A DNA stretch of 64,000 nucleotides. Source: Halomonadaceae bacterium T82-2 (lineage in GTDB: Bacteria; Pseudomonadota; Gammaproteobacteria; Pseudomonadales; Halomonadaceae). The translations under genes were made by a program, and so were the position numbers. This document shows positions 1-64,000 of this stretch, piece by piece (position 1 is the stretch's first letter; each line of letters starts with the position of its first letter). Below the pieces are notes generated by a model. The model saw only the letters and a program-made list of their open reading frames with translations, was not told the origin of the DNA and did no database searches. The stretch covers positions 248,001 to 312,000 of the forward strand of contig LSBP01000001.1 in NCBI GenBank assembly GCA_001577635.1. Direction: 5' to 3'.

Positions 1-88
1 GGCGGTCGACAACATCGCCCGGGCGCTGCGTGGCGAGCGACCGATCAGCCTGGTCAACGCGGCCGCCTGGGACGCTCGGCATGACTGA
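1..88 (+). CDS. C-terminal fragment of a D-2-hydroxyacid dehydrogenase-like protein (5' truncated by window)
   Basis: Frame from base 2 reads AVDNIARALRGERPISLVNAAAWDARHD*; NIARALRGE..LVN resembles the C-terminus of 2-hydroxyacid/hydroxypyruvate dehydrogenases. Confidence 0.5.
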   Translation, partial: AVDNIARALRGERPISLVNAAAWDARHD

Positions 89-215
89 CATCATCCTTTC
101 GGCCGACCTTGCTCTGGACAGCCTGCGCTATACTCGACATCGCGACGCATTGCCGTGGCCATGACAATAACGTCCCGGAGACCTCCTCACGTGGACCCAC
201 AGCGGGGAACCCCTC

Positions 216-1457
216 ATGCGCTCTTGCGGGCTGCCGGCCGATACCGCGCGCCCCGGTGAGTACGCTCGCCGCCTGGCGGCGCTCTGGCGCGCCCAGGGCG
301 ACGTCGACTACCGCCGGGCCAAGGCGCGCGACTACACGCGGTTCACGGTGGGCTCGCTGGGCCTCACCGCGGTCTTCGTGCTGTGCACGATCGGCTGGGA
401 CTTCGCCCTCGACGCCGACCACGCCGGCGACGCCATCGGCCACCGGCTGACCGAGGCCGGCGCGGTCCTGCTCTGGGCGCTGGCCACGCACCACGGCCTG
501 CATAGCGGACGATCGCGCGTCGCCACCCTGGCGGTACCGCTGTTCGTCGAGGCCAGCTTCCTGGACGTCCTCAGCCTGTTCGAGCACGGCCGAGCCTACG
601 GCATGGGCGGCTTCCTGTACTTCTTCATCTTCGTGCCCTTCCTGCTGCTCGGCCAGTCGCTGCGCCTGTCGATCCTGGTGCTCTCGGCGATCACGCTGTT
701 CCCCCTGCCGGTCGCCTGGCTGGGCGGCTACGATGACTTCGATCGCCGGGTCTACCTGGCCTACATGCTGGTCAGCCTGGCGCCCGTGCTGGCGTTGCGC
801 GGCTTCGTCGAGTACCTCTACTGGCAACTGTATCGCTACCGCTGCCGCATGGAACACCAGGCCGTCACCGACGCGCTCTCCGGCCTGGCCAACCGTCGCC
901 ACTTCCTACACGAGGGCCTGCGACGCCTGAGGCGCCACCGCCGCCACGGGCAGCCGGTGAGCCTGCTGTTCATCGACATCGACCACTTCAAGCGGATCAA
1001 CGACACCTTCGGTCATCGCGCCGGCGACACGGCCATCGCCCGGGTGGCCGAACGGCTGCAGCAGTGTCGCCGACCCGGCGACCTGCTGGCCCGCTACGGC
1101 GGCGAGGAGTTCGTGCTCCTGCTGCCGGGCACTGCGTCCACCCAGGCGAGCCAGGTTGCCGAACACATCCGCGCGACGATCGCCGCCACGCCCCTGCGAC
1201 TGCCCGACGCGACGATCCCGCCGCTGAACCTGACCGCCAGCATCGGGGTCGCCGGCTACCGGGCGACGGAAAGCCGGGCCGTCGACATCGACCGCCTGAT
1301 CCACGACGCCGATCTCGCGGCCTATAACGCCAAGCGCCAGGGCCGCAACCGGGTCGTCATGCACGCCGACGACACGCCTGGCGAGATGCCGCACGACGAC
1401 CCCGCGCGCTGCGACGGGGCGTCGGCGGCCCGCGGGGCGACAAATGCGTCACGATGA
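216..1457 (+). CDS. Membrane-anchored diguanylate cyclase (GGDEF domain) with canonical GGEEF and RxxD I-site
   Basis: Several N-terminal TM helices, then DIDHFKRINDTFGH...RPGDLLARYGGEEF. Confidence 0.9.
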   Translation: MRSCGLPADTARPGEYARRLAALWRAQGDVDYRRAKARDYTRFTVGSLGLTAVFVLCTIGWDFALDADHAGDAIGHRLTEAGAVLLWALATHHGLHSGRSRVATLAVPLFVEASFLDVLSLFEHGRAYGMGGFLYFFIFVPFLLLGQSLRLSILVLSAITLFPLPVAWLGGYDDFDRRVYLAYMLVSLAPVLALRGFVEYLYWQLYRYRCRMEHQAVTDALSGLANRRHFLHEGLRRLRRHRRHGQPVSLLFIDIDHFKRINDTFGHRAGDTAIARVAERLQQCRRPGDLLARYGGEEFVLLLPGTASTQASQVAEHIRATIAATPLRLPDATIPPLNLTASIGVAGYRATESRAVDIDRLIHDADLAAYNAKRQGRNRVVMHADDTPGEMPHDDPARCDGASAARGATNASR

Positions 1458-1577
1458 GCTAGAGTATTAAGAAACAGCGTTCTTTAAGTCCGCAACCTCA
1501 TGCTCAACCGCGCGCCGTCCCTGCCGATAATGGAGACAAGAGCCCCACGCCAGGGCTGGCCGCAAGAGACACGACCC

Positions 1578-2267
1578 ATGCACCAACCCCTCTGTCTGCT
1601 GTTTGACTGCGATGGCACCCTGGTGGACAGCGAGCCGCTCCTCGCGGAAGTCATGGCCGATGCGCTCAACCGTGCCGGCCTGCCCTTCGTTGCCCGGCAA
1701 TACATGGAGGAGTTCCGCGGCGTCCGCTTCATGACCATCGTCGCCGAGCTGGAACGCCGCCACGGCACCCTCGACCCCGGCGTCCGCGCCGCCACCGAGG
1801 CCGAGATGCGCGCCACCCTGGCCCGGCGCATGGCCAGCGAACTCCAGCCCATCCCCCACGTCCGCGAAACCCTCGAGCGGCTGGCGCACCATCCGCGCTG
1901 CGTGGCCTCCAACGGGCCCGAGCACAAGATCCGCAACGCCCTCGACAGTACCCGGCTGCGCCCGCACTTCGGCGACCGGCTCTACAGCGGCTACACCCTG
2001 AACTGCTGGAAGCCCGATCCGGGCCTGTTCCGTCACGCCGCCCTGGGCATGGGCCACGAGCCGTCGCGCTGCGTGGTCATCGATGATGCCGCCGTGGGGG
2101 TCGCCGCCGGCCTGGGCGCCGGGATGCACGTCATCCACATCAACCGCTTCCCCGAGACCGAAGTCACCCCGCCGGGGGCGATCGCCATGCACGACATGCG
2201 CGAGCTTCCCGGCCTGCTCGCCGGTCTGGCCGCGCACCTCGAGCCGCCGGCGGCCCTGGCCCGGTAG
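1578..2267 (+). CDS. HAD-superfamily hydrolase (beta-phosphoglucomutase/YieH-like phosphatase)
   Basis: LLFDCDGTLVDSEPL motif I, VIDDAAVGVAAG motif; start set at ATG 1578 inside ORF 1500..2267. Confidence 0.85.
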   Translation: MHQPLCLLFDCDGTLVDSEPLLAEVMADALNRAGLPFVARQYMEEFRGVRFMTIVAELERRHGTLDPGVRAATEAEMRATLARRMASELQPIPHVRETLERLAHHPRCVASNGPEHKIRNALDSTRLRPHFGDRLYSGYTLNCWKPDPGLFRHAALGMGHEPSRCVVIDDAAVGVAAGLGAGMHVIHINRFPETEVTPPGAIAMHDMRELPGLLAGLAAHLEPPAALAR

Positions 2268-2354
2268 CCGTTGCCTGCCGGCGCGGCGATCGCCGCGTCG
2301 GCGCTCCTGCGCTATCATCGAGACTCATCCATCGCCGCCAACAGGAGCCGCCGC

Positions 2355-2729
2355 ATGGCCTCCCTCCAGGACCAGCTGCGCGGTCTCGTCTACTCCACCG
2401 AGCATGGCGAGACCTGCCCCGACTGCCGACAGCCCATCGCCGAGTGCCGCTGTGCCGATGACGCCGAGGCCGCGCGTCTCGCCACCCTCGACGGCATCGT
2501 GCGCATCCGCCGCGAGACCAGCGGTCGCAAGGGCAAGGGCGTGACCACCGTGAGCGGGGTGCCGCTGGTCCAGGACGAGCTCAAGGCCCTGGCCAAGTCG
2601 CTCAAGAAGCGCTGCGGCACCGGCGGCGCGGTCAAGGACGGCGTGATCGAGATCCAGGGCGATCATCGCCAGAGCCTCAAGGCCGAGCTCGAGTCACGGG
2701 GCTACACCGTCAAGCTGGCCGGCGGCTGA
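2355..2729 (+). CDS. yciH: SUI1/YciH-family translation initiation factor-like protein
   Basis: MASLQDQLRGLVYSTEHGETCPDC...KGKGVTTVSGVPL...KKRCGTGGAVKDGVIEIQGDHR is typical SUI1/eIF1 family. Confidence 0.88.
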   Translation: MASLQDQLRGLVYSTEHGETCPDCRQPIAECRCADDAEAARLATLDGIVRIRRETSGRKGKGVTTVSGVPLVQDELKALAKSLKKRCGTGGAVKDGVIEIQGDHRQSLKAELESRGYTVKLAGG

Positions 2730-2771
2730 GTGCCGTCACGCCCCGCCTTCCGTCCCCTCTTCCCGGGAGAG

Positions 2772-3194
2772 ATGCCCATGCCCCGCTCGTTCGGTTCGCG
2801 ATTCCGCCTGCTCGCCGCCGGCGCCGTGCTGCTCACCCTCGCCGCCTGCGCCCTGACACCGCGTTTCGCCAACCTCGAGGCCCGCATCGTCAGCGACCGG
2901 CCCCTGGCGCTGCCGCGCAACGCCGAGCTCACGGTCACCCTGCGCACGACCGATGCCAAGGCCGGCACGGTGGCCGAGGCCACCTACACGCGGCTCGGCA
3001 GCGGGCCGATCCCGGTGGTGCTGCGCTACGACGACAACGCCATCGAGGGCGGGCAGCGCTACGTGCTGAGCGCGGCGATCCGCGCCGACGGCCGGCTGCT
3101 CTACACCTCGCCCAGGCCGGTACCGGTGCTGACCGGCGAGGCCGCCACTCCGGGCCCCGTCGAGGTGCCGGTGAAGCCCGTCTCCCGGCCCTGA
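2772..3194 (+). CDS. YbaY-family lipoprotein
   Basis: Lipobox LTLAACAL, then a YbaY-like beta domain. Confidence 0.65.
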   Translation: MPMPRSFGSRFRLLAAGAVLLTLAACALTPRFANLEARIVSDRPLALPRNAELTVTLRTTDAKAGTVAEATYTRLGSGPIPVVLRYDDNAIEGGQRYVLSAAIRADGRLLYTSPRPVPVLTGEAATPGPVEVPVKPVSRP

Positions 3195-3198
3195 GGCG

Positions 3199-4104
3199 TC
3201 ACTGCGCGGCGAGCAGCGACGTCAGGACGTCATCCACTGGGGCATCGACCTTCAGGGCGTAGAGCGCATCGGCCCGGGTGCGGCCGCGGTTGACGCAGGC
3301 GATCGGCTGCCCGGCCCGGGCGGCCTGACGCGCGAAGCGATACCCGGATTGCACCATCAGCGAGGAACCGACCACCAGCAGGGCGTCGGCGGCTTCAAGG
3401 GCGGCGAAGGCCGCCGCGACCCGCTCGCGGGGCACGCTGTCGCCGAAGAACACCACGTCGGGCTTCCAGATGCCGTCGCCGCAGCGCGGGCAGGCCGGCA
3501 CCCGGAAGGTCGAGAAGTCGAGCCCGTCCAGGTCGGCGTCGCCGTCCGGCCCCACCGCGGCCTCCAGCGACAGCCAGCGCGGATTGGCCCCGGCCAGCTC
3601 GGCATGCAGGTCATGGCGCATGCGCCGCGCGCCGCATCCCATGCAGCGCACGATCTCGGCCCGGCCGTGCAGGTCGATGACCCGCCGCGACCCGGCGCGC
3701 TGGTGCAGGCCGTCGACGTTCTGGGTGACCAGCGCGGTGACCCGGCCGCGCGCCTCGAGCGCGGCCAGCGCCCGGTGCGCCGGCCCCGGGCGCGCCTGCT
3801 GGATGGCCCGAAAGCCGATCAGGCTGCGCGCCCAGTAGCGCCGGCGAGTCGCCGCGCTGGCCATGAACGCCTGGTGGCGGACCGGCGGCGAACGCTTCCA
3901 GGCACCGCTGGCGTCGCGGTAGTCGGGGATGCCGCAGCCGGTGCTCACCCCGGCCCCGGTCAGCACCATCAACCGGGGGTGGCGCTCGATGAAGGCACGC
4001 AGGGCCGCCGATGGCGCGGCCGGCGCAAGAGAGGCGCCCTCACGGGGCGCGAAAGCATGATCTGGCAAGGGCATACGACGAGTGGCGACTGGCGAGTCGG
4101 GCAT
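3199..4104 (-). CDS. NAD-dependent protein deacylase, Sir2 family
   Basis: TGAGVSTGCGIPDYR, TQNVDGLHQRAG, CMGC/CPRCG zinc cysteines, VVGSSLMV; start uncertain (4104 or 4074). Confidence 0.9.
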   Translation of the reverse strand: MPDSPVATRRMPLPDHAFAPREGASLAPAAPSAALRAFIERHPRLMVLTGAGVSTGCGIPDYRDASGAWKRSPPVRHQAFMASAATRRRYWARSLIGFRAIQQARPGPAHRALAALEARGRVTALVTQNVDGLHQRAGSRRVIDLHGRAEIVRCMGCGARRMRHDLHAELAGANPRWLSLEAAVGPDGDADLDGLDFSTFRVPACPRCGDGIWKPDVVFFGDSVPRERVAAAFAALEAADALLVVGSSLMVQSGYRFARQAARAGQPIACVNRGRTRADALYALKVDAPVDDVLTSLLAAQ

Positions 4105-4163
4105 TTTTGGGTCAAGGTAAAAACGTCTCACACACCGATGGCAAGTACCAGTGCCGCGAACGG

Positions 4164-5234
4164 ATGTCACCGATGCTCCCCATCACCGCGTCCTCCCGCC
4201 ACCCCCGTCAGGCGCTTGCCCGACGCCTCTACCCGGCCCGGATCGTCGGCCTGGCGCTGGGCATGCTCGCCGTGGCCGCCGCCTGGCGGGCGGTGCCGCC
4301 GGCGTGGCCGTGGTGGATGCTGCTGGCACTCAACGGCCTGGGCTGGCCGCATCTGGCCCGCTACCTGGCCACCCGGGTGCGCGATCCGCATCGCACCGAA
4401 CGTCACTGCCTGCTGATCGACGGCCTGCTGACCGGCTTCTGGGTCGCCGCCGTCGACTTCGCGCCGATCCCCGGCGCGGTGCTGATCGCGCTCTACAACC
4501 TCGGCACCATCGCCGTCGGCGGCCCCCGCCTGCTGGCCGCCGGCTCCCTGGCCTGGCTGGCCGGCGGCGGCGTGGGCGCCCTGATCTGGCCGACACTCGA
4601 CTGGCAGCTGCTGCCCACGCCGCTCGCCCTGCTGGGCGCCCTGCCGCTGCTGCTGCTCTATCCGTTGATGATCGGCTGGCGCAGCTACCGTCAGGCCTGT
4701 CAGCTGGTCGAGCAGAAGCGCCGCGAAACCCGCCAGCGGCGCACCGACGCCCTCACCGGCCTCTACAACCGTGCCCACTGGGAGCGGGTGATCGAGAGCC
4801 ATTTCGATACCGGCCGGCCCCCCCTGTGCCTGGCGCTGCTGGAGATCGACCACTTCCAGCGCATCAACGACACCTTCGGTCACGCCATGGGCGACCAGGT
4901 CCTGCGTCGCACGGCGCGCTTCCTGCAGGAGACGCTGGGCGAGGAGGCCCTGCTGGCCCGCCACGGCGCCACGACCTTCGGCCTGCTGCTGGACGAGACG
5001 CCCCTGGACCGGGCGCTCACGCAGCTCGACGGGCTGCGCGAGGCCTTCCTCAAGCCCGAGGCCCAGGGCGAGAGCCTGCTGCCCTGCACGCTCAGCATCG
5101 GCCTGGCCGAATGCCACACCACCCTGAACCGGCCGGGCGAATGGATGCAGCAGGCCGAGCTGGCGCTGGACAGCGCCCGGGTGCAGGGGCGCAACCGGGT
5201 GGTGGCCTACAGCGGAACCGCACGTTCCGCCTAG
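4164..5234 (+). CDS. MASE2-like membrane protein with degenerate GGDEF domain (GATTF)
   Basis: N-terminal multi-TM resembling MASE2, then LEIDHFQRINDTFGHAMGDQ...LLARHGATTFGLLL. Confidence 0.85.
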   Translation: MSPMLPITASSRHPRQALARRLYPARIVGLALGMLAVAAAWRAVPPAWPWWMLLALNGLGWPHLARYLATRVRDPHRTERHCLLIDGLLTGFWVAAVDFAPIPGAVLIALYNLGTIAVGGPRLLAAGSLAWLAGGGVGALIWPTLDWQLLPTPLALLGALPLLLLYPLMIGWRSYRQACQLVEQKRRETRQRRTDALTGLYNRAHWERVIESHFDTGRPPLCLALLEIDHFQRINDTFGHAMGDQVLRRTARFLQETLGEEALLARHGATTFGLLLDETPLDRALTQLDGLREAFLKPEAQGESLLPCTLSIGLAECHTTLNRPGEWMQQAELALDSARVQGRNRVVAYSGTARSA

Positions 5235-5297
5235 CGGCGCATGGTCGGCCACGCCGGGCTTGGCTAGAATGGGCCCTCGTCTTTCCGGGTGGCAAGG

Positions 5298-6218
5298 ATG
5301 GCTGAGATGCCCTGGCTGGAATACCTGATTCCGTTGATCTTCCTCGCGCCGCTGGGCGCCACCGCGGCCATCGTCCTGGCCCTGCGCAACCTGCACGACG
5401 CGCGCATCCGCTCGCCGATCGACGCGCATCCCCTGCGCGAACCGGGCCAGGCGCTGCGCGATCGCCTCGACCACGCCTTCACCGGGCTGTTCCTCAACGG
5501 GGCACTGGGGCCGATCGTGATTCTCGCCCCGCTGACCTACGGCATGGGGCGGATGATCGTCACCGACGCCTCGATCTGGCTGGAGTGGGCCGTCTACGGC
5601 CTGATCTGCTCGGCCCTGGTCCTGCTGTTCTGCCTGCTGCTGATCCGCGACTTCCAGCGCATCCGCCGCCTCAAGCTGGGCCTGGCCTGCGAGCTGGCGG
5701 TGGGCCAGGAGCTGGAGCACCTGATTCGCCCCGAGGACCACCCCTACTTCGTCTTCCACGACATTCCCAGCGAGACCTTCACCATCGACCACGTGGCGCT
5801 GACCCCCCATGGCGTCTTCGTCATCGAGACCCGGGCCCGCACCTTTCCGCTGGACGCCAGCGGCCAACCGCAGCGTGACGTGGCGGTGGAGAGCCAGCGC
5901 CTGCGCTTTCCCGGCTGGAGCGAGCGCCAGCCGCTGCGCAAGACGCGCCAGGCGGCGGAGTGGATGCGCCACTGGCTGGCACGGGAGTGCAACGCCGACG
6001 TGCCGGTACGCGGCATGCTGGTGCTGCCGGGCTGGCGTATCGACCTCGAACAGGCGCCAGCGGGGGTGGATGTGGTCAACGGCGAGAACCTGACCCGGCG
6101 GCTGATCGACACGCCGCTGGGGCCGCTCGACCCGGCCACCCATGACCGCGTCGCCCAGGCCCTGCGCCGGCGTGGCGCCCTGCTCGACGACCGCCGCCGC
6201 GAGACCCCCTCGATCTGA
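5298..6218 (+). CDS. NERD (nuclease-related) domain membrane protein
   Basis: Two N-terminal TM segments; VGQELEHLI...FVFHDIP...TIDHVALTPHGVFVIETRAR matches NERD core. Confidence 0.75.
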   Translation: MAEMPWLEYLIPLIFLAPLGATAAIVLALRNLHDARIRSPIDAHPLREPGQALRDRLDHAFTGLFLNGALGPIVILAPLTYGMGRMIVTDASIWLEWAVYGLICSALVLLFCLLLIRDFQRIRRLKLGLACELAVGQELEHLIRPEDHPYFVFHDIPSETFTIDHVALTPHGVFVIETRARTFPLDASGQPQRDVAVESQRLRFPGWSERQPLRKTRQAAEWMRHWLARECNADVPVRGMLVLPGWRIDLEQAPAGVDVVNGENLTRRLIDTPLGPLDPATHDRVAQALRRRGALLDDRRRETPSI

Positions 6219-7006
6219 TCAGTCCCGGACCGCCGTCACCCGTACCCGCGACGCACAGCGTCCCCGGCGCAACGCCACCAGGCTGCCCGCCGCGGGGAAA
6301 CCGTCCAGTGCCGCCGCCCGGATGCCGATGCGCACCTCGGTCAGCCGCCGGTTGCCGCGACCGGCGCAGACCAGCTGCAACGCCCGGCCCCTTCCCTCGC
6401 CGAAGGCCGCCTCGAAGGCCGCGATCAGGTCATTGCGCGCCACGACACCGCCCTGGTGGATCACCACGAAGTCGGCGAAGGCGCTGGCGTTGACCGCCGC
6501 CAGCAGGTCGAGTGCCGTGGCGAAGTAGTCGGTCGGGGCGATCGCCAGGCAGGCGGCGTGCTTGGCGTATTCGTGGCGATCGAGACAGCTCGCCCGCCCC
6601 GGCATCGCCCGGTCGAGCCGCGCGGCAAGCGACGCGGGCAGCTCGAAGGGCGCATGCGCCCGACAGAAGCCGCCGTCGGGCCGTGGCGACTCGCCGAAGC
6701 AGCCCTCGGCCCGCCACTGCCGGCGGCTCACGCCGGCCTCGGCGACCCGCTCCGGACGCGACGGCCACAGCCCGTGCAGCACGAAGCCCTCGCCGGCGGC
6801 CTCGCGCAGGCGTGGCTCGCGGCACTCCCGGGGCGGCGAACGCCGGCTCGCGCAGAACCCCGGATGCCAGGTCAGCGCCAGGGTGTAGTGATCGAACGCG
6901 TCGGCAGACGCCGAAGGCGGAGCGTCAGGCTGCGCCCCGGCCACGCCGATGGCCAGCAGCCCGGCCAGCAGCAGGCCGAGCCGGGCCGTCCACCGGCCCC
7001 GGGCGT

Positions 7007-7016
<10 letters not shown>
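6219..7016 (-). CDS. Ribonuclease T2 family (RNase I-like), secreted
   Basis: Signal peptide, LTWHPGFC, VLHGLWP (CAS-I), HEYAKHAAC (CAS-II); probable non-ATG start (TTG at 7016). Confidence 0.82.
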
Positions 7017-8161
<1,145 letters not shown>

Positions 8162-8259
8162 ATCGCCTCCGTGTGATGTCTCATGACTCCGACCCAGCAT
8201 AAACCCTTGTGCTACACAAAGGTCCAACACGGCGCCGCGCAGCCGAGGCGTCGCCGGGA

Positions 8260-9594
8260 CTACTCGCCCTTGAGTCGCCCGCCCATCTCCTGGGCCAGTT
8301 CGACCGCATAGTGGTCGGTCATGCCGCCGATGAAGTCGAGCATGCGCCGGTAGCTGGCATAGAGCGGCCAGGTCGGCCGTGGCGTGTTCTCGCCGATCAG
8401 CGCCAGCACGCGCTGGTGCTTGAAGGTCGAGCGGCCGTGATGATGCAGCTCATGGGCCGCGCCGATGAAGGCCTCGAGCAGGATGCCGAGGGTGGTATGG
8501 GCACCGATCTCCAGCTTGGCCTTGCGCTCGTTCTGGAAGATGCGCTCGCGGGCGAGCTGCTTGGCCGCCTTGACGCCCCAGTCGAGATCGGGGTGACAGA
8601 GCTCGAGCAGGTCCTCGGTGAGCGCGCCGTTGAGAAGCGCCGTCTCATGCTGGACGAACACCTCGCCGACGTCGTTCACGGCACGTTCCATGGCCGCCCC
8701 GCGCAACGCCGCGATGCGCCGGCGCTGCGACACGCCGGCGCCCAGCGCGGCGTACTCGGCGGGCTCACCGCCGGCGATCTGGCTCAGGATGCCCGCGACC
8801 TCGTCGAAGCGCAGGATGCCCATCTCCAGGCCATCCTCGAGATCCAGCAGCGCATAGCAGATGTCGTCCGCCGCCTCGACCAGATAGGCCAGCGGATGCC
8901 GGCACCAGGCCCACTCGGCCCGACGGCGCAACCCCAGGGTCTCGGCCACTTCGGCGAGCTGCTCGCGCTCGGACTGATAGGCCCCGAACTTGCCGGTACG
9001 GCCGCCGTGCTCCACCGTCCACGGGTACTTGAGCAGGGTGCCCAGTGTCGCCGCGGTCAGGCGCATGCCGCCGCGGAACTGGTTGTATTCGATCTGGGTA
9101 ACGATGCGAAAGCCCTGGGCATTGCCCTCGTAGGTCAGCAGGTCGTCGCGCTGGGTATCGGTGAGCCCTTCCAGCAGCCCGCTGCCGTCGTTCTCGGCGC
9201 GCTTGAACCAGTCGCGGATGGCGTACTCGCCGGCATGGCCGAACGGTGGGTTGCCGATGTCGTGGCCCAGGCAGGCCGCCTGGACGATCACCCCCAGGTC
9301 GGCCGGGGTGATCCACGCCGGCAGCCGCTCGCGCAGCTGCTCGCCGACGATCATGCCCAGCGAGCGCCCCACGCAGCCCACCTCCAGCGAGTGGGTCAAC
9401 CGAGTGTGGATATGGTCGTTGTCGGTGAGCGGATGGACCTGGGTCTTGCGCCCCAGGCGCCGGAACGAGCCGGCGAAGACGATCCGGTCGTGGTCCTTGT
9501 GGAACGGGCTGCGGCCGACCTCGTCGCGCGAGCCGCGTGGCTTGTCGTTGAGCCGGCCCGGCTCGAGCAGGCGTTCCCAGTTCATCGACGTCAT
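8260..9594 (-). CDS. dgt: Deoxyguanosinetriphosphate triphosphohydrolase (dGTPase)
   Basis: RDEVGRSPFHKDHDRIVFAGSFRRLGRKTQVHPL, HTRLTHSLEV, GHDIGNPPFGHAGE (HD motif). Confidence 0.93.
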   Translation of the reverse strand: MTSMNWERLLEPGRLNDKPRGSRDEVGRSPFHKDHDRIVFAGSFRRLGRKTQVHPLTDNDHIHTRLTHSLEVGCVGRSLGMIVGEQLRERLPAWITPADLGVIVQAACLGHDIGNPPFGHAGEYAIRDWFKRAENDGSGLLEGLTDTQRDDLLTYEGNAQGFRIVTQIEYNQFRGGMRLTAATLGTLLKYPWTVEHGGRTGKFGAYQSEREQLAEVAETLGLRRRAEWAWCRHPLAYLVEAADDICYALLDLEDGLEMGILRFDEVAGILSQIAGGEPAEYAALGAGVSQRRRIAALRGAAMERAVNDVGEVFVQHETALLNGALTEDLLELCHPDLDWGVKAAKQLARERIFQNERKAKLEIGAHTTLGILLEAFIGAAHELHHHGRSTFKHQRVLALIGENTPRPTWPLYASYRRMLDFIGGMTDHYAVELAQEMGGRLKGE

Positions 9595-9688
9595 GCGGCA
9601 TCCTCCAGGGTAGCGCGCCGCCCCTGCGAGGCAGCATGCCCGAGTTGGCCGCGGCGGCCGGCGTCTGTCAAGCCGGGGCCGCGGGTGA

Positions 9689-11131
9689 TCAGTGCGCGCG
9701 AATCATCGCCGCCAGGTCGGCGGACACCGCGTCCAGCACCGTGGACCAGGCCAGGTAGGGCGTGCTCGCCGTGCCGTTGACCAGCACGCTGAACGCGCCC
9801 CAGCGGCCGCTCGCGGTGCGGAAGTAGCCACCCAGCGCCCGGACCGCAACGGGCTGGTTGAGCGTGCCGGTCTTGAGCATCACATGGTTCTGAAACAGCG
9901 GATCGCCCCGACGGATGAAGTGCATCGGCCCGTTGACCGGCAGCTGCAGCCCGGCCAGAAAGGCCGGAAACAGCGCCGGCCGCCGGTACAGGGTCGCCAG
10001 CAGGGTGGTCACGCCCTGCGCCGAGGTGCGGTTTTCCGGCGTCAGGCCGCTGCCGCTGTGCAGCACCAGCGGCCCGTGCCCCGGCAGGCCCCGGGCGAAG
10101 CCGGCCACCGCCTTGCCGGCCTGGGGCAACGTGGCCCGCGGCGTATCGGCCAGATCCAGGCTCAGGGTGTCGGCCATGAAGTTGTTCGAATAATCGAGCA
10201 TCCGTTGCAGCAGCGTCTGCAACGGCTTGCCGTCGACCGAAGCCAGCTGGGTCGCCGCCGCGGGAGGCCGCGTCCGGCTCACCGCCGTGCCGTCGGAGAC
10301 GCCGACCCCGGCCCGCTCGAGCATCGCCTGCAGGGTCCGGGCGGTCTGCTCCGCCGGGTCGGAGCTGGCACGATAGAGCGCCCGTGGACGGGAGTCCCGG
10401 GCGATGGTGCCGCTGACCACCAGCACGTCGCCCCGCTCGTCGGTGACCCGCTCGGCATCGAGCCGGGACTCGCCGCCCCGGGCGACGGTGGTCACGCGGT
10501 TGTCGACGCGGGTGGTGGGCTCGACGGTGTTGCAGCTGAGGATCCGCGCCGCGCCGCCCACCCGGCGCCCCGGCAGCACGTCGAGGCACCAGCTGCCGTA
10601 GTTGACCGCCGCTGAAGAAAGCCGCGCGCTGTAGGCATTGTCGGCCCGCGAGGCGGCCCGGCAGCGGTCGGTGGTCACGCACTCGACCGGGCCGAAGCGC
10701 CACTGGCTGACCACCAGTTGCCCCCTGACCGCCGTGACGCCGCGCTGGCGCAGCCGCTGGATCAGCCGCCACAGATCCTCGGAGACCAGCGCCGGGTCGC
10801 CGCCGCCCTCGAGCACCAGGTCGCCGTGCAGCACGCCATCGTCATCGATCACTCCGGTCGACACCAGCCGGGTGGTGAAGCGATGCTGCGGCCCCCAACG
10901 GTCCAGCGCCGCGGCCGCCGTGTAGAGCTTGGAGACCGAGGCCGGCGAGAGCGCGCGGCGGGGCGCGATAGCGCCCAGCACCCGGCCGGAATCCAGCAGC
11001 TCGGCCCGGGCGCCGAGGCGATAGCCCTGGCCGGCCAGCCGCGCCACATGCTCGAACCCCGACGCCCGGGCGAACGACCCCGGCGTCGCCAGACACAACA
11101 CAACGAACAGCAGGGACAGACGACGCGACAT
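9689..11131 (-). CDS. dacB: D-alanyl-D-alanine carboxypeptidase/endopeptidase (PBP4, peptidase S13)
   Basis: SPASVSKLYTAAAAL (SxxK), YSNNFMADTL (SxN-type), KTGTLN. Confidence 0.9.
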   Translation of the reverse strand: MSRRLSLLFVVLCLATPGSFARASGFEHVARLAGQGYRLGARAELLDSGRVLGAIAPRRALSPASVSKLYTAAAALDRWGPQHRFTTRLVSTGVIDDDGVLHGDLVLEGGGDPALVSEDLWRLIQRLRQRGVTAVRGQLVVSQWRFGPVECVTTDRCRAASRADNAYSARLSSAAVNYGSWCLDVLPGRRVGGAARILSCNTVEPTTRVDNRVTTVARGGESRLDAERVTDERGDVLVVSGTIARDSRPRALYRASSDPAEQTARTLQAMLERAGVGVSDGTAVSRTRPPAAATQLASVDGKPLQTLLQRMLDYSNNFMADTLSLDLADTPRATLPQAGKAVAGFARGLPGHGPLVLHSGSGLTPENRTSAQGVTTLLATLYRRPALFPAFLAGLQLPVNGPMHFIRRGDPLFQNHVMLKTGTLNQPVAVRALGGYFRTASGRWGAFSVLVNGTASTPYLAWSTVLDAVSADLAAMIRAH

Positions 11132-11163
11132 GACGGCTCCGTGAACGGTGAAGGGCATCCAGC

Positions 11164-11493
11164 CTAGTGGGCCGAGACCTGCGAGAAAACCTGAATCACC
11201 GCCACCCCGGCGATGATCAGCCCCATGCCCAGTACCGCCGGCACATCGAGCCGCTCGCCGAACCACACCACGCCGAGCAGCGACACCAGCACGATGCCCA
11301 GCCCGGCCCAGACGGCATAGGCGACGCCCACGGGCAGGCTGCGCAGCACCAGAGTCAGCAGGTAGAACGCCAGGCCGTAGCCGATCACCACCCCCACGCT
11401 GGGCCACAACCGGGTGAACTCCTGCGAGGCCTTGAGCGCGGTGGTGCCGAGCACTTCGGCGACGATCGCCAGAAACAGGTACAGATAGGCCAT
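11164..11493 (-). CDS. SMR-family multidrug efflux protein (EmrE/SugE-like)
   Basis: MAYLYLFLAIVAEVLGTTALKAS...AYAVWAGLGIVLVSLLGVVWFGERLD. Confidence 0.92.
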   Translation of the reverse strand: MAYLYLFLAIVAEVLGTTALKASQEFTRLWPSVGVVIGYGLAFYLLTLVLRSLPVGVAYAVWAGLGIVLVSLLGVVWFGERLDVPAVLGMGLIIAGVAVIQVFSQVSAH

Positions 11494-11588
11494 TGCGACT
11501 CCCTCCTGGGCAGTGGCGCGAGCGGTAGCGCCGGGTCCGTGTCGGAGGCTGCATTCTAGCCTCGTTAATGATGGAATCGAGTTATCAA

Positions 11589-11607
11589 CTATCTGAAAAA
11601 GAGATAG
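11589..11607. promoter_or_regulatory. Candidate LysR operator: CTATCT-N7-AGATAG
   Basis: Perfect 6-bp inverted repeat immediately upstream of the LysR gene, divergent from the SMR gene. Confidence 0.5.
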
Positions 11608-11610
11608 ATC

Positions 11611-12489
11611 ATGCAGTGGAACCTGGATCAGCTCGTCTGCCTGCTGGCCGCCGCCGACAGCGGCTCCTTCTCGGCCGCCGCACGCCATCTGGGTCGCGCC
11701 CAGTCGGCGATCAGCACCGCCATCGCTCACCTCGAACTGGACTTGGGCCTGACCCTCTTCGACCGGCGCGGCCGCACCCCGGTGCTGACCGGCGAAGGCC
11801 AGGCGCTGGTCCGCGAGGCCCGGGAGATCCTGCGCCAGTGTGACCAGCTCGAGGCCCGTGCCCGCACCCTGGCCGGCGGCGAGGAGTCACACCTGACCCT
11901 GGCCGTCGACGAGGCGCTGCCCTACCCGCCGCTGATGGATACCCTGCTGGTGCTGGCCGAGCGCTGGCCGAACCTGGAGCTGTCGCTGCTCAACGGGGCG
12001 CAGGCGGACATCCCCAGCTGGGTCGCCGACGGCACCGCCGACCTCGGCGTGCTGTTCAGCCAGCCCTCGCTGCCGCCCCGGCTCGACGTGCGCCAGATCG
12101 CCCGCCTGGCGCAGACCGCCATCGTCGCCCACGACCATCCGCTCGCCACCGCGTCCTCCGTGCGGCTGTCGACGCTCAGCCGCCATCGCCAGCTGGTGGT
12201 GGCCTCGCCGCTGGGCGGCAACCGCAGCGCGCGCCTGTCGCCGCGCATCTGGCAGCTCAACAGCTACTACGCGATCGCCGAACTGGTCACCCAGGGCATC
12301 GGCTGGGCACTGGTCCCCACCCACATCGCCGACTACCCCATGTACCGCTCGCTGGTCAGCCGCCTGACCATCGACGACCTGCCCGAGCCGCCCGGTGTCA
12401 GCGTGGAACTGGTACGTCGGCGCGACGCCGGCCAGGGGCCGATCGCCCGCTGGCTCGAGGCGGAACTCAGTACGCGACTGTCGCGCTGA
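11611..12489 (+). CDS. LysR-family transcriptional regulator
   Basis: N-terminal HTH MQWNLDQLVCLLAAADSGSFSAAARHLGRAQSAISTAI. Confidence 0.92.
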   Translation: MQWNLDQLVCLLAAADSGSFSAAARHLGRAQSAISTAIAHLELDLGLTLFDRRGRTPVLTGEGQALVREAREILRQCDQLEARARTLAGGEESHLTLAVDEALPYPPLMDTLLVLAERWPNLELSLLNGAQADIPSWVADGTADLGVLFSQPSLPPRLDVRQIARLAQTAIVAHDHPLATASSVRLSTLSRHRQLVVASPLGGNRSARLSPRIWQLNSYYAIAELVTQGIGWALVPTHIADYPMYRSLVSRLTIDDLPEPPGVSVELVRRRDAGQGPIARWLEAELSTRLSR

Positions 12490-12495
12490 GCGGGG

Positions 12496-13176
12496 TCAGG
12501 GCAGCCGCTCCGGCGCATGGGGCAGCGTGGCGGAAAGCCGCCAGAGCGTCTGGCCGCTTTCCGCGTACTTGCGCTCGAAGGGCGTCAGGTAGTCGCCCTG
12601 CGGGTCATGGCGGACCACCGTCGGCAGCGGCTCGCCGGCATGCTGCAGCGCCAGGGCGAACTCCTCCAGGTACAGCCCCCAGTTGGACCGCACCTCGAGG
12701 CGCCCGCCCAGGGCGAGAATCGCCGGGAAGACCGGATGACCGTGCCAGCGCAGCTTGAGCTGCGAGGCCTTCGGGTAGGGATTGGGGTACAGCAGGTAAT
12801 GGCGCTCCGGCTGCCAGCCGGCGCCCAGCGCCAGGCGCCAGAAGTCGACCAGATCGGCGCGCACCAGCAGGGCGTTGTCGGGCAGCGGGCCGTGCTCGCG
12901 CTCCAGCCGCGCCGCGCTGCGGTCGATGCCGATCACCGCGCGGTCCGGATGACGGGCGGCCAGGGCCCGGGTGGAAAGCCCCACGCCGCAGCCGGCATCG
13001 AGCAGCAGCGGCCGCCCCTGGGCGGCCAGCCAGTCCTGCGCCCGCTCGAAGGCGAGCCGGGTATGGTCGGCGATCGGCTTGCGCCAGGGGTGGTTCAGGG
13101 CGCGGGCGACCCGTCGCGCCAGGTCCTCGTGCGGGCCGGGCTGACGGGAGGTGACGGTACGGGAATTGGCGTGCAT
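12496..13176 (-). CDS. TrmB-like (Methyltransf_4) SAM-dependent methyltransferase, divergent
   Basis: LLLDAGCGVGLSTRALAARHP, VIGIDRS, YPNPYPKASQLKLRWHGHPVFP. Confidence 0.75.
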   Translation of the reverse strand: MHANSRTVTSRQPGPHEDLARRVARALNHPWRKPIADHTRLAFERAQDWLAAQGRPLLLDAGCGVGLSTRALAARHPDRAVIGIDRSAARLEREHGPLPDNALLVRADLVDFWRLALGAGWQPERHYLLYPNPYPKASQLKLRWHGHPVFPAILALGGRLEVRSNWGLYLEEFALALQHAGEPLPTVVRHDPQGDYLTPFERKYAESGQTLWRLSATLPHAPERLP

Positions 13177-13391
13177 GGCAGTCTCTGGGTCGAGAAACGC
13201 GCCCAGTCTACCAAGCCGGCTCGCCTGCCCGCCAAGGCGGCCGGCATGACGCCGCTGCAACCCGAGTGCTATCATCGCGTCCCAGACCCGGCATGGCGTG
13301 CCCGCCCCTGTCCCCCGCGGCGCCCATGCAACCCTGACGGCTCGTTGCTGTCAGCTTTTCGTAGACTCCATTGCACAACGAGGGATGCGGC

Positions 13392-15299
13392 TTGTCACAG
13401 TTACCGGTGATTGTCGGCATGGGCGGTGTCAATGCCGCCGGCAGAACCTCGGGCCACCAGGCGTTCCGCCGCACGGTGCTCGATGCCCTGTCCGCCGAGG
13501 AACAGCAGCGCACCGTGGTCGGCCTGGCCGCCATGATGCATCTGGTGGCCCGCCAGGCCGACGGCTCCTGGCAGGACAGTCACGGTAACCGCCTCGACAC
13601 GGCCGGCGTGGCCGATCGCTTTCGCCAGACGGTGCTCGACCACACCCTGATCCGCCGCATCGAGGACGAGGCCTTCAACGCCGAAGGCATCCCGGCCAAC
13701 CGCCGCGCCCAGCTGGCCCTCGACGCGCCGCTGACCTTCCAGGTGCGCCGCCGCCAGCTGCCCGAGGCCCTGCCGGAAACCTGGCAGGTGCGCGACCTGG
13801 ACAGCCGCCGGGTCGAGGTCAGCGTGCCGCCGGGCGCCCTCGAGGTGCTGCTTCCGGACCACCGTCAGGCCCAGGTTCGCGCCGCCGGTCAGCTGCCCAG
13901 CGGCTTCGCGCCCGAGCGCCTGTATCGCAGCGTGCATCACCCGCGCGGGCTGTCGATGGCGGTGTTCGGCGCCAGCGACTGCCTGGGCCAGAGCGGGCTG
14001 GACTGGGAGACGCTGCGCGACGGCCTCGACCCGGATCAGATCGCCGTCTACGCCGGCAACTCCATCGGCCAGCTCGACGACGAGGGCTGGGGCGGGCTGC
14101 TCAAGAGCTTCGTCTCCGGCAACCGCGCCACCTCCAAGCAGATGCCGCTGGGCTACGGCCAGATGCCCGCCGACTTCCTCAACGCCTACGTGCTGGGCAG
14201 CGTCGGCGCCACCGGCGCGATCCAGGGCGCCTGCGCGACCTTCCTCTACAACCTGCGCCAGGGCATCGAGGAGATCCGTCGCGGGGTGCGCCGGGTGGTG
14301 ATGGTGGGCACCAGCGACGCCCCGATCACCCCCGAGATCATCGAGGGCTTTCGCAGCATGGGCGCGCTGGCCGACGACGACAGCCTCAAGGCGCTCGACG
14401 CCCTGAGCCTGCTCACCGATGCCGACTACCAGCGCGCCTGCCGCCCCTTCGCCCGCAATTGCGGTTTCACCATCGCCGAATCGGCCCAGTTCGTGCTGCT
14501 GATGGACGATGTCCTGGCGCTGGAAACCGGCGCGCAGATCCTCGGCGCGATACCCGGCGTGTTCGTCAACGCCGACGGCTGGAAGCGCTCGATCTCGGCG
14601 CCCGGCATCGGCAACTACATCACCTTCGGCAAGGCAGCATCGCTGGGCCGCGAGATCCTCGGCGAGCGCGGCCTGCGCGAGCGTACCTTCGTGCACGCCC
14701 ACGCCACCAGCACGCCCAAGAACCGCGTGACCGAGTCCCATGTCCTCGACAGCGTGGCACGGGCCAACGGCATTCACGACTGGCCGGTGGCCGCCGTCAA
14801 GGCGTTCGTCGGCCACTCCCAGGGCAGCTCCGCCGGCGACCAGCTGGCCAGCGCCCTGGGCAGCTTCGCCCATGGCTACATCCCCGGCATCCCCACCCTC
14901 GACGCCGTGGCCGACGACGTGCACGGCGAACGCCTGCGCCTGCCCCGCGAGTCGCTGGCCTTCCGCGCCGACGCCGCCTTCCTCAATGCCAAGGGCTTCG
15001 GCGGCAACAACGCCACCGGGCTGCTGCTCTCGCCGGACGCCACCGAACGCCTGCTGGTCCAGCGCCACGGCCAGGCCGCCGTCGCCGCCTGGCGCGAGCG
15101 CGCCGCCGCCGTGCAGGCCCGTGGCGATGCCTATCTGGCACGCGCCGACGCGGCCGATTTCGAGGTCATCTACCGCTTCGGCGAAGGTGTACTCGAAGGG
15201 CCGGAGCTGACGGTCGAGGCCGACGGCATCCACATCCCCGGCTATGCCCGTCCGGTCTCGCTGGCGGTGGACAACCCCTTCGGCCGGCTCGACGACTGA
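13392..15299 (+). CDS. fabY: Beta-ketoacyl-ACP synthase, FabY-like
   Basis: LPVIVGMGGVNAAGRTSGHQAFRR; GACATFLYNLRQG active-site Cys; HAHATSTPKN; KAFVGHSQGSS; apparent TTG start (13392; upstream alternative TTG 13371). Confidence 0.82.
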   Translation: MSQLPVIVGMGGVNAAGRTSGHQAFRRTVLDALSAEEQQRTVVGLAAMMHLVARQADGSWQDSHGNRLDTAGVADRFRQTVLDHTLIRRIEDEAFNAEGIPANRRAQLALDAPLTFQVRRRQLPEALPETWQVRDLDSRRVEVSVPPGALEVLLPDHRQAQVRAAGQLPSGFAPERLYRSVHHPRGLSMAVFGASDCLGQSGLDWETLRDGLDPDQIAVYAGNSIGQLDDEGWGGLLKSFVSGNRATSKQMPLGYGQMPADFLNAYVLGSVGATGAIQGACATFLYNLRQGIEEIRRGVRRVVMVGTSDAPITPEIIEGFRSMGALADDDSLKALDALSLLTDADYQRACRPFARNCGFTIAESAQFVLLMDDVLALETGAQILGAIPGVFVNADGWKRSISAPGIGNYITFGKAASLGREILGERGLRERTFVHAHATSTPKNRVTESHVLDSVARANGIHDWPVAAVKAFVGHSQGSSAGDQLASALGSFAHGYIPGIPTLDAVADDVHGERLRLPRESLAFRADAAFLNAKGFGGNNATGLLLSPDATERLLVQRHGQAAVAAWRERAAAVQARGDAYLARADAADFEVIYRFGEGVLEGPELTVEADGIHIPGYARPVSLAVDNPFGRLDD

Positions 15300-15347
15300 C
15301 GCATCGGGGGAGGCGATTGCCGGTACAGCATCCATCGGCTACCCTGA

Positions 15348-15923
<576 letters not shown>

Positions 15924-15948
15924 CGCGACCGCCGCAGCGAGGACATGA

Positions 15949-16200
<252 letters not shown>

Positions 16201-16210
16201 GCCGCCTGCG

Positions 16211-16236
16211 CGGTGCCGCCCGGCCGGGCGGCACCG
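16211..16236. terminator. Perfect 26-bp palindrome, probable terminator after ferredoxin gene
   Basis: CGGTGCCGCCCGGCCGGGCGGCACCG, 11 nt after the stop codon; no strong T tract. Confidence 0.55.
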
Positions 16237-16282
16237 GCCTGATTGCCTGCCACCCGCCTAACCCACAGGGACGTACCCGCCC

Positions 16283-17632
16283 ATGAGCGCTGCCGCCACC
16301 CGTCGCGTCTGGACGCTGGCCTGGCCGATCATCCTGTCCAACATCACCGTGCCGCTGCTCGGCCTGGTGGACACCGCCGTGGTCGGGCACCTGCCGGAAT
16401 CGCGCTTTCTCGCCGGCGTGACCCTGGGCGCCACGCTGTTCGGCTTCCTCTACTGGGGCTTCGGCTTCTTGCGCATGGGCACCACTGGCCTGACCTCCCA
16501 GGCGGTGGGCCGCGAGGACGACACCGCGGTGCGCAACCTGCTCGGCCAGTCGCTGCTGCTGGCGGCGCTGATCGGCGCGCTGCTGATCGTGCTCTCGCAG
16601 CCGCTGACCACGCTGGGCCTGTGGCTGCTCGACGGCAGCCACGAAGCCACCACCCTGGCCCGCGAGTACGCCGGCATCCGCTTTCTCTCGGCCCCGGCGG
16701 TGCTGGCCAACTACGCCATCCTCGGCTGGTTTCTGGGCCAGCAGAACAGCCGCGTGACCCTGACGATCATGGTCGCCACCAACAGCGTCAACATCGTCCT
16801 CGACCTGGTGTTCGTGGTCGGCCTGGGGATGACCAGCAACGGCGTCGCCTGGGCCACGGTGATCGCCGACTACACGGCGCTGGGCCTGGGCCTGTGGCTG
16901 GTCCGGCGCCAGCTGCGCACGCTCGGCGGGCGCTTCCTCGGCGAGCGCCTGTGGCGACCGGCCGCCTACACCGAGCTATTCCAGGTCAACAGCCAGCTGT
17001 TCCTGCGTACCCTGGGGCTGCTCTTCGCCATGGCCTTCTTCACCAGCCAGGGCGCCAGCCAGGGCGACGTGATCCTGGCCGCCAATGCCGTGCTGCTGCA
17101 GTTCATCATGCTGACCTCCTACGGCCTGGACGGCTTCGCCCACGCCGCCGAGGCACTCACCGGACGGGCCATCGGCCGGGGCGACGGCGCGGCGTTCCGC
17201 GATGCGGTGGGCGGCGCGATGCGCTTTTCCCTGCTCACCACCATCGCGGCCATGCTCGCCTTCGCTCTCGGCGGCCACTTCCTGATTGCGCTGCTCACCG
17301 ACCTGCCGGCAGTGCGCGAGACCGCCGCCACCTACCTGCCCTGGATGGTGCTGATGCCGCTGCTGGCGGTGTGGAGCTACCTGTTCGACGGGGTGTTCAT
17401 CGGCGCCACCGCCACCCGCGAGATGCGCAACAGCATCCTCGTCGGCCTGGCGGTCTACCTGCCCGCCTGGTGGCTGGCCACCGGCCCGCTGGCGCTCGGC
17501 AATCACGGCCTGTGGCTGGCCTTCACGCTGTTCACGCTGGCCCGTTCGGCGACGCTGCTCGCCTACTACCGACACTACCGCCGCACTCGCTGGCGCCTGC
17601 CGCTCGACCAAAGACGCACGGCGGCGCGTTGA
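16283..17632 (+). CDS. MATE-family efflux transporter (DinF-like)
   Basis: RRVWTLAWPIILSNITVPLLGLVDTAVVGHL; 12-TM pattern. Confidence 0.93.
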   Translation: MSAAATRRVWTLAWPIILSNITVPLLGLVDTAVVGHLPESRFLAGVTLGATLFGFLYWGFGFLRMGTTGLTSQAVGREDDTAVRNLLGQSLLLAALIGALLIVLSQPLTTLGLWLLDGSHEATTLAREYAGIRFLSAPAVLANYAILGWFLGQQNSRVTLTIMVATNSVNIVLDLVFVVGLGMTSNGVAWATVIADYTALGLGLWLVRRQLRTLGGRFLGERLWRPAAYTELFQVNSQLFLRTLGLLFAMAFFTSQGASQGDVILAANAVLLQFIMLTSYGLDGFAHAAEALTGRAIGRGDGAAFRDAVGGAMRFSLLTTIAAMLAFALGGHFLIALLTDLPAVRETAATYLPWMVLMPLLAVWSYLFDGVFIGATATREMRNSILVGLAVYLPAWWLATGPLALGNHGLWLAFTLFTLARSATLLAYYRHYRRTRWRLPLDQRRTAAR

Positions 17633-17701
17633 CCGCGGCCTGTCGGTTGCGCTATCGCTAGGCGCGACGCTGCAAAACGCCAACAACCAGCGAGACTCCC
17701 C

Positions 17702-19018
17702 ATGCTCAAGACACTGTCACGCCCGGCCGTGAAACTGGTCGAGCGTTATCTGCCCGATCCCTACATCTTCGTGCTGCTGCTGACCCTGATCGCCGCCGCG
17801 GCCGCCATCGGCGTGGAACGCCAGACGCCGCTGGCCGTGCTGCGCTTCTGGGGCGACGGCTTCTGGAACCTGCTGAGCTTCTCGATGCAGATGCTGCTGG
17901 TGCTGGTCGCCGGCTTCATGCTGGCCAGCTCGCCGCCCGTACGGCGCCAGCTGGCTCGCCTCGCCACCCGTGCCGGCACCCCCGCCCGGGCCATCGTGCT
18001 GGTCACGCTGGTCTCGCTGGCCGCCAGCTGGATCAACTGGGGCTTCGGCCTGGTAGTGGGCGCACTGTTCGCCAAGGAGCTGGCCCGCCAGATCCGTGTC
18101 GACTATCGCCTGCTGATCGCCAGCGCCTATTCCGGCTTCGTCGTCTGGCACGGCGGACTGGCCGGCTCGATTCCGCTGGTGATCGCCACCGAGGGCCACT
18201 TCACGGCCGACCAGATCGGCGTGGTCCCCACCGGCGAGACGATATTCTCGCTGTTCAACCTGGCCATCGTCGTGGCGCTGTTCATCGCGGTGCCGCTGGT
18301 CAATCGGGCGATGCTGCCCGACGACGCCGACAGCGTGTACGTCGACCCCGAGCGGCTCGACACCCCCGCCGGCGAGGAACGCCCGGTGATCACGCGACCT
18401 GCCGAGCACCTCGAGAACAGCAAGACGCTGGCCTGGCTGGTGGGCATCCCGGGGTTGCTGTTCCTGCTCGATCACTTCCTGCTGCGCGGCGGCGGACTCA
18501 ACCTCAACATCGTCAACTTCCTGTTCCTGTTTCTGGCCATCGTGCTGCACCGCACCCCGCGCCGCCTGCTCGACAGCCTCCACGAAGCCATCAAGGGCGG
18601 CGCGGGCATCGTCATCCAGTTCCCCTTCTATGCCGGGATCATGGCGATCATGGTGCAGTCGGGCCTGGCCCAGACGCTCTCCGAGGGCTTCGTGTCGATC
18701 GCCAACGCCGACACCCTGCCGTTCTGGTCGTTCATCAGCGCCGGCGTGGTCAACCTCTTCGTGCCCTCCGGCGGCGGCCAGTGGGCGGTGCAGGCCCCGG
18801 TCATGCTGCCGGCGGCCCAGGCGCTGGGCGCGGACATCCCGCGTATCGCCATGGCCGTGGCCTGGGGTGACGCCTGGACCAACCTGCTGCAGCCCTTCTG
18901 GGCGCTGCCGGTGCTGGCCATCGCCGGTCTCAAGGCCAAGGACATCATGGGCTTCTGCCTGATCCAGCTCGTGGTCACCGGCGTGATCATCGCCCTGGGG
19001 CTCAGCTTCATCCCCTGA
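17702..19018 (+). CDS. Short-chain fatty acid transporter (AtoE family)
   Basis: RYLPDPYIFVLLLTL; INWGFGLVVGALFAKELAR; FVPSGGGQWAVQAPVMLPAA. Confidence 0.9.
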   Translation: MLKTLSRPAVKLVERYLPDPYIFVLLLTLIAAAAAIGVERQTPLAVLRFWGDGFWNLLSFSMQMLLVLVAGFMLASSPPVRRQLARLATRAGTPARAIVLVTLVSLAASWINWGFGLVVGALFAKELARQIRVDYRLLIASAYSGFVVWHGGLAGSIPLVIATEGHFTADQIGVVPTGETIFSLFNLAIVVALFIAVPLVNRAMLPDDADSVYVDPERLDTPAGEERPVITRPAEHLENSKTLAWLVGIPGLLFLLDHFLLRGGGLNLNIVNFLFLFLAIVLHRTPRRLLDSLHEAIKGGAGIVIQFPFYAGIMAIMVQSGLAQTLSEGFVSIANADTLPFWSFISAGVVNLFVPSGGGQWAVQAPVMLPAAQALGADIPRIAMAVAWGDAWTNLLQPFWALPVLAIAGLKAKDIMGFCLIQLVVTGVIIALGLSFIP

Positions 19019-19076
19019 CGCCACCCTGCCGGGCCGACCATGAGGTTAGCCTTGTTGCAACAACGAGGGGCACCAA

Positions 19077-19165
19077 GGGGCAAGCCGAAGAGGAGGTCCG
19101 GCGCCAGGGAAGGCGTCGGTAGCGCTCAGGGATGAGTCTATAGCGCCTCCTCGCAGGCTTGCCCC
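19077..19165 (+). repeat. Structured intergenic element, copy A (core 19082-19163)
   Basis: Aligns gaplessly over 82 nt with reverse complement of 51846-51927; nested helices listed in findings. Confidence 0.75.
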
Positions 19166-19274
19166 GAGCGTCCGACACGATCCACGATAGTCTTGGGGTC
19201 GAACGCCCCGGACGCATCGTGCCGGGGCAAAACGTGTTACACCTAAGGGAAATCCCGCGACACGAGGATGCCCC

Positions 19275-19784
19275 ATGGCCCCCGACGACATGCCCCGCCA
19301 GCACGAACTGACCATGACCGTGCTGATGACCCCCGACATGGCCAACTTCAGCGGCAAGGTCCACGGCGGCGCGATCCTCAAGAAGCTCGACGAGGTCGCC
19401 TACGCCTGCGCCAGCCGCTATTCCGGCAGCTACGTGGTGACGCTGTCGGTCGACCAGGTGCTGTTCAAGCAGCCGATCCATGTCGGCGAGCTGGTCACCT
19501 TCCTCGCCATGGTCAACCATGTCGGGCGCTCATCGATGGAGATCGGCATCAAGGTGGTCGCCGAGTCGATTCAGGAGAAGGTCATTCGCCACACCAACAG
19601 CTGCTACCTGACCATGGTCGCGGTCGACCCGCAGGGCAAGCCGGTCGAGGTGCCGCCGCTGCGCTTGGACACGGCGCTGCAGAAACGCCGTTTCGAGAAG
19701 GCCGCGCTGCGCCGGGAAATGCGCAAGGAAGCCGAGCGCGCCACCCGCGCGCACGACCATCAGTACGCGCAACGCTCATCCTGA
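19275..19784 (+). CDS. Acyl-CoA thioesterase (hotdog fold, YciA/BACH type)
   Basis: MTVLMTPDMANFSGKVHGGAILKKLDEVAYACASRYSG. Confidence 0.9.
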   Translation: MAPDDMPRQHELTMTVLMTPDMANFSGKVHGGAILKKLDEVAYACASRYSGSYVVTLSVDQVLFKQPIHVGELVTFLAMVNHVGRSSMEIGIKVVAESIQEKVIRHTNSCYLTMVAVDPQGKPVEVPPLRLDTALQKRRFEKAALRREMRKEAERATRAHDHQYAQRSS

Positions 19785-19812
19785 TACACCCCCGTCATCG
19801 CAAGGAGGCCGC

Positions 19813-20799
19813 ATGACGTCGCCCGCATCGCTTCGGGACCGCCTCGCCCTGGCCTGGGACGGCCTGATCATCGCCCTGGTGATCGTCAACCTGGCGCTGC
19901 TGCTGTTCGACAGCCTGTACCTGCTGCCGCCGCTGCACGACGCCTTCGCCGCCGTCGCCCCGCGCCTCGAGGCTGCCTATGCCGACACCATCCACGCGCA
20001 TTTCTTCTCCATCGACCTGGCCTTCGTCAGCGTCTACGTGCTCGACGTGCTGATCGGCTGGACGATGGCGATCATCGAGCGGCGCTATCATCGCTGGTTC
20101 TTCTACCCCTTCGTGCACTGGTACGACGTGCTCGGCTGCATCCCGCTGGCCGGCTTGCGCTGGCTGCGCGTACTGCGCGTGTTCGCCCTGCTCCATCGCC
20201 TGCAGCGCCTGGGCATGATCGACGTACGTCGCTGGTACGTGTTTCAGGCAGCCCGCAAGTATTACGACATCCTGCTCGAGGAAGTGTCCGACCGCGTCGC
20301 GGTCCGCCTGATCGGCAGTGTTCAGGAGGAGGTCCGCCACAGCAACACGCTGTCGCGTCGACTCGCCGACGAAGTGGTGGCACCGCGCAAGGAACAGCTG
20401 GTGGAGGAGATCGCCGAGCGGCTGGAGACGGGGCTCGACGGCATCTATACCGAAAACCGCGCGCTGATCGCCCGCTATGTCAGCGCCCTGGTGGGCCGCA
20501 CTCTGCAGGAAAGCCCCGAAATCCAGCGCCTGCACCGCATGCCCATGGGCCGCCAGGTCACCGGCGCCATGGACCAAGCCCTCAGCGACCTGGCCAGCCG
20601 GCTGATCCACGAAGCGGTCGGCGGCCTGCGCTCGCCGGAGTTCTCGCAACTGCTGCGCCGCGCCGCCGACAGCGGCATGGACATCCTGCTGGTCACCGAC
20701 CGGCGCAGCGAGCGCATCACCGAGCAGGTACTCATCGAAGTGCTCGAGCTGCTCAAGGAACAGATCGCCACCAAGCGCTGGCAGACCAAGTACGACTGA
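19813..20799 (+). CDS. Putative voltage-sensor-like 4-TM membrane protein with long cytoplasmic C-terminus
   Basis: Four hydrophobic segments; fourth is GLRWLRVLRVFALLHRLQRLGM (S4-like Arg spacing); no pore helix or filter motif. Confidence 0.6.
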   Translation: MTSPASLRDRLALAWDGLIIALVIVNLALLLFDSLYLLPPLHDAFAAVAPRLEAAYADTIHAHFFSIDLAFVSVYVLDVLIGWTMAIIERRYHRWFFYPFVHWYDVLGCIPLAGLRWLRVLRVFALLHRLQRLGMIDVRRWYVFQAARKYYDILLEEVSDRVAVRLIGSVQEEVRHSNTLSRRLADEVVAPRKEQLVEEIAERLETGLDGIYTENRALIARYVSALVGRTLQESPEIQRLHRMPMGRQVTGAMDQALSDLASRLIHEAVGGLRSPEFSQLLRRAADSGMDILLVTDRRSERITEQVLIEVLELLKEQIATKRWQTKYD

Positions 20800-20856
20800 T
20801 CAGGCTTCCATGGCCAGCACCGTGTACGGTGCCTCGCTGGCATGGCGTCGATCGCG

Positions 20857-21180
20857 CTAGCCGCAATCGGCGCCCACGATGCGCCCGTGTTCGTCCAGGT
20901 GCAGGTTCAGGCGATCCGGGCGGTAGTCCATGGTGTAGCCCTGCCCCGGACGGATCACCCGCACCTGCTCGGCACCGCTGCGTTCACGGGCCCGGGGCGT
21001 CAGCGCGTCCCGGTAGTCGCGCCCGGTCCAGTCGGCCAGGGCATCGGCATCGCAGGCCTCATCGTCCGCCTGACTCATCGGTGGCGGCGGCGGAGCCGGG
21101 GCCGATTCGTGCCTCGGCGCGCCGACACAGCCGCCCAGCAGGCCGGCGACCAGTATTCCGATCATGGTGCGTCTGTCCAT
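20857..21180 (-). CDS. Lipoprotein resembling I78-family peptidase inhibitor
   Basis: Lipobox LLGGCVG; CDADALADWTGR...RVIRPGQGYTMDYRPDRLNLHLDEHGRIVGADCG. Confidence 0.75.
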   Translation of the reverse strand: MDRRTMIGILVAGLLGGCVGAPRHESAPAPPPPPMSQADDEACDADALADWTGRDYRDALTPRARERSGAEQVRVIRPGQGYTMDYRPDRLNLHLDEHGRIVGADCG

Positions 21181-21375
21181 CCCCGTCTCCTCCCTCGTGG
21201 ACCCCGCCGCCGCGGCCACGCATGGCCGGCACATCGGGTAAACCGCTGGACGCCGCGCGGCACCCTCGATAAGGTCCTGAAATGTGGAGCCATCCGTCGC
21301 CGATGGCTAGGCTCAGTGGGATTGAGGCACGATATCGCTCATTGCACCCCGTCACCGACAAGAGGATGGAAGCTC

Positions 21376-22293
21376 ATGGTCAGGATTGGCAATGTCTTGG
21401 GACTCGTGGCCGGCACGCTGCTGGCGGCCGGTCAGGCCGTGGCGGCCGAGCCGCTGCGTGTGGCGTCGAAGATCGATACCGAGGGGGCGCTGCTCGGCAA
21501 CATGATGGTCGCGCTGCTGGAAGACGCCGGCTACCCGGTCGAGAACAAGCTCCAGCTCGGCCCCACCAACATCGTGCGCAAGGCCCTGCTCGAGGGCGAG
21601 ATCGACCTCTACCCCGAGTACACCGGCAACGGCGCCTTCTTCAGCGGCACCACCGACGACCCGGCCTGGAAGAACGCCGAGGCCGGCTACGAGAAGGTGC
21701 GCGACTGGGACCGCAAGAACCACGGCATCGTCTGGCTCGAGCCGGCCCCGGCCAACAACACCTGGGCGATCGCCGTGAAGCGCTCGATCGCCGAGGCCAA
21801 CGATCTCGACACCATGGCGGACTTCGGCCGCTGGGTGCGCGACGGCGGCGACGTCAAGCTGGCCGGCTCCGCGGAGTTCGTCGAGAGTGCCGCGGCCCTG
21901 CCCAGCTTCCAGAAGGCCTATGACTTCACGCTCTCCCAGGACCAGCTGCTGGTGCTCTCGGGCGGCAACACCGCCGCGACCATCCGCGCCGCGGCCGAAG
22001 GCACCAGCGGCACCAACGCAGCCATGGTCTACGGCACCGACGGCGCCATCCAGCCCGCCGGCCTCAAGGTGATGGACGATACGAAGGGCGTGCAGATGGT
22101 CTACGAGCCGGCCGTGGTGATGCGCGAGGCGGTCCTCGAGGCACACCCCGAGCTACCCGACCTGTTCGAGCCGGTCTTCGCCTCGCTGGACCGCGAGACG
22201 CTGCAGACGCTCAACAGCCAGATCCAGGTCCAGGGCCTGCCGGCCAAGCAGGTAGCGCATGACTACCTGAAAGACCACGGCTTCCTCGACTGA
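21376..22293 (+). CDS. osmF: Glycine-betaine-type ABC transporter substrate-binding protein (OsmF/YehZ-like)
   Basis: Signal peptide; ASKIDTEGALLGNMM...LGPTNIVRKALLEGEIDLYPEYTGNGAFF. Confidence 0.88.
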   Translation: MVRIGNVLGLVAGTLLAAGQAVAAEPLRVASKIDTEGALLGNMMVALLEDAGYPVENKLQLGPTNIVRKALLEGEIDLYPEYTGNGAFFSGTTDDPAWKNAEAGYEKVRDWDRKNHGIVWLEPAPANNTWAIAVKRSIAEANDLDTMADFGRWVRDGGDVKLAGSAEFVESAAALPSFQKAYDFTLSQDQLLVLSGGNTAATIRAAAEGTSGTNAAMVYGTDGAIQPAGLKVMDDTKGVQMVYEPAVVMREAVLEAHPELPDLFEPVFASLDRETLQTLNSQIQVQGLPAKQVAHDYLKDHGFLD

Positions 22294-22296
22294 CGC

Positions 22297-23490
22297 GTGA
22301 ATCACGACGAACACGACGGGCCGCGGCGCATCGCCAACCGGGTGCTCGCCACCCTGCTGGTGGCCAGCCTGGCCGGCGCGGTACTGCTGCCGTTCGCCGC
22401 GATGGCGCCCAACCGGCTGGTATCGGGGGAATCGGTGTCGCTGCTGACGGCGCTGCGCCCCTGGCAGACGCTGGGGCTGGCGGCGCTGGCCGGCGCCCTC
22501 GCGCTGGCCTGCCTGGTCCGTCCACTGGGCGAACGCCGCGGCGCCCGCCTGACGCTGGTGGCCGCGCCGCTGGCGCTGCTGCTGACGCTGTACGGGCTGG
22601 GCGACTATGCCCAGCGCGCCCTGACGGACGCCTCGCCCGCGGCCCGGGTCTCCCAGGGCGCGGCCTTCTGGGTGCTGGTGTTCTGCACCAGCCTGATGAT
22701 CGTCGACGCCTTCCAGCGCCTGGGATCGTCGCTGTGGCTGCGCAGCGGCTACGGCCTGCTGCTGGTCGCCGCCGTCGCGGCACTGTTCGCCACCGGCACC
22801 TTCAATGCGCTGTCGATCCTGCGGGAATACTTCAACATCGAGGATGCCTTCGTCGACCAGTTCGTCACCCACCTGACCTTGGTCGGGCTGGCGCTGGCGC
22901 CGACCCTGGCGATCGGCCTGCCGCTGGGCCTGCTGGCGCACCGCCGCCCCGCCACGCGCGGAGTGCTGTTCAGTGTGCTCAACGTCTTCCAGACGATCCC
23001 CTCGATCGCGCTGTTCGCGCTGCTGGTGGCGCCGCTGTCGGCGCTCGGCGATGCCGTGCCCTGGCTGGGCGCGCTGGGCGTGGCGGGCATCGGCGCCGCC
23101 CCGGCGATCCTCGCGCTGATCCTGTACTCGCTGCTGCCGATCGTGCGCAACACCCAGGCCGGTTTCGCCGGCGTCGACCCCGCCACCCGCGAGGCGGCGC
23201 GCGGCATGGGCATGACGCGCCAGCAGATCCTGTGGCGCGTCGAGGTGCCGCTGGCGCTGCCGGTGATCCTGTCGGGGCTGCGCATCGTCACCGTTCAGGC
23301 CATCGGCCTGACCGTGGTGGCCGCGCTGATCGGCGCCGGCGGGCTGGGTGCGTTCATCTTTCAGGGGCTGGGCCAGTACGCCATCGACCTGGTGCTGCTG
23401 GGGGCGGTGCCGACCATCGCCCTGGCGGTGATCGCCGACTTCCTGATGCAGATCCTGGTCGCCGTCAGCCGCCCCGCCGGCGCCCGCTGA
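22297..23490 (+). CDS. yehY: ABC transporter permease (YehY-like); GTG start
   Basis: FQTIPSIALFALLVAPLSALG; EAARGMGMTRQQILWRVEVPLALPVILSGLRI (EAA motif). Confidence 0.88.
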   Translation: MNHDEHDGPRRIANRVLATLLVASLAGAVLLPFAAMAPNRLVSGESVSLLTALRPWQTLGLAALAGALALACLVRPLGERRGARLTLVAAPLALLLTLYGLGDYAQRALTDASPAARVSQGAAFWVLVFCTSLMIVDAFQRLGSSLWLRSGYGLLLVAAVAALFATGTFNALSILREYFNIEDAFVDQFVTHLTLVGLALAPTLAIGLPLGLLAHRRPATRGVLFSVLNVFQTIPSIALFALLVAPLSALGDAVPWLGALGVAGIGAAPAILALILYSLLPIVRNTQAGFAGVDPATREAARGMGMTRQQILWRVEVPLALPVILSGLRIVTVQAIGLTVVAALIGAGGLGAFIFQGLGQYAIDLVLLGAVPTIALAVIADFLMQILVAVSRPAGAR

Positions 23491-23521
23491 GCGACAACCC
23501 CACTCATCGAGAGCCGAAGGC

Positions 23522-24556
23522 ATGATCGAATTACAGGGCCTGACCAAGACCTACGGCGACAAGACGGTCGTCAGCGACATCTCGCTACGTGTCGAACGTG
23601 GCGAGTTCAGTGTGCTGATCGGCCCCTCGGGTTGCGGCAAGTCGACCACGCTGCGCATGATCAACCGGCTGATCCCCTTGACGAGCGGGCGCATCCTGCT
23701 CGGCGACGAGGATGTCACCCGCCTGCCGGCGGAACAGCTGCGCCGGCGGATCGGCTACGCCATCCAGTCGATCGGGCTGTTCCCCCACTGGACGGTGGCC
23801 GACAACATCGCCGTGGTGCCCAACCTGCTCAAGTGGCCGAGCGCGCGCATCGCCTCGCGGGTCGACGAGTTGCTCGACCTCTTCCACCTGGATGCCGGCG
23901 AGTTCCGCGACAAGTACCCGCACCAGCTCTCTGGCGGTCAGGCCCAGCGCGTGGGGGTAGCCCGGGCGCTCGCCGCCGACCCGGAAGTGCTGCTGATGGA
24001 CGAGCCCTTCGGTGCCGTCGACCCGCTGACCCGCGAGGTGCTGCAGAACGAGATGCGCCGCGTCCACGAGCAAACCGGCACCACCGTGATCTTCGTCACC
24101 CACGACATGGACGAGGCGCTCAAGCTGGCCTCGCGCATCGCCCTGCTCGACGCCGGGCGCCTGGTGCAGTACGACCGCCCCATCGAGCTGCTCACCGCCC
24201 CCGCCGAGGCCTTCGTCAGCGACTTCATCGGCAAGGCCGACCTCGGCCTCAAGCTGCTCTCGCGGCGCTGGGTGCACCAGTACCAGCAGGCGGCGACGAC
24301 ATCCGGCGACGCCCCCCATCACTGGGAAACCGACGCGCAAGGCCACCCGACCTGCCTGCACGGCGGCCGTCCGACGGCGGATGTGCCACCGCGCGTGGCG
24401 GTCACCGATGACTGGACGGCGACACCGGGAATGACCATGAAGGAAGCCCTGTCGCGCATGGTCTGGTATCGCGTGGGAGTGCTGCCGGTCATCGACGACG
24501 CCGGGCGTCTGATCGGCGAGGTGACCCTGGAGGGGGTCATGGGGCGTCAGCCATGA
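23522..24556 (+). CDS. yehX: ABC transporter ATP-binding protein with C-terminal CBS-like region (YehX-like)
   Basis: GPSGCGKST, LSGGQAQRVGVARALA, LLMDEPFGAVD. Confidence 0.9.
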   Translation: MIELQGLTKTYGDKTVVSDISLRVERGEFSVLIGPSGCGKSTTLRMINRLIPLTSGRILLGDEDVTRLPAEQLRRRIGYAIQSIGLFPHWTVADNIAVVPNLLKWPSARIASRVDELLDLFHLDAGEFRDKYPHQLSGGQAQRVGVARALAADPEVLLMDEPFGAVDPLTREVLQNEMRRVHEQTGTTVIFVTHDMDEALKLASRIALLDAGRLVQYDRPIELLTAPAEAFVSDFIGKADLGLKLLSRRWVHQYQQAATTSGDAPHHWETDAQGHPTCLHGGRPTADVPPRVAVTDDWTATPGMTMKEALSRMVWYRVGVLPVIDDAGRLIGEVTLEGVMGRQP

Positions 24557-25317
24557 TGGCGGCCCTGCTCCGGTGCGAACGGCGCCGCGATGCCCTACTG
24601 CCGCTGCTGAGTCTGCTGCTGGTGGCCCTGGTGCTGTTCATGGGGCGCCTGGAACCGCTGTTCCATGCCGCCTTTCCGCAGCTCGAGACACCCGTCTACG
24701 CTCGCGAAAGCTTCTGGCGGCTGACCCTCGACCACCTCGTACTGGTACTGGTCTCGTCGCTGATCTCGGTGAGCGTGGGCGTCTCTGCGGGCCTGTTCGT
24801 CACCCGTCGCACCGGGCGCGAGTTCGAGCCGCTGGTCTCGGCACTGGCGGCGATCGGCCAGACCTTTCCGCCGGCGGCGGTGCTGGCGATCGTCGTGCCG
24901 CTGGCCGGGTTCGGCTTCGTGCCGACCATCGTCGCCCTGACCCTCTACGGCCTGCTGCCGGTGGTACAGAACACCATCACAGGCCTGCGCACCGTGCCCC
25001 CCGACACCCTGGAGGCCGCCCGCGGCACGGGCATGAGCGCCCGGCAGATCCTGTGGCGCGTCGAGTTGCCGCTGGCGATGCGGGTGATCATCGCCGGTGT
25101 CCGGGTGTCGGTGATCATCAACATCGGCACCGCCACCATCGGCTCCACGGTCGGCGCCCAGAGCCTGGGCACACCGATCATCGCCGGGCTGGTGGGCGAC
25201 AATATCGCCTACGTGATTCAGGGGGCGGTGCTGGTGGGGCTGCTGGCGATCGTCAGCGACCTGTCCTTCGAACGCCTGGAACGGCGCTATCGGATCGGCG
25301 GCGAGGCTACGGACTGA
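24553..25317 (+). CDS. yehW: ABC transporter permease (YehW-like)
   Basis: EAARGTGMSARQILWRVELPLAMRVIIAGVRVS; 4-bp overlap with yehX-like gene. Confidence 0.9.
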   Translation: MMAALLRCERRRDALLPLLSLLLVALVLFMGRLEPLFHAAFPQLETPVYARESFWRLTLDHLVLVLVSSLISVSVGVSAGLFVTRRTGREFEPLVSALAAIGQTFPPAAVLAIVVPLAGFGFVPTIVALTLYGLLPVVQNTITGLRTVPPDTLEAARGTGMSARQILWRVELPLAMRVIIAGVRVSVIINIGTATIGSTVGAQSLGTPIIAGLVGDNIAYVIQGAVLVGLLAIVSDLSFERLERRYRIGGEATD

Positions 25318-25424
25318 ACACAGGCGGCGGGGAACGACAGGAAAAGAGGTCGGAAACCGGGGAAAGGAGTGGCGCAAGGCACCAGCCCGCCCGACGGCAA
25401 GCCGCCGGGCGTGGGTGCTGACAC

Positions 25425-25556
25425 TCAGCTGGCGGAGTCCTGGATCTGCTCACCGCCCTCTTCGATGTCTTCGCCGGCGCCATGCATGGTGTTGCAGCCG
25501 CTCAGCACGCTGACACTCACCAGCGCCAGAAACATCAGTGCCGTCAGTTTCTTCAT
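25425..25556 (-). CDS. Entericidin-like small lipoprotein (43 aa), absent from ORF track
   Basis: MKKLTALMFLALVSVSVLSGCNTMHGAGEDIEEGGEQIQDSAS*; GCNTMxGxGxDxxxxG matches the EcnA/EcnB family. Confidence 0.85.
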   Translation of the reverse strand: MKKLTALMFLALVSVSVLSGCNTMHGAGEDIEEGGEQIQDSAS

Positions 25557-25683
25557 CTCGCGTCCTCCCTAACGGATCAATGAAGTCACCGGCGAGGCCA
25601 TCATCCGGACCCCGTTCCGGTGCGTGACAAGGCGTCACACCCCCAGCCTAACAGGCTCCGGCGGATTCTGCCCGGTGGATCCG

Positions 25684-25815
25684 CTACTTCCCGGAAGCGG
25701 CTTCCTCGATTTCCGAGCCCACCTTCTGCACATCGCGGCCGAAGCCGTGCATGGTATTGCAGCCGGCCAGGCCCGCCAGCATCAGCAGGGCCAGCGCGAT
25801 CGCTAGCTTGTTCAT
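25684..25815 (-). CDS. Entericidin-like small lipoprotein (43 aa), absent from ORF track
   Basis: MNKLAIALALLMLAGLAGCNTMHGFGRDVQKVGSEIEEAASGK*; same family as 25425..25556. Confidence 0.85.
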   Translation of the reverse strand: MNKLAIALALLMLAGLAGCNTMHGFGRDVQKVGSEIEEAASGK

Positions 25816-25882
25816 GGCATTCTCCTCGCGCGATTGTTGCGCCTGTTATCGCCGATCCCGGCGCTTGCCACAAGAGGCGCGA

Positions 25883-26629
25883 CTAGACCAGTACCAGGCG
25901 CAGGATGATCACCCCGATCACCGCCAGCGTCAGTCCGCGGACCCACTTGGCGCCACGCGGCCCCATGTTGACCCGCACCGCCAGCCAGGCGCCGCTCATG
26001 CTGCCCACCGCCATCAGCAGGCCGTAGGCCCAGCGGACTTGATCGTCGAGCACGAACACCGCCAACGCCGGCAAGGTATAGACAAGTATGATGAGTACCT
26101 TGAGCACGTTGACCTGGGCCAGGTCGATCCTGAGCATGCGGTAGAGCACGGCGATGAACAACACCCCCACGCCGACCTGAATGAAGCCGCCGTAGAGGCC
26201 GATGACGAACATCGCCAGATACACCGCCGGTGTCAGCCGTTCCGGGGTCAGCTCCCGGGTGTCCAGCGTCGGCTGTGGCAGCAGCATCATCAGCGAGGCG
26301 CCGACCATGGCCACCACCAGCACCGTCTCGAACACGGCGTCGGGAATTCCCAGCGCCAACCAGGCACCGCACAGTGCACCCAGCACCGCCGGCACCGAGA
26401 GCCGCAGGCCGACCCCCAGGTCCCGAGCGCCGGCGCGGCGGAAGTTGCCCACCGCGCTGACACTCTGCAGGGCGATGCTCACCCGGTTGGTGCCGTTGGC
26501 CACCTGGGGTGGCAGCCCCAGGAACATCAGCAGCGGCAGGGTCAGCATCGAGCCCCCCGCCGCCAGCACGTTGATGAAGCCGGCGGCAGCGCCGATCACC
26601 ACCAGCGCCAGCCCTTCCAGCCCGCTCAT
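25883..26629 (-). CDS. Sulfite exporter TauE/SafE family protein
   Basis: GFINVLAAGGSMLTLPLLMFLGLPPQVANGTNRVSIALQ; start overlaps TRAP permease stop. Confidence 0.88.
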   Translation of the reverse strand: MSGLEGLALVVIGAAAGFINVLAAGGSMLTLPLLMFLGLPPQVANGTNRVSIALQSVSAVGNFRRAGARDLGVGLRLSVPAVLGALCGAWLALGIPDAVFETVLVVAMVGASLMMLLPQPTLDTRELTPERLTPAVYLAMFVIGLYGGFIQVGVGVLFIAVLYRMLRIDLAQVNVLKVLIILVYTLPALAVFVLDDQVRWAYGLLMAVGSMSGAWLAVRVNMGPRGAKWVRGLTLAVIGVIILRLVLV

Positions 26630-28758
26630 GAGGCGGCCGTCCGTGGAGTCCGCCCCTGACGCACGCTCCAGGCGAACACGGCGGCGAAGATCGCCACCCC
26701 GGCCAGATCGAGGGCGAGCATGCCGTGCGGCCACAGCATCAGGGCGCCGATCGGGAACATCAGCAGCCGCAGCCACCATGACAGCTCATGCTCGAGATAG
26801 CCCTCGAGGCCGGCGACGATGGCGTAGATGCCGAACAGCGCCATGACGAAGACGGTGGTCATCTCCAGCGGCGTGCCGGTGATCAGCGGCGACCACACGA
26901 ACAGCAGCGGCACGATGTAGAGCCCCTTGGCGATCTTCCAGGCGGTCAGGCCGGTGCGCATCTGCGGCGTGTTGGCGATCGCCGCGGCGGCGAAGGCGGT
27001 CAGGCACACCGGCGGCGTGACGTTGGAGTCCTGGGACAGCCAGAAGATCACCATGTGCGCGGCGACCAGCGCCATGGTCAGGAAGTGCGGCGACAGCGCC
27101 TGCTCGTAGAGCTGGCTGGAGAAGGTGTCCGGTACCTTGTCGAGCAGCGCCTGGGCGTCGGCCGGGCTCATCGGCGCGGACAGCGCCTGCACCTGATCCG
27201 GCGCGGCGAGCATGAAGATGGCCTGGGCCTGCTGCGGCAGATCGCCGGCCACCAGCAGGTCGACGAGCTGGGAGTGCGCCATCAAGTTGTAGAGCGCCGG
27301 CGCCGACAGCGTCGCCAGCACGATGTAGGACGCCGTGACCGGCAGCCCCATGCCCAGGATCAGCGAGGCGATGGCGATCAGCACCAGGGTCACCAGCAGG
27401 CTGCCGCCCGCCCAGTCGGTGATCATCAGCGAGAAGGTGTTGCCGATGCCGGTGGTCGAGACCACGTTGACGATCAGCCCCACGGTGATCAGCAGGATCG
27501 CCGTGGTGATCATGTTGCGGGTGCCCTGCACCAGGGCCTCGATGATCAGCCTCGGGGTCATCGGCTGCTTGGACAGCCACGACGCCACGACCACCGAGAC
27601 GATGGCGATGCCGGCGCTGTAGGTGGGCGTGAAGCCGTAGATCAGCGCCGCCACCAGCACGATCAGCGGCAGCAGGAAGTGCCAGCCGTTCTTGAGCACC
27701 TCACCGATCTTCGGCGCATCGGGGTCGTCGAGGTGCTGGGCGTTGCTGCGCTTGGCCTCGATGCGCACGAACATCGCCACCGACAGGAAGTACAGCAGCG
27801 CCGGCAGCGCGGCGACGCCGATGATGGTCAGGTAGGAAACCTGGGTGTAGGAGGCCATGATGAAGGCCCCGGCCCCCATCACCGGCGGCATCAGCTGGCC
27901 GCCGGTCGATGCCGAGGCCTCGACGCCCGCGGCAAAGCGCGCCGGGAAGCCGGCCTTGCGCATCAGCGGGATGGTGATGACCCCGGTGGAGACGGTATTG
28001 GCCACCGCCGAGCCGGACACCGAGCCCATCAGGCCCGAGGAGAACACCGCCACGAAGCCCGGGCCGCCGACGAAGCGACCGGCCGCGCAGCGCGCCAGCT
28101 CGATGATGAACTCCCCGGCGCCCGACTTGACCAGGAAGGCGCCGAAGAGGATGAACATGAACACGTACGACCAGGAGATGCGGGCGATCGAGCCCAGCAT
28201 GCCCTCGCCGCCGATGTAGCTGCGGAACAGCACGGTTTCCCAGCTCAGGCCGGGGAAGTTGAAGACGCCGCCGACGTACTTGCCCCACCAGGCCACGTAG
28301 GTCAGCGCGATCAGGCACAGCACCGGGATGAACCAGCCGGTGGTGCGCCGGGCGAACTCGAGCACCAGCCCCACGGCCAGGATCGACACCACCCAGTCGC
28401 TGGCGTTGAAGGTCACGCCGCGGTCGTAGAGCGCGTCCTCGAAGGCCATCAGGTAAAGAGCGCAGCCGATCGCCGCCACCGCCAGCAGCACGTCGACGGC
28501 CAGGATCGCGCGCTGCGCCCCGGCGCCGGAGGGCCGCGCCAGCGGCACCGACAGCGCGCACAGCGCACCGAACAGCCCGAAATGCATGGCGCTCGTCCAC
28601 AGCGTGGACAGCGTCGAGAAGGTATTGAAATAGAGGTGCACCAGGGCGATGACGATCGCGAAGGCGAACAGGAAGCGCCCCAGCCACGGATGCGTCAGGC
28701 GCTCGTCGGCCTCCTGGGCCTCCTCGTCGCGGATCGAGTCAAGGTTCGGGTCGCTCAC
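26626..28758 (-). CDS. TRAP transporter fused 4TM/12TM permease (TAXI system)
   Basis: Long multi-TM protein; GSVSGSAVANTVSTGVITIPLMRKAGF...GASTGGQLMPPVMGAGAFIMA-type DctM signature. Confidence 0.93.
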   Translation of the reverse strand: MSDPNLDSIRDEEAQEADERLTHPWLGRFLFAFAIVIALVHLYFNTFSTLSTLWTSAMHFGLFGALCALSVPLARPSGAGAQRAILAVDVLLAVAAIGCALYLMAFEDALYDRGVTFNASDWVVSILAVGLVLEFARRTTGWFIPVLCLIALTYVAWWGKYVGGVFNFPGLSWETVLFRSYIGGEGMLGSIARISWSYVFMFILFGAFLVKSGAGEFIIELARCAAGRFVGGPGFVAVFSSGLMGSVSGSAVANTVSTGVITIPLMRKAGFPARFAAGVEASASTGGQLMPPVMGAGAFIMASYTQVSYLTIIGVAALPALLYFLSVAMFVRIEAKRSNAQHLDDPDAPKIGEVLKNGWHFLLPLIVLVAALIYGFTPTYSAGIAIVSVVVASWLSKQPMTPRLIIEALVQGTRNMITTAILLITVGLIVNVVSTTGIGNTFSLMITDWAGGSLLVTLVLIAIASLILGMGLPVTASYIVLATLSAPALYNLMAHSQLVDLLVAGDLPQQAQAIFMLAAPDQVQALSAPMSPADAQALLDKVPDTFSSQLYEQALSPHFLTMALVAAHMVIFWLSQDSNVTPPVCLTAFAAAAIANTPQMRTGLTAWKIAKGLYIVPLLFVWSPLITGTPLEMTTVFVMALFGIYAIVAGLEGYLEHELSWWLRLLMFPIGALMLWPHGMLALDLAGVAIFAAVFAWSVRQGRTPRTAAS

Positions 28759-28870
28759 GGCGATCTCCTGAAAACGGAAGGGCTGAACATCGACGACGAA
28801 CGCCGCGGCATGGCGCGGCGCTCGTCCAGGGCCGGATCGCCGGGGCCATGCGGCCCCGCGACCCGTGGGA

Positions 28871-29887
28871 TCACTCGGCGATCAGACGATCGGGGATCTT
28901 GATGCCCTGTTCCTTGAAGAAGCGAGCCGCCCCCGGATGCAGCGGCATCGGCAGGCCGGCGATCGCCTTCTCGATGGCCATGGCCTTGGTCGCCGGGTGG
29001 ATGTTCTGCAGGAACGGCAGGTTCTCGTACATGGTCTTGGTGATGGCGTAGACATCGTCGGCCGGGACGTCGGCACGCACCGCCAGGATATTGGGCTGGG
29101 CGATGGTGTGGATCACCTCGTCCTGGTTCGGATAGGTGCCGGCCGGGATGTCATACGGGGTCCACAGCTCGAACTCGCTGTTGACCTTCTTGAGCTGCTC
29201 GTCGGTGAAGGCCAGCGTGGTGATGTCGTCGCCGACGTTGGCATAGGCGCGGGTCACCGCCGCCGCCGGGGCACCGGCCGGAATGTTCATGCCCTTGATG
29301 GTGCCGTTCTGCAGGGCGTCGGCGCTGGGGCCGTAGCCCAGGTAGGCGATGTCCATCTTCTCCGGATCGATGCCCAGCTGGCCGAGGATGTAGCGGCCGG
29401 AGCCCTCAGTGCCGGAGTTGCGCGCGCCGATCGAGAACGGCTCGCCGTAGAGGTTGGTCATGTCGTCGATGGTGCCGGAATCGACCATGTCGTCCTTGAC
29501 CACGAAGTGCTCGACGTTCTGCCACAGCATCGACACGCTGCGCAGGTTCTTGTACGCCTTGGGTACCGGGCCGGTGCCCTTCCAGGCGTAGGCGCCGTAG
29601 AGCCCCTGCAGGATGCCGAACTGCGCCTGATCCTCGTCCATCAGCTTGAGGTTCTCGCCGGAACCGGCGGAGCTGATCGCCGACACCGAGATGCCGGTCT
29701 TGGGCTCGAGCTTGACCTTGATCAGCGTCGACAGCGCGACGCCCACCGGGTAGTAGGTACCGCCGGTGGTCGCGGTGCTCAGGATGTACTTGTGGGATTC
29801 CTGAGCCATGGCCGAGCCGGCCGAGACACCCAGTGCCGCTGCGGTAGCCAGCCCGATGGCCGACTTGAGGAACTGACGCTTGTGCAT
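28871..29887 (-). CDS. TAXI-family TRAP transporter solute-binding protein
   Basis: Signal peptide; YILSTATTGGTYYPVGVALSTLIK; QAQFGILQG; typical TAXI SBP. Confidence 0.93.
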   Translation of the reverse strand: MHKRQFLKSAIGLATAAALGVSAGSAMAQESHKYILSTATTGGTYYPVGVALSTLIKVKLEPKTGISVSAISSAGSGENLKLMDEDQAQFGILQGLYGAYAWKGTGPVPKAYKNLRSVSMLWQNVEHFVVKDDMVDSGTIDDMTNLYGEPFSIGARNSGTEGSGRYILGQLGIDPEKMDIAYLGYGPSADALQNGTIKGMNIPAGAPAAAVTRAYANVGDDITTLAFTDEQLKKVNSEFELWTPYDIPAGTYPNQDEVIHTIAQPNILAVRADVPADDVYAITKTMYENLPFLQNIHPATKAMAIEKAIAGLPMPLHPGAARFFKEQGIKIPDRLIAE

Positions 29888-29939
29888 GCCGTTTCTCCTG
29901 TTGGGAATTGGCGGTTATTGTGTGAAGCGTCAGAGCTAC

Positions 29940-29955
29940 TGCAAATGCCTTGCCA
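29940..29955 (-). promoter_or_regulatory. Predicted sigma-54 -24/-12 promoter of TAXI-TRAP operon
   Basis: Minus strand TGGCAAGGCATTTGCA vs consensus TGGCACGNNNNTTGCW; GG-N10-GC spacing exact. Confidence 0.75.
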
Positions 29956-30014
29956 CCCACGGAATGATCTTGAAAATCAAAAGCTTGTAAAAAAACTGCC
30001 TGACGAACGCCCAT

Positions 30015-30068
30015 TGATCGGCAACAACTTGCCGATCACGGCGCCGACCATCGGCCATTTCTTGCCGA
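30015..30068. promoter_or_regulatory. Two phased dyad sites (candidate UAS for sigma-54 activator)
   Basis: TGATCGGCAA-CAAC-TTGCCGATCA (30015-30038, perfect) and TCGGCCATTTCTTGCCGA (30051-30068); centres 33 bp apart. Confidence 0.6.
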
Positions 30069-30102
30069 CACTTGCCGACACCGCACCTGCACGGAGATCC
30101 CC

Positions 30103-30525
30103 ATGACCGACTTCACGCTCGATGAGCGCCTGGCCGAGGACACGCACTTTCTGCTCGACCTGCCGCTGTGTCAGGTGCGCCTGATGAACGACGCCCGCTT
30201 CGCCTGGCTGATCCTGGTACCGCGCCGCGAGGCCATTGTCGAGGTCAGCGACCTGAGCGAGAGCGAGCAGGCGCGCCTGTGGCACGAGGCCACCCGGCTC
30301 GGCGAGGCGCTCAAGGCCGAGCTCGGCGGCGCCAAGCTCAACCTGGCAACGCTGGGCAATCAGGTGCCGCAGCTGCATTTCCACGTCATCGTGCGGCGCC
30401 GCGACGATGCCGCCTGGCCCGGCCCGGTGTGGGGGGTGGGAACACCCGAGCCCTGGCCGGCCCGGGCGGTGGCGGAATGGCAGGCGCGGATCGACCGGCT
30501 CGCCGCGCCGCTGATGGCGGAGTGA
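30103..30525 (+). CDS. HIT-domain protein
   Basis: C-terminal QLHFHVIVRR HIT motif. Confidence 0.88.
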   Translation: MTDFTLDERLAEDTHFLLDLPLCQVRLMNDARFAWLILVPRREAIVEVSDLSESEQARLWHEATRLGEALKAELGGAKLNLATLGNQVPQLHFHVIVRRRDDAAWPGPVWGVGTPEPWPARAVAEWQARIDRLAAPLMAE

Positions 30526-30532
30526 GGGAACG

Positions 30533-31807
30533 TCAGGTGCCGCTCAGCAGCCCGTGCTTGTCGAGCACCGCCTCGATGGCGTCCTCGATGATCGCCAGCC
30601 CCTCGTCGAGATCGGCGTCGGTGCTGATCAAGGGCGGCATGACCTTGACCACGCAGTCCGCCTGGCCGGTGGTCTCCATGATCAGCCCGCGCTCGAAGCA
30701 CTTGTCGATGATCGCGTTGCCGAATTCGGCGCGCTCGCAGGCCAGGCCGATGAACAGCCCGCGCCCGCGGATCTCGGCCTCGAAATGGCGGTGCTCGGCC
30801 ATGATCGTGGCCAGCCGCTCGCGGACGTACTCGCCCTTGCGCAGCGTTTCCTTCTCCAGGGTGTCGTCGCGCCAGTAGGTCTCGAGCGCCGCGGTGCCGG
30901 TGACGAAGGCCTGATTGTTGCCGCGGAAGGTGCCGGTGTGCTCGCCGGGCGCCCAGACATCGAGCTCGGGCTTGAGCAGCACCATCGCCAGCGGCAGCCC
31001 CATCCCGGACAGCGACTTGGCAACGGTGACGATGTCCGGCGAGATGCCGGCCGGCTCGAAGGAGAAGAACGGCCCGGTGCGGCCGATCCCGGCCTGGATG
31101 TCGTCGACGATCAGCAGCATGTCGTGCTCACGGCACAGCCGCTCGATCTCGCGCAGCCAGGCGAAGTCGGCGACGTTGATGCCGCCCTCGCCCTGCACCG
31201 TCTCGACGATCACCGCCGCCGGCTTGTCGACGCCGCTGAAGTCATCCTCGAGCAGCGCCGCGAAGTCCTTCGCGGTGTCGCGACCGTCGGCGTAGTAGTG
31301 GCTGTAGGGCATCAGCACGGCATCGTCGAGCCCCACCCCGGCGCTGCCGCGCACCGCGGCGTTGGCGGTGACCGCCATCGAGCCCAGGGTCATGCCGTGA
31401 AAGCCGTGGGTGAAGTGGACGATCCGGCTGCGCCCCTTGACCTTGCGCGCCAGCTTGAGCGCCGCCTCCACCGCATTGGTGCCGGTGGGCCCGGGGAACT
31501 GCAGCTTGTAGTCCATCCCACGCGGCTTGAGGATCACGTCCTCGAAGGTGGCGAGGAAGGTCTCCTTGGCCTCGGTGGCCATGTCCAGGCCATGGTTGAT
31601 GCCGTCGCGCTGGATGTACTCGACCAGCGCGCGTTTCATGGCCTCGTCGTTGTGGCCATAGTTGAGCGCCCCGGCGCCGCTGAAGAAATCCAGGTAGCGG
31701 GTGCCGTCGGTCGCGGTCAGGCGGTTGCCCTTGGCCTCTGTAAAGACTTTGGGAAAGGAGCGCACGTAGGCGCGGACCTGCGATTCGAGACGTTCGATGG
31801 TGTCCAT
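30533..31807 (-). CDS. Diaminobutyrate-2-oxoglutarate-type transaminase (EctB/DoeD-like)
   Basis: LDFFSGAGALNYGHND; FPGPTGTNAVEAALKLAR; IVDDIQAGIGRTGPFFSFE; class III PLP fold. Confidence 0.85.
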   Translation of the reverse strand: MDTIERLESQVRAYVRSFPKVFTEAKGNRLTATDGTRYLDFFSGAGALNYGHNDEAMKRALVEYIQRDGINHGLDMATEAKETFLATFEDVILKPRGMDYKLQFPGPTGTNAVEAALKLARKVKGRSRIVHFTHGFHGMTLGSMAVTANAAVRGSAGVGLDDAVLMPYSHYYADGRDTAKDFAALLEDDFSGVDKPAAVIVETVQGEGGINVADFAWLREIERLCREHDMLLIVDDIQAGIGRTGPFFSFEPAGISPDIVTVAKSLSGMGLPLAMVLLKPELDVWAPGEHTGTFRGNNQAFVTGTAALETYWRDDTLEKETLRKGEYVRERLATIMAEHRHFEAEIRGRGLFIGLACERAEFGNAIIDKCFERGLIMETTGQADCVVKVMPPLISTDADLDEGLAIIEDAIEAVLDKHGLLSGT

Positions 31808-31838
31808 GGTTGCCTCCTCCATGATGGCACGACGCGGT

Positions 31839-33299
31839 TCAGCGGCTGGGCACGCCGCCGACGCAGTAGTACTTGGTCTCGAGGTATTCCTGCATGCCGG
31901 CATCGGCGCCCTCGCGGCCCAGGCCCGACTGCTTGACGCCGCCGAACGGCACCTGAGCCCCGGTGATGTCCATGGTGTTGACGCCGACCATGCCGTATTC
32001 GAGCCGCCGCATGAACTTGCGGATGCGGGCGTCGCGATGGGTGTAGACGTAGGCGGCGAGGCCGTAGATGGTGGCGTTGGCGGCCGCGATCACCGCGTCG
32101 TCGTCGTCGAAGGCGCAGATCGGCGCCACCGGCGCGAACGCCTCCTCGCCGGCCACGCGCATCTCGGGCGTGAAGTCGGCGACCACCGTGGGCATGAAGA
32201 AGCGCGGCCCCGGCGCCTCGCTCTGGTCGCGACCGAGGATTCGTGCGCCCTTGTCGCGGGCGTCGTCGACGAGCCCGCGGGCCTTGTCGACGGCATCGCG
32301 GTTGATCAGCGGCCCAATGGCGGTGTCATCATCGAAGCCGTTGCCCACCGTCATGGTATTCATGCGCGCGGTGAAGCGCTCGACGAAGTCATCATAGAGC
32401 GAGCGGTGCACGTAGAGCCGGTTGGCCGCCACGCAGTCCTGACCGCTGGTCTGGAACTTGGCGGCGATCGCCCCTTCGACCGCCTCGTCGAGATCGGCAT
32501 CGTCACAGACGATGAACGGCGCGTTGCCGCCCAGCTCCATGGCATTGCGCTTGACCGTGTCAGCGCTCTGGCGCAGCAGCTCGCGGCCCACCGGGGTGGA
32601 GCCGGTGAACGACAGCGCCCGGACCCGGTCGTCGGCACAGACCCGCTCGGCGAAGCGCTTGCCGCTGCCGGTGACCACGTTGAACTCGCCACGGGTCAGA
32701 CCTGCGCGCTCGGCAAGCACCGCCAGCGCCAGCGCCGAGAACGGCGTCTGGGTGGCCGGGTTGACCAGGGCGGTGCAGCCCGCCGCCAGGGCGGCACCGA
32801 CCTTGCGAGTGATCATCGCCAGGGGGAAGTTCCACGGCGTGATCACCGCGGCCACACCGACCGGCTCCTGCACGGTGCCCAGCGCGACGTCGGGCTTGTC
32901 GGCGGGAATCGTCTCGCCGTCGGCCCGGCGCGCCTGCTCGGCGAACCAGCGAAAGAAGCTTGCCGCATAATCGACCTCACCGCGCGCCTCGGCCAGCGGC
33001 TTGCCCTGCTCCCGGGTCATCAGCCGTGCCAGCGCCTCGCGGTGTTCGGTCATGCCCCGATACCACGCCAGCAGCTTGTCGGCGCGCTCCAGCGCCGAGG
33101 TGTCGCGCCAGTCGGCGAAGGCGTTCACCGCGGCATCGATCGCCGTATCGATGTCCGCCGCCGCCAGATCGGGCACCTGGCCGATGGCCTCCTCGGTCGC
33201 CGGGTCATCGATTGCCTGGCGCGCGTCGTCATCGGAGGTGATCCAGTCACCGCCGACGAAGGCGCGTTCACGCATCAAGGTCCTGGGATCAGTCGTCAT
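31839..33299 (-). CDS. NAD(P)-dependent aldehyde dehydrogenase (succinate/aspartate-semialdehyde type, GabD/DoeC-like)
   Basis: PWNFPLAMITRKVGAALAAGC; ELGGNAPFIV; GQDCVAANR catalytic Cys. Confidence 0.85.
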   Translation of the reverse strand: MTTDPRTLMRERAFVGGDWITSDDDARQAIDDPATEEAIGQVPDLAAADIDTAIDAAVNAFADWRDTSALERADKLLAWYRGMTEHREALARLMTREQGKPLAEARGEVDYAASFFRWFAEQARRADGETIPADKPDVALGTVQEPVGVAAVITPWNFPLAMITRKVGAALAAGCTALVNPATQTPFSALALAVLAERAGLTRGEFNVVTGSGKRFAERVCADDRVRALSFTGSTPVGRELLRQSADTVKRNAMELGGNAPFIVCDDADLDEAVEGAIAAKFQTSGQDCVAANRLYVHRSLYDDFVERFTARMNTMTVGNGFDDDTAIGPLINRDAVDKARGLVDDARDKGARILGRDQSEAPGPRFFMPTVVADFTPEMRVAGEEAFAPVAPICAFDDDDAVIAAANATIYGLAAYVYTHRDARIRKFMRRLEYGMVGVNTMDITGAQVPFGGVKQSGLGREGADAGMQEYLETKYYCVGGVPSR

Positions 33300-33489
33300 T
33301 GCCGTTCCTCCCTGACTGCCAATGAAAGGGCCATCGGCAAGGGGCCGGCATGCCGGAACCAGCAGACTGGATGGACAGGATCCGTCGAGGATCGGCGATG
33401 AGCTATCCCTGGTTGCCCGGCATCGCCCCTCGCCGCGGCGAGGTCCCTGCAGTGTAGGTCGCCGGGACGATATCCCCCAAGGCGCATCG

Positions 33490-34851
33490 TCACGTCGCCG
33501 ACGGCGTGACGAGAAAGGCTTCGCGGCGCAGCCCGTAACGGTGCATCTTCTGGTTCAGGGTACGCCGCGGCAGCTCGAGCTCCTCCAGCACCGCCTGGAT
33601 GTTGCCGCCATGGCGGGCCAGCGCGGCACGCAGCAGCGAGGCCTCGAAAGCCGCCACCTGATCGGCCAGCGAGCCACCGGCGCCCGGCGCCGCCTGCGGA
33701 TCGGCGCCCAGCTGCGGGATATCCAGCCCCAGGGTGAAGCGTGTCGCGGCGTTGCGCAGCTCGCGCAGGTTGCCGGGCCAGTCGTGGCGGGCCAGGGCGG
33801 CGAGCAGCTCGGCATCCGCCTCGCGCCGGCCGCGCTGGTGGACATCGGCGGCCTGGCGGCAGAAATGGTTGAACAGCAGCGCGATGTCCTCGCGACGCTC
33901 GCGTAATGGAGGGATGCTCAGCTCGGCGATCGCCAGCCGGTAGTAGAGGTCCTCGCGGAACGCCCCGCGCGAGGCCATGGCCAGCAGGTCGGCCTTGGTC
34001 GCCGCCACCACGCGCAGGTCCAGATGGATCACCCGGTTGCTGCCCAGCCGCGTGACCTCACCCTCCTGCAGCGCGCGCAGCAGCTTGACCTGAGCGGCCG
34101 GCGGCATCGATTCGACCTCGTCGAGAAACAGCGTGCCGCCGCTGGCGTGTTCCAGCTTGCCGACCCGCATCTCCAGGGCGCCGGTGAAGGCCCCCCGTTC
34201 GTGGCCGAACAGCTCCGACTCGATCAGCTCGGGGGCGATCGCCCCGCAGTTGAGCGCCACGAAGGGGGTCGCCTCGCCGGGGCCGAACTCGTGGAGACAG
34301 CGCGCGACCACCTCCTTGCCGCTGCCCGTCTCGCCGTGCACCAGCACGCTGGCCCGGGTCGGCGCCAGGTTGGCGATCTGCTCGCGCAGCCGCCGCATGC
34401 CCGACGCCTCGCCCAGCAGCCGTCCGGCCAGCCCGCCCTGGCGCAGCGCCTGACGCAGGCGCCGGTTCTCCTGGCCCAGCCGGCGCCGCTCGAGGGCTCG
34501 CTGGACCTGTTCCTCCAGCTGTTCGGGCTCGAAGGGCTTCTCGATGAAGTCCCAGGCGCCCTGGCGCATGGCATCCACCGCCATCGGCACGTCGCCGTGG
34601 CCGGTGATCAGCACCACCGGCAGGTCGGCATCGACGGCCAGCACCGCCTCGAGCAGCGCCAGCCCGTCCATGCCGGGCATCTTGACGTCGGAGATCAGCA
34701 CGCCGCAGGGCTCGCCGGCGGTGAGCGCGGCCAGTGCCGTCTCGCTGGCGGCGAAGGTGCGCACCGGCAGGTCGCCGAGCTCGAACCACTGGGTCAGGGA
34801 CTCGCGCACGCCGGGGTCGTCGTCGACCAGCCAGATCGGCAGTTCACTCAT
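33490..34851 (-). CDS. dctD: Sigma-54-dependent response regulator (DctD-like)
   Basis: Receiver domain IWLVDDDPGVRESLTQWF; GETGSGKEV; GHERGAFTGA; C-terminal HTH. Confidence 0.92.
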   Translation of the reverse strand: MSELPIWLVDDDPGVRESLTQWFELGDLPVRTFAASETALAALTAGEPCGVLISDVKMPGMDGLALLEAVLAVDADLPVVLITGHGDVPMAVDAMRQGAWDFIEKPFEPEQLEEQVQRALERRRLGQENRRLRQALRQGGLAGRLLGEASGMRRLREQIANLAPTRASVLVHGETGSGKEVVARCLHEFGPGEATPFVALNCGAIAPELIESELFGHERGAFTGALEMRVGKLEHASGGTLFLDEVESMPPAAQVKLLRALQEGEVTRLGSNRVIHLDLRVVAATKADLLAMASRGAFREDLYYRLAIAELSIPPLRERREDIALLFNHFCRQAADVHQRGRREADAELLAALARHDWPGNLRELRNAATRFTLGLDIPQLGADPQAAPGAGGSLADQVAAFEASLLRAALARHGGNIQAVLEELELPRRTLNQKMHRYGLRREAFLVTPSAT

Positions 34852-36695
34852 GTCTGGGCTTCCTCGTTGCTGTGCCGCTGCGTCGCCTGCCGGGCGCACG
34901 GCAATTCCACATGAAAGCGCGCCCCGCCACCCTCCCCGGCCGGACGGTTCTCGGCCCGGATGCGGCCGGCGAGATCCTGAACGATGCCGAAGGCGATGAA
35001 CAGCCCCAGGCCGAGCCCGTCGCCCACGGCCTTGGTGGTGTAGAAGGGGTCGAAGAGATGCTCGAGCACCTCGGCCTCGATGCCCGGGCCGTTGTCCGCC
35101 ACCGTCAGGATCACCTGCGCCTCGTCCACCGCCAGGGTGACCGTCAGCTGCGGCGACGCGACATCGCGCAGGGCATCGAGGGCGTTGCGCAGCAGGTTGG
35201 TGAGCAGCTGCTCGACCCGCACCTCGTCGCCGGCGACCCACACCCCGCCCCCTGAGCCTTCCGGGCGCTCGACCGTCAGCCGCACGCCCTGGCGCATCAG
35301 GCGGTCGTCGAGCAGCTCGAGCACGAAATCGAGCCGGGCGGCCAGGTCGATCGGCTCGCGGGCGCCGCCCTTGCGGGCGAACAGCTTGAGCTGGCGGATC
35401 AGCGTGGCCAGCCGGTCGGACAGCGCCTGGATGCGCCGGAAGTTGTCGGCCGCCGTCGCCTCGCGTCCGCGCTCGATCAACCGCGCGCCGCTGGCCGCGT
35501 AGGTGCGGATCCCGGCCAGCGGCTGGTTGAGTTCGTGGGCAATGCCCGCCGCCATGGTGCCCAGCGCGGCCAGCTTGCCGGCCTGCACCAGTTCGGCCTG
35601 GGCCGACTCCAGCTCGCGGGTGCGCGAGGCGACCCGGCTTTCCAGCCGTTCGTTGGCCTCGCGCATGATCCGCGCCTCGCGCTCGCGCAGCCACAGCCGC
35701 TGCTGGCGTTCGCGCAGCCACAGCCCCAGCAGCAGCAGGGCCAGGCAGCCGGCGGCGGCGACCAGCACCGCATCGCGGGCACTGGCATACAGCGGCCGCA
35801 CCGGCACCAGATAGTGCATGCGCCAGCCCAGCGTCGACAGCGGGCTGGAGGTGATGAAATAGCGCTCTCCGACGGGGTCGCCCACCGCCCCGCCGGCCGG
35901 CTCGCCACCGATCAGCAGCGAACCGTCGGCCAGGCGCTCGCCCAGCGGCTCGAGCGCCGCGCCGTTGAACTGGCGCTGGGCACGGATCGCCTCACGCGCG
36001 GACGCGTCCAGTCGGCCGAAGTGGCGGAAGCGCCAGTCGGGGCGGCTGGAGAGGATCACCACCCCGTTGGCGTCGCTGACCAGCACCTTCTCGCCGGCCT
36101 GGCGCCAGTCCGCCTGCAGCGACTCCAGCGATACCTTGACCGCCAGCGCCCCGGCTACGGGCTGTCTGTCGCCCGCGTCACGGGGGCCGCTGATCACCGG
36201 TGCCGAGACGAAGTAGCCCGGGCGCCCGGTGGTGCTGCCCACCGCGAAGAACTCGCCCTGGTCGCCGCGCAGGGCGGCACGAAAGTAGGGGCGATAGTCG
36301 TAGCGATGGCCGATGAAGCTGCCCGGCGTGGCGTGATTGCTCGCCGCCACGGTCAGCCCACGACGATTCATCAGGTAGATCGCCTCGGCCTCCGAGTCCG
36401 CGGCCACCCGCGCCAGATGCCGGTTGACGCGGCGGATCACCGCCGGGTTGTCCATCCCCAGGGCGCTCTGGATCAACGGCTGGCGGGCCAGCAGGTCCGG
36501 CAGGTAGGCGAAGCGCGCCAGCGCCCCGTCGAGGCTGCTGGTGTACAGCGCCAGCCGTGCATCGGCATGGCGACGCGCCTCGCGCATGGCGGCGTCGAGC
36601 TGCCAGTGCCAGACCCACCACAGCATGGCGGCGACCGCCAGCCCCGCCGCCGAGATCAGCAACCGTCGCAGCCGGCGGCGACGCACCGGGCTCAA
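34848..36695 (-). CDS. dctB: Sensor histidine kinase (DctB-like)
   Basis: Periplasmic double-Cache-like region, GIAHELNQPLAGIRTYA H-box, DNGPGI, GLGLGLFI; ATGA overlap with dctD. Confidence 0.9.
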   Translation of the reverse strand: MSPVRRRRLRRLLISAAGLAVAAMLWWVWHWQLDAAMREARRHADARLALYTSSLDGALARFAYLPDLLARQPLIQSALGMDNPAVIRRVNRHLARVAADSEAEAIYLMNRRGLTVAASNHATPGSFIGHRYDYRPYFRAALRGDQGEFFAVGSTTGRPGYFVSAPVISGPRDAGDRQPVAGALAVKVSLESLQADWRQAGEKVLVSDANGVVILSSRPDWRFRHFGRLDASAREAIRAQRQFNGAALEPLGERLADGSLLIGGEPAGGAVGDPVGERYFITSSPLSTLGWRMHYLVPVRPLYASARDAVLVAAAGCLALLLLGLWLRERQQRLWLREREARIMREANERLESRVASRTRELESAQAELVQAGKLAALGTMAAGIAHELNQPLAGIRTYAASGARLIERGREATAADNFRRIQALSDRLATLIRQLKLFARKGGAREPIDLAARLDFVLELLDDRLMRQGVRLTVERPEGSGGGVWVAGDEVRVEQLLTNLLRNALDALRDVASPQLTVTLAVDEAQVILTVADNGPGIEAEVLEHLFDPFYTTKAVGDGLGLGLFIAFGIVQDLAGRIRAENRPAGEGGGARFHVELPCARQATQRHSNEEAQT

Positions 36696-37051
36696 CGGCG
36701 CGACTCGAGCCGGGCGCGGATCGCCGCGAGCAGGTCGTCGAAGCGCGCCGGGTCGATCGGCTGCCCGCCCTGTCGCCCGGAGAGCACAAGCCGGGTCCCC
36801 CCGTCGGCGGCCTGCGTCTCGAGCGTCAGGGCGTAGCCGTTGCGCCAGGCCAGCACGGCATCCACCCGCCCCAGGGCCGCATCCGCCATCTGGATCACGA
36901 AGCCGCGCTCGACCAGCACCGCGACCCCCGCCGACAATGCCGCCTCCGGCGCGGCGGTGACCTGCACGTCGCGGGTCGGCGGCGGCGATGCCAGGCTCGC
37001 GCAGCCGGCGAGCAGCCCCATCAGCACTCCCGCTATCAGCAGGCGTTTCAT
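36692..37051 (-). CDS. Small lipoprotein, unknown function
   Basis: MKRLLIAGVLMGLLAGCASL lipobox; overlaps dctB start. Confidence 0.75.
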   Translation of the reverse strand: MKRLLIAGVLMGLLAGCASLASPPPTRDVQVTAAPEAALSAGVAVLVERGFVIQMADAALGRVDAVLAWRNGYALTLETQAADGGTRLVLSGRQGGQPIDPARFDDLLAAIRARLESRR

Positions 37052-37599
37052 GGCTGTCCCTCCCGATTCAGCAGGCGTGACTGGATGGCGCCGCTCACCT
37101 CGCGGCAGAAGGCATCCCGGTTGTAGGGGCGGGAGTCGATGACTCGTCCGTCATCGGCGACCACCCGGGAGTCACGGGTCAGGGTCAGCTGCGCGTCGTC
37201 GACCACCAGCGAGACCCGCTCGACCTGGACCGGCTCGTCGCCGATGCGCATGCCCAGGCCGAGGTGCACCCCGCCCCCTGCATGGCCCCAGCCTCCCCAG
37301 CCCATGCCGCCGTCGATCCACGGTTCGTCGATGGCGCCCAGCCCCGGCTGGCGGGTGGTACGCTCGGCGCTCACCACGCCCAGGGCCAGGTCGGTACTGC
37401 GGATGGCGAAGCCCCGCGCCTCCAGTTCCGCCATGGCCGCGCGGACCCACGCCTCGCGGGACGCCGCCGGCTCACGCGGCCACTGGCAGGCCGCGGGCAG
37501 CGCCCGGGCATCTCCGGCCAGCGGGTCGCTGCCCATGGCCTGACACCCGCCGAGCGCGACGGTGGCCAGCAGCATCAGTGCATACAGTGGCTGTTTCAT
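37048..37599 (-). CDS. Lipoprotein, unknown function
   Basis: MKQPLYALMLLATVALGGCQAM lipobox; 4-bp overlap with the next lipoprotein gene. Confidence 0.78.
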   Translation of the reverse strand: MKQPLYALMLLATVALGGCQAMGSDPLAGDARALPAACQWPREPAASREAWVRAAMAELEARGFAIRSTDLALGVVSAERTTRQPGLGAIDEPWIDGGMGWGGWGHAGGGVHLGLGMRIGDEPVQVERVSLVVDDAQLTLTRDSRVVADDGRVIDSRPYNRDAFCREVSGAIQSRLLNREGQP

Positions 37600-37882
37600 G
37601 GTGTCTCTCCTGACTGCGTCACGGGCCGCCCGGGCCCGGCTCTTCGAGCATAGCGCGGGCGGCTCCCGCCCCGGGCCATTTCACGCTAGGCTTTGGACGA
37701 AAACTGACTGCGCTCGGCAACACGGCGTTAAAAATCGTCTCAAAGTACTCATTTACAGCGCGTAAATTCCGTCTTTTCACCGATTTTTGCCTTGTCTTGC
37801 CTTCGCTCGCCGACTTTTCGTCAAAAACCCTCGGCTGGCAACCTTCCATGCCTTGCCGACGAGCCCACGACACGAGGACACC

Positions 37883-39019
37883 ATGAAGATCCTGATCGCC
37901 CCCGACAGCTACAAGGATGCCCTGCCGGCCCGCGAGGCGGCCGCGGCGATCGCCGCCGGGCTGCGTCGCGTGCGCCCCGAGGCCGAACTCGTCGAGTGTC
38001 CGATGGGCGACGGCGGCGAAGGCACCCTGGATGCCCTGATCGCCGCCACCGGCGCCGAGCGTCGCCATGCCCGGGTGCAGGATGCCCTGGGCCGGCCCGC
38101 TACCGCCGCCTGGGGCTGGCACGCCGCCAGCCGCAGCGCCTATGTCGAGCTGGCCGAGGCCAGCGGCCTGCAGGCCCTGAGCCGCGAGGAGCGCACCGCC
38201 CGCGACAGCACCACCCACGGCGTCGGCGAGCTGATCCGCGCGGCCCTCGATGCCGGCGCCCGGCGGCTGATTCTAACCCTCGGCGGCAGCGCCACCAACG
38301 ATGCTGGCGCGGGCATGCTGGCGGCGCTGGGCGCGCGACTGCTGGACGCCGAGGGAGGCCCCCTGCCGCCGGGCGGCGCGGCACTGGGCGATCTGGCGCG
38401 GCTCGACCTGAGTGGACTCGACCCACGCCTGGCCGAGCTGACGGTGGAGGCGGCGGTGGACGTCGACAATCCGCTGACCGGCCCGCGCGGCGCCAGCGCG
38501 GTGTTCGGCCCGCAGAAGGGCGCCTCGGCGGCGGACGTCAGCCATCTCGATGCTGCCATGGACCACTTCGCCGATCATCTCGCCCGAGCGCTGGGACGCG
38601 ACGAGCGCGACCACCCCGGTGCGGGCGCCGCCGGCGGCATGGGCTTCGCCGCCGGCAGCGTGCTCGGCGCCGCCCTGCGCCCGGGCATCGAACTGGTCAT
38701 GGAGCAGGCCGGCTTCAACCAGCGGCTCACCGGAGCCGACCTGGTGGTCACCGGCGAGGGTCAGCTCGACGGCCAGAGCCTGGCGGGCAAGACGCCCATC
38801 GGCATTGCCCGCCGCGCCCGCGAGCACGGCGTGCCGACGGTGGTGCTAGCCGGGCGCCTGGGGGACGGCTGGCAGGCGGCCCACGACGAGGGCGTACTGG
38901 CAGCTCTGGCCCTGGCCGACGGCCCCATGGCGCTCGACGAGGCCCTGACCCGCTGCGCCGAGCTGCTCGCCGACCGGGCCGAGGCGGTGCTGCGGCTGTT
39001 CGGCGCCGGCCGCGACTGA
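37883..39019 (+). CDS. Glycerate kinase
   Basis: MKILIAPDSYKDALPAREAAAAIAAGL; PMGDGGEGTLDAL; GGSATNDAGAGMLAALGARL; GEGQLDGQSLAGKTP. Confidence 0.95.
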   Translation: MKILIAPDSYKDALPAREAAAAIAAGLRRVRPEAELVECPMGDGGEGTLDALIAATGAERRHARVQDALGRPATAAWGWHAASRSAYVELAEASGLQALSREERTARDSTTHGVGELIRAALDAGARRLILTLGGSATNDAGAGMLAALGARLLDAEGGPLPPGGAALGDLARLDLSGLDPRLAELTVEAAVDVDNPLTGPRGASAVFGPQKGASAADVSHLDAAMDHFADHLARALGRDERDHPGAGAAGGMGFAAGSVLGAALRPGIELVMEQAGFNQRLTGADLVVTGEGQLDGQSLAGKTPIGIARRAREHGVPTVVLAGRLGDGWQAAHDEGVLAALALADGPMALDEALTRCAELLADRAEAVLRLFGAGRD

Positions 39020-39025
39020 AGCCGG

Positions 39026-39700
39026 CTACACCTCGACCCACATGCGCTGCAGGTTGGCCAGCGACTTGCTCATCAGGTCGAAGGTTTCGCTCTTGCCCTC
39101 GCGCTCGAACAGGCCACGCCGTGCGGTGTCCAGATCGAAGAGGATCTCCCGCGCGGCGGGGTCGCGGACCTGGCTCTGCACCCAGCCGATCGCCACCCGG
39201 CGCTGCCCCCGGGTGACCGGCTCGACCCGGTGCAGGGTGGACGACGGATAGAGGATCATCGCCCCGGCGGGCAGCTTGTAGCGCTGCTCGCCGGCGGTGG
39301 TGTCGGTCACCAGTTCGCCGCCGTCGTAGTCTTCCGGCGCTTCGAGAAACAGGGTGAAGGAAAGGTCGGTGCGTACCGGCGCCGCGCCGCCCATCACCGG
39401 GTCGTCGACATGGTTGCCGTAGTGCATGCCCGAGCGGTAGCGGCTGAAGCGCACCGGGGTCATGCGCGCCGGCCGCGCCGCCATCTGGAACAGCGGATGG
39501 CGGTGAATCGCCTCGCCGAGGCGCTCGCTCCACTGGCGCACCACCGGCGCCTGGCCGTCGGCCTGCTGATTCGCCTTGACCTGGCGGGCATGCCAGCCCG
39601 CCGTCTCACGGCCGTCCCGGAAATGCGCGTCCTCGTCGAGATCCCGCCGCAGCGCCGCCAGCTGCTCGGCATCGAGGACATCCGCCACGCACAGAATCAT
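39026..39700 (-). CDS. PKHD-type Fe(II)/2OG hydroxylase (PiuC/YbiX-like)
   Basis: MILCVADVLDAEQLAALRRDL; RYRSGMHYGNHVDDPVM; LILYPSSTLHRVEPVTRG. Confidence 0.9.
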   Translation of the reverse strand: MILCVADVLDAEQLAALRRDLDEDAHFRDGRETAGWHARQVKANQQADGQAPVVRQWSERLGEAIHRHPLFQMAARPARMTPVRFSRYRSGMHYGNHVDDPVMGGAAPVRTDLSFTLFLEAPEDYDGGELVTDTTAGEQRYKLPAGAMILYPSSTLHRVEPVTRGQRRVAIGWVQSQVRDPAAREILFDLDTARRGLFEREGKSETFDLMSKSLANLQRMWVEV

Positions 39701-39731
39701 TGTCTGCTCCCCTGCCAGTGATGCGAACGTG

Positions 39732-39750
39732 AATGCAAATAACTCTCGTG
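39732..39750. promoter_or_regulatory. Weak Fur-box-like sequence in divergent promoter
   Basis: AATGCAAATAACTCTCGTG, partial match by eye to AATGATAATCATTCTCATT. Confidence 0.35.
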
Positions 39751-39848
39751 TGGGTTATGTTATTGTTCCACGCCATGATACGCCAGCGTACCGGCGAACC
39801 CCTTTATTTCTCCACCAGCAAGGCATTGAACAAGACGAGGGCATCAGC

Positions 39849-40955
39849 ATGATGGAACAGCGCCTGAAACTGTGGGTCGGCATCGGCATGACCACCTTCC
39901 TGGGAGCCGGCGGCCAGGCGGCCCTGGCCCACAGTAGCGATCCCGCCGCCGACGAGTCCCACAAGGCCGAAATGGCCGTCGAATCGGGCGGCGAGAGGCA
40001 TCATGGCGGTGAAGGCGATGAGTCCCGCCACGGCGGCGAAGGCAGCGAGTCTCACCACGGCGGCGAAGGCGGCGAGTCTCACCACGGCGGCGAAGGCGGC
40101 GAGTCCGACCACGGCGGCGAAGGCGGCGAATCCGGTCACGGCGGCAAGGGCGGCGAAGCCCATCACGGCGGCGAAGGCGGCGAATCCGGCCACGGCGGTG
40201 AAGGTGGCGAAGGCGGTTCCGTCGGCTTCGTCTTCAGCCACTTCCCGGTGGCGGTCAGCGAGGGGGGCGAAGGCGGTGAAGGCGGCGATCAGCCCGCCCC
40301 CAGCGCCCTGACCTCGCCCGGCATCTACTACACCGAACTCGCCCTCATGGAGGGTCACCTGGCCAGTGCCGAGGCGCTCTATCGCAGCGGCCACGGCGAC
40401 CAGGGCGCGGCCCATCTCACCCACCCGCTGATCGAGCAGTACCCGAAGCTCGAGTCGGCGCTGGAAGCGCACGGCGAGGAGGCCCCGCTGGAGTCGGCCC
40501 TGGAAGCCCTCTCCGACAAGGCCGGCCAGACCGCCGACTGGGAGCAGCTGGCCCCCGCCGTGGCGAAGGCCCGCCAGGCGATCGACGCGGCCCAGGCCGA
40601 TGTCGCCGCCGAGACGCGCCAGTCCCCGCGCTTCATCGGCGACGTGACCCTGGCGCTGCTCAAGCAGGCCGCCGCCGAGTATGAGGAAGCCGTCAAGGAC
40701 GGTCGCTTCGCCAACGCCGCCGAGTACCAGGACGGCCGTGGCTTCGTGCAGGTCGCCACGCAGCTGTGGCAGGCCGGCGCGGACACCCTGGGCGGCGCCG
40801 ACGGCAAGGTCTACACCAAGGGTCAGGCCGAGCTGGAGGAACTGTCTCGCATCTGGCCCGAGGCCGTGCCGCCGGCCGAGCCGGTCAAGGCGCCGGGTGA
40901 GGTCTATGCGGAAGTCGCCCGCTTCGAGCTGGCGACCTCCGCTCTGCGTCACTGA
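39849..40955 (+). CDS. Exported His/Gly/Glu-repeat protein with helical C-terminal domain, unknown function
   Basis: Signal peptide ending AALAHS; eight 9-aa HGGEGGESx repeats; helical C-terminus. Confidence 0.8.
   Translation: MMEQRLKLWVGIGMTTFLGAGGQAALAHSSDPAADESHKAEMAVESGGERHHGGEGDESRHGGEGSESHHGGEGGESHHGGEGGESDHGGEGGESGHGGKGGEAHHGGEGGESGHGGEGGEGGSVGFVFSHFPVAVSEGGEGGEGGDQPAPSALTSPGIYYTELALMEGHLASAEALYRSGHGDQGAAHLTHPLIEQYPKLESALEAHGEEAPLESALEALSDKAGQTADWEQLAPAVAKARQAIDAAQADVAAETRQSPRFIGDVTLALLKQAAAEYEEAVKDGRFANAAEYQDGRGFVQVATQLWQAGADTLGGADGKVYTKGQAELEELSRIWPEAVPPAEPVKAPGEVYAEVARFELATSALRH
40002..40217 (+). repeat. 27-bp in-frame tandem repeat x8 (HGGEGGESx)
   Basis: Direct reading; unit cacggcggcgaaggcggcgagtctcac with variation. 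Confidence 0.95.
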
Positions 40956-41103
40956 GGCATCGCCAGTCATGCTGGCGGGCCACTCCCCGCCGGCATTCCC
41001 GTGGCGATAGATTGCCGCTATGCCGTCGATGACTTCCGCTCACTGGGCGCTTCCCGACGGGCCGGTTATCATCGAGGCAGATTCCATCACGGAGGATTCT
41101 CTC

Positions 41104-41577
41104 ATGGCAGATACCAACTCCATCGGCCTGCACCAGGCCAGCGCCGACCAGCTGGCCGACAAGCTCAACACCCTGCTGGCCAACTACCAGATCTTCTACA
41201 TGAACGTGCGCGGCTATCACTGGAACGTGAAGGGCCAGCACTTCTTCGAGCTGCACACCAAGTTCGAGGAGTACTACACCGATCTGCTGACCAAGATCGA
41301 CGAGGTCGCCGAGCGCGTCCTGACCCTGGGTCACCAGCCGCTGCATGCCTACAGCGACTATGTGCGAGTCGCCGACATCGCCGAGGACAAGAACGTCCAC
41401 GACGGCGAGGCCTGCGTGCGCGGTATCGTACAGGGCTTCCAGACGCTGATCGAGCTGCAGCGCGAACTGCTCTCCCTGGCCTCCGACGCCGACGACGAGG
41501 GCACCGCCTCGCTGGCCGGCGACTACATCCGCGAGCAGGAAAAGACCGTGTGGATGCTCAACGCCTACCTCGGCTGA
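41104..41577 (+). CDS. dps: Dps-family DNA-binding ferritin-like protein
   Basis: NYQIFYMNVRGYHWNVKGQHFFELHTKFEEYYTDLLTKIDEVAERVLTLG. Confidence 0.95.
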   Translation: MADTNSIGLHQASADQLADKLNTLLANYQIFYMNVRGYHWNVKGQHFFELHTKFEEYYTDLLTKIDEVAERVLTLGHQPLHAYSDYVRVADIAEDKNVHDGEACVRGIVQGFQTLIELQRELLSLASDADDEGTASLAGDYIREQEKTVWMLNAYLG

Positions 41578-41598
41578 GTCCCCGCGCCTGCTCCTTTC

Positions 41599-41630
41599 GC
41601 CGCCGCTCCCCGGAGCGGCGGCGTCGTTTT
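41599..41630 (+). terminator. Rho-independent terminator after dps
   Basis: GCCGCCGCTCC-CCG-GAGCGGCGGC-GTCGTTTT. Confidence 0.85.
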
Positions 41631-41786
41631 CGGGCCTCACGGCACTCGGTCGCTTGAGGTCGCGTCACGATCGCCTATGCTGAACGCAGCGTCGGCCGCC
41701 CCCTTGTCCGCAGCGGCCGACGCCCCAAGGATGAGTCCTGTCGCGGTCGAAACCGCATTCGCTCACTGAGCCGCAAGGAGGTAGCC

Positions 41787-42350
41787 ATGAGCCAGAAACT
41801 GAGTGGCAAGCGCGTCGCCATTCTCGCCACCGACGGGTTCGAGGAATCCGAACTCGCGGTGCCGCGCAAGGAACTCGATGCCCAGGGCATCACCGTGCAC
41901 ATCGTCGCGCCCGACAAGAAGGGTATTCGCGCCTGGGCGGAAACCGACTGGGGCGACACCTACGACGTCGACGTGACCCTCGACGACGCCGATGTCGCCG
42001 ACTACCACGCCCTGGTGCTGCCGGGCGGCCTGTTCAACCCGGACAGCCTGCGTACCAACGACAAGGCCCAGGCCTTCGCCCGGCACTTCTTCGAGGCCGG
42101 CAAGCCGGTCGGAGCCATCTGCCACGGCCCTTGGCTGCTGATCAACGCCGGCGTGGTCAAGGGCCGTCGCATGACCTCGTTCCCCTCGGTGGCCCAGGAT
42201 CTGAAGAACGCCGGGGCCGAGTGGGTCGACGAGGAAGTGGTGGTCGACAGCGGGCTGGTCACCAGCCGCAAGCCCGACGATCTCGACGCCTTCTGCCGCA
42301 AGCTGATCGAGGAGATCGGCGAAGGGCGTCACAGCCACCAGCACGCCTGA
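41787..42350 (+). CDS. DJ-1/PfpI-family protein (YhbO/PfpI-like)
   Basis: VAILATDGFEESEL; GAICHGPWLLINAGVVKGR. Confidence 0.93.
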   Translation: MSQKLSGKRVAILATDGFEESELAVPRKELDAQGITVHIVAPDKKGIRAWAETDWGDTYDVDVTLDDADVADYHALVLPGGLFNPDSLRTNDKAQAFARHFFEAGKPVGAICHGPWLLINAGVVKGRRMTSFPSVAQDLKNAGAEWVDEEVVVDSGLVTSRKPDDLDAFCRKLIEEIGEGRHSHQHA

Positions 42351-42440
42351 TTCCCACCGCTGTCACCGATTCGCCCGCCTCTCATCGGGGCGGGCGCCTT
42401 GCGTCTGGCCCCGGCAAGGCCGTCTTCAAGGAGCCCCTGC

Positions 42441-43532
42441 ATGTCCCGCCGTCCCCGACAGGCCCTGCGCAAGCTGCTGCATCTCGCCGCCCGGCCCATG
42501 AAGTCGGACCGCGGCCGCGGCGGCATCGTGGTGCATGCCTATCGCGGCTACGGCACGGCCCGCGAGGTCTACCTGATGGGGCGGGTCTTTCATCAGCCCA
42601 GCCTGGGACTGCCGCTGGCCGAGGGCACGCTGGCCCGCGACGTGGTCGACGTGGTACGGCGCGGCGTGCGCTGGGGCGTCGGACAGGCGGAAGTCGTACT
42701 GCGCCTGAACGGCAGCACGCTGACCGTGACCACCGACCGCGACGGCTACTACGACGCACGGATGCGCCTCGACAGCCCGCTGCCGCGTGATCAAAGCTGG
42801 CATCAGGCCGAGCTCGACGTACACGTCGACGGCGCCCACACGGTCAGCGGCCGGGCCGAGATCTACGTGCCGCCGCCGGAGGTCGACCTGGTGGTGATCA
42901 GCGACATCGATGACACCGTCATGTATACCGGGGTCGCCAACAAGCTGAAGATGGCCTACCGGCTGTTTCTCGAGAAGGCCGATCGCCGCACGGCCTTTCC
43001 GGGTGTCGCCCCCTTCTATCAGGCGCTGTTCGCGGGTGCCGACGGGCGACGCCGGCGGCCCATGCTGTACGTCTCGCGCGGCCCCTGGAGCATCTACGAG
43101 GTCCTCGAGGCCTTCTTCCAGTACCACCGCATCCCGGTGGGGCCGATCCTGTTCCTGCGTGAGTGGGGCCTGACCCTGCAGCGCCCCTGGCCACGCAAGG
43201 CCAGCGACCACAAGGTGATGATGATCGAGCGCATGCTGGCGCTCTACGACACCCTGCCCTTCGTGCTGATCGGCGACAGCGGCCAGGAAGACCCCGAGAC
43301 CTATGCCCGCCTGGTGCACACTCACCCCGGCCGGATCCGCGCCATCTACATCCGCGATGTCGACCAGAGCGCCGCACGCGAGGCGGCCATCGCCCGGCTG
43401 GCCGAGGAGGTCGCCGCGCACGACTGCACGCTGCTGCTGGCCGACAGCAGCCAGGCCATGGCCGAGCACGCCTTTCGCCACGGCCTGATCTCCGCAGACG
43501 GCCTGGCGGCGGTCAAGCGCTCGCCGGGCTGA
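42441..43532 (+). CDS. App1-like phosphatase domain protein (DUF2183)
   Basis: VVISDIDDTVMYTGVANK; MLYVSRGPWSIYEVLEAFF; IGDSGQEDPETYARL. Confidence 0.85.
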   Translation: MSRRPRQALRKLLHLAARPMKSDRGRGGIVVHAYRGYGTAREVYLMGRVFHQPSLGLPLAEGTLARDVVDVVRRGVRWGVGQAEVVLRLNGSTLTVTTDRDGYYDARMRLDSPLPRDQSWHQAELDVHVDGAHTVSGRAEIYVPPPEVDLVVISDIDDTVMYTGVANKLKMAYRLFLEKADRRTAFPGVAPFYQALFAGADGRRRRPMLYVSRGPWSIYEVLEAFFQYHRIPVGPILFLREWGLTLQRPWPRKASDHKVMMIERMLALYDTLPFVLIGDSGQEDPETYARLVHTHPGRIRAIYIRDVDQSAAREAAIARLAEEVAAHDCTLLLADSSQAMAEHAFRHGLISADGLAAVKRSPG

Positions 43533-44991
43533 GCGGATCAATGGCCAGCGATTCGATCATCGCCCGCAGCAGCTGCCAGAACGCCGCCACCGAGTCGATC
43601 TCGACCCGCTCGTCGGGCGAATGCGCACCGCGAATCTGCGGGCCGAAGGAGATCATCTGCAGGCCGGGGTACTTGCCCCCCAGAATGCCGCACTCAAGTC
43701 CCGCATGGATCACCTTGATCGCCGGGTCGTCGCCCAACAGACGCCGATGGGTCTCGCAAAAGCGCGTCAGCAGCGGGCTGTCGGGGTCCGGCGTCCAGCC
43801 CGGATAGGCGTTCTCGACGCGCGTCTCGGCACCGATCAGCCCGAACAGCGCACGGAAGCGGTCGGCGATGTCGGTGCAGGCACTGTCGCGCAGCGAGCGC
43901 ACCAGGGCACACAGATGCAGCCGCCCGTCCTCCAGGCTCACCACGCCCAGGTTGTTGGAGGTTTCCACCACCCCGGGCACCGCGACGCTCATGCGCTCCA
44001 CGCCACAGGGGGCCACATGCAGCGCGGCGACCAGCATGCGGCTGGCGGTGGGGGTCAGGGCCGTCTCGGCATGCGCCGTCGGCGTCAGCGTCAGCTCGAG
44101 CCCTTCGTCGACGCCTTCAAGCTCGGCACGCAGCTCGTCCTGCAGGGCCGCCAGCCGCGTACGGGCGGCGGCCTCCTCACCCTCGGCCAGCGTCAGCGTG
44201 GCGAAGGCCTCGCGCGGCAGGGCGTTGCGCAGCGTGCCGCCGTGATAGTCCACCAGACGCACGCCGCAGGGCTCCAGCGCGCGCAGCACCCGAACCAGCA
44301 ACCGGTTGGCGTTGCCGCGCCCCTTGTGGATATCGATACCCGAGTGACCGCCGACCAGCCCGGTCAGCGACAGCCGCCAGGTGCGCTCGTCGGCATGCAC
44401 GGCGCTGGTCGGCAGGTTGGCCTCGACCACCACGTCGGCCCCGCCGGCGCAGCCGATGTAGACCTGGCCGCGATCCTCGGAATCCAGGTTGAGCAGGATG
44501 CGCCCCTCCAGCCAGTCCTCGGCCAGGTGCAGCGCGCCGCCCATCGAGGACTCCTCCTCGACGGTGAACAACGCCTCGAGCGGCCCGTGGCGCAGCGAGT
44601 CGTCCTCGAGGATGGCCAGCGCCGCGGCCACGCCCAGGCCGTTGTCGGCCCCCAGGGTGGTGCCGCGGGCGTGCAGCCAGCCGTCGGCGATGACGGTCTC
44701 GATGGGGTCGGCGGTGAAATCGTGGGCGTGGTCGGCATTGGCCTGGGCGACCATGTCCAGATGGCCCTGAAGGATGACCCCCGGGGCCCGCTCGCAGCCC
44801 GGCGTCGCCGGCTTTTTCAGGCGCAGGTTGCCGGCGGCATCGAGATCATGGGCGAGGCCTCGCGCCTCCGCCCAGGCGATCAGCGTGCGGCGAATGCCGT
44901 CCTCGTGACCGGACGGCCGCGGCGTATTGCACAGGGTGCGGAAATGGCGCCACAGCGGGCGCGGTGTCAGGGTTTCCAGATGGTCGTTCAT
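43513..44991 (-). CDS. pepD: Aminoacyl-histidine dipeptidase (cytosol non-specific dipeptidase)
   Basis: ILQGHLDMVAQAN; TLGADNGLGVAAALAILED; FTVEEESSMGGA; GLVGGHSGIDI. Confidence 0.93.
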   Translation of the reverse strand: MNDHLETLTPRPLWRHFRTLCNTPRPSGHEDGIRRTLIAWAEARGLAHDLDAAGNLRLKKPATPGCERAPGVILQGHLDMVAQANADHAHDFTADPIETVIADGWLHARGTTLGADNGLGVAAALAILEDDSLRHGPLEALFTVEEESSMGGALHLAEDWLEGRILLNLDSEDRGQVYIGCAGGADVVVEANLPTSAVHADERTWRLSLTGLVGGHSGIDIHKGRGNANRLLVRVLRALEPCGVRLVDYHGGTLRNALPREAFATLTLAEGEEAAARTRLAALQDELRAELEGVDEGLELTLTPTAHAETALTPTASRMLVAALHVAPCGVERMSVAVPGVVETSNNLGVVSLEDGRLHLCALVRSLRDSACTDIADRFRALFGLIGAETRVENAYPGWTPDPDSPLLTRFCETHRRLLGDDPAIKVIHAGLECGILGGKYPGLQMISFGPQIRGAHSPDERVEIDSVAAFWQLLRAMIESLAIDPLSPASA

Positions 44992-45096
44992 GACAGATCC
45001 TGAAAGCGACGATATCGATCGCCGGTCATTGTAACGATCATGAAACCATCACGAAGCCTCCCGCCCGAGACTTTTCCGCGCCCTGACCTGCAAACG

Positions 45097-45126
45097 CCGC
45101 CGCCCCGGCCAAGACCGGGGCGGCGG
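45097..45126 (-). terminator. Perfect 12-bp-stem hairpin downstream of cyd operon
   Basis: CCGCCGCCCCGG-CCAAGA-CCGGGGCGGCGG; weak T tract. Confidence 0.65.
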
Positions 45127-45149
45127 TGAGAACGGGAGCGGTGCGACGC

Positions 45150-45344
45150 TCAGTAGTGGTCGTCGTGGCTCTCGTCGTAGCGGGCATCGATGATCGCCGT
45201 GCCGGCTGCGGCGATCAGCACGATCATCACCGTGCCCAGCACCCAGGCGAAATACCAGGCGCCGCGCTCGCCCAGCACGATGGTCAGGGCGATGGCCACC
45301 ACGGCGAGGAGCAGCCAGAAGAGGAAGAGCAGTATCTGTTTCAT
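45150..45344 (-). CDS. Small cyd-operon membrane protein with CydX-like segment
   Basis: C-terminal half AWYFAWVLGTVMIVLIAAAGTAIIDAR resembles CydX; directly downstream of cydB. Confidence 0.72.
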   Translation of the reverse strand: MKQILLFLFWLLLAVVAIALTIVLGERGAWYFAWVLGTVMIVLIAAAGTAIIDARYDESHDDHY

Positions 45345-45360
45345 GGTCCGGGCTCCGCAA

Positions 45361-46494
45361 TCAGTAGGCGTGTTCGTCGTGGGCGATCGATTCCGGCGTC
45401 ACCTTGCCGCGCATCACCCAGAACGCCCAGCTGGTATAGATGCCGATGATCGGGATGAAGATCGCGGTGAAGGCCAGCATCCAGCCCAGCGTACCCAGGC
45501 TCGAGGACGCATCCCACACGGTCAGGCTGTGGCTCGGCTCGCTGGACGACGGCATCAGGAACGGAAACATCGCCGCGCCCAGCGTGACCAGAGTGGCGGC
45601 CCAGGCCAGTGCGCCCAGCCACCAGGCCAGGTGCGAGAGGCCGGCGCGCGCCGCGACGATGCCACCCAGCACGGCCAGGTAGACGCTCGCCGGGACCAGC
45701 CACAGCGCCGGATGGGCGGTGTAGTTGGCCAGCCAGGCGCCGGACGCGGTTTCCACGGTCTTGTTGAGCGGCAGTGCCGGACCGGCCGGGTCGCCGCCCG
45801 CGGTGATCTCGTAGCCATGCATCATGGATACCCAGACACCACACAGGGTGAACACCGCCAGCGCCACCAGCCCGGCGATACTGAGCAGTCGGCAGGCGCG
45901 CTCGCGGATCACCCCGGTGCCGCGATTCATCACCATGGCGCCACCCTGATAGAGCGCCAGCGCCAGCGCCATCACTCCGCACAGTACGGCGAAGGGGTTG
46001 AACAGGCTGATGAAGCTGCCGGTGTAGTAGGAGACCATGTTCCAGGAGAAGTGGAACGGCACCCCCTCGAGCATGTTGCCCATCGCCGCGCCGAAGACGA
46101 TCATCGGCACCGCGCCGGAGATGAACAGCATCCAGTCCCAGGCGCCGCGCCAGCGCTCACCCGGCAGCTTGCTGCGGTACTCGAAGCCCAGCGGGCGCAC
46201 GATCATCGACCACAGCAGCACCAGCATCACCACATAGAGCCCGGAAAAGGCGGTGGCGTAGATGGTCGGCCAGGCGGCGAACACCGCCCCGCCGCCGAGG
46301 ATGAACCACACCTGGTTGCCGTCCCAGTGCGGGGCGATCATGTTGATCACCGCGCGGCGCTCACCGTCGGTGCGGCCCAGGTAGCGCAGCGCGGCGCCGA
46401 CCCCCATATCCATGCCGACCATCACCGCCAGGCCGATCAGCAGCACACCCAGCAGCACCCACCAGGTCACCTTGAGAAGTACGTACGGATCCAT
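45361..46494 (-). CDS. cydB: Cytochrome bd ubiquinol oxidase subunit II
   Basis: WWVLLGVLLIGLAVMVGMDMGVGAALRYLGRTDGERRAVINMIAPHWDGNQVWFILGGGAVFAAWP. Confidence 0.96.
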   Translation of the reverse strand: MDPYVLLKVTWWVLLGVLLIGLAVMVGMDMGVGAALRYLGRTDGERRAVINMIAPHWDGNQVWFILGGGAVFAAWPTIYATAFSGLYVVMLVLLWSMIVRPLGFEYRSKLPGERWRGAWDWMLFISGAVPMIVFGAAMGNMLEGVPFHFSWNMVSYYTGSFISLFNPFAVLCGVMALALALYQGGAMVMNRGTGVIRERACRLLSIAGLVALAVFTLCGVWVSMMHGYEITAGGDPAGPALPLNKTVETASGAWLANYTAHPALWLVPASVYLAVLGGIVAARAGLSHLAWWLGALAWAATLVTLGAAMFPFLMPSSSEPSHSLTVWDASSSLGTLGWMLAFTAIFIPIIGIYTSWAFWVMRGKVTPESIAHDEHAY

Positions 46495-46497
46495 GGC

Positions 46498-48081
46498 TCA
46501 GGCCTCGCTCCACTGGGATGAATGTTGTTGACGGACCGAATCGGCATGCGCGTCATGCTTGCCCTCGCTCGGCCCCAGACGGATGAATTTCACCATCAGG
46601 TACATCTCGACGACGATGAACAGGCTGTAGAGCAGCACGAACCCGGTCAGCGAGAAGATCATGTAGCCGACGCTGTGGGTCGAAGCGGACAGCCAGGTCG
46701 GCAGCTGGCCGTAGACCGTCCACGGCTGGCGTCCCAGCTCGGCGACCACCCAGCCGGCCTCGTTGGCGATAAACGGTACCGGAATCATCCACGGCGCCAG
46801 GCGCAGGAACCAGTTATGCCGATGCAGGGTGCCACGCAGCGAGAAGATCACCGCCAGGATCAGGAAGGCCATCATCAGGAAGGCCGTCGCCACCATGACG
46901 CGGAACGACCAGAACACCGGCGCCACGGGCGGGATGGTGTCGGCCGCCGCCTTGGCGATCTGGGCATCGGTGGCCTGCGAAACGTCCTCGACGTAGCGCT
47001 GGACCAGCAGCGCGTAGCCCAGGTCGTCCTGATGGGCCTCGAAGGTGGCGCGTGCCTGGGCGTCGGTGGGGTTCTCGCGCAGCGTCTGCAGAGCGCTCAA
47101 CGCCGGGATGCCGTTGCGAATCCGTGTTTCGGCCTCGGCCACCAGATCATTCACCCCGGGAATCGACTCGTCGAAGGTGTGGGTGACCAGCGGCGTCAGC
47201 AGGTACGGAATCTGTACCTCGAAGTCGTTGCGCTGCTCCTCCTGGTTGGGCCAGGCGATCAGGTTGAAGCCGGCCGGGGCCTCGGCGGTTTCCCACAGCC
47301 CTTCCATGGCGGCCAGCTTGGTGGGCTGGGCGCCGCCGTTGATGAAGCCCAGGGCGTCGCCCAGCGAGATCACACCGATGCTGGCGAACACGCCGAACAG
47401 CGCGGCGACCCGGAACGAGCGCTTGGCCAGCTCGATGTGGCGGCGCCGCAGCAGGTAGAAGGCGCTGATGCCCAGCACGAAGATCGCCGCGGTCACGTAG
47501 CCGGCGATGCTGGTGTGGACGAACTTGGCCTGCGCCTCGGGGCTGAAGATCAGGTCCGGCAAGCTGGTCAGCTCCATGCGCATGGTGTCGGGATTGAACG
47601 CCGAGCCGGTGGGCTTCTGCATGTAGCCGTTGGCGATCAGGATCCACAGCGCCGAGAGGTTGGACCCCAGCGCCACCATGTAGGTCACCAGCAAGTGCTT
47701 GCCGCGCGACAGCTTGCCCCAGCCGAACAGCATCAGGCCGACGAAGGTCGATTCGAGGAAGAACGCCATCAGGCCCTCGATGGCCAGCGGCGCGCCGAAG
47801 ATGTCGCCGACGAAATGCGAGTAGGTCGACCAGTTGGTGCCGAACTCGAACTCCATGGTCAGGCCGGTGGCCACGCCCAGGGCGAAGTTGATGGCGAACA
47901 GCTTCGACCAGAAGTGGGTCATCTGCCGGTAGATGTCGCGCCCGGTGATGACGTAGATGGTTTCCATCGTCGCCAGCAACACCGAGAAGCCCAGCGTCAG
48001 CGGCACGAAAAGGTAGTGATACAACGCCGTGGCCGCGAACTGGAGTCGCGACAGCTCGATGACGGTGTCTAGTTCTTGCAT
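46498..48081 (-). CDS. cydA: Cytochrome bd ubiquinol oxidase subunit I
   Basis: LSRLQFAATALYHYLFVPLTLGFSVLLATMETIYV; GRQPWTVYGQLPTWLS. Confidence 0.97.
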   Translation of the reverse strand: MQELDTVIELSRLQFAATALYHYLFVPLTLGFSVLLATMETIYVITGRDIYRQMTHFWSKLFAINFALGVATGLTMEFEFGTNWSTYSHFVGDIFGAPLAIEGLMAFFLESTFVGLMLFGWGKLSRGKHLLVTYMVALGSNLSALWILIANGYMQKPTGSAFNPDTMRMELTSLPDLIFSPEAQAKFVHTSIAGYVTAAIFVLGISAFYLLRRRHIELAKRSFRVAALFGVFASIGVISLGDALGFINGGAQPTKLAAMEGLWETAEAPAGFNLIAWPNQEEQRNDFEVQIPYLLTPLVTHTFDESIPGVNDLVAEAETRIRNGIPALSALQTLRENPTDAQARATFEAHQDDLGYALLVQRYVEDVSQATDAQIAKAAADTIPPVAPVFWSFRVMVATAFLMMAFLILAVIFSLRGTLHRHNWFLRLAPWMIPVPFIANEAGWVVAELGRQPWTVYGQLPTWLSASTHSVGYMIFSLTGFVLLYSLFIVVEMYLMVKFIRLGPSEGKHDAHADSVRQQHSSQWSEA

Positions 48082-48189
48082 GGCGAGGTGTTCTCCGTGA
48101 TCCCTGCGTGACCGACGCTCTCCACGCCCGGCGGCGTGGACAGCGACGGAAGTGCGGCCTCAGCCTAACGCAGCGCCGGAAAACGCCTC

Positions 48190-48203
48190 TTGACCTGTAT
48201 CAA
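48190..48203. promoter_or_regulatory. FNR/ANR-like box upstream of cydA
   Basis: TTGACCTGTATCAA vs TTGATNNNNATCAA, ~110 bp upstream of cydA start. Confidence 0.65.
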
Positions 48204-48209
48204 GGCCGC

Positions 48210-50003
48210 TCACCGGCACTCGCCGCCGGCCTGCGGCAGGCTGTCGCAAGCCGTCTCGGCCAGGGGCGCCGGGCTCGTCAGCCCGGGGCTCGCCAGGCGT
48301 CGGTAGGTGGCGCAATCGCGCATCAGCGAGGCATGATCACCGCTCGCGATCGGCCGCCCGCGCTCGAGCAGCAACACTCGTTCGGCCAGACGCGCCCAGC
48401 CCGGATGGTGCGAGATCAGCAGCAGCGAACGCCCGGCGAGATAGCCGGCCAGATTCGCGCGCAGCCGCGCCGCGGTGGCGGTGTCGAGCCCCTCGCCCGG
48501 CTCGTCCATGATCACCACCGGGGCGTCGCGCAGCAGGGCGCGGGCAATGCCCAGCCGGCGGATCTGGCCGCCGGAGAGCTTGAGCCCCTCCTCGCCCACG
48601 ATGGTGTCGTAGCCCTCGGGCAGCGCCAGGATCTCCTCGTGCAGACAGGCCAGTCGCGCCGCCTCGACCATCGCCGCCTCGTCGGCCTCGGGATTGCCCA
48701 GCAGCAGGTTGTCGCGCACCGTGGCATGGAACAGGTAGATCTTCTGCGGCACCACGGCGAGGCGTGCCCGCAGGTCCTCGCTGCGGTAGGCCTCGACCGG
48801 CCGCCCGCCCCAGCGGATCTCGCCGCGCTCGGCCGGCATCAGGCGCAGCAGCAGCTGCGTCACCGTGCTCTTGCCGGCCCCGCTCGGCCCCACCAGCGCG
48901 ACATGCTCGCCGGGGGCGATGGTGAGGTCGAGATCCGTCAGCGCCCAGGGGCCGTCGGCGGTATGCCGTGCGCCGACGCCGGCGAAGCACAGGGTATCGT
49001 CCTCGGGCGGCGGCGCCGGCTCGGCGGGGTCGGTGACATTGGGCGCGAGCGTCTCGAAGGCCCGCAGCCGCCGCGTCGCCGCCCGCAGCTGTCCCAGGGC
49101 CTGCCAGGCGCCGGGCAGCTGGGCGATCGCCTCGAAGCAGCCCATGACCAGCAGCACCACCGGGGCGAAGTCGACCGCCGCCAGCCCCGGCCCCTGCACC
49201 AGCGGCACCATCAGCCAGGCGGTGACCAGCACGGCGAGGTTGGTGAGCAGCAGCACACCGGCGCCGGATAGCCCCGACAGGTGCGCAAGCCGCGCCTGGG
49301 CCGCCAGCCAGCGTCGGCTCAGCTCATGAATCTCCGCGCGGCGGCGGGGCATGTCGCCGAACACGCTCAGCTCGCCCAGCCCCTCGACCGCATCCACCAC
49401 GCCGGCCTTGAGTTCCGAGGCGATTGCCACCCCCCGGCGGCCCGGCTCGCGCCCGAGCCGCTCGGCCAGCGCCGGCAGGGCCACGCCCGCCAGCACCAGC
49501 AGCGCCAGATTGACCAGCGCCACCGGCACGCTGTAGGCAGCCAGCACCAGCACCGCGCCGCCGAGGCAGATCAGTGCCACCACGGCGGGCGTCAGCAGGC
49601 GCAGATAGACGTTGTCCAGGGTGTCGATGTCCGAGCGCACGCGCGCCAGCAGGTCGCCGCTACGCAACCCCTGCAACTGCTGCGGCGACAACGGCTCCAC
49701 CTGACGGTAGAACCACACCCGCAGGCCGGTAAGCAACCGCAGGGTGGCATCGTGGCTGACCAGCCGCTCGAGATAGCGCCCGCCGGTGCGGGCGATCGAC
49801 AGGCCGCGGATAAGCGCCGCCGGGGTGAAGTAGTTGAAGTCCGCCGCGGCGAGCCCCGCCGCCGCCATGCTGGCCAGGAACCAGCCGGACACCGCCAGCA
49901 GCGCCATGTTGGCGGACACGGTCACCACGCTGAGCAGGATGCCCAGCGCGAAGTAGCCCAGATAGGGACGGGCGATCGACAGCCACCAGCGCAGGTCGCT
50001 CAT
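48210..50003 (-). CDS. cydC: Heterodimeric ABC exporter subunit for cytochrome bd assembly
   Basis: ABC TM domain; GPSGAGKST; KLSGGQIRRLGIARALL; overlaps cydD. Confidence 0.93.
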   Translation of the reverse strand: MSDLRWWLSIARPYLGYFALGILLSVVTVSANMALLAVSGWFLASMAAAGLAAADFNYFTPAALIRGLSIARTGGRYLERLVSHDATLRLLTGLRVWFYRQVEPLSPQQLQGLRSGDLLARVRSDIDTLDNVYLRLLTPAVVALICLGGAVLVLAAYSVPVALVNLALLVLAGVALPALAERLGREPGRRGVAIASELKAGVVDAVEGLGELSVFGDMPRRRAEIHELSRRWLAAQARLAHLSGLSGAGVLLLTNLAVLVTAWLMVPLVQGPGLAAVDFAPVVLLVMGCFEAIAQLPGAWQALGQLRAATRRLRAFETLAPNVTDPAEPAPPPEDDTLCFAGVGARHTADGPWALTDLDLTIAPGEHVALVGPSGAGKSTVTQLLLRLMPAERGEIRWGGRPVEAYRSEDLRARLAVVPQKIYLFHATVRDNLLLGNPEADEAAMVEAARLACLHEEILALPEGYDTIVGEEGLKLSGGQIRRLGIARALLRDAPVVIMDEPGEGLDTATAARLRANLAGYLAGRSLLLISHHPGWARLAERVLLLERGRPIASGDHASLMRDCATYRRLASPGLTSPAPLAETACDSLPQAGGECR

Positions 50004-51754
50004 GCCGGCCCCTCCCCGTCGGCGCCGGCCACCAGCCGGGCATAGAGTCCGCCGGCGGCCATCAGGGCCTCATGGCTGCCCTGCTCGCGGATGCGCCCGC
50101 CGTCGAGCACCACGATGCGATCGGCGTGGCGCACGGTCGCCAGCCGATGGGCGATGATCACCAGGCTACGCCCCTGCCCCAGCGCCTCGAGCGCCTCGAC
50201 AAGCGCCCGCTCATTGTCGGAATCCAGATGCGCGCTGACCTCGTCGGCGACCACGAAGGTCGCCTCGCGGACCAGTGCCCGGGCGATCGCCAGGCGCTGC
50301 GCCTCACCGCCGGACAGGCGCACCCCGCGTTCGCCGAGGGGCGTGTCGAGCCCCTGCGGCAGCTCGGCGACCAGCGCCTTCGCCTGGGCCTGCGTCAGCG
50401 CCCGCCACAGGGCCGCATCGTCGATGTCGTCGCGCCCCAGGCAGAGGTTGTCGCGCACCGTGCCGAAGAACAGCCGCGGCTGCTGGGGCACCCAGGCCAG
50501 CGACTCGCGCCAGGTGTCGATGTCGAGCTCGTCGAGCGCCACGTCGTTGACCGCGAGCCGGCCCGCCTCGGCGCGCAACAGGCCCAGCAGCAGCAGCGCC
50601 AGGGTGCTCTTGCCCGCCCCCGAGGGGCCGACGATGGCCAGCGTCTCGCCCGGGGCGATGGACAGGTCGATGTCGGCGAGCGCCTGCACGCCGCCCGGAT
50701 AGGCGTAGGACAGCCCTTCCAGCGCCACCCGCGGTGGCTCGCCGGGCGTCAGGACGTCGCGCCGCGTGCCGCTCCAGGGCCGGGCCGAGGTGTCGAGCAG
50801 CTCGACGATGCGCTCGGCCGCACCCAGCGCCTCCATGCGGGCATGGTAGACGCTGCCCATGTTGCGCAGCGGCAGGTAGAACTCCGGCGCCAGCAACAGC
50901 ACCAGAAAGCCCGCCTCGAAGCCCAGCTCGCCCCACAGCAGGCGAAAGCCGATCAGCACGGCGACCATGGCGATGCTCACCGTGGCCAGGAACTCCAGCA
51001 CCAGCGAGGAGACGAAGGCCAGCCGCAGGACCTTCATGGTGCTGGCCCGGTAGTCGTCGGAGAGCCGCTCGATCAGCCGCGCCTCGCGCCGTCCCAGGTT
51101 GAAGACCTTGAGCGTGGTCAGCCCCTGCAGCGCGTCCAGGAAATGCCCCGACAGCCGCCCCATGCGCCGCCACTGGCGCTGGTTGAGCTTCTCGGCGCCC
51201 TTGCCGATGAAGATCATGAACACCGGGATCAGCGGCGCGGTGACCAGCAGGATCAGCCCCGAGACCCAGTCGATGGGCAGGATCACCGCGAGGATCGCCA
51301 GCGGAATCAGTGCGGCCAGCGCCGTCTGCGGCAGATAGCGGGCGTAGTAGGCCTCGAGGTGCTCGACGCCGTCGGTGACGCTGTTGACGATGTCGCCGGT
51401 CTGGGTGTCGCGCTGCCAGGCCAGCCCCAGCGCCTCGAGCTGGTGCATGAGCCGGTCGCGGATCGCCAGCTTGACCGTGGCGGCGGCGGCGAAGGCGCAG
51501 CGCTCGACCGCGTAGGTCAGCCCCGCACGCACCAGCAGGATCGCCAGCATGCCGGCGAAGGCCGGCCACAGGGTCGCCAGCGGCGTGCCCTGGAAGATGG
51601 CGCCGTCGGTGACGTGGGCGAGCAGGGTCGCCTGGAGGATCAGCAGCACGCCGCTGGCCAGACCCAGGCCGATGGCCCAGCTGACCGGCGTGCGCACGCG
51701 ACGGCTTTCCTGCTTGAGCCAGTCGCGGGGTCTTGCCGTGGTGGAAGTCTGCAT
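50000..51754 (-). CDS. cydD: Heterodimeric ABC exporter subunit for cytochrome bd assembly
   Basis: GPSGAGKSTLALLLLGLL; RLSGGEAQRLAIARALVREATFVVADEVSAHLD; linked to cydC/cydAB. Confidence 0.93.
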   Translation of the reverse strand: MQTSTTARPRDWLKQESRRVRTPVSWAIGLGLASGVLLILQATLLAHVTDGAIFQGTPLATLWPAFAGMLAILLVRAGLTYAVERCAFAAAATVKLAIRDRLMHQLEALGLAWQRDTQTGDIVNSVTDGVEHLEAYYARYLPQTALAALIPLAILAVILPIDWVSGLILLVTAPLIPVFMIFIGKGAEKLNQRQWRRMGRLSGHFLDALQGLTTLKVFNLGRREARLIERLSDDYRASTMKVLRLAFVSSLVLEFLATVSIAMVAVLIGFRLLWGELGFEAGFLVLLLAPEFYLPLRNMGSVYHARMEALGAAERIVELLDTSARPWSGTRRDVLTPGEPPRVALEGLSYAYPGGVQALADIDLSIAPGETLAIVGPSGAGKSTLALLLLGLLRAEAGRLAVNDVALDELDIDTWRESLAWVPQQPRLFFGTVRDNLCLGRDDIDDAALWRALTQAQAKALVAELPQGLDTPLGERGVRLSGGEAQRLAIARALVREATFVVADEVSAHLDSDNERALVEALEALGQGRSLVIIAHRLATVRHADRIVVLDGGRIREQGSHEALMAAGGLYARLVAGADGEGPA

Positions 51755-51845
51755 AAGGGAGTGCGGGAACGTCAGTCGTCGGGGGAACAGGGAATCCGGC
51801 TTGGAGATTCTTTCACAACCGGTAAGCGGGATGGGCTTTCCCGGC

Positions 51846-51927
51846 GGCAAGCCTTCGCGAGGGCGCTGTAAACCCCTCCCTGGGCGCTACCTTTGCCATC
51901 CATGGCAAAGGACCCTCGCTTCGCCTT
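51846..51927 (-). repeat. Structured intergenic element, copy B
   Basis: Reverse complement aligns gaplessly with 19082-19163; perfect 8-bp hairpin CCTTTGCC-N6-GGCAAAGG. Confidence 0.75.
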
Positions 51928-51974
51928 GTCCCCCGGCGCCCATCATGCCGATAGTCTGAAAACGAGCTCTTAGT

Positions 51975-54212
51975 CTAAAGGCTGTCGGCGCTGCCCGCTT
52001 GACGTGCATCAAGCTTGTCGGGACACGTTGCCTCGAGTATCGCTTGGAGCCGCCCGGCCAGCTCGCGCCAGCGGCGCAGGCGTGCCTTGCGCCCCGTCGC
52101 CGTCCAGCCGGCGGGCACCTCGCGGCCCTGGAACAGCGGCGCCGCCAGCGCCTGCCACTCGGCCTCGTCCAGCGCGGAGGGCGCGCGATGACGGGCGATG
52201 CGCCAGGCCCGGGCCAGCCAGGGCCGTGCCAGCGCCAGCTCGCCACCGCCCGCGGCGAACCAGCCCAGCCGCGCCACTGTGGCCGCGTCGAGTGTCGGCA
52301 CGGGAGCCTCGTCGAGCAGCGCCACGACCAGGGCGACATCGAGATCGCGCAGCTCGGCGGCCAGCAGGGTCGGCAGCAGCTCGTGGAACTCGGCCCGCCA
52401 GCCGGCCAGCCGCCGACGGGCGGCATCGTGAAGCGAAAGTCCCATCATCACGGCATGCTCGCCGCTGGAGGCCTCGCGGGAAAGGCCCAGGCGCAGAGTG
52501 ACGTAGCCCCGGGAGCGCCAGAAGGCCAGCAGGCCGGGCTCGCCGCCGAAGCTGGTGCCGAGGGCGTCGATGCCGGCGGCGCGGGCCCGCTCGGCCACGG
52601 CCGCGAGCAGCCGCGAGCCCACCCCGCGCCGGCGTGCCGCGGGATGCACGGCGATACGCTGGATACGCCACCAGCGGGTCTCGGCCGCCTCACGCCAGCC
52701 GCCGTGCACCGCCAGCGACTGGGCCAGCAGGTGGCCGCGCGGGCGGCGCTGGCCATGGTGGACCGCCGCGGCCAGATCCGCCGGCAACCCGCCCTCGGCC
52801 TGGACCACACACACGCCCACGCAGTGCCCGCCGACCCGGGCCGTCAGCAACCGGGCGTCGGGGGCATCGAGCAGCTGGCGCAGATCGCCGGGGGTGGTGC
52901 GGTAGTGGGCCTGGACCAGCAGGCCGAAGAGCTCGGTCAGCGCCGGGGTGTCACGGGCCAGGGCCGCCCGGTCGAGTTCGGCCAGTTCCACCGGCTCGTC
53001 GGCGAGTGCGGCGGTGATCCGGGCGTCGTCCACCGGTTCGGCGTCGAGCAGCAGCAGCTCGCGGGTCAGCGCCTCGAGCGGGTCGCCCGGTGCCCAGCGC
53101 ACCGGGGTCGTGAGCCGGCAGGCCCGCCAGTCCGGGGTCTCGCGCGCGAGCCGCTCGCGAAAGCGCACCGCGAAGCCGCGCCCGGTGCCCTCGTAGCCAT
53201 GCACGGTGGTGGCGAAGGCGAGCCGCGGAAAGGCGGTGAGCCAGCGCCCCAGCAGCGGCGCGGGGATCGCCGCCGCCTCGTCGACCAGCAGCGTCGGCGC
53301 GGCGCTCGGTTCGCCCCTCGCCTCGGCCAGGGCCGCCATCACGCCATCCGGCGGCAGAAAGCGCAGCCGCGCCGGGCCCTGGTCGGTGGTCACCACAAAG
53401 ACATTGGCCTCACGACGGCCCTCCGGCAGCAGCGCCGCCAGGCGCTCGAACACCGGCTCGACGGCGCCGGGGCGCGGCGCGGTCAGCCATAGCTCGCGTT
53501 CGCCGCCAGCCAGCCGCCGGGCCGCGGCAATGCCCAGCGCCGCGCTCTTGCCGCGACCGCGATCGGCGCTGATCACCAGCGGGCGGCGTCGGCGCAGGCG
53601 GCTCAGGCGGCGCACCGCTGCGGCCTGATCGGCGCTCAGGCAGTCCGGATCGGTCACGTCCGGCGGCGCCGCGGCCTCGCCGGCCGCCGGCGGCGTCAGG
53701 TCGGGAAGCGTGGCCTCGGCCGGCCAGCGCAGCACCGTATCGGCGGTGCGCAGGCAACGGGCCAGCCGTGCCAGGGTATGGGCACTGAGCGAGTCGACGG
53801 CATGGGGCCAGCTGGCCAGGCGGGCATAGTCGGCGTCGGGGAACGGCGCGTCGGTGCGCCAGTCGGCGGGCGTCAGCAGCACCAGCAAGCCACCGGCGCG
53901 CACCGTGCCGGCGACGGCGCCGAAGGCCTCGGGGTCGAAGCCGCCGCCCGGGGAAGCGGCGTCCACCACCACCAGCTCGTGCTCGCCGCCCAGCCGGGTG
54001 CGCGCCTTGGCGGCGGGCAGCACGGGGATATCATCGGCGGGGGCGGTGGGGCCCAGCCACAGCGGCGCCTGCCAGTCGCCGCCACGCCAGATGCCAAGGG
54101 CCCGCTCACGCACCATCGCCGCCTCGCCGTCGGCCCACAGCAGGCCACGGTGGCGGCGATCATTGAGCGTCTTGCGCAGCGCCGCGAGGGCGGCGATCAG
54201 GGAGTCGTGCAT
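51975..54212 (-). CDS. tmcA: tRNA(Met) cytidine acetyltransferase
   Basis: VISADRGRGKSAALGIAAARRL Walker A; TLLVDEAAAIPAPLL; GNAT domain IQRIAVHPAARRRGVGSRLL; GTSFGGEPGLLAFW. Confidence 0.92.
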   Translation of the reverse strand: MHDSLIAALAALRKTLNDRRHRGLLWADGEAAMVRERALGIWRGGDWQAPLWLGPTAPADDIPVLPAAKARTRLGGEHELVVVDAASPGGGFDPEAFGAVAGTVRAGGLLVLLTPADWRTDAPFPDADYARLASWPHAVDSLSAHTLARLARCLRTADTVLRWPAEATLPDLTPPAAGEAAAPPDVTDPDCLSADQAAAVRRLSRLRRRRPLVISADRGRGKSAALGIAAARRLAGGERELWLTAPRPGAVEPVFERLAALLPEGRREANVFVVTTDQGPARLRFLPPDGVMAALAEARGEPSAAPTLLVDEAAAIPAPLLGRWLTAFPRLAFATTVHGYEGTGRGFAVRFRERLARETPDWRACRLTTPVRWAPGDPLEALTRELLLLDAEPVDDARITAALADEPVELAELDRAALARDTPALTELFGLLVQAHYRTTPGDLRQLLDAPDARLLTARVGGHCVGVCVVQAEGGLPADLAAAVHHGQRRPRGHLLAQSLAVHGGWREAAETRWWRIQRIAVHPAARRRGVGSRLLAAVAERARAAGIDALGTSFGGEPGLLAFWRSRGYVTLRLGLSREASSGEHAVMMGLSLHDAARRRLAGWRAEFHELLPTLLAAELRDLDVALVVALLDEAPVPTLDAATVARLGWFAAGGGELALARPWLARAWRIARHRAPSALDEAEWQALAAPLFQGREVPAGWTATGRKARLRRWRELAGRLQAILEATCPDKLDARQAGSADSL
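51999..52012. promoter_or_regulatory. FNR/ANR-like box upstream of cydDC (within 3' end of tmcA)
   Basis: TTGACGTGCATCAA vs TTGATNNNNATCAA. Confidence 0.5.
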
Positions 54213-54270
54213 GGCGCACAGGATGCGCCATGCACGGCGTCGAGGCCAGTGCCCGACGGTCGGCGGCGGC

Positions 54271-56175
54271 TCAGCCCAGCTTCGGCATGCCGGTGATGTA
54301 GCCCACCGCGGCGCCGTAGCGGTCCTTGTAGTTGGCCCGCACGTAGGGGTCGAGCGTCTCGCGGACCTTGTCGTGCAGCGGGCTTTCCCAGTCGCCTGGG
54401 TGCTGGAAGTTGCTCATGATGTAGGTCCAGCCGTTGATCGAGTCGACGGCCTGCAACCCGGTGGACTCGGCGCCCGCGGGGCAGGACAGGAGGCGCGTGA
54501 GCTTGCCGCTGTCGACGTTGTAGGCCCACAGGAAGTTGTTGACGTGGTTGCCGCTGTCCTCGCCGATGAACAGGGTGCGCAGCTCCTCGGAGAACTTGAT
54601 GTTGTCGGGGTTGGCGATGCGGTCGGTATGGGCGGTGTTGCCCAGCGCGTCCGGTTCGGCCAGGTCCTCGCCGACGAGGTTGGCCGGCGGTGCCATGTGT
54701 ACCGACACCCACTCGCTGTCGATGGGCTGGCCGCCGCTGTCCTTCTGGCCGCCGCGCAGGGTGTGCTCGTAGACCGCCCCGGCGGTCGGCCCCTCGACGT
54801 GGATATCGCTGCTGCCGTCGGTCATCGTCTTGTAGATGTAGGACATGGCCGAATAGGCCTTCTTGTCGGCGGCGTTGACGGTGGTGCCTTCCATCTTGGT
54901 GAAGCCCATCGAGGCGCCGACCAGGGCCGCGTAGCGGTGCGTCTCGAGGAAGGCGGCGGCCTTCTCCATGCCCGGCTTGAGCTTGACCCAGTTGATTTTG
55001 CCGCTGTAGGGGATGCGGGTGAAGCCCTCGTCCTGCGGGTCCTCGGTGCGGATATCCATGATATCCGACGCCTGGATACCGTCGTCGATCAGCTGCTTGA
55101 TCTCGGCGCTGTCGGCATGGCCCAGACGGATCCAGCCGATGTCGCCGGCGCCGGGGCCCTTGCCCGAGACCTGGGTCCATTTGCCCACGTACAGGGTGCC
55201 GGACGACAGATCCCGCGGCTTGTCGGCGACGAACATGAACAGGCCGCCGTTGGTGGCGTCGTCACCCATCAGCACGGTGCGCTCGTCAGGCATGACCTGA
55301 ATCAACTCGTGGGAGAGACGCCCGAGGTTGTAATGCTTGACGAGGGTGCCGGTGCCGTCCGGATTGACCGTCACTTCCGGCAGGTGGCCGTAGTTGTAGG
55401 GCGTGCCGCGGTTCTCGTCGCCGAACAGGTTCCGGCAGTAGCTCTTGAACTCGTCGTCGGGGGCGGCGGCGTCCGGCTCGTACTCCTCGCTGGACAGGTG
55501 GGTGCCCCAGGGCGACAGGCTGGCGCCGCAGGTGATCCACAGCCCGCCCACCGGCGAGGTGTCGACATTGTGGTACTTGACCAGCGTCAGCTCGCCGGTT
55601 TCCGGGTTCTGGTCCAGGGTCAGCACCGCGATCGGCGAGGGCAGGCGGCCGTACATCGATTCGCCGGCGCCGTCGCGGGTGGTGTATTCGAACTGCACGA
55701 CGGCGAACACGGGATTGCCGTATACACCGTCGACCCGGGCGTTCTCGACCGTCAGCAGGCTGGTGCCGTCCGGGCAGTCGGAGAAGAACTGGCGATTGCC
55801 GGCCGAGGGATCGAGGATCGGCTGGTTGTCGATGTCGTAGTAGCCGCCGGCGACCACCGTGCCACCCCGGCCGTCGGGCACCCGGTCGCCGGTGATGAAG
55901 AAGGGATGGTAGGCCAGCTTGACCTGGCGGCTGGTCCCGTCGCTCATGTGGAGCTGCATGGCCGAGCCGATGGTGGTGGTCGCCATCGCGGCCGGGTTGC
56001 TCAACGAGGGGGCCGACATGGGCAGGAAGCTGACGGCGTCGAGCGTGGCCTCGGTCGCGGCGGCCGCGGAGCGGCTGGCGCCGAGGCCGGCGAGACCGCT
56101 GGCGAGCGGCAGCAGCGGCGCACCCGCCATGAAGCCGAGCAGACGGCGGCGATTGCTATCGACAGACTGGGTCAT
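54271..56175 (-). CDS. phoX: PhoX-family (DUF839) phosphatase, Tat-exported
   Basis: NRRRLLGFMAGAPLLPLASG Tat-like signal; WGTHLSSEEYEPD; FGDENRGTPYNYGHLPEV; RLSHELIQVMPDERTV. Confidence 0.85.
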   Translation of the reverse strand: MTQSVDSNRRRLLGFMAGAPLLPLASGLAGLGASRSAAAATEATLDAVSFLPMSAPSLSNPAAMATTTIGSAMQLHMSDGTSRQVKLAYHPFFITGDRVPDGRGGTVVAGGYYDIDNQPILDPSAGNRQFFSDCPDGTSLLTVENARVDGVYGNPVFAVVQFEYTTRDGAGESMYGRLPSPIAVLTLDQNPETGELTLVKYHNVDTSPVGGLWITCGASLSPWGTHLSSEEYEPDAAAPDDEFKSYCRNLFGDENRGTPYNYGHLPEVTVNPDGTGTLVKHYNLGRLSHELIQVMPDERTVLMGDDATNGGLFMFVADKPRDLSSGTLYVGKWTQVSGKGPGAGDIGWIRLGHADSAEIKQLIDDGIQASDIMDIRTEDPQDEGFTRIPYSGKINWVKLKPGMEKAAAFLETHRYAALVGASMGFTKMEGTTVNAADKKAYSAMSYIYKTMTDGSSDIHVEGPTAGAVYEHTLRGGQKDSGGQPIDSEWVSVHMAPPANLVGEDLAEPDALGNTAHTDRIANPDNIKFSEELRTLFIGEDSGNHVNNFLWAYNVDSGKLTRLLSCPAGAESTGLQAVDSINGWTYIMSNFQHPGDWESPLHDKVRETLDPYVRANYKDRYGAAVGYITGMPKLG

Positions 56176-56284
56176 GGGAACGTCCTTGGTCATCGGGCAG
56201 AGCGAAGTGGCGTCGAGCGACATCGGCCTGGCCGGAACGTCGCCCCGACGCCATGATCGACATCGCCGCATGATCCCGCGCCGG

Positions 56285-56303
56285 GATGACAGCCGGCTGA
56301 CAC
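56285..56303 (-). promoter_or_regulatory. Candidate Pho box upstream of phoX
   Basis: Minus strand GTGTCAGCCGGCTGTCATC: two TGTCA repeats spaced 11 bp. Confidence 0.55.
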
Positions 56304-56368
56304 TTTCGTGTCCGTTCGATGGCACCGACCCGATGCCCGGTCTGCAGAACGCCTGGCATTGGCTGAAA

Positions 56369-57922
56369 TCAGGCCTCGATGCGCCGCAGCAGGAACACCA
56401 GCGGCACGCTGAGCAGGTAGATCATGCCCAGCCAGAGGAAGATGTCGTTGAAGGCCATCACCACCGTCTGCTCGGAGAGGCGCTGGACCAGCATGCCCAC
56501 CGCGGCCCGGTGGGCATCGGGCACCGAGCCGGCGAGCATCGCCTCGTACTTGGCGATTTCCGCCACCACCACCTCGCGCCCGGTATCGATGGCCGGTGCC
56601 AGCGCGTTCCAGTGAAAGTCCTCGCGCCAGTCGCGCACCGTGTCGAGCAGCGCCAGCCCCACCGCCCCGCCGAGGTTGCGCATCACGTTGAACAGGCCGC
56701 TGGCGTTGCCCACTTCATGGGGCGGCAGCGTGCCGAGCGCGATCCGCGAGGCGGGAATGATGCACAGGATCAGCCCCATGCCGCGTACCACCTGCGGCCA
56801 GAAGAACTGCCAGAAGCCCGACTCCACGGTCAGGTCGGCGTTCATCATCGAACCGATGCCCACCAGCAGCAGCCCGGCGAGCAGCAGCAGGCGCAGGTCC
56901 ACGCGGTTGGAGAGCTGGCCGACGATCGGCGCGCAGAAGAACATGGTCAGGCCGGTGACGAACATCACCTGGCCGATCTGCAGGCTCGAGAAATGGCGGA
57001 CATGACCGAAGAACAGCGGCATCAGGTAGACCAGCCCGTAGAGCGCGATGCCGATGATGAAGCCCAGGCCGGCGCCGAGGGCGAAGTTGCGGTTGGCGAA
57101 GGCATAGAGGTCGACGATGGGATGCTCGCGGCGCAGGGTGCGGGCGAAGAACCAGATGCCCGCCAGCACGCAGAGCAGCGTCATGACGACGATGCGATCG
57201 CTGGCGAACCAGTCGTCGCCGGGGCCCTCCTCGAGCACGAACTCCAGCGAGCCGAGGAACACCGCGATCAGCGCCAGGCCGAGCCAGTCCAGACGGCGGG
57301 CGACGGCATGGTCGGCCTTGTCAATGTCGAGAAAGGTCCAGGCCGCCCAGCACACCAGCACCCCGGGAATCACGTTGGCCAGGAACAGCCAGTGCCAGCT
57401 GGCGATATCGGTCAGGTAGCCGCCCACCGTGGGGCCGACCGAGGGCGCCATGGTCACCACCATGCCGATCACCGCCTGCACGCTGCCCATCACCCGCCGG
57501 GGAAAGATCGAGAAACTCACCGCCTGGGTGATGGGGATCATCGCCCCGCCGGCGAAGCCCTGGATGGCGCGCAGCACGATCAGCTGCTCGATGGAGCCGG
57601 CCAGCGCACAGCCCAGGCTGGCCAGGGTGAAACCGGCACAGGAGAGCGTGAAGGCCACCCGCGTCGAGAGGATGCGCATCAGCATGCCCGACAGCGGGAT
57701 CATCACGATCTCGGCGATCAGGTAGGCGGTCTGCACCCAGGAGATCTCGTCCTGACTGGCCGACAGCCCGGCCTGGATCTCGTTGAGTGAGCTGGCGACG
57801 ATCTGGATATCCAGGATCGCCATGAACATGCCGAACACCGCAGCGATGAAACCGATGCGCTGCGGCCACGGCGGCAGATCGCTGACGCCCTGACGGGCGC
57901 CGTCGACGGCGGCGTCGCTCAC
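56369..57922 (-). CDS. emrB: DHA2-family MFS multidrug transporter (EmrB-like)
   Basis: FGMFMAILDIQIVASSLNEIQAGL; 14-TM pattern; paired with EmrA. Confidence 0.92.
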   Translation of the reverse strand: MSDAAVDGARQGVSDLPPWPQRIGFIAAVFGMFMAILDIQIVASSLNEIQAGLSASQDEISWVQTAYLIAEIVMIPLSGMLMRILSTRVAFTLSCAGFTLASLGCALAGSIEQLIVLRAIQGFAGGAMIPITQAVSFSIFPRRVMGSVQAVIGMVVTMAPSVGPTVGGYLTDIASWHWLFLANVIPGVLVCWAAWTFLDIDKADHAVARRLDWLGLALIAVFLGSLEFVLEEGPGDDWFASDRIVVMTLLCVLAGIWFFARTLRREHPIVDLYAFANRNFALGAGLGFIIGIALYGLVYLMPLFFGHVRHFSSLQIGQVMFVTGLTMFFCAPIVGQLSNRVDLRLLLLAGLLLVGIGSMMNADLTVESGFWQFFWPQVVRGMGLILCIIPASRIALGTLPPHEVGNASGLFNVMRNLGGAVGLALLDTVRDWREDFHWNALAPAIDTGREVVVAEIAKYEAMLAGSVPDAHRAAVGMLVQRLSEQTVVMAFNDIFLWLGMIYLLSVPLVFLLRRIEA

Positions 57923-59028
57923 GCGCCGCTCCCGCTACGGGCTACATCGGCCGGCGTTCCGGCGGCCGGCGTTCCGGCGGCCGGCGTACCGGCACCCTGG
58001 TCGCGGGTGTCGATTCCCGGCACCACCGACAGCCCCCCGCGCAGGCGGCCCAGGGCGTCGTCGGGCCCGGTGACGCGAATCTTCACCGGCACCCGCTGGA
58101 CGATCTTGTTGAAGTTGCCGGTGGCGTTGTCCTGCGGCAGCAGGCTGAACTGGGTTCCGGTGGCCGGCGCCAGGCTGTCGACCACGCCATGGAAGGTCGT
58201 GTCGGGATAGGCGTCGACATGAATGTCCACCGGCTGGCCGACGCGCATCCGCGCGAGCTGGGTTTCCTTGTAGTTGGCCACCACGTAGGCCGAGTCGATG
58301 GGCACCAGCTGCATCAGCGTCAGCGACGGCTGGGCGAGCGTGCCGGCCTCGACGGTCAGGTTGCCGACCACACCGTCGCGGGGCGCGACGATGCGGGTCT
58401 TGTCGAGCTGATGACGGGCGTAGGCCAGGTCGGCCCGGGCGGCGTCGCGACTGGCACGGGCACTGTCGACATCCGACTCGGCGACCGCCAGCCGGCGCTG
58501 CGCCGAGGTCACCGCGGCCTCGCGGGCGGCGAGCGTCGATTTGGCGACCCGCAGCGCGGCCTGGTCGTCCTCGTACTGCTGGCGCGAGCCATAGTTGCGC
58601 GAGGCCAGCTTCGACGAGCGCGCCAGGTGCTGCCGGGCCTGGTCGACATCGGCACGGGCCGCCTCGACCTGCGACCGGGCCTCGTCGATCGCCGCCTTCT
58701 GCAACGCCACCCGGCGCCGGGCCTGGGCGATCGAGGCCGTGGCCACCGCCAGCTGCGCCTCGGCCTGGCTGACCCGATCGCGATAGCTGGCATCGTCGAG
58801 GCGGACCAGCAGCTGCCCTTGCGTCACCGGCTGGTTGTCGTCGACCGCCACCTCGGCGACCCGGGCCGCCAGCTCGGCGCGAATCGCCACGCTGTCGGTA
58901 TGCACGTAGGCGTTGTCGGTCTCCTCGATGAAGCGTCCGACCTGCCACCACTCCCAGGCCCGCCAGCCCAGCACGGCCAGCGCCACGACGGCCACCAGCG
59001 CGCCCACGATCTTGCCCGTCTGCTTCAT
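57919..59028 (-). CDS. emrA: HlyD-family periplasmic adaptor (EmrA-like)
   Basis: VGRFIEETDNAYVHTDSVAIRAELAARVAEVAVDDNQPVTQGQLLVRLD. Confidence 0.93.
   Translation of the reverse strand: MKQTGKIVGALVAVVALAVLGWRAWEWWQVGRFIEETDNAYVHTDSVAIRAELAARVAEVAVDDNQPVTQGQLLVRLDDASYRDRVSQAEAQLAVATASIAQARRRVALQKAAIDEARSQVEAARADVDQARQHLARSSKLASRNYGSRQQYEDDQAALRVAKSTLAAREAAVTSAQRRLAVAESDVDSARASRDAARADLAYARHQLDKTRIVAPRDGVVGNLTVEAGTLAQPSLTLMQLVPIDSAYVVANYKETQLARMRVGQPVDIHVDAYPDTTFHGVVDSLAPATGTQFSLLPQDNATGNFNKIVQRVPVKIRVTGPDDALGRLRGGLSVVPGIDTRDQGAGTPAAGTPAAGTPADVARSGSGA
57949..57993. repeat. 15-bp tandem repeat x3 encoding (GTPAA)n at EmrA C-terminus
   Basis: ggccggcgttccggc x2 plus ggccggcgtaccggc. Confidence 0.95.
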
Positions 59029-59105
59029 GTCGACTCCTCGGTTCGATGCGCCCCGGCGCGGGCCCCGCCTGCCGCGGGTGCCGCCGCCCGACCCGGCTGC
59101 CACAC

Positions 59106-59125
59106 AGTGTAATGAATGCTACACT
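59106..59125. promoter_or_regulatory. Candidate TetR operator AGTGTA-N8-TACACT
   Basis: Perfect inverted repeat between divergent emrA and tetR. Confidence 0.7.
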
Positions 59126-59162
59126 ACATCGCCATCGAGGATCGATCCGGCCAGGAGTCACC

Positions 59163-59822
59163 ATGTCCGAATCCCGCCCCGGCCCGTGCACACGGGCCTG
59201 CACCCCGCGCGGCGAGGCGCGCCGCGAACGGCTGCTCGACGCCGCCCGGGACGTCTTCCTGGAACAGGGCTATGCCGGCGCGAGCGTCAACGACGTGGTC
59301 GCGCGGGCCGGCGGGTCGCTGGCCACGCTCTACAAGCTGTTCGGCAACAAGGAAGGGCTGTTCATGGCGGCCATGGAGCGCCACATCGCCACCGCCTGGG
59401 AGGTGCTGGAGGCCGGGCGGCGCGATGCCACCGCGCCGGAGCAGGTGCTCTTCGAGCTGGGCCGGCGGATGCTGGCGCTGGTCTTCGACCCGGGGGTGAT
59501 CCGGCTGACGCGGGGGCTGGCCTTCGAGGCGGAGCGGGCTCCCGCGCTCGGCGAACTGTTCCTGCGCCGCGGCCCCGACCGCACCCGCCAGGATCTGGCC
59601 GACTACCTGCGCGACCAGGTCGCCGCCGGCAACCTGGCGCTCGCCGACCCCCGCGAGGCCGCGGGCATGTTCATGGGCATGCTGCTCGGCGAGTGGCACA
59701 TCGACGCCCTGCTGGGCCGCCACCCCGCCCCCGACGACGCCCAGTGCGCCGAACGCGCCCGCCAGTGCGTGGCCATCTTTCTGGGTGGGGCACGCCCCGC
59801 CGGGTGGCGCGACCCGGTGTGA
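59163..59822 (+). CDS. TetR-family transcriptional regulator
   Basis: RRERLLDAARDVFLEQGYAGASVNDVVARAGGSLATLYKLFGNKEGLF. Confidence 0.93.
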   Translation: MSESRPGPCTRACTPRGEARRERLLDAARDVFLEQGYAGASVNDVVARAGGSLATLYKLFGNKEGLFMAAMERHIATAWEVLEAGRRDATAPEQVLFELGRRMLALVFDPGVIRLTRGLAFEAERAPALGELFLRRGPDRTRQDLADYLRDQVAAGNLALADPREAAGMFMGMLLGEWHIDALLGRHPAPDDAQCAERARQCVAIFLGGARPAGWRDPV

Positions 59823-59855
59823 TCTCTCGGTAGTTTGTGCATCCGGCGCCTGGCC

Positions 59856-59924
59856 GCGGGAGCGACTTCAGTCGCGATGGACCCGCCACCGGGCCGCCGC
59901 TGTCGGGGATGAATCCCCTCCCAC
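59856..59924. repeat. REP/BIME-like element, copy 1
   Basis: gcgggagcgacttcagtcgcgatg...ctgtcggggatgaatcccctcccac. Confidence 0.85.
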
Positions 59925-59963
59925 AAAACCCTCAATCAACCCGGCCAGCCTGACCGAAGGGCC

Positions 59964-60032
59964 GTGGGAGCGACTTCAGTCGCGATGACCCAGCCACGCC
60001 GGCACCGCTGTCGGGGATGAATCCCCTCCCGC
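59964..60032. repeat. REP/BIME-like element, copy 2
   Basis: gtgggagcgacttcagtcgcgatg...ctgtcggggatgaatcccctcccgc; same 69-bp architecture as copy 1. Confidence 0.85.
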
Positions 60033-60057
60033 ACCCCCTCGATCAGGCCTGACACTA

Positions 60058-60630
60058 CTAGGTCAGGGTCAGCACCTGCCCGTTCAGCGCCCGCCCTGCC
60101 CCGCCGGCCAGGAAGCGGGCACAATCCGCCACGGCGGAGCGGGACGCCCCGCGCGGGCACAGCAGGTTGATGCACACGCCCGGGCTGCCGGCATCGCCCA
60201 GCCGCCGCACCAGCGCCGCCAGTGCCTCGCGCACCATGCTCGCCGCCTGGCTGTCGCCGTCCGGGGCGACGGCCACCAGACGCCCGCCACCGCGGCTGTG
60301 CATCCAGGCCCGGGCGATCTGCAGCAGGGCCGAGGGCTCGGCGACCTGCTCGCTCAGCCGCCGCGCCAGGGGCACATGGCGCGCCAGCGGCGGCGGCGCA
60401 CAGACCAGCACATCCAGCCGGCCCAGGCGCCCGAGCAGGCGATCCAGCGCGCCCGTTTCCGCCACCTGGCCGAAGCGGTCCGCGCGCTCGCCGCCCAGGG
60501 CATCGAGCGTCCGCGCCAGACCGACGGCATCCGGCGTCAGCAGCGCCACCGTCGCGCCCTCCTCGAGGAAGGCCCGCGCCAGCGGTTCCAGCAGCTCGCC
60601 GCCGCCGGCGATCAAGACCCGTTTACGCAC
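60058..60630 (-). CDS. Short-chain dehydrogenase/reductase-like protein, catalytically degenerate
   Basis: MRKRVLIAGGGELLEPLARAFLEEGATVALL...DVLVCAPPPLA...ARFLAGGAGRALNGQVLTLT; no YxxxK. Confidence 0.7.
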   Translation of the reverse strand: MRKRVLIAGGGELLEPLARAFLEEGATVALLTPDAVGLARTLDALGGERADRFGQVAETGALDRLLGRLGRLDVLVCAPPPLARHVPLARRLSEQVAEPSALLQIARAWMHSRGGGRLVAVAPDGDSQAASMVREALAALVRRLGDAGSPGVCINLLCPRGASRSAVADCARFLAGGAGRALNGQVLTLT

Positions 60631-60677
60631 AGCCCTCTCCTCTCTCCGGGAAGCGCAGACATTTCGTCAGGGTTTCC

Positions 60678-62033
60678 TCACAGAAGCCCCGGCAGCCACA
60701 GCACCAGCGCCGGAAAGACCATGCACAGGATCAGCCCGGCGAGCTGCAGCAGCACGAAGGGGATGATCGAGCGATAGATGGTGCCGATGCCGATCTGCCC
60801 CTCGGTGATGCCCTTGAGGTAGAACAGCGCATAGCCGAACGGCGGGGTCAGGAAGCTGGTCTGCAGGTTGATCGCCACCAGGATGGCGAACCACACCAGC
60901 AGCCCTTGGCCGGAGAGGCCATAGCCGAAGTCCAGCGCCTCGATCACCGGCGCGACCAGCGGCAGCACCACGAAGCTGATCTCGATCCACTCGAGGAAGA
61001 AGCCGAGCACGAAGATCAGGCCCATGATCAGCAGCATCAGCCCGTAGGGGCCCAGGCCGGTGCCGGTGATCAGGTCCTCGATCATGTAGGCGCCGCCCAG
61101 GCGCTTGAAGATCACCGAGAAGCAGGTCGCGCCGATCACCACGAACAGGATCATCGCCGAGGTCCGCGAGGTCTCGCGCACCGCCTCGCGCAGGGTCGCC
61201 CAGTCCAGGCTGCGCATGACCAGCGCCAGCAGCAGGCTGCCGCCCGCGCCGATCGCTGCCGCCTCGGTGGGCGTGGCGATGCCGGCCATGATCGAGCCGA
61301 GCACGGCGACGATCAGCGCCACCGGTCCCAGCAGGTCGCGCAGCAGCGCCAGCGGCAGCGGCGTGGTGTCGGCCTCCGCGGAATTCTGGTCGACCAGCGG
61401 CGCCCAGTCCGGCTTGAGCCGCGCGGTGATCAGCAGATAGGCGATGTACAGCCCGCCCAGCAGCAGCCCGGGCAGCAGCGCGGCCTTGAACAGCGCGCCC
61501 ACCGAGACCTGGAGGATCGAGCCCATCAGCACCAGCATGATCGACGGCGGAATCAGGATGCCCAGGGTCCCCGAGGCGGCGATCACCCCGCAGGCCATTT
61601 CGGCGCGGTAGCCCTGCTTGAGCATCACCGGCAGCGCCAGCAGGCCCAGCATCACCACCGAGGCGCCGATGATGCCGGTGCTGGCGGCCATGACGATGCC
61701 CAGCATCGCCACCGACACCGCCAGCCCGCCGTGGGTGCGCCCGAACAGCCGCTGCAGGGTCAGCAGCAGGCGCCGGGCGACCCCGGAGCGCTCGAGCATC
61801 AGCCCCATGAACACGAACAGCGGAATGGCGATCATCAGCCAGTTCTCGACCACCCCGCCGAAGATCCGCGAGCTGACCGTGCCCAGGAAGGGCAGCGGCA
61901 CCCCGCCGATGAACGAGAAGATGATGCCCAGCCCGCCGAGCAGGAAGGCGACGGGATAGCCGGTGAAGATTCCCGCCAGCAGGGTGACGATCATCGCCAG
62001 CGCCAGTGCGTACTCGCTCAGGAACTCAGCCAT
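60678..62033 (-). CDS. dctM: TRAP transporter large permease (DctM)
   Basis: LAGIFTGYPVAFLLGGLGIIF; GVIAASGTLGILIPPSIMLVLMG. Confidence 0.95.
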   Translation of the reverse strand: MAEFLSEYALALAMIVTLLAGIFTGYPVAFLLGGLGIIFSFIGGVPLPFLGTVSSRIFGGVVENWLMIAIPLFVFMGLMLERSGVARRLLLTLQRLFGRTHGGLAVSVAMLGIVMAASTGIIGASVVMLGLLALPVMLKQGYRAEMACGVIAASGTLGILIPPSIMLVLMGSILQVSVGALFKAALLPGLLLGGLYIAYLLITARLKPDWAPLVDQNSAEADTTPLPLALLRDLLGPVALIVAVLGSIMAGIATPTEAAAIGAGGSLLLALVMRSLDWATLREAVRETSRTSAMILFVVIGATCFSVIFKRLGGAYMIEDLITGTGLGPYGLMLLIMGLIFVLGFFLEWIEISFVVLPLVAPVIEALDFGYGLSGQGLLVWFAILVAINLQTSFLTPPFGYALFYLKGITEGQIGIGTIYRSIIPFVLLQLAGLILCMVFPALVLWLPGLL

Positions 62034-62661
62034 GCGGCGCCTCCTCGTCGTGGTGGTCGGAGGCCAGATGCGCCGGGTCGAACAGCCCGGCGAGGTTGTG
62101 CAGCACCTGCCCCAGGGCCCCGATGGCCAGGAACACCAGGCTGATCGGCAGGATCGCCTTGATCAGGTAGCGGTCGGTGAGTCCGCCGTAGTTGGAATGC
62201 TCGCCGGAGAGATACGACATCGTCACGAAGTGCTTGGACAGCCAGGCCACCAGCAGGCAGAACGGAATCAGGAAGATCACGTGGCCGAGGATGTCGATGA
62301 TCGCCCGCCCGCGCGGCGACAGCCGGTGGTAGACGAGATCGACGCGCACGTGGGTGTCGTGGTGCAGGGCGTAGGTGCCGCCGAACAGCGTCAGCACGCC
62401 GAACAGGTGCCACTGCAGCTCGGTGATGCTGTTGATGGTCAGGGCCTTGCCGAACAGCAGCACGTCGGTCTGCCATTCGGCGATCTCGTTGATGCCCAGG
62501 GCGTTGAGGGTCACGGTGGTGAGCACGGCCAGCATCACCAGCAGCACCAGCCAGCTGGTGACGCGGCCCACCCACAGCCCCAGCCCGACCAGCGGTCGGG
62601 CCAGGGCCTCGCATGCCGTGCCGCCTCGACTGCGCCAGGGCGCAAGGTCGGCGGTGGGCAT
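62026..62661 (-). CDS. dctQ: TRAP transporter small permease (DctQ)
   Basis: 4-TM protein overlapping dctM; ADVLLFGKALTINSITELQWHLFGVLTLFGGTYALHHDTHVRVD. Confidence 0.9.
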   Translation of the reverse strand: MPTADLAPWRSRGGTACEALARPLVGLGLWVGRVTSWLVLLVMLAVLTTVTLNALGINEIAEWQTDVLLFGKALTINSITELQWHLFGVLTLFGGTYALHHDTHVRVDLVYHRLSPRGRAIIDILGHVIFLIPFCLLVAWLSKHFVTMSYLSGEHSNYGGLTDRYLIKAILPISLVFLAIGALGQVLHNLAGLFDPAHLASDHHDEEAPHG

Positions 62662-63776
62662 CAGGCGTCTCCTTCAGACCCGCTGGTGCCGTCCGAGTCG
62701 GTGTCCTTGATCGGCTCCGGCGCGGGCAGCGCCTGCAGCTTGTACCACTCGTCGATCAGCCCGACGTGCTTCATCAGCGACTTGTAGGCCTCGGCGAAGG
62801 CCGGGTTCTGCTGCATCTCCTCCTGGCGCACCTCGACCCAGGCATCCTGCAGCGCCTGGATCACCGAGTCGGGGAAGCGCTTGACCTGCACCCCCTTCTC
62901 CTCGAGCTTGTGGATGGTGCGCACCTGCGCGGGCGGCGCCTCGGCCATCGCCCACTGCAGGGTCGAGCGGCAGGCGGTCTCGAACTGCGCCTTGCGCTCG
63001 TCGCTGTACTGGTCCCAGACCTGCTGGTTGACGATCAGCGAGAACCAGCTCGCGCTCTGGTGCCAGCCGGGGAAGTAGTAGTACTTGGCGACCTCGTCGA
63101 AGCCCATCGCCGCGTCGACCTGCGGCACCGAGAACTCGGTGGCGTCGACGCGCCCGCGCTCCAGCGCCAGGTAGATCTCGTTGCCCGGCACCAGCTGGGT
63201 CGAGGCGCCGAGCTTGTTGAGCACCTTGGCGCCCAGCCCGGAGATGCGCATCGACAGGCCCTTGAAGTCCTCGGGCGACTTGATCTCCTTGTTGTACCAG
63301 CCGCCGGTCTCCTGCGGCGAGATGAAGCACGGCAGCACCTTCACGCCGTAGGGGTCGTAGGCCTTCTGCAGCAGCTTCGTGCCCTCGCCGGCCCACATCC
63401 ACGACATGAAGGCCTCCGGCGACGGGCCGAACGGCAGCGCGCCGTAGAGGTTGGTGATCGGCACGGTGCCCGCCCAGTAGCCGATCCAGTCCCAGCCGGC
63501 CTGCACGGCCCCGGAGGACACCGAGTTGAAGACCTCGAAGGGCGGCACCAGATCCCCCGGCTCGTGCACGCGCAGCGATACCGCACCGCCGGTGGCGGTC
63601 TCGAGTTCCTTGGAGAGGTGCTCGGCCCCGGCGCCGAGGAAGTTCTGGGTCGAGAAGGTACTGGCCACGTCGAGCCGCTTGGGGCCCTCGGCGTGGGCCG
63701 GCGCGGTCAGCATGGCGGCGCTCGCCAGGGCGATCGCCGAGGCCAGCAGCGAGCGGGTGGTGACGGTGTGAGGCAT
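62661..63776 (-). CDS. dctP: TRAP transporter substrate-binding protein (DctP family)
   Basis: Signal peptide; ERGRVDATEFSVPQVDAAMGF; GNEIYLALERG; upstream of dctQM. Confidence 0.92.
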   Translation of the reverse strand: MPHTVTTRSLLASAIALASAAMLTAPAHAEGPKRLDVASTFSTQNFLGAGAEHLSKELETATGGAVSLRVHEPGDLVPPFEVFNSVSSGAVQAGWDWIGYWAGTVPITNLYGALPFGPSPEAFMSWMWAGEGTKLLQKAYDPYGVKVLPCFISPQETGGWYNKEIKSPEDFKGLSMRISGLGAKVLNKLGASTQLVPGNEIYLALERGRVDATEFSVPQVDAAMGFDEVAKYYYFPGWHQSASWFSLIVNQQVWDQYSDERKAQFETACRSTLQWAMAEAPPAQVRTIHKLEEKGVQVKRFPDSVIQALQDAWVEVRQEEMQQNPAFAEAYKSLMKHVGLIDEWYKLQALPAPEPIKDTDSDGTSGSEGDA

Positions 63777-63833
63777 GAACGTTCTCCTTGAGCATTGTTG
63801 TTGTTCCCCCGTCATGGGGGCTCGTCAATGCCC

Positions 63834-63849
63834 AGCAAGGAGACTGCCA
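63834..63849 (-). promoter_or_regulatory. Predicted sigma-54 -24/-12 promoter of DctPQM operon
   Basis: Minus strand TGGCAGTCTCCTTGCT vs TGGCACGNNNNTTGCW; GG-N10-GC spacing exact. Confidence 0.7.
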
Positions 63850-64000
63850 GTTCCGGCAAAACGCCTTTCCCGTCAGGCCACTGCGATGGCCATACACGAC
63901 CGCACCGTGCCGGGGGAGCCGCTCAGGGTGTGACCGGCACACGCCGTCGTCCGAGAATCCGGACGCCTCGGCGGACGCGGCGTCTCGAAAACGCCCTTCG

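Follow-up and report, generated by a model that had tools for sequence, protein, structure and literature searches.

Two related segments of the window, a 64,000-nt stretch of the genome of Halomonadaceae bacterium T82-2, belong to a dispersed repeat family whose members share a covarying fold and fixed loop sequences, have been gained or lost between species, and are biased in their orientation and position relative to genes. These two members, designated copies A and B (Table 1), are probably best understood as non-autonomous, REP/MITE-like mobile repeats that insert predicted bivalent CsrA/RsmA-binding hairpins into transcripts. Given that two hairpins with loops of the CsrA/RsmA type are carried on a mobile repeat, the element may be a jumping CsrA-binding site. 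Transcription of the copies, their binding by CsrA/RsmA, and an effect on mRNAs or on free CsrA are what we infer from sequence.

Table 1. Positions of copies A and B, their parts and the adjoining genes in the window.
Feature	Position	Strand	Basis
Copy A, full model match (113 positions)	19067..19179	+	cmsearch with model R1, 102.4 bits, E 1.6e-22
Copy A, structured core	19077..19165	+	P1 19077-19086/19156-19165; P2 19090-19096/19146-19152; sequence and fold
Copy A, hairpin P3	19098..19119	+	loop AGGGAA 19106-19111 (ANGGAN); sequence
Copy A, hairpin P4 with conserved 3' strand	19121..19145	+	loop AGGGAT 19128-19133 (ANGGAN); sequence
Copy B, full model match	51830..51943	-	cmsearch with model R1, 122 bits, E 3.3e-27
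Copy B, inserted unit (~170 nt)	51801..51970	-	orthologous sites: missing in sister species G002 and in G011
Copy B, hairpin P3	51890..51911	-	loop ATGGAT 51903-51898; sequence
Copy B, hairpin P4 with conserved 3' strand	51864..51888	-	loop AGGGAG 51881-51876; sequence
Short-chain fatty acid transporter gene	17702..19018	+	Pfam SCFA_trans, E 1e-150; stop codon ~50-60 nt before copy A
4HBT-family thioesterase gene, 3' of copy A	19275..19784	+	Pfam 4HBT, E 1.5e-16
tRNA(Met) cytidine acetyltransferase (TmcA) gene	51975..54212	-	Pfam NAT10_TcmA_helicase, E 4e-49; stop codon ~32 nt before copy B
ABC transporter (CydD-like) gene, 3' of copy B	50000..51754	-	Pfam ABC_membrane and ABC_tran

The element was originally predicted as an 82-nt structured repeat in two copies, and recomputing the ungapped alignment of copy A with the reverse complement of copy B gave exactly the same coordinates and 61/82 identities, the runner-up match to copy A within the window reaching 42/82. 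Helices P1, P2 and P3 of copy A and the helices of copy B were likewise reproduced exactly from the sequence, and the calculated folding energies are -60.4 kcal/mol for copy A (z -5.4 against dinucleotide shuffles) and -54.5 kcal/mol for copy B (z -3.4). When the window was searched with a covariance model, only copies A (102 bits) and B (122 bits) matched, and the next real candidates had E values of about 0.4. Two features of the prediction needed revision. The strand noted as conserved between P3 and P2, which occurs in the window at A and B only (0 matches expected by chance), is indeed conserved but is not single-stranded: it forms a second hairpin of its own, P4 (CCC-ANGGAN-GGG), with the sequence GCGCTC-AGGGAT-GAG in copy A and GCGCCC-AGGGAG-GGG in copy B. 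As for the extent, the 82-nt alignment is exact, but the real unit is longer, with a core of ~108 nt that has sharp ends and, at copy B, an inserted unit of ~170 nt as delimited by the empty site in the sister species.

Homologues are numerous within and beyond the genome. A covariance model (R1) built from 27 copies detected 53 full-length copies in the T82-2 genome, plus two half copies located at contig ends, and a pattern search found 53 places (33 forward, 20 reverse), the reversed-pattern control giving 0. The element is present in 14/14 congeners and in 18/46 genera searched, at 1-62 copies per genome in related Halomonadaceae, and its exact core pattern matches named genomes of Halomonas, Billgrantia, Vreelandella, Onishia, Salinicola, and Chromohalobacter. 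With a second model (R2), built with diverged copies included, diverged relatives were found in 97/246 genomes of the order (52/114 genera) and in 46/274 genomes of the class, the copy counts per genome in these two scans being read as "at least". The element was not found in the phage collection searched, and a phage origin is rejected for want of any match there; in the plasmid collection it lies on one 1.8-Mb Halomonas replicon only, and Enterobacterales plasmids carry more distant relatives. The repeat is not described in the literature searched.

Comparison of orthologous sites reveals gain or loss. At the copy B site, a 171-nt segment of the T82-2 genome corresponds to 2 nt in the sister species G002, with flanks 92-96% identical, and in a second relative, G011, ~73 nt without the element correspond to ~228 nt. 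Copy A is absent at the orthologous site in both of these relatives, the two examined. A mobile, REP-like dispersed family, one of the interpretations offered at the outset, is thus borne out by ~55 copies in the genome itself, by related genomes, and by the empty site in the sister species. As regards MITE features, the outer inverted repeats are imperfect, and comparison of the copy B junction with G002 shows no clear target-site duplication. Some insertions are old: a copy between dgcA-like and dgcB-like genes occupies a shared position in six or more species. An in-frame copy also lies inside recB (L103:4016-4128 of T82-2, with counterparts at L056, L127, and L185), where the reading frame stays open in four genomes and ~35 residues are added (GQSGGHSTGMSNVAPKDG...TAPPR), which recalls the palindromic elements known from insertions in protein-coding genes.

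The same comparisons bear on a further early suggestion, that the copies act as cis-regulatory RNAs of the genes downstream, here the thioesterase and the ABC transporter. Copies A and B are both in the sense orientation relative to their downstream genes, and the dgcA-like/dgcB-like site is shared across species, as such a role would predict; but neither A nor B is present in G002 or G011, and the genes adjoining the 53 copies are functionally unrelated. For A and B this explanation is therefore largely refuted, and we regard it as very improbable. The placement of copy A upstream of the thioesterase gene is incidental. Position follows the stop codon of the upstream gene and not the start of the downstream one.

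Behind genes whose 3' ends face it, the element typically lies 20-50 nt (~30 nt) past the stop codon, and most copies should therefore sit in 3'-UTRs or between the genes of operons. Based on codon-model gene calls, the ratio of sense to antisense copies in gaps with codirectional neighbours is 28:7 in the T82-2 genome and 36:18 in other Halomonadaceae, or 64:25 combined (p 4e-5), and divergent gaps are depleted in copies (8/78 vs 50/152, p 1e-4). The flanks are unconserved, and neither a promoter nor a T-run is shared among them, which argues against an autonomous sRNA gene, another of the early readings. Taken together, the sense bias, the position, and the unconserved flanks lead us to expect the copies on host transcripts, mostly as the strand carrying the GGA loops. 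It is conceivable that such a structure, 3'-terminal or intercistronic, acts by stability alone, either as a REP-like shield against 3' exonucleases or as a terminator. The very stable folding, the clustering of copies ~30 nt past stop codons, and their avoidance of divergent gaps would all fit. However, TTTT occurs within 40 nt downstream of only 2/51 copies, so the element is not an intrinsic terminator, and protection alone leaves the invariant ANGGAN loops amid freely rewritten stems unexplained; an explanation by stability alone is accordingly judged improbable.

Selection for pairing, originally suspected from two sequences, is evident from many. In 99 independent copies from other genomes, standard pairs make up 97.3% of pair cells (42-51% with the partners slid), covariation is 0.39 against 0.16 after shuffling, and changes on both sides occur at 21/30 pairs. 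In 44 distant copies from other families, 94.6% of the cells are paired and covariation is 0.94 against 0.21 after shuffling, and a set of 24 copies from other families gives 0.86 against 0.21; almost every pair of P1, P2, and P3 has been rewritten by compensatory changes. The stems also have a polarity. G-U outnumbers A-C by 94:24 in the Halomonadaceae copies and by 20:1 in the distant set with the non-pairing column 69/82 left out, the copies not being independent in either count. A G-U pair becomes A-C when read from the complementary strand, which identifies the GGA-bearing strand as the one that folds. Single-stranded DNA can form G-T pairs too, so this excess indicates polarity and not RNA as such.

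Amid these rewritten stems, the loops are fixed. The P4 loop is ANGGAN in 53/53 copies examined in the T82-2 genome (51 full-length and two halves), and of two further degenerate copies, one (L106) retains it and the other (L107) has lost it; the P3 loop is ANGGAN in 38/41 short-form copies. In the 44 distant copies, P4 has ANGGAN in 44/44 despite different stem sequences, and the P3 loop contains GGA in 44/44, as ANGGAN in 36 and in 8 other loops, mostly pentaloops; loop positions 1, 3, 4, and 5 are fixed and positions 2 and 6 are free, a conservation that is partly ascertained in this set of top-scoring matches. For loci L111-L190, the retrieval pattern already contained the P4 loop. Such a hexaloop, ANGGAN closed by a C-G pair, has the form of a CsrA/RsmA site: in the published hexaloop of CsrA, RsmE, and RsmN, contacts are made to the A and to GGA, and the N positions are variable (PMC7652899; PMC3791407). 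Both loops are thus predicted CsrA/RsmA recognition motifs, a point that the original prediction overlooked. The two GGA sites of copy A (19108-19110 and 19130-19132) are 19 nt apart, inside the 10-55 nt over which CsrA binds dual sites (PMC6028588), and a csrA gene is present in 39/39 genomes searched.

Mechanistically, a core of ~108 nt, in a unit of up to ~170 nt, would be carried as part of host transcripts, and its outer stem would present two C-ANGGAN-G hairpins as a bivalent site for a CsrA/RsmA dimer. The copies may recruit CsrA/RsmA locally; alternatively, ~55 copies, or roughly 100 sites summed, may titrate it. Several observations count against this reading. Antisense copies make up a quarter to a third of those with codirectional neighbours, and the copies found between leuD and leuB point in opposite directions in different species. 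The 8-bp stem of P3 is longer than those of most hairpins selected by CsrA in SELEX, which mostly have four or fewer contiguous pairs (PMC7652899), and in ~12 copies of the T82-2 genome the P3 loop is replaced or destroyed by a 51-nt insert. CsrA binding also leaves unexplained a strand 3' of P4, UUYACRGC (columns 82-89 of the distant alignment; window 19136-19145), which is almost invariant though mostly unpaired. The opposite strand of the 51-nt insert has a hairpin, CCGCC-ATGGAT-GGCGG, in the long-form copies (L009, L015, L020, L022, and others in the T82-2 genome). An independent repeat is rejected as the nature of this insert, because in the DNA examined it occurs only inside element copies, two of them degenerate.

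The main rival explanation is a purely selfish DNA repeat, in which the hairpins and GGA loops serve as single-stranded DNA features for an HUH transposase (Y1, RAYT- or IS200-like) and the likeness to CsrA sites is coincidental. Mobility and dispersal are what it predicts, and the G-T wobbles would stabilise hairpins of single-stranded DNA as well, so that G-U over A-C is no proof of RNA. It is further favoured by inverted head-to-head pairs outside Halomonadaceae, as in REPINs: 9/9 close pairs in genome G042 (L230-L234, L238, L240, L244) are so arranged, as are all the other close pairs seen outside the family, at L061, L294, L347, L350, and L354. With this pairing, a transcript in either direction would hold exactly one sense copy. 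Moreover, Halomonadaceae that carry the element have Y1_Tnp genes more often than those without it (17/26 vs 2/11, p 0.013). On the other hand, the copy-rich genomes G008, G011, and G012 have no Y1_Tnp match at all, and six Y1_Tnp (RAYT-type) loci with ~2 kb of surroundings contain no copy; a RAYT/Y1 transposase as the mobiliser is rejected on these two grounds. The GTAG foot is confined to Halomonadaceae copies, its column not being conserved in the distant set. Nor would a transposase be expected to fix A-N-G-G-A-N exactly in two loops or to impose a bias for the sense orientation. A purely selfish repeat therefore seems unlikely, and mobile delivery of predicted CsrA/RsmA hairpins remains the preferred reading.

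In a broader and more tentative form, which we would put forward as a possibility and no higher, mobile elements across the Gammaproteobacteria disperse bivalent CsrA/RsmA sites into 3'-UTRs and operons, and copy number, which ranges from 1 to >60 between sister species, may set a distributed CsrA sponge and rewire the Csr regulon, or else the element may use CsrA to make its insertions tolerable. If so, mobile CsrA-type hairpins, borne by many families and present in dozens of copies per genome, would be a route by which sister species come to differ in the gain, loss, and titration of regulon members.

Among catalogued RNAs, the closest likeness is to TwoAYGGAY (RF01731; Weinberg et al. 2010, PMC2864571), which has been predicted to bind CsrA (Gardner and Eldai 2014, PMC4333381). 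Both consist of an outer stem with two side-by-side hairpins whose GGA loops have the CsrA motif, and both have a GUUUAC-CGG-type strand 3' of the second hairpin. The TwoAYGGAY model reaches its gathering score (43 bits) at R1/R2 copies in G042 and G039, so the two are either homologous or built on a common architecture. It gives no match in the window or at 19 copies of the T82-2 genome at E<=10, and none at gathering among 16 further loci; as it misses the Halomonas copies, these are not filed as members. The element differs in having a short P4 with a one-sided conserved bulge and loops of ANGGAN rather than AYGGAY, and in being a high-copy mobile repeat; the literature searched does not describe TwoAYGGAY as dispersed in this way. 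The second relative, Ysr224 (RF02770, Yersinia sRNA 224), is annotated as an sRNA, apparently on the strand opposite the GGA hairpins, and its model is limited to Yersinia-like sequences. Its reverse complement is the element, with P3 as CCGCGCC-ANGGAU-GGCGCGG and P4 as AGCC-UAC-AUGGAU-GUA-UUUACGGCG, and a Yersinia similis plasmid locus (L358:1994-2100) matches Ysr224 at 133.9 bits on one strand and R2 at 66 bits on the complementary strand. CsrA motifs or a repeat family were not seen mentioned for Ysr224. A ryfA match (179.5 bits) adjoins this plasmid locus, and at L025:2436-2510 there is a near-threshold match to the Xanthomonas sRNA sX9 (42.1 bits; gathering 44). Rfam families, at gathering and at E<=10, recognise none of the T82-2 copies. 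The element is thus half catalogued: it has relatives in TwoAYGGAY and the antisense Ysr224, but neither model recognises the Halomonas copies. These two scattered entries are brought together by the element in a single, widespread family, most of which escapes the Rfam models.

Like REP sequences and REPINs, the element is a short, dispersed, palindromic intergenic repeat, often located behind genes and forming inverted doublets in some genomes; unlike REPIN-RAYT systems, it has no GTAG/GGAG foot conserved outside Halomonadaceae and no copy linked to a RAYT transposase at the six RAYT-type loci examined. The known antagonists of CsrA/RsmA, a global regulator, are a small number of dedicated sRNAs. 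With the sRNAs CsrB, RsmY, and RsmZ the element shares multiple ANGGA hairpins per molecule, but it has two sites, lacks its own promoter and terminator, and is spread over ~55 dispersed loci, in contrast to one or a few sRNA genes.
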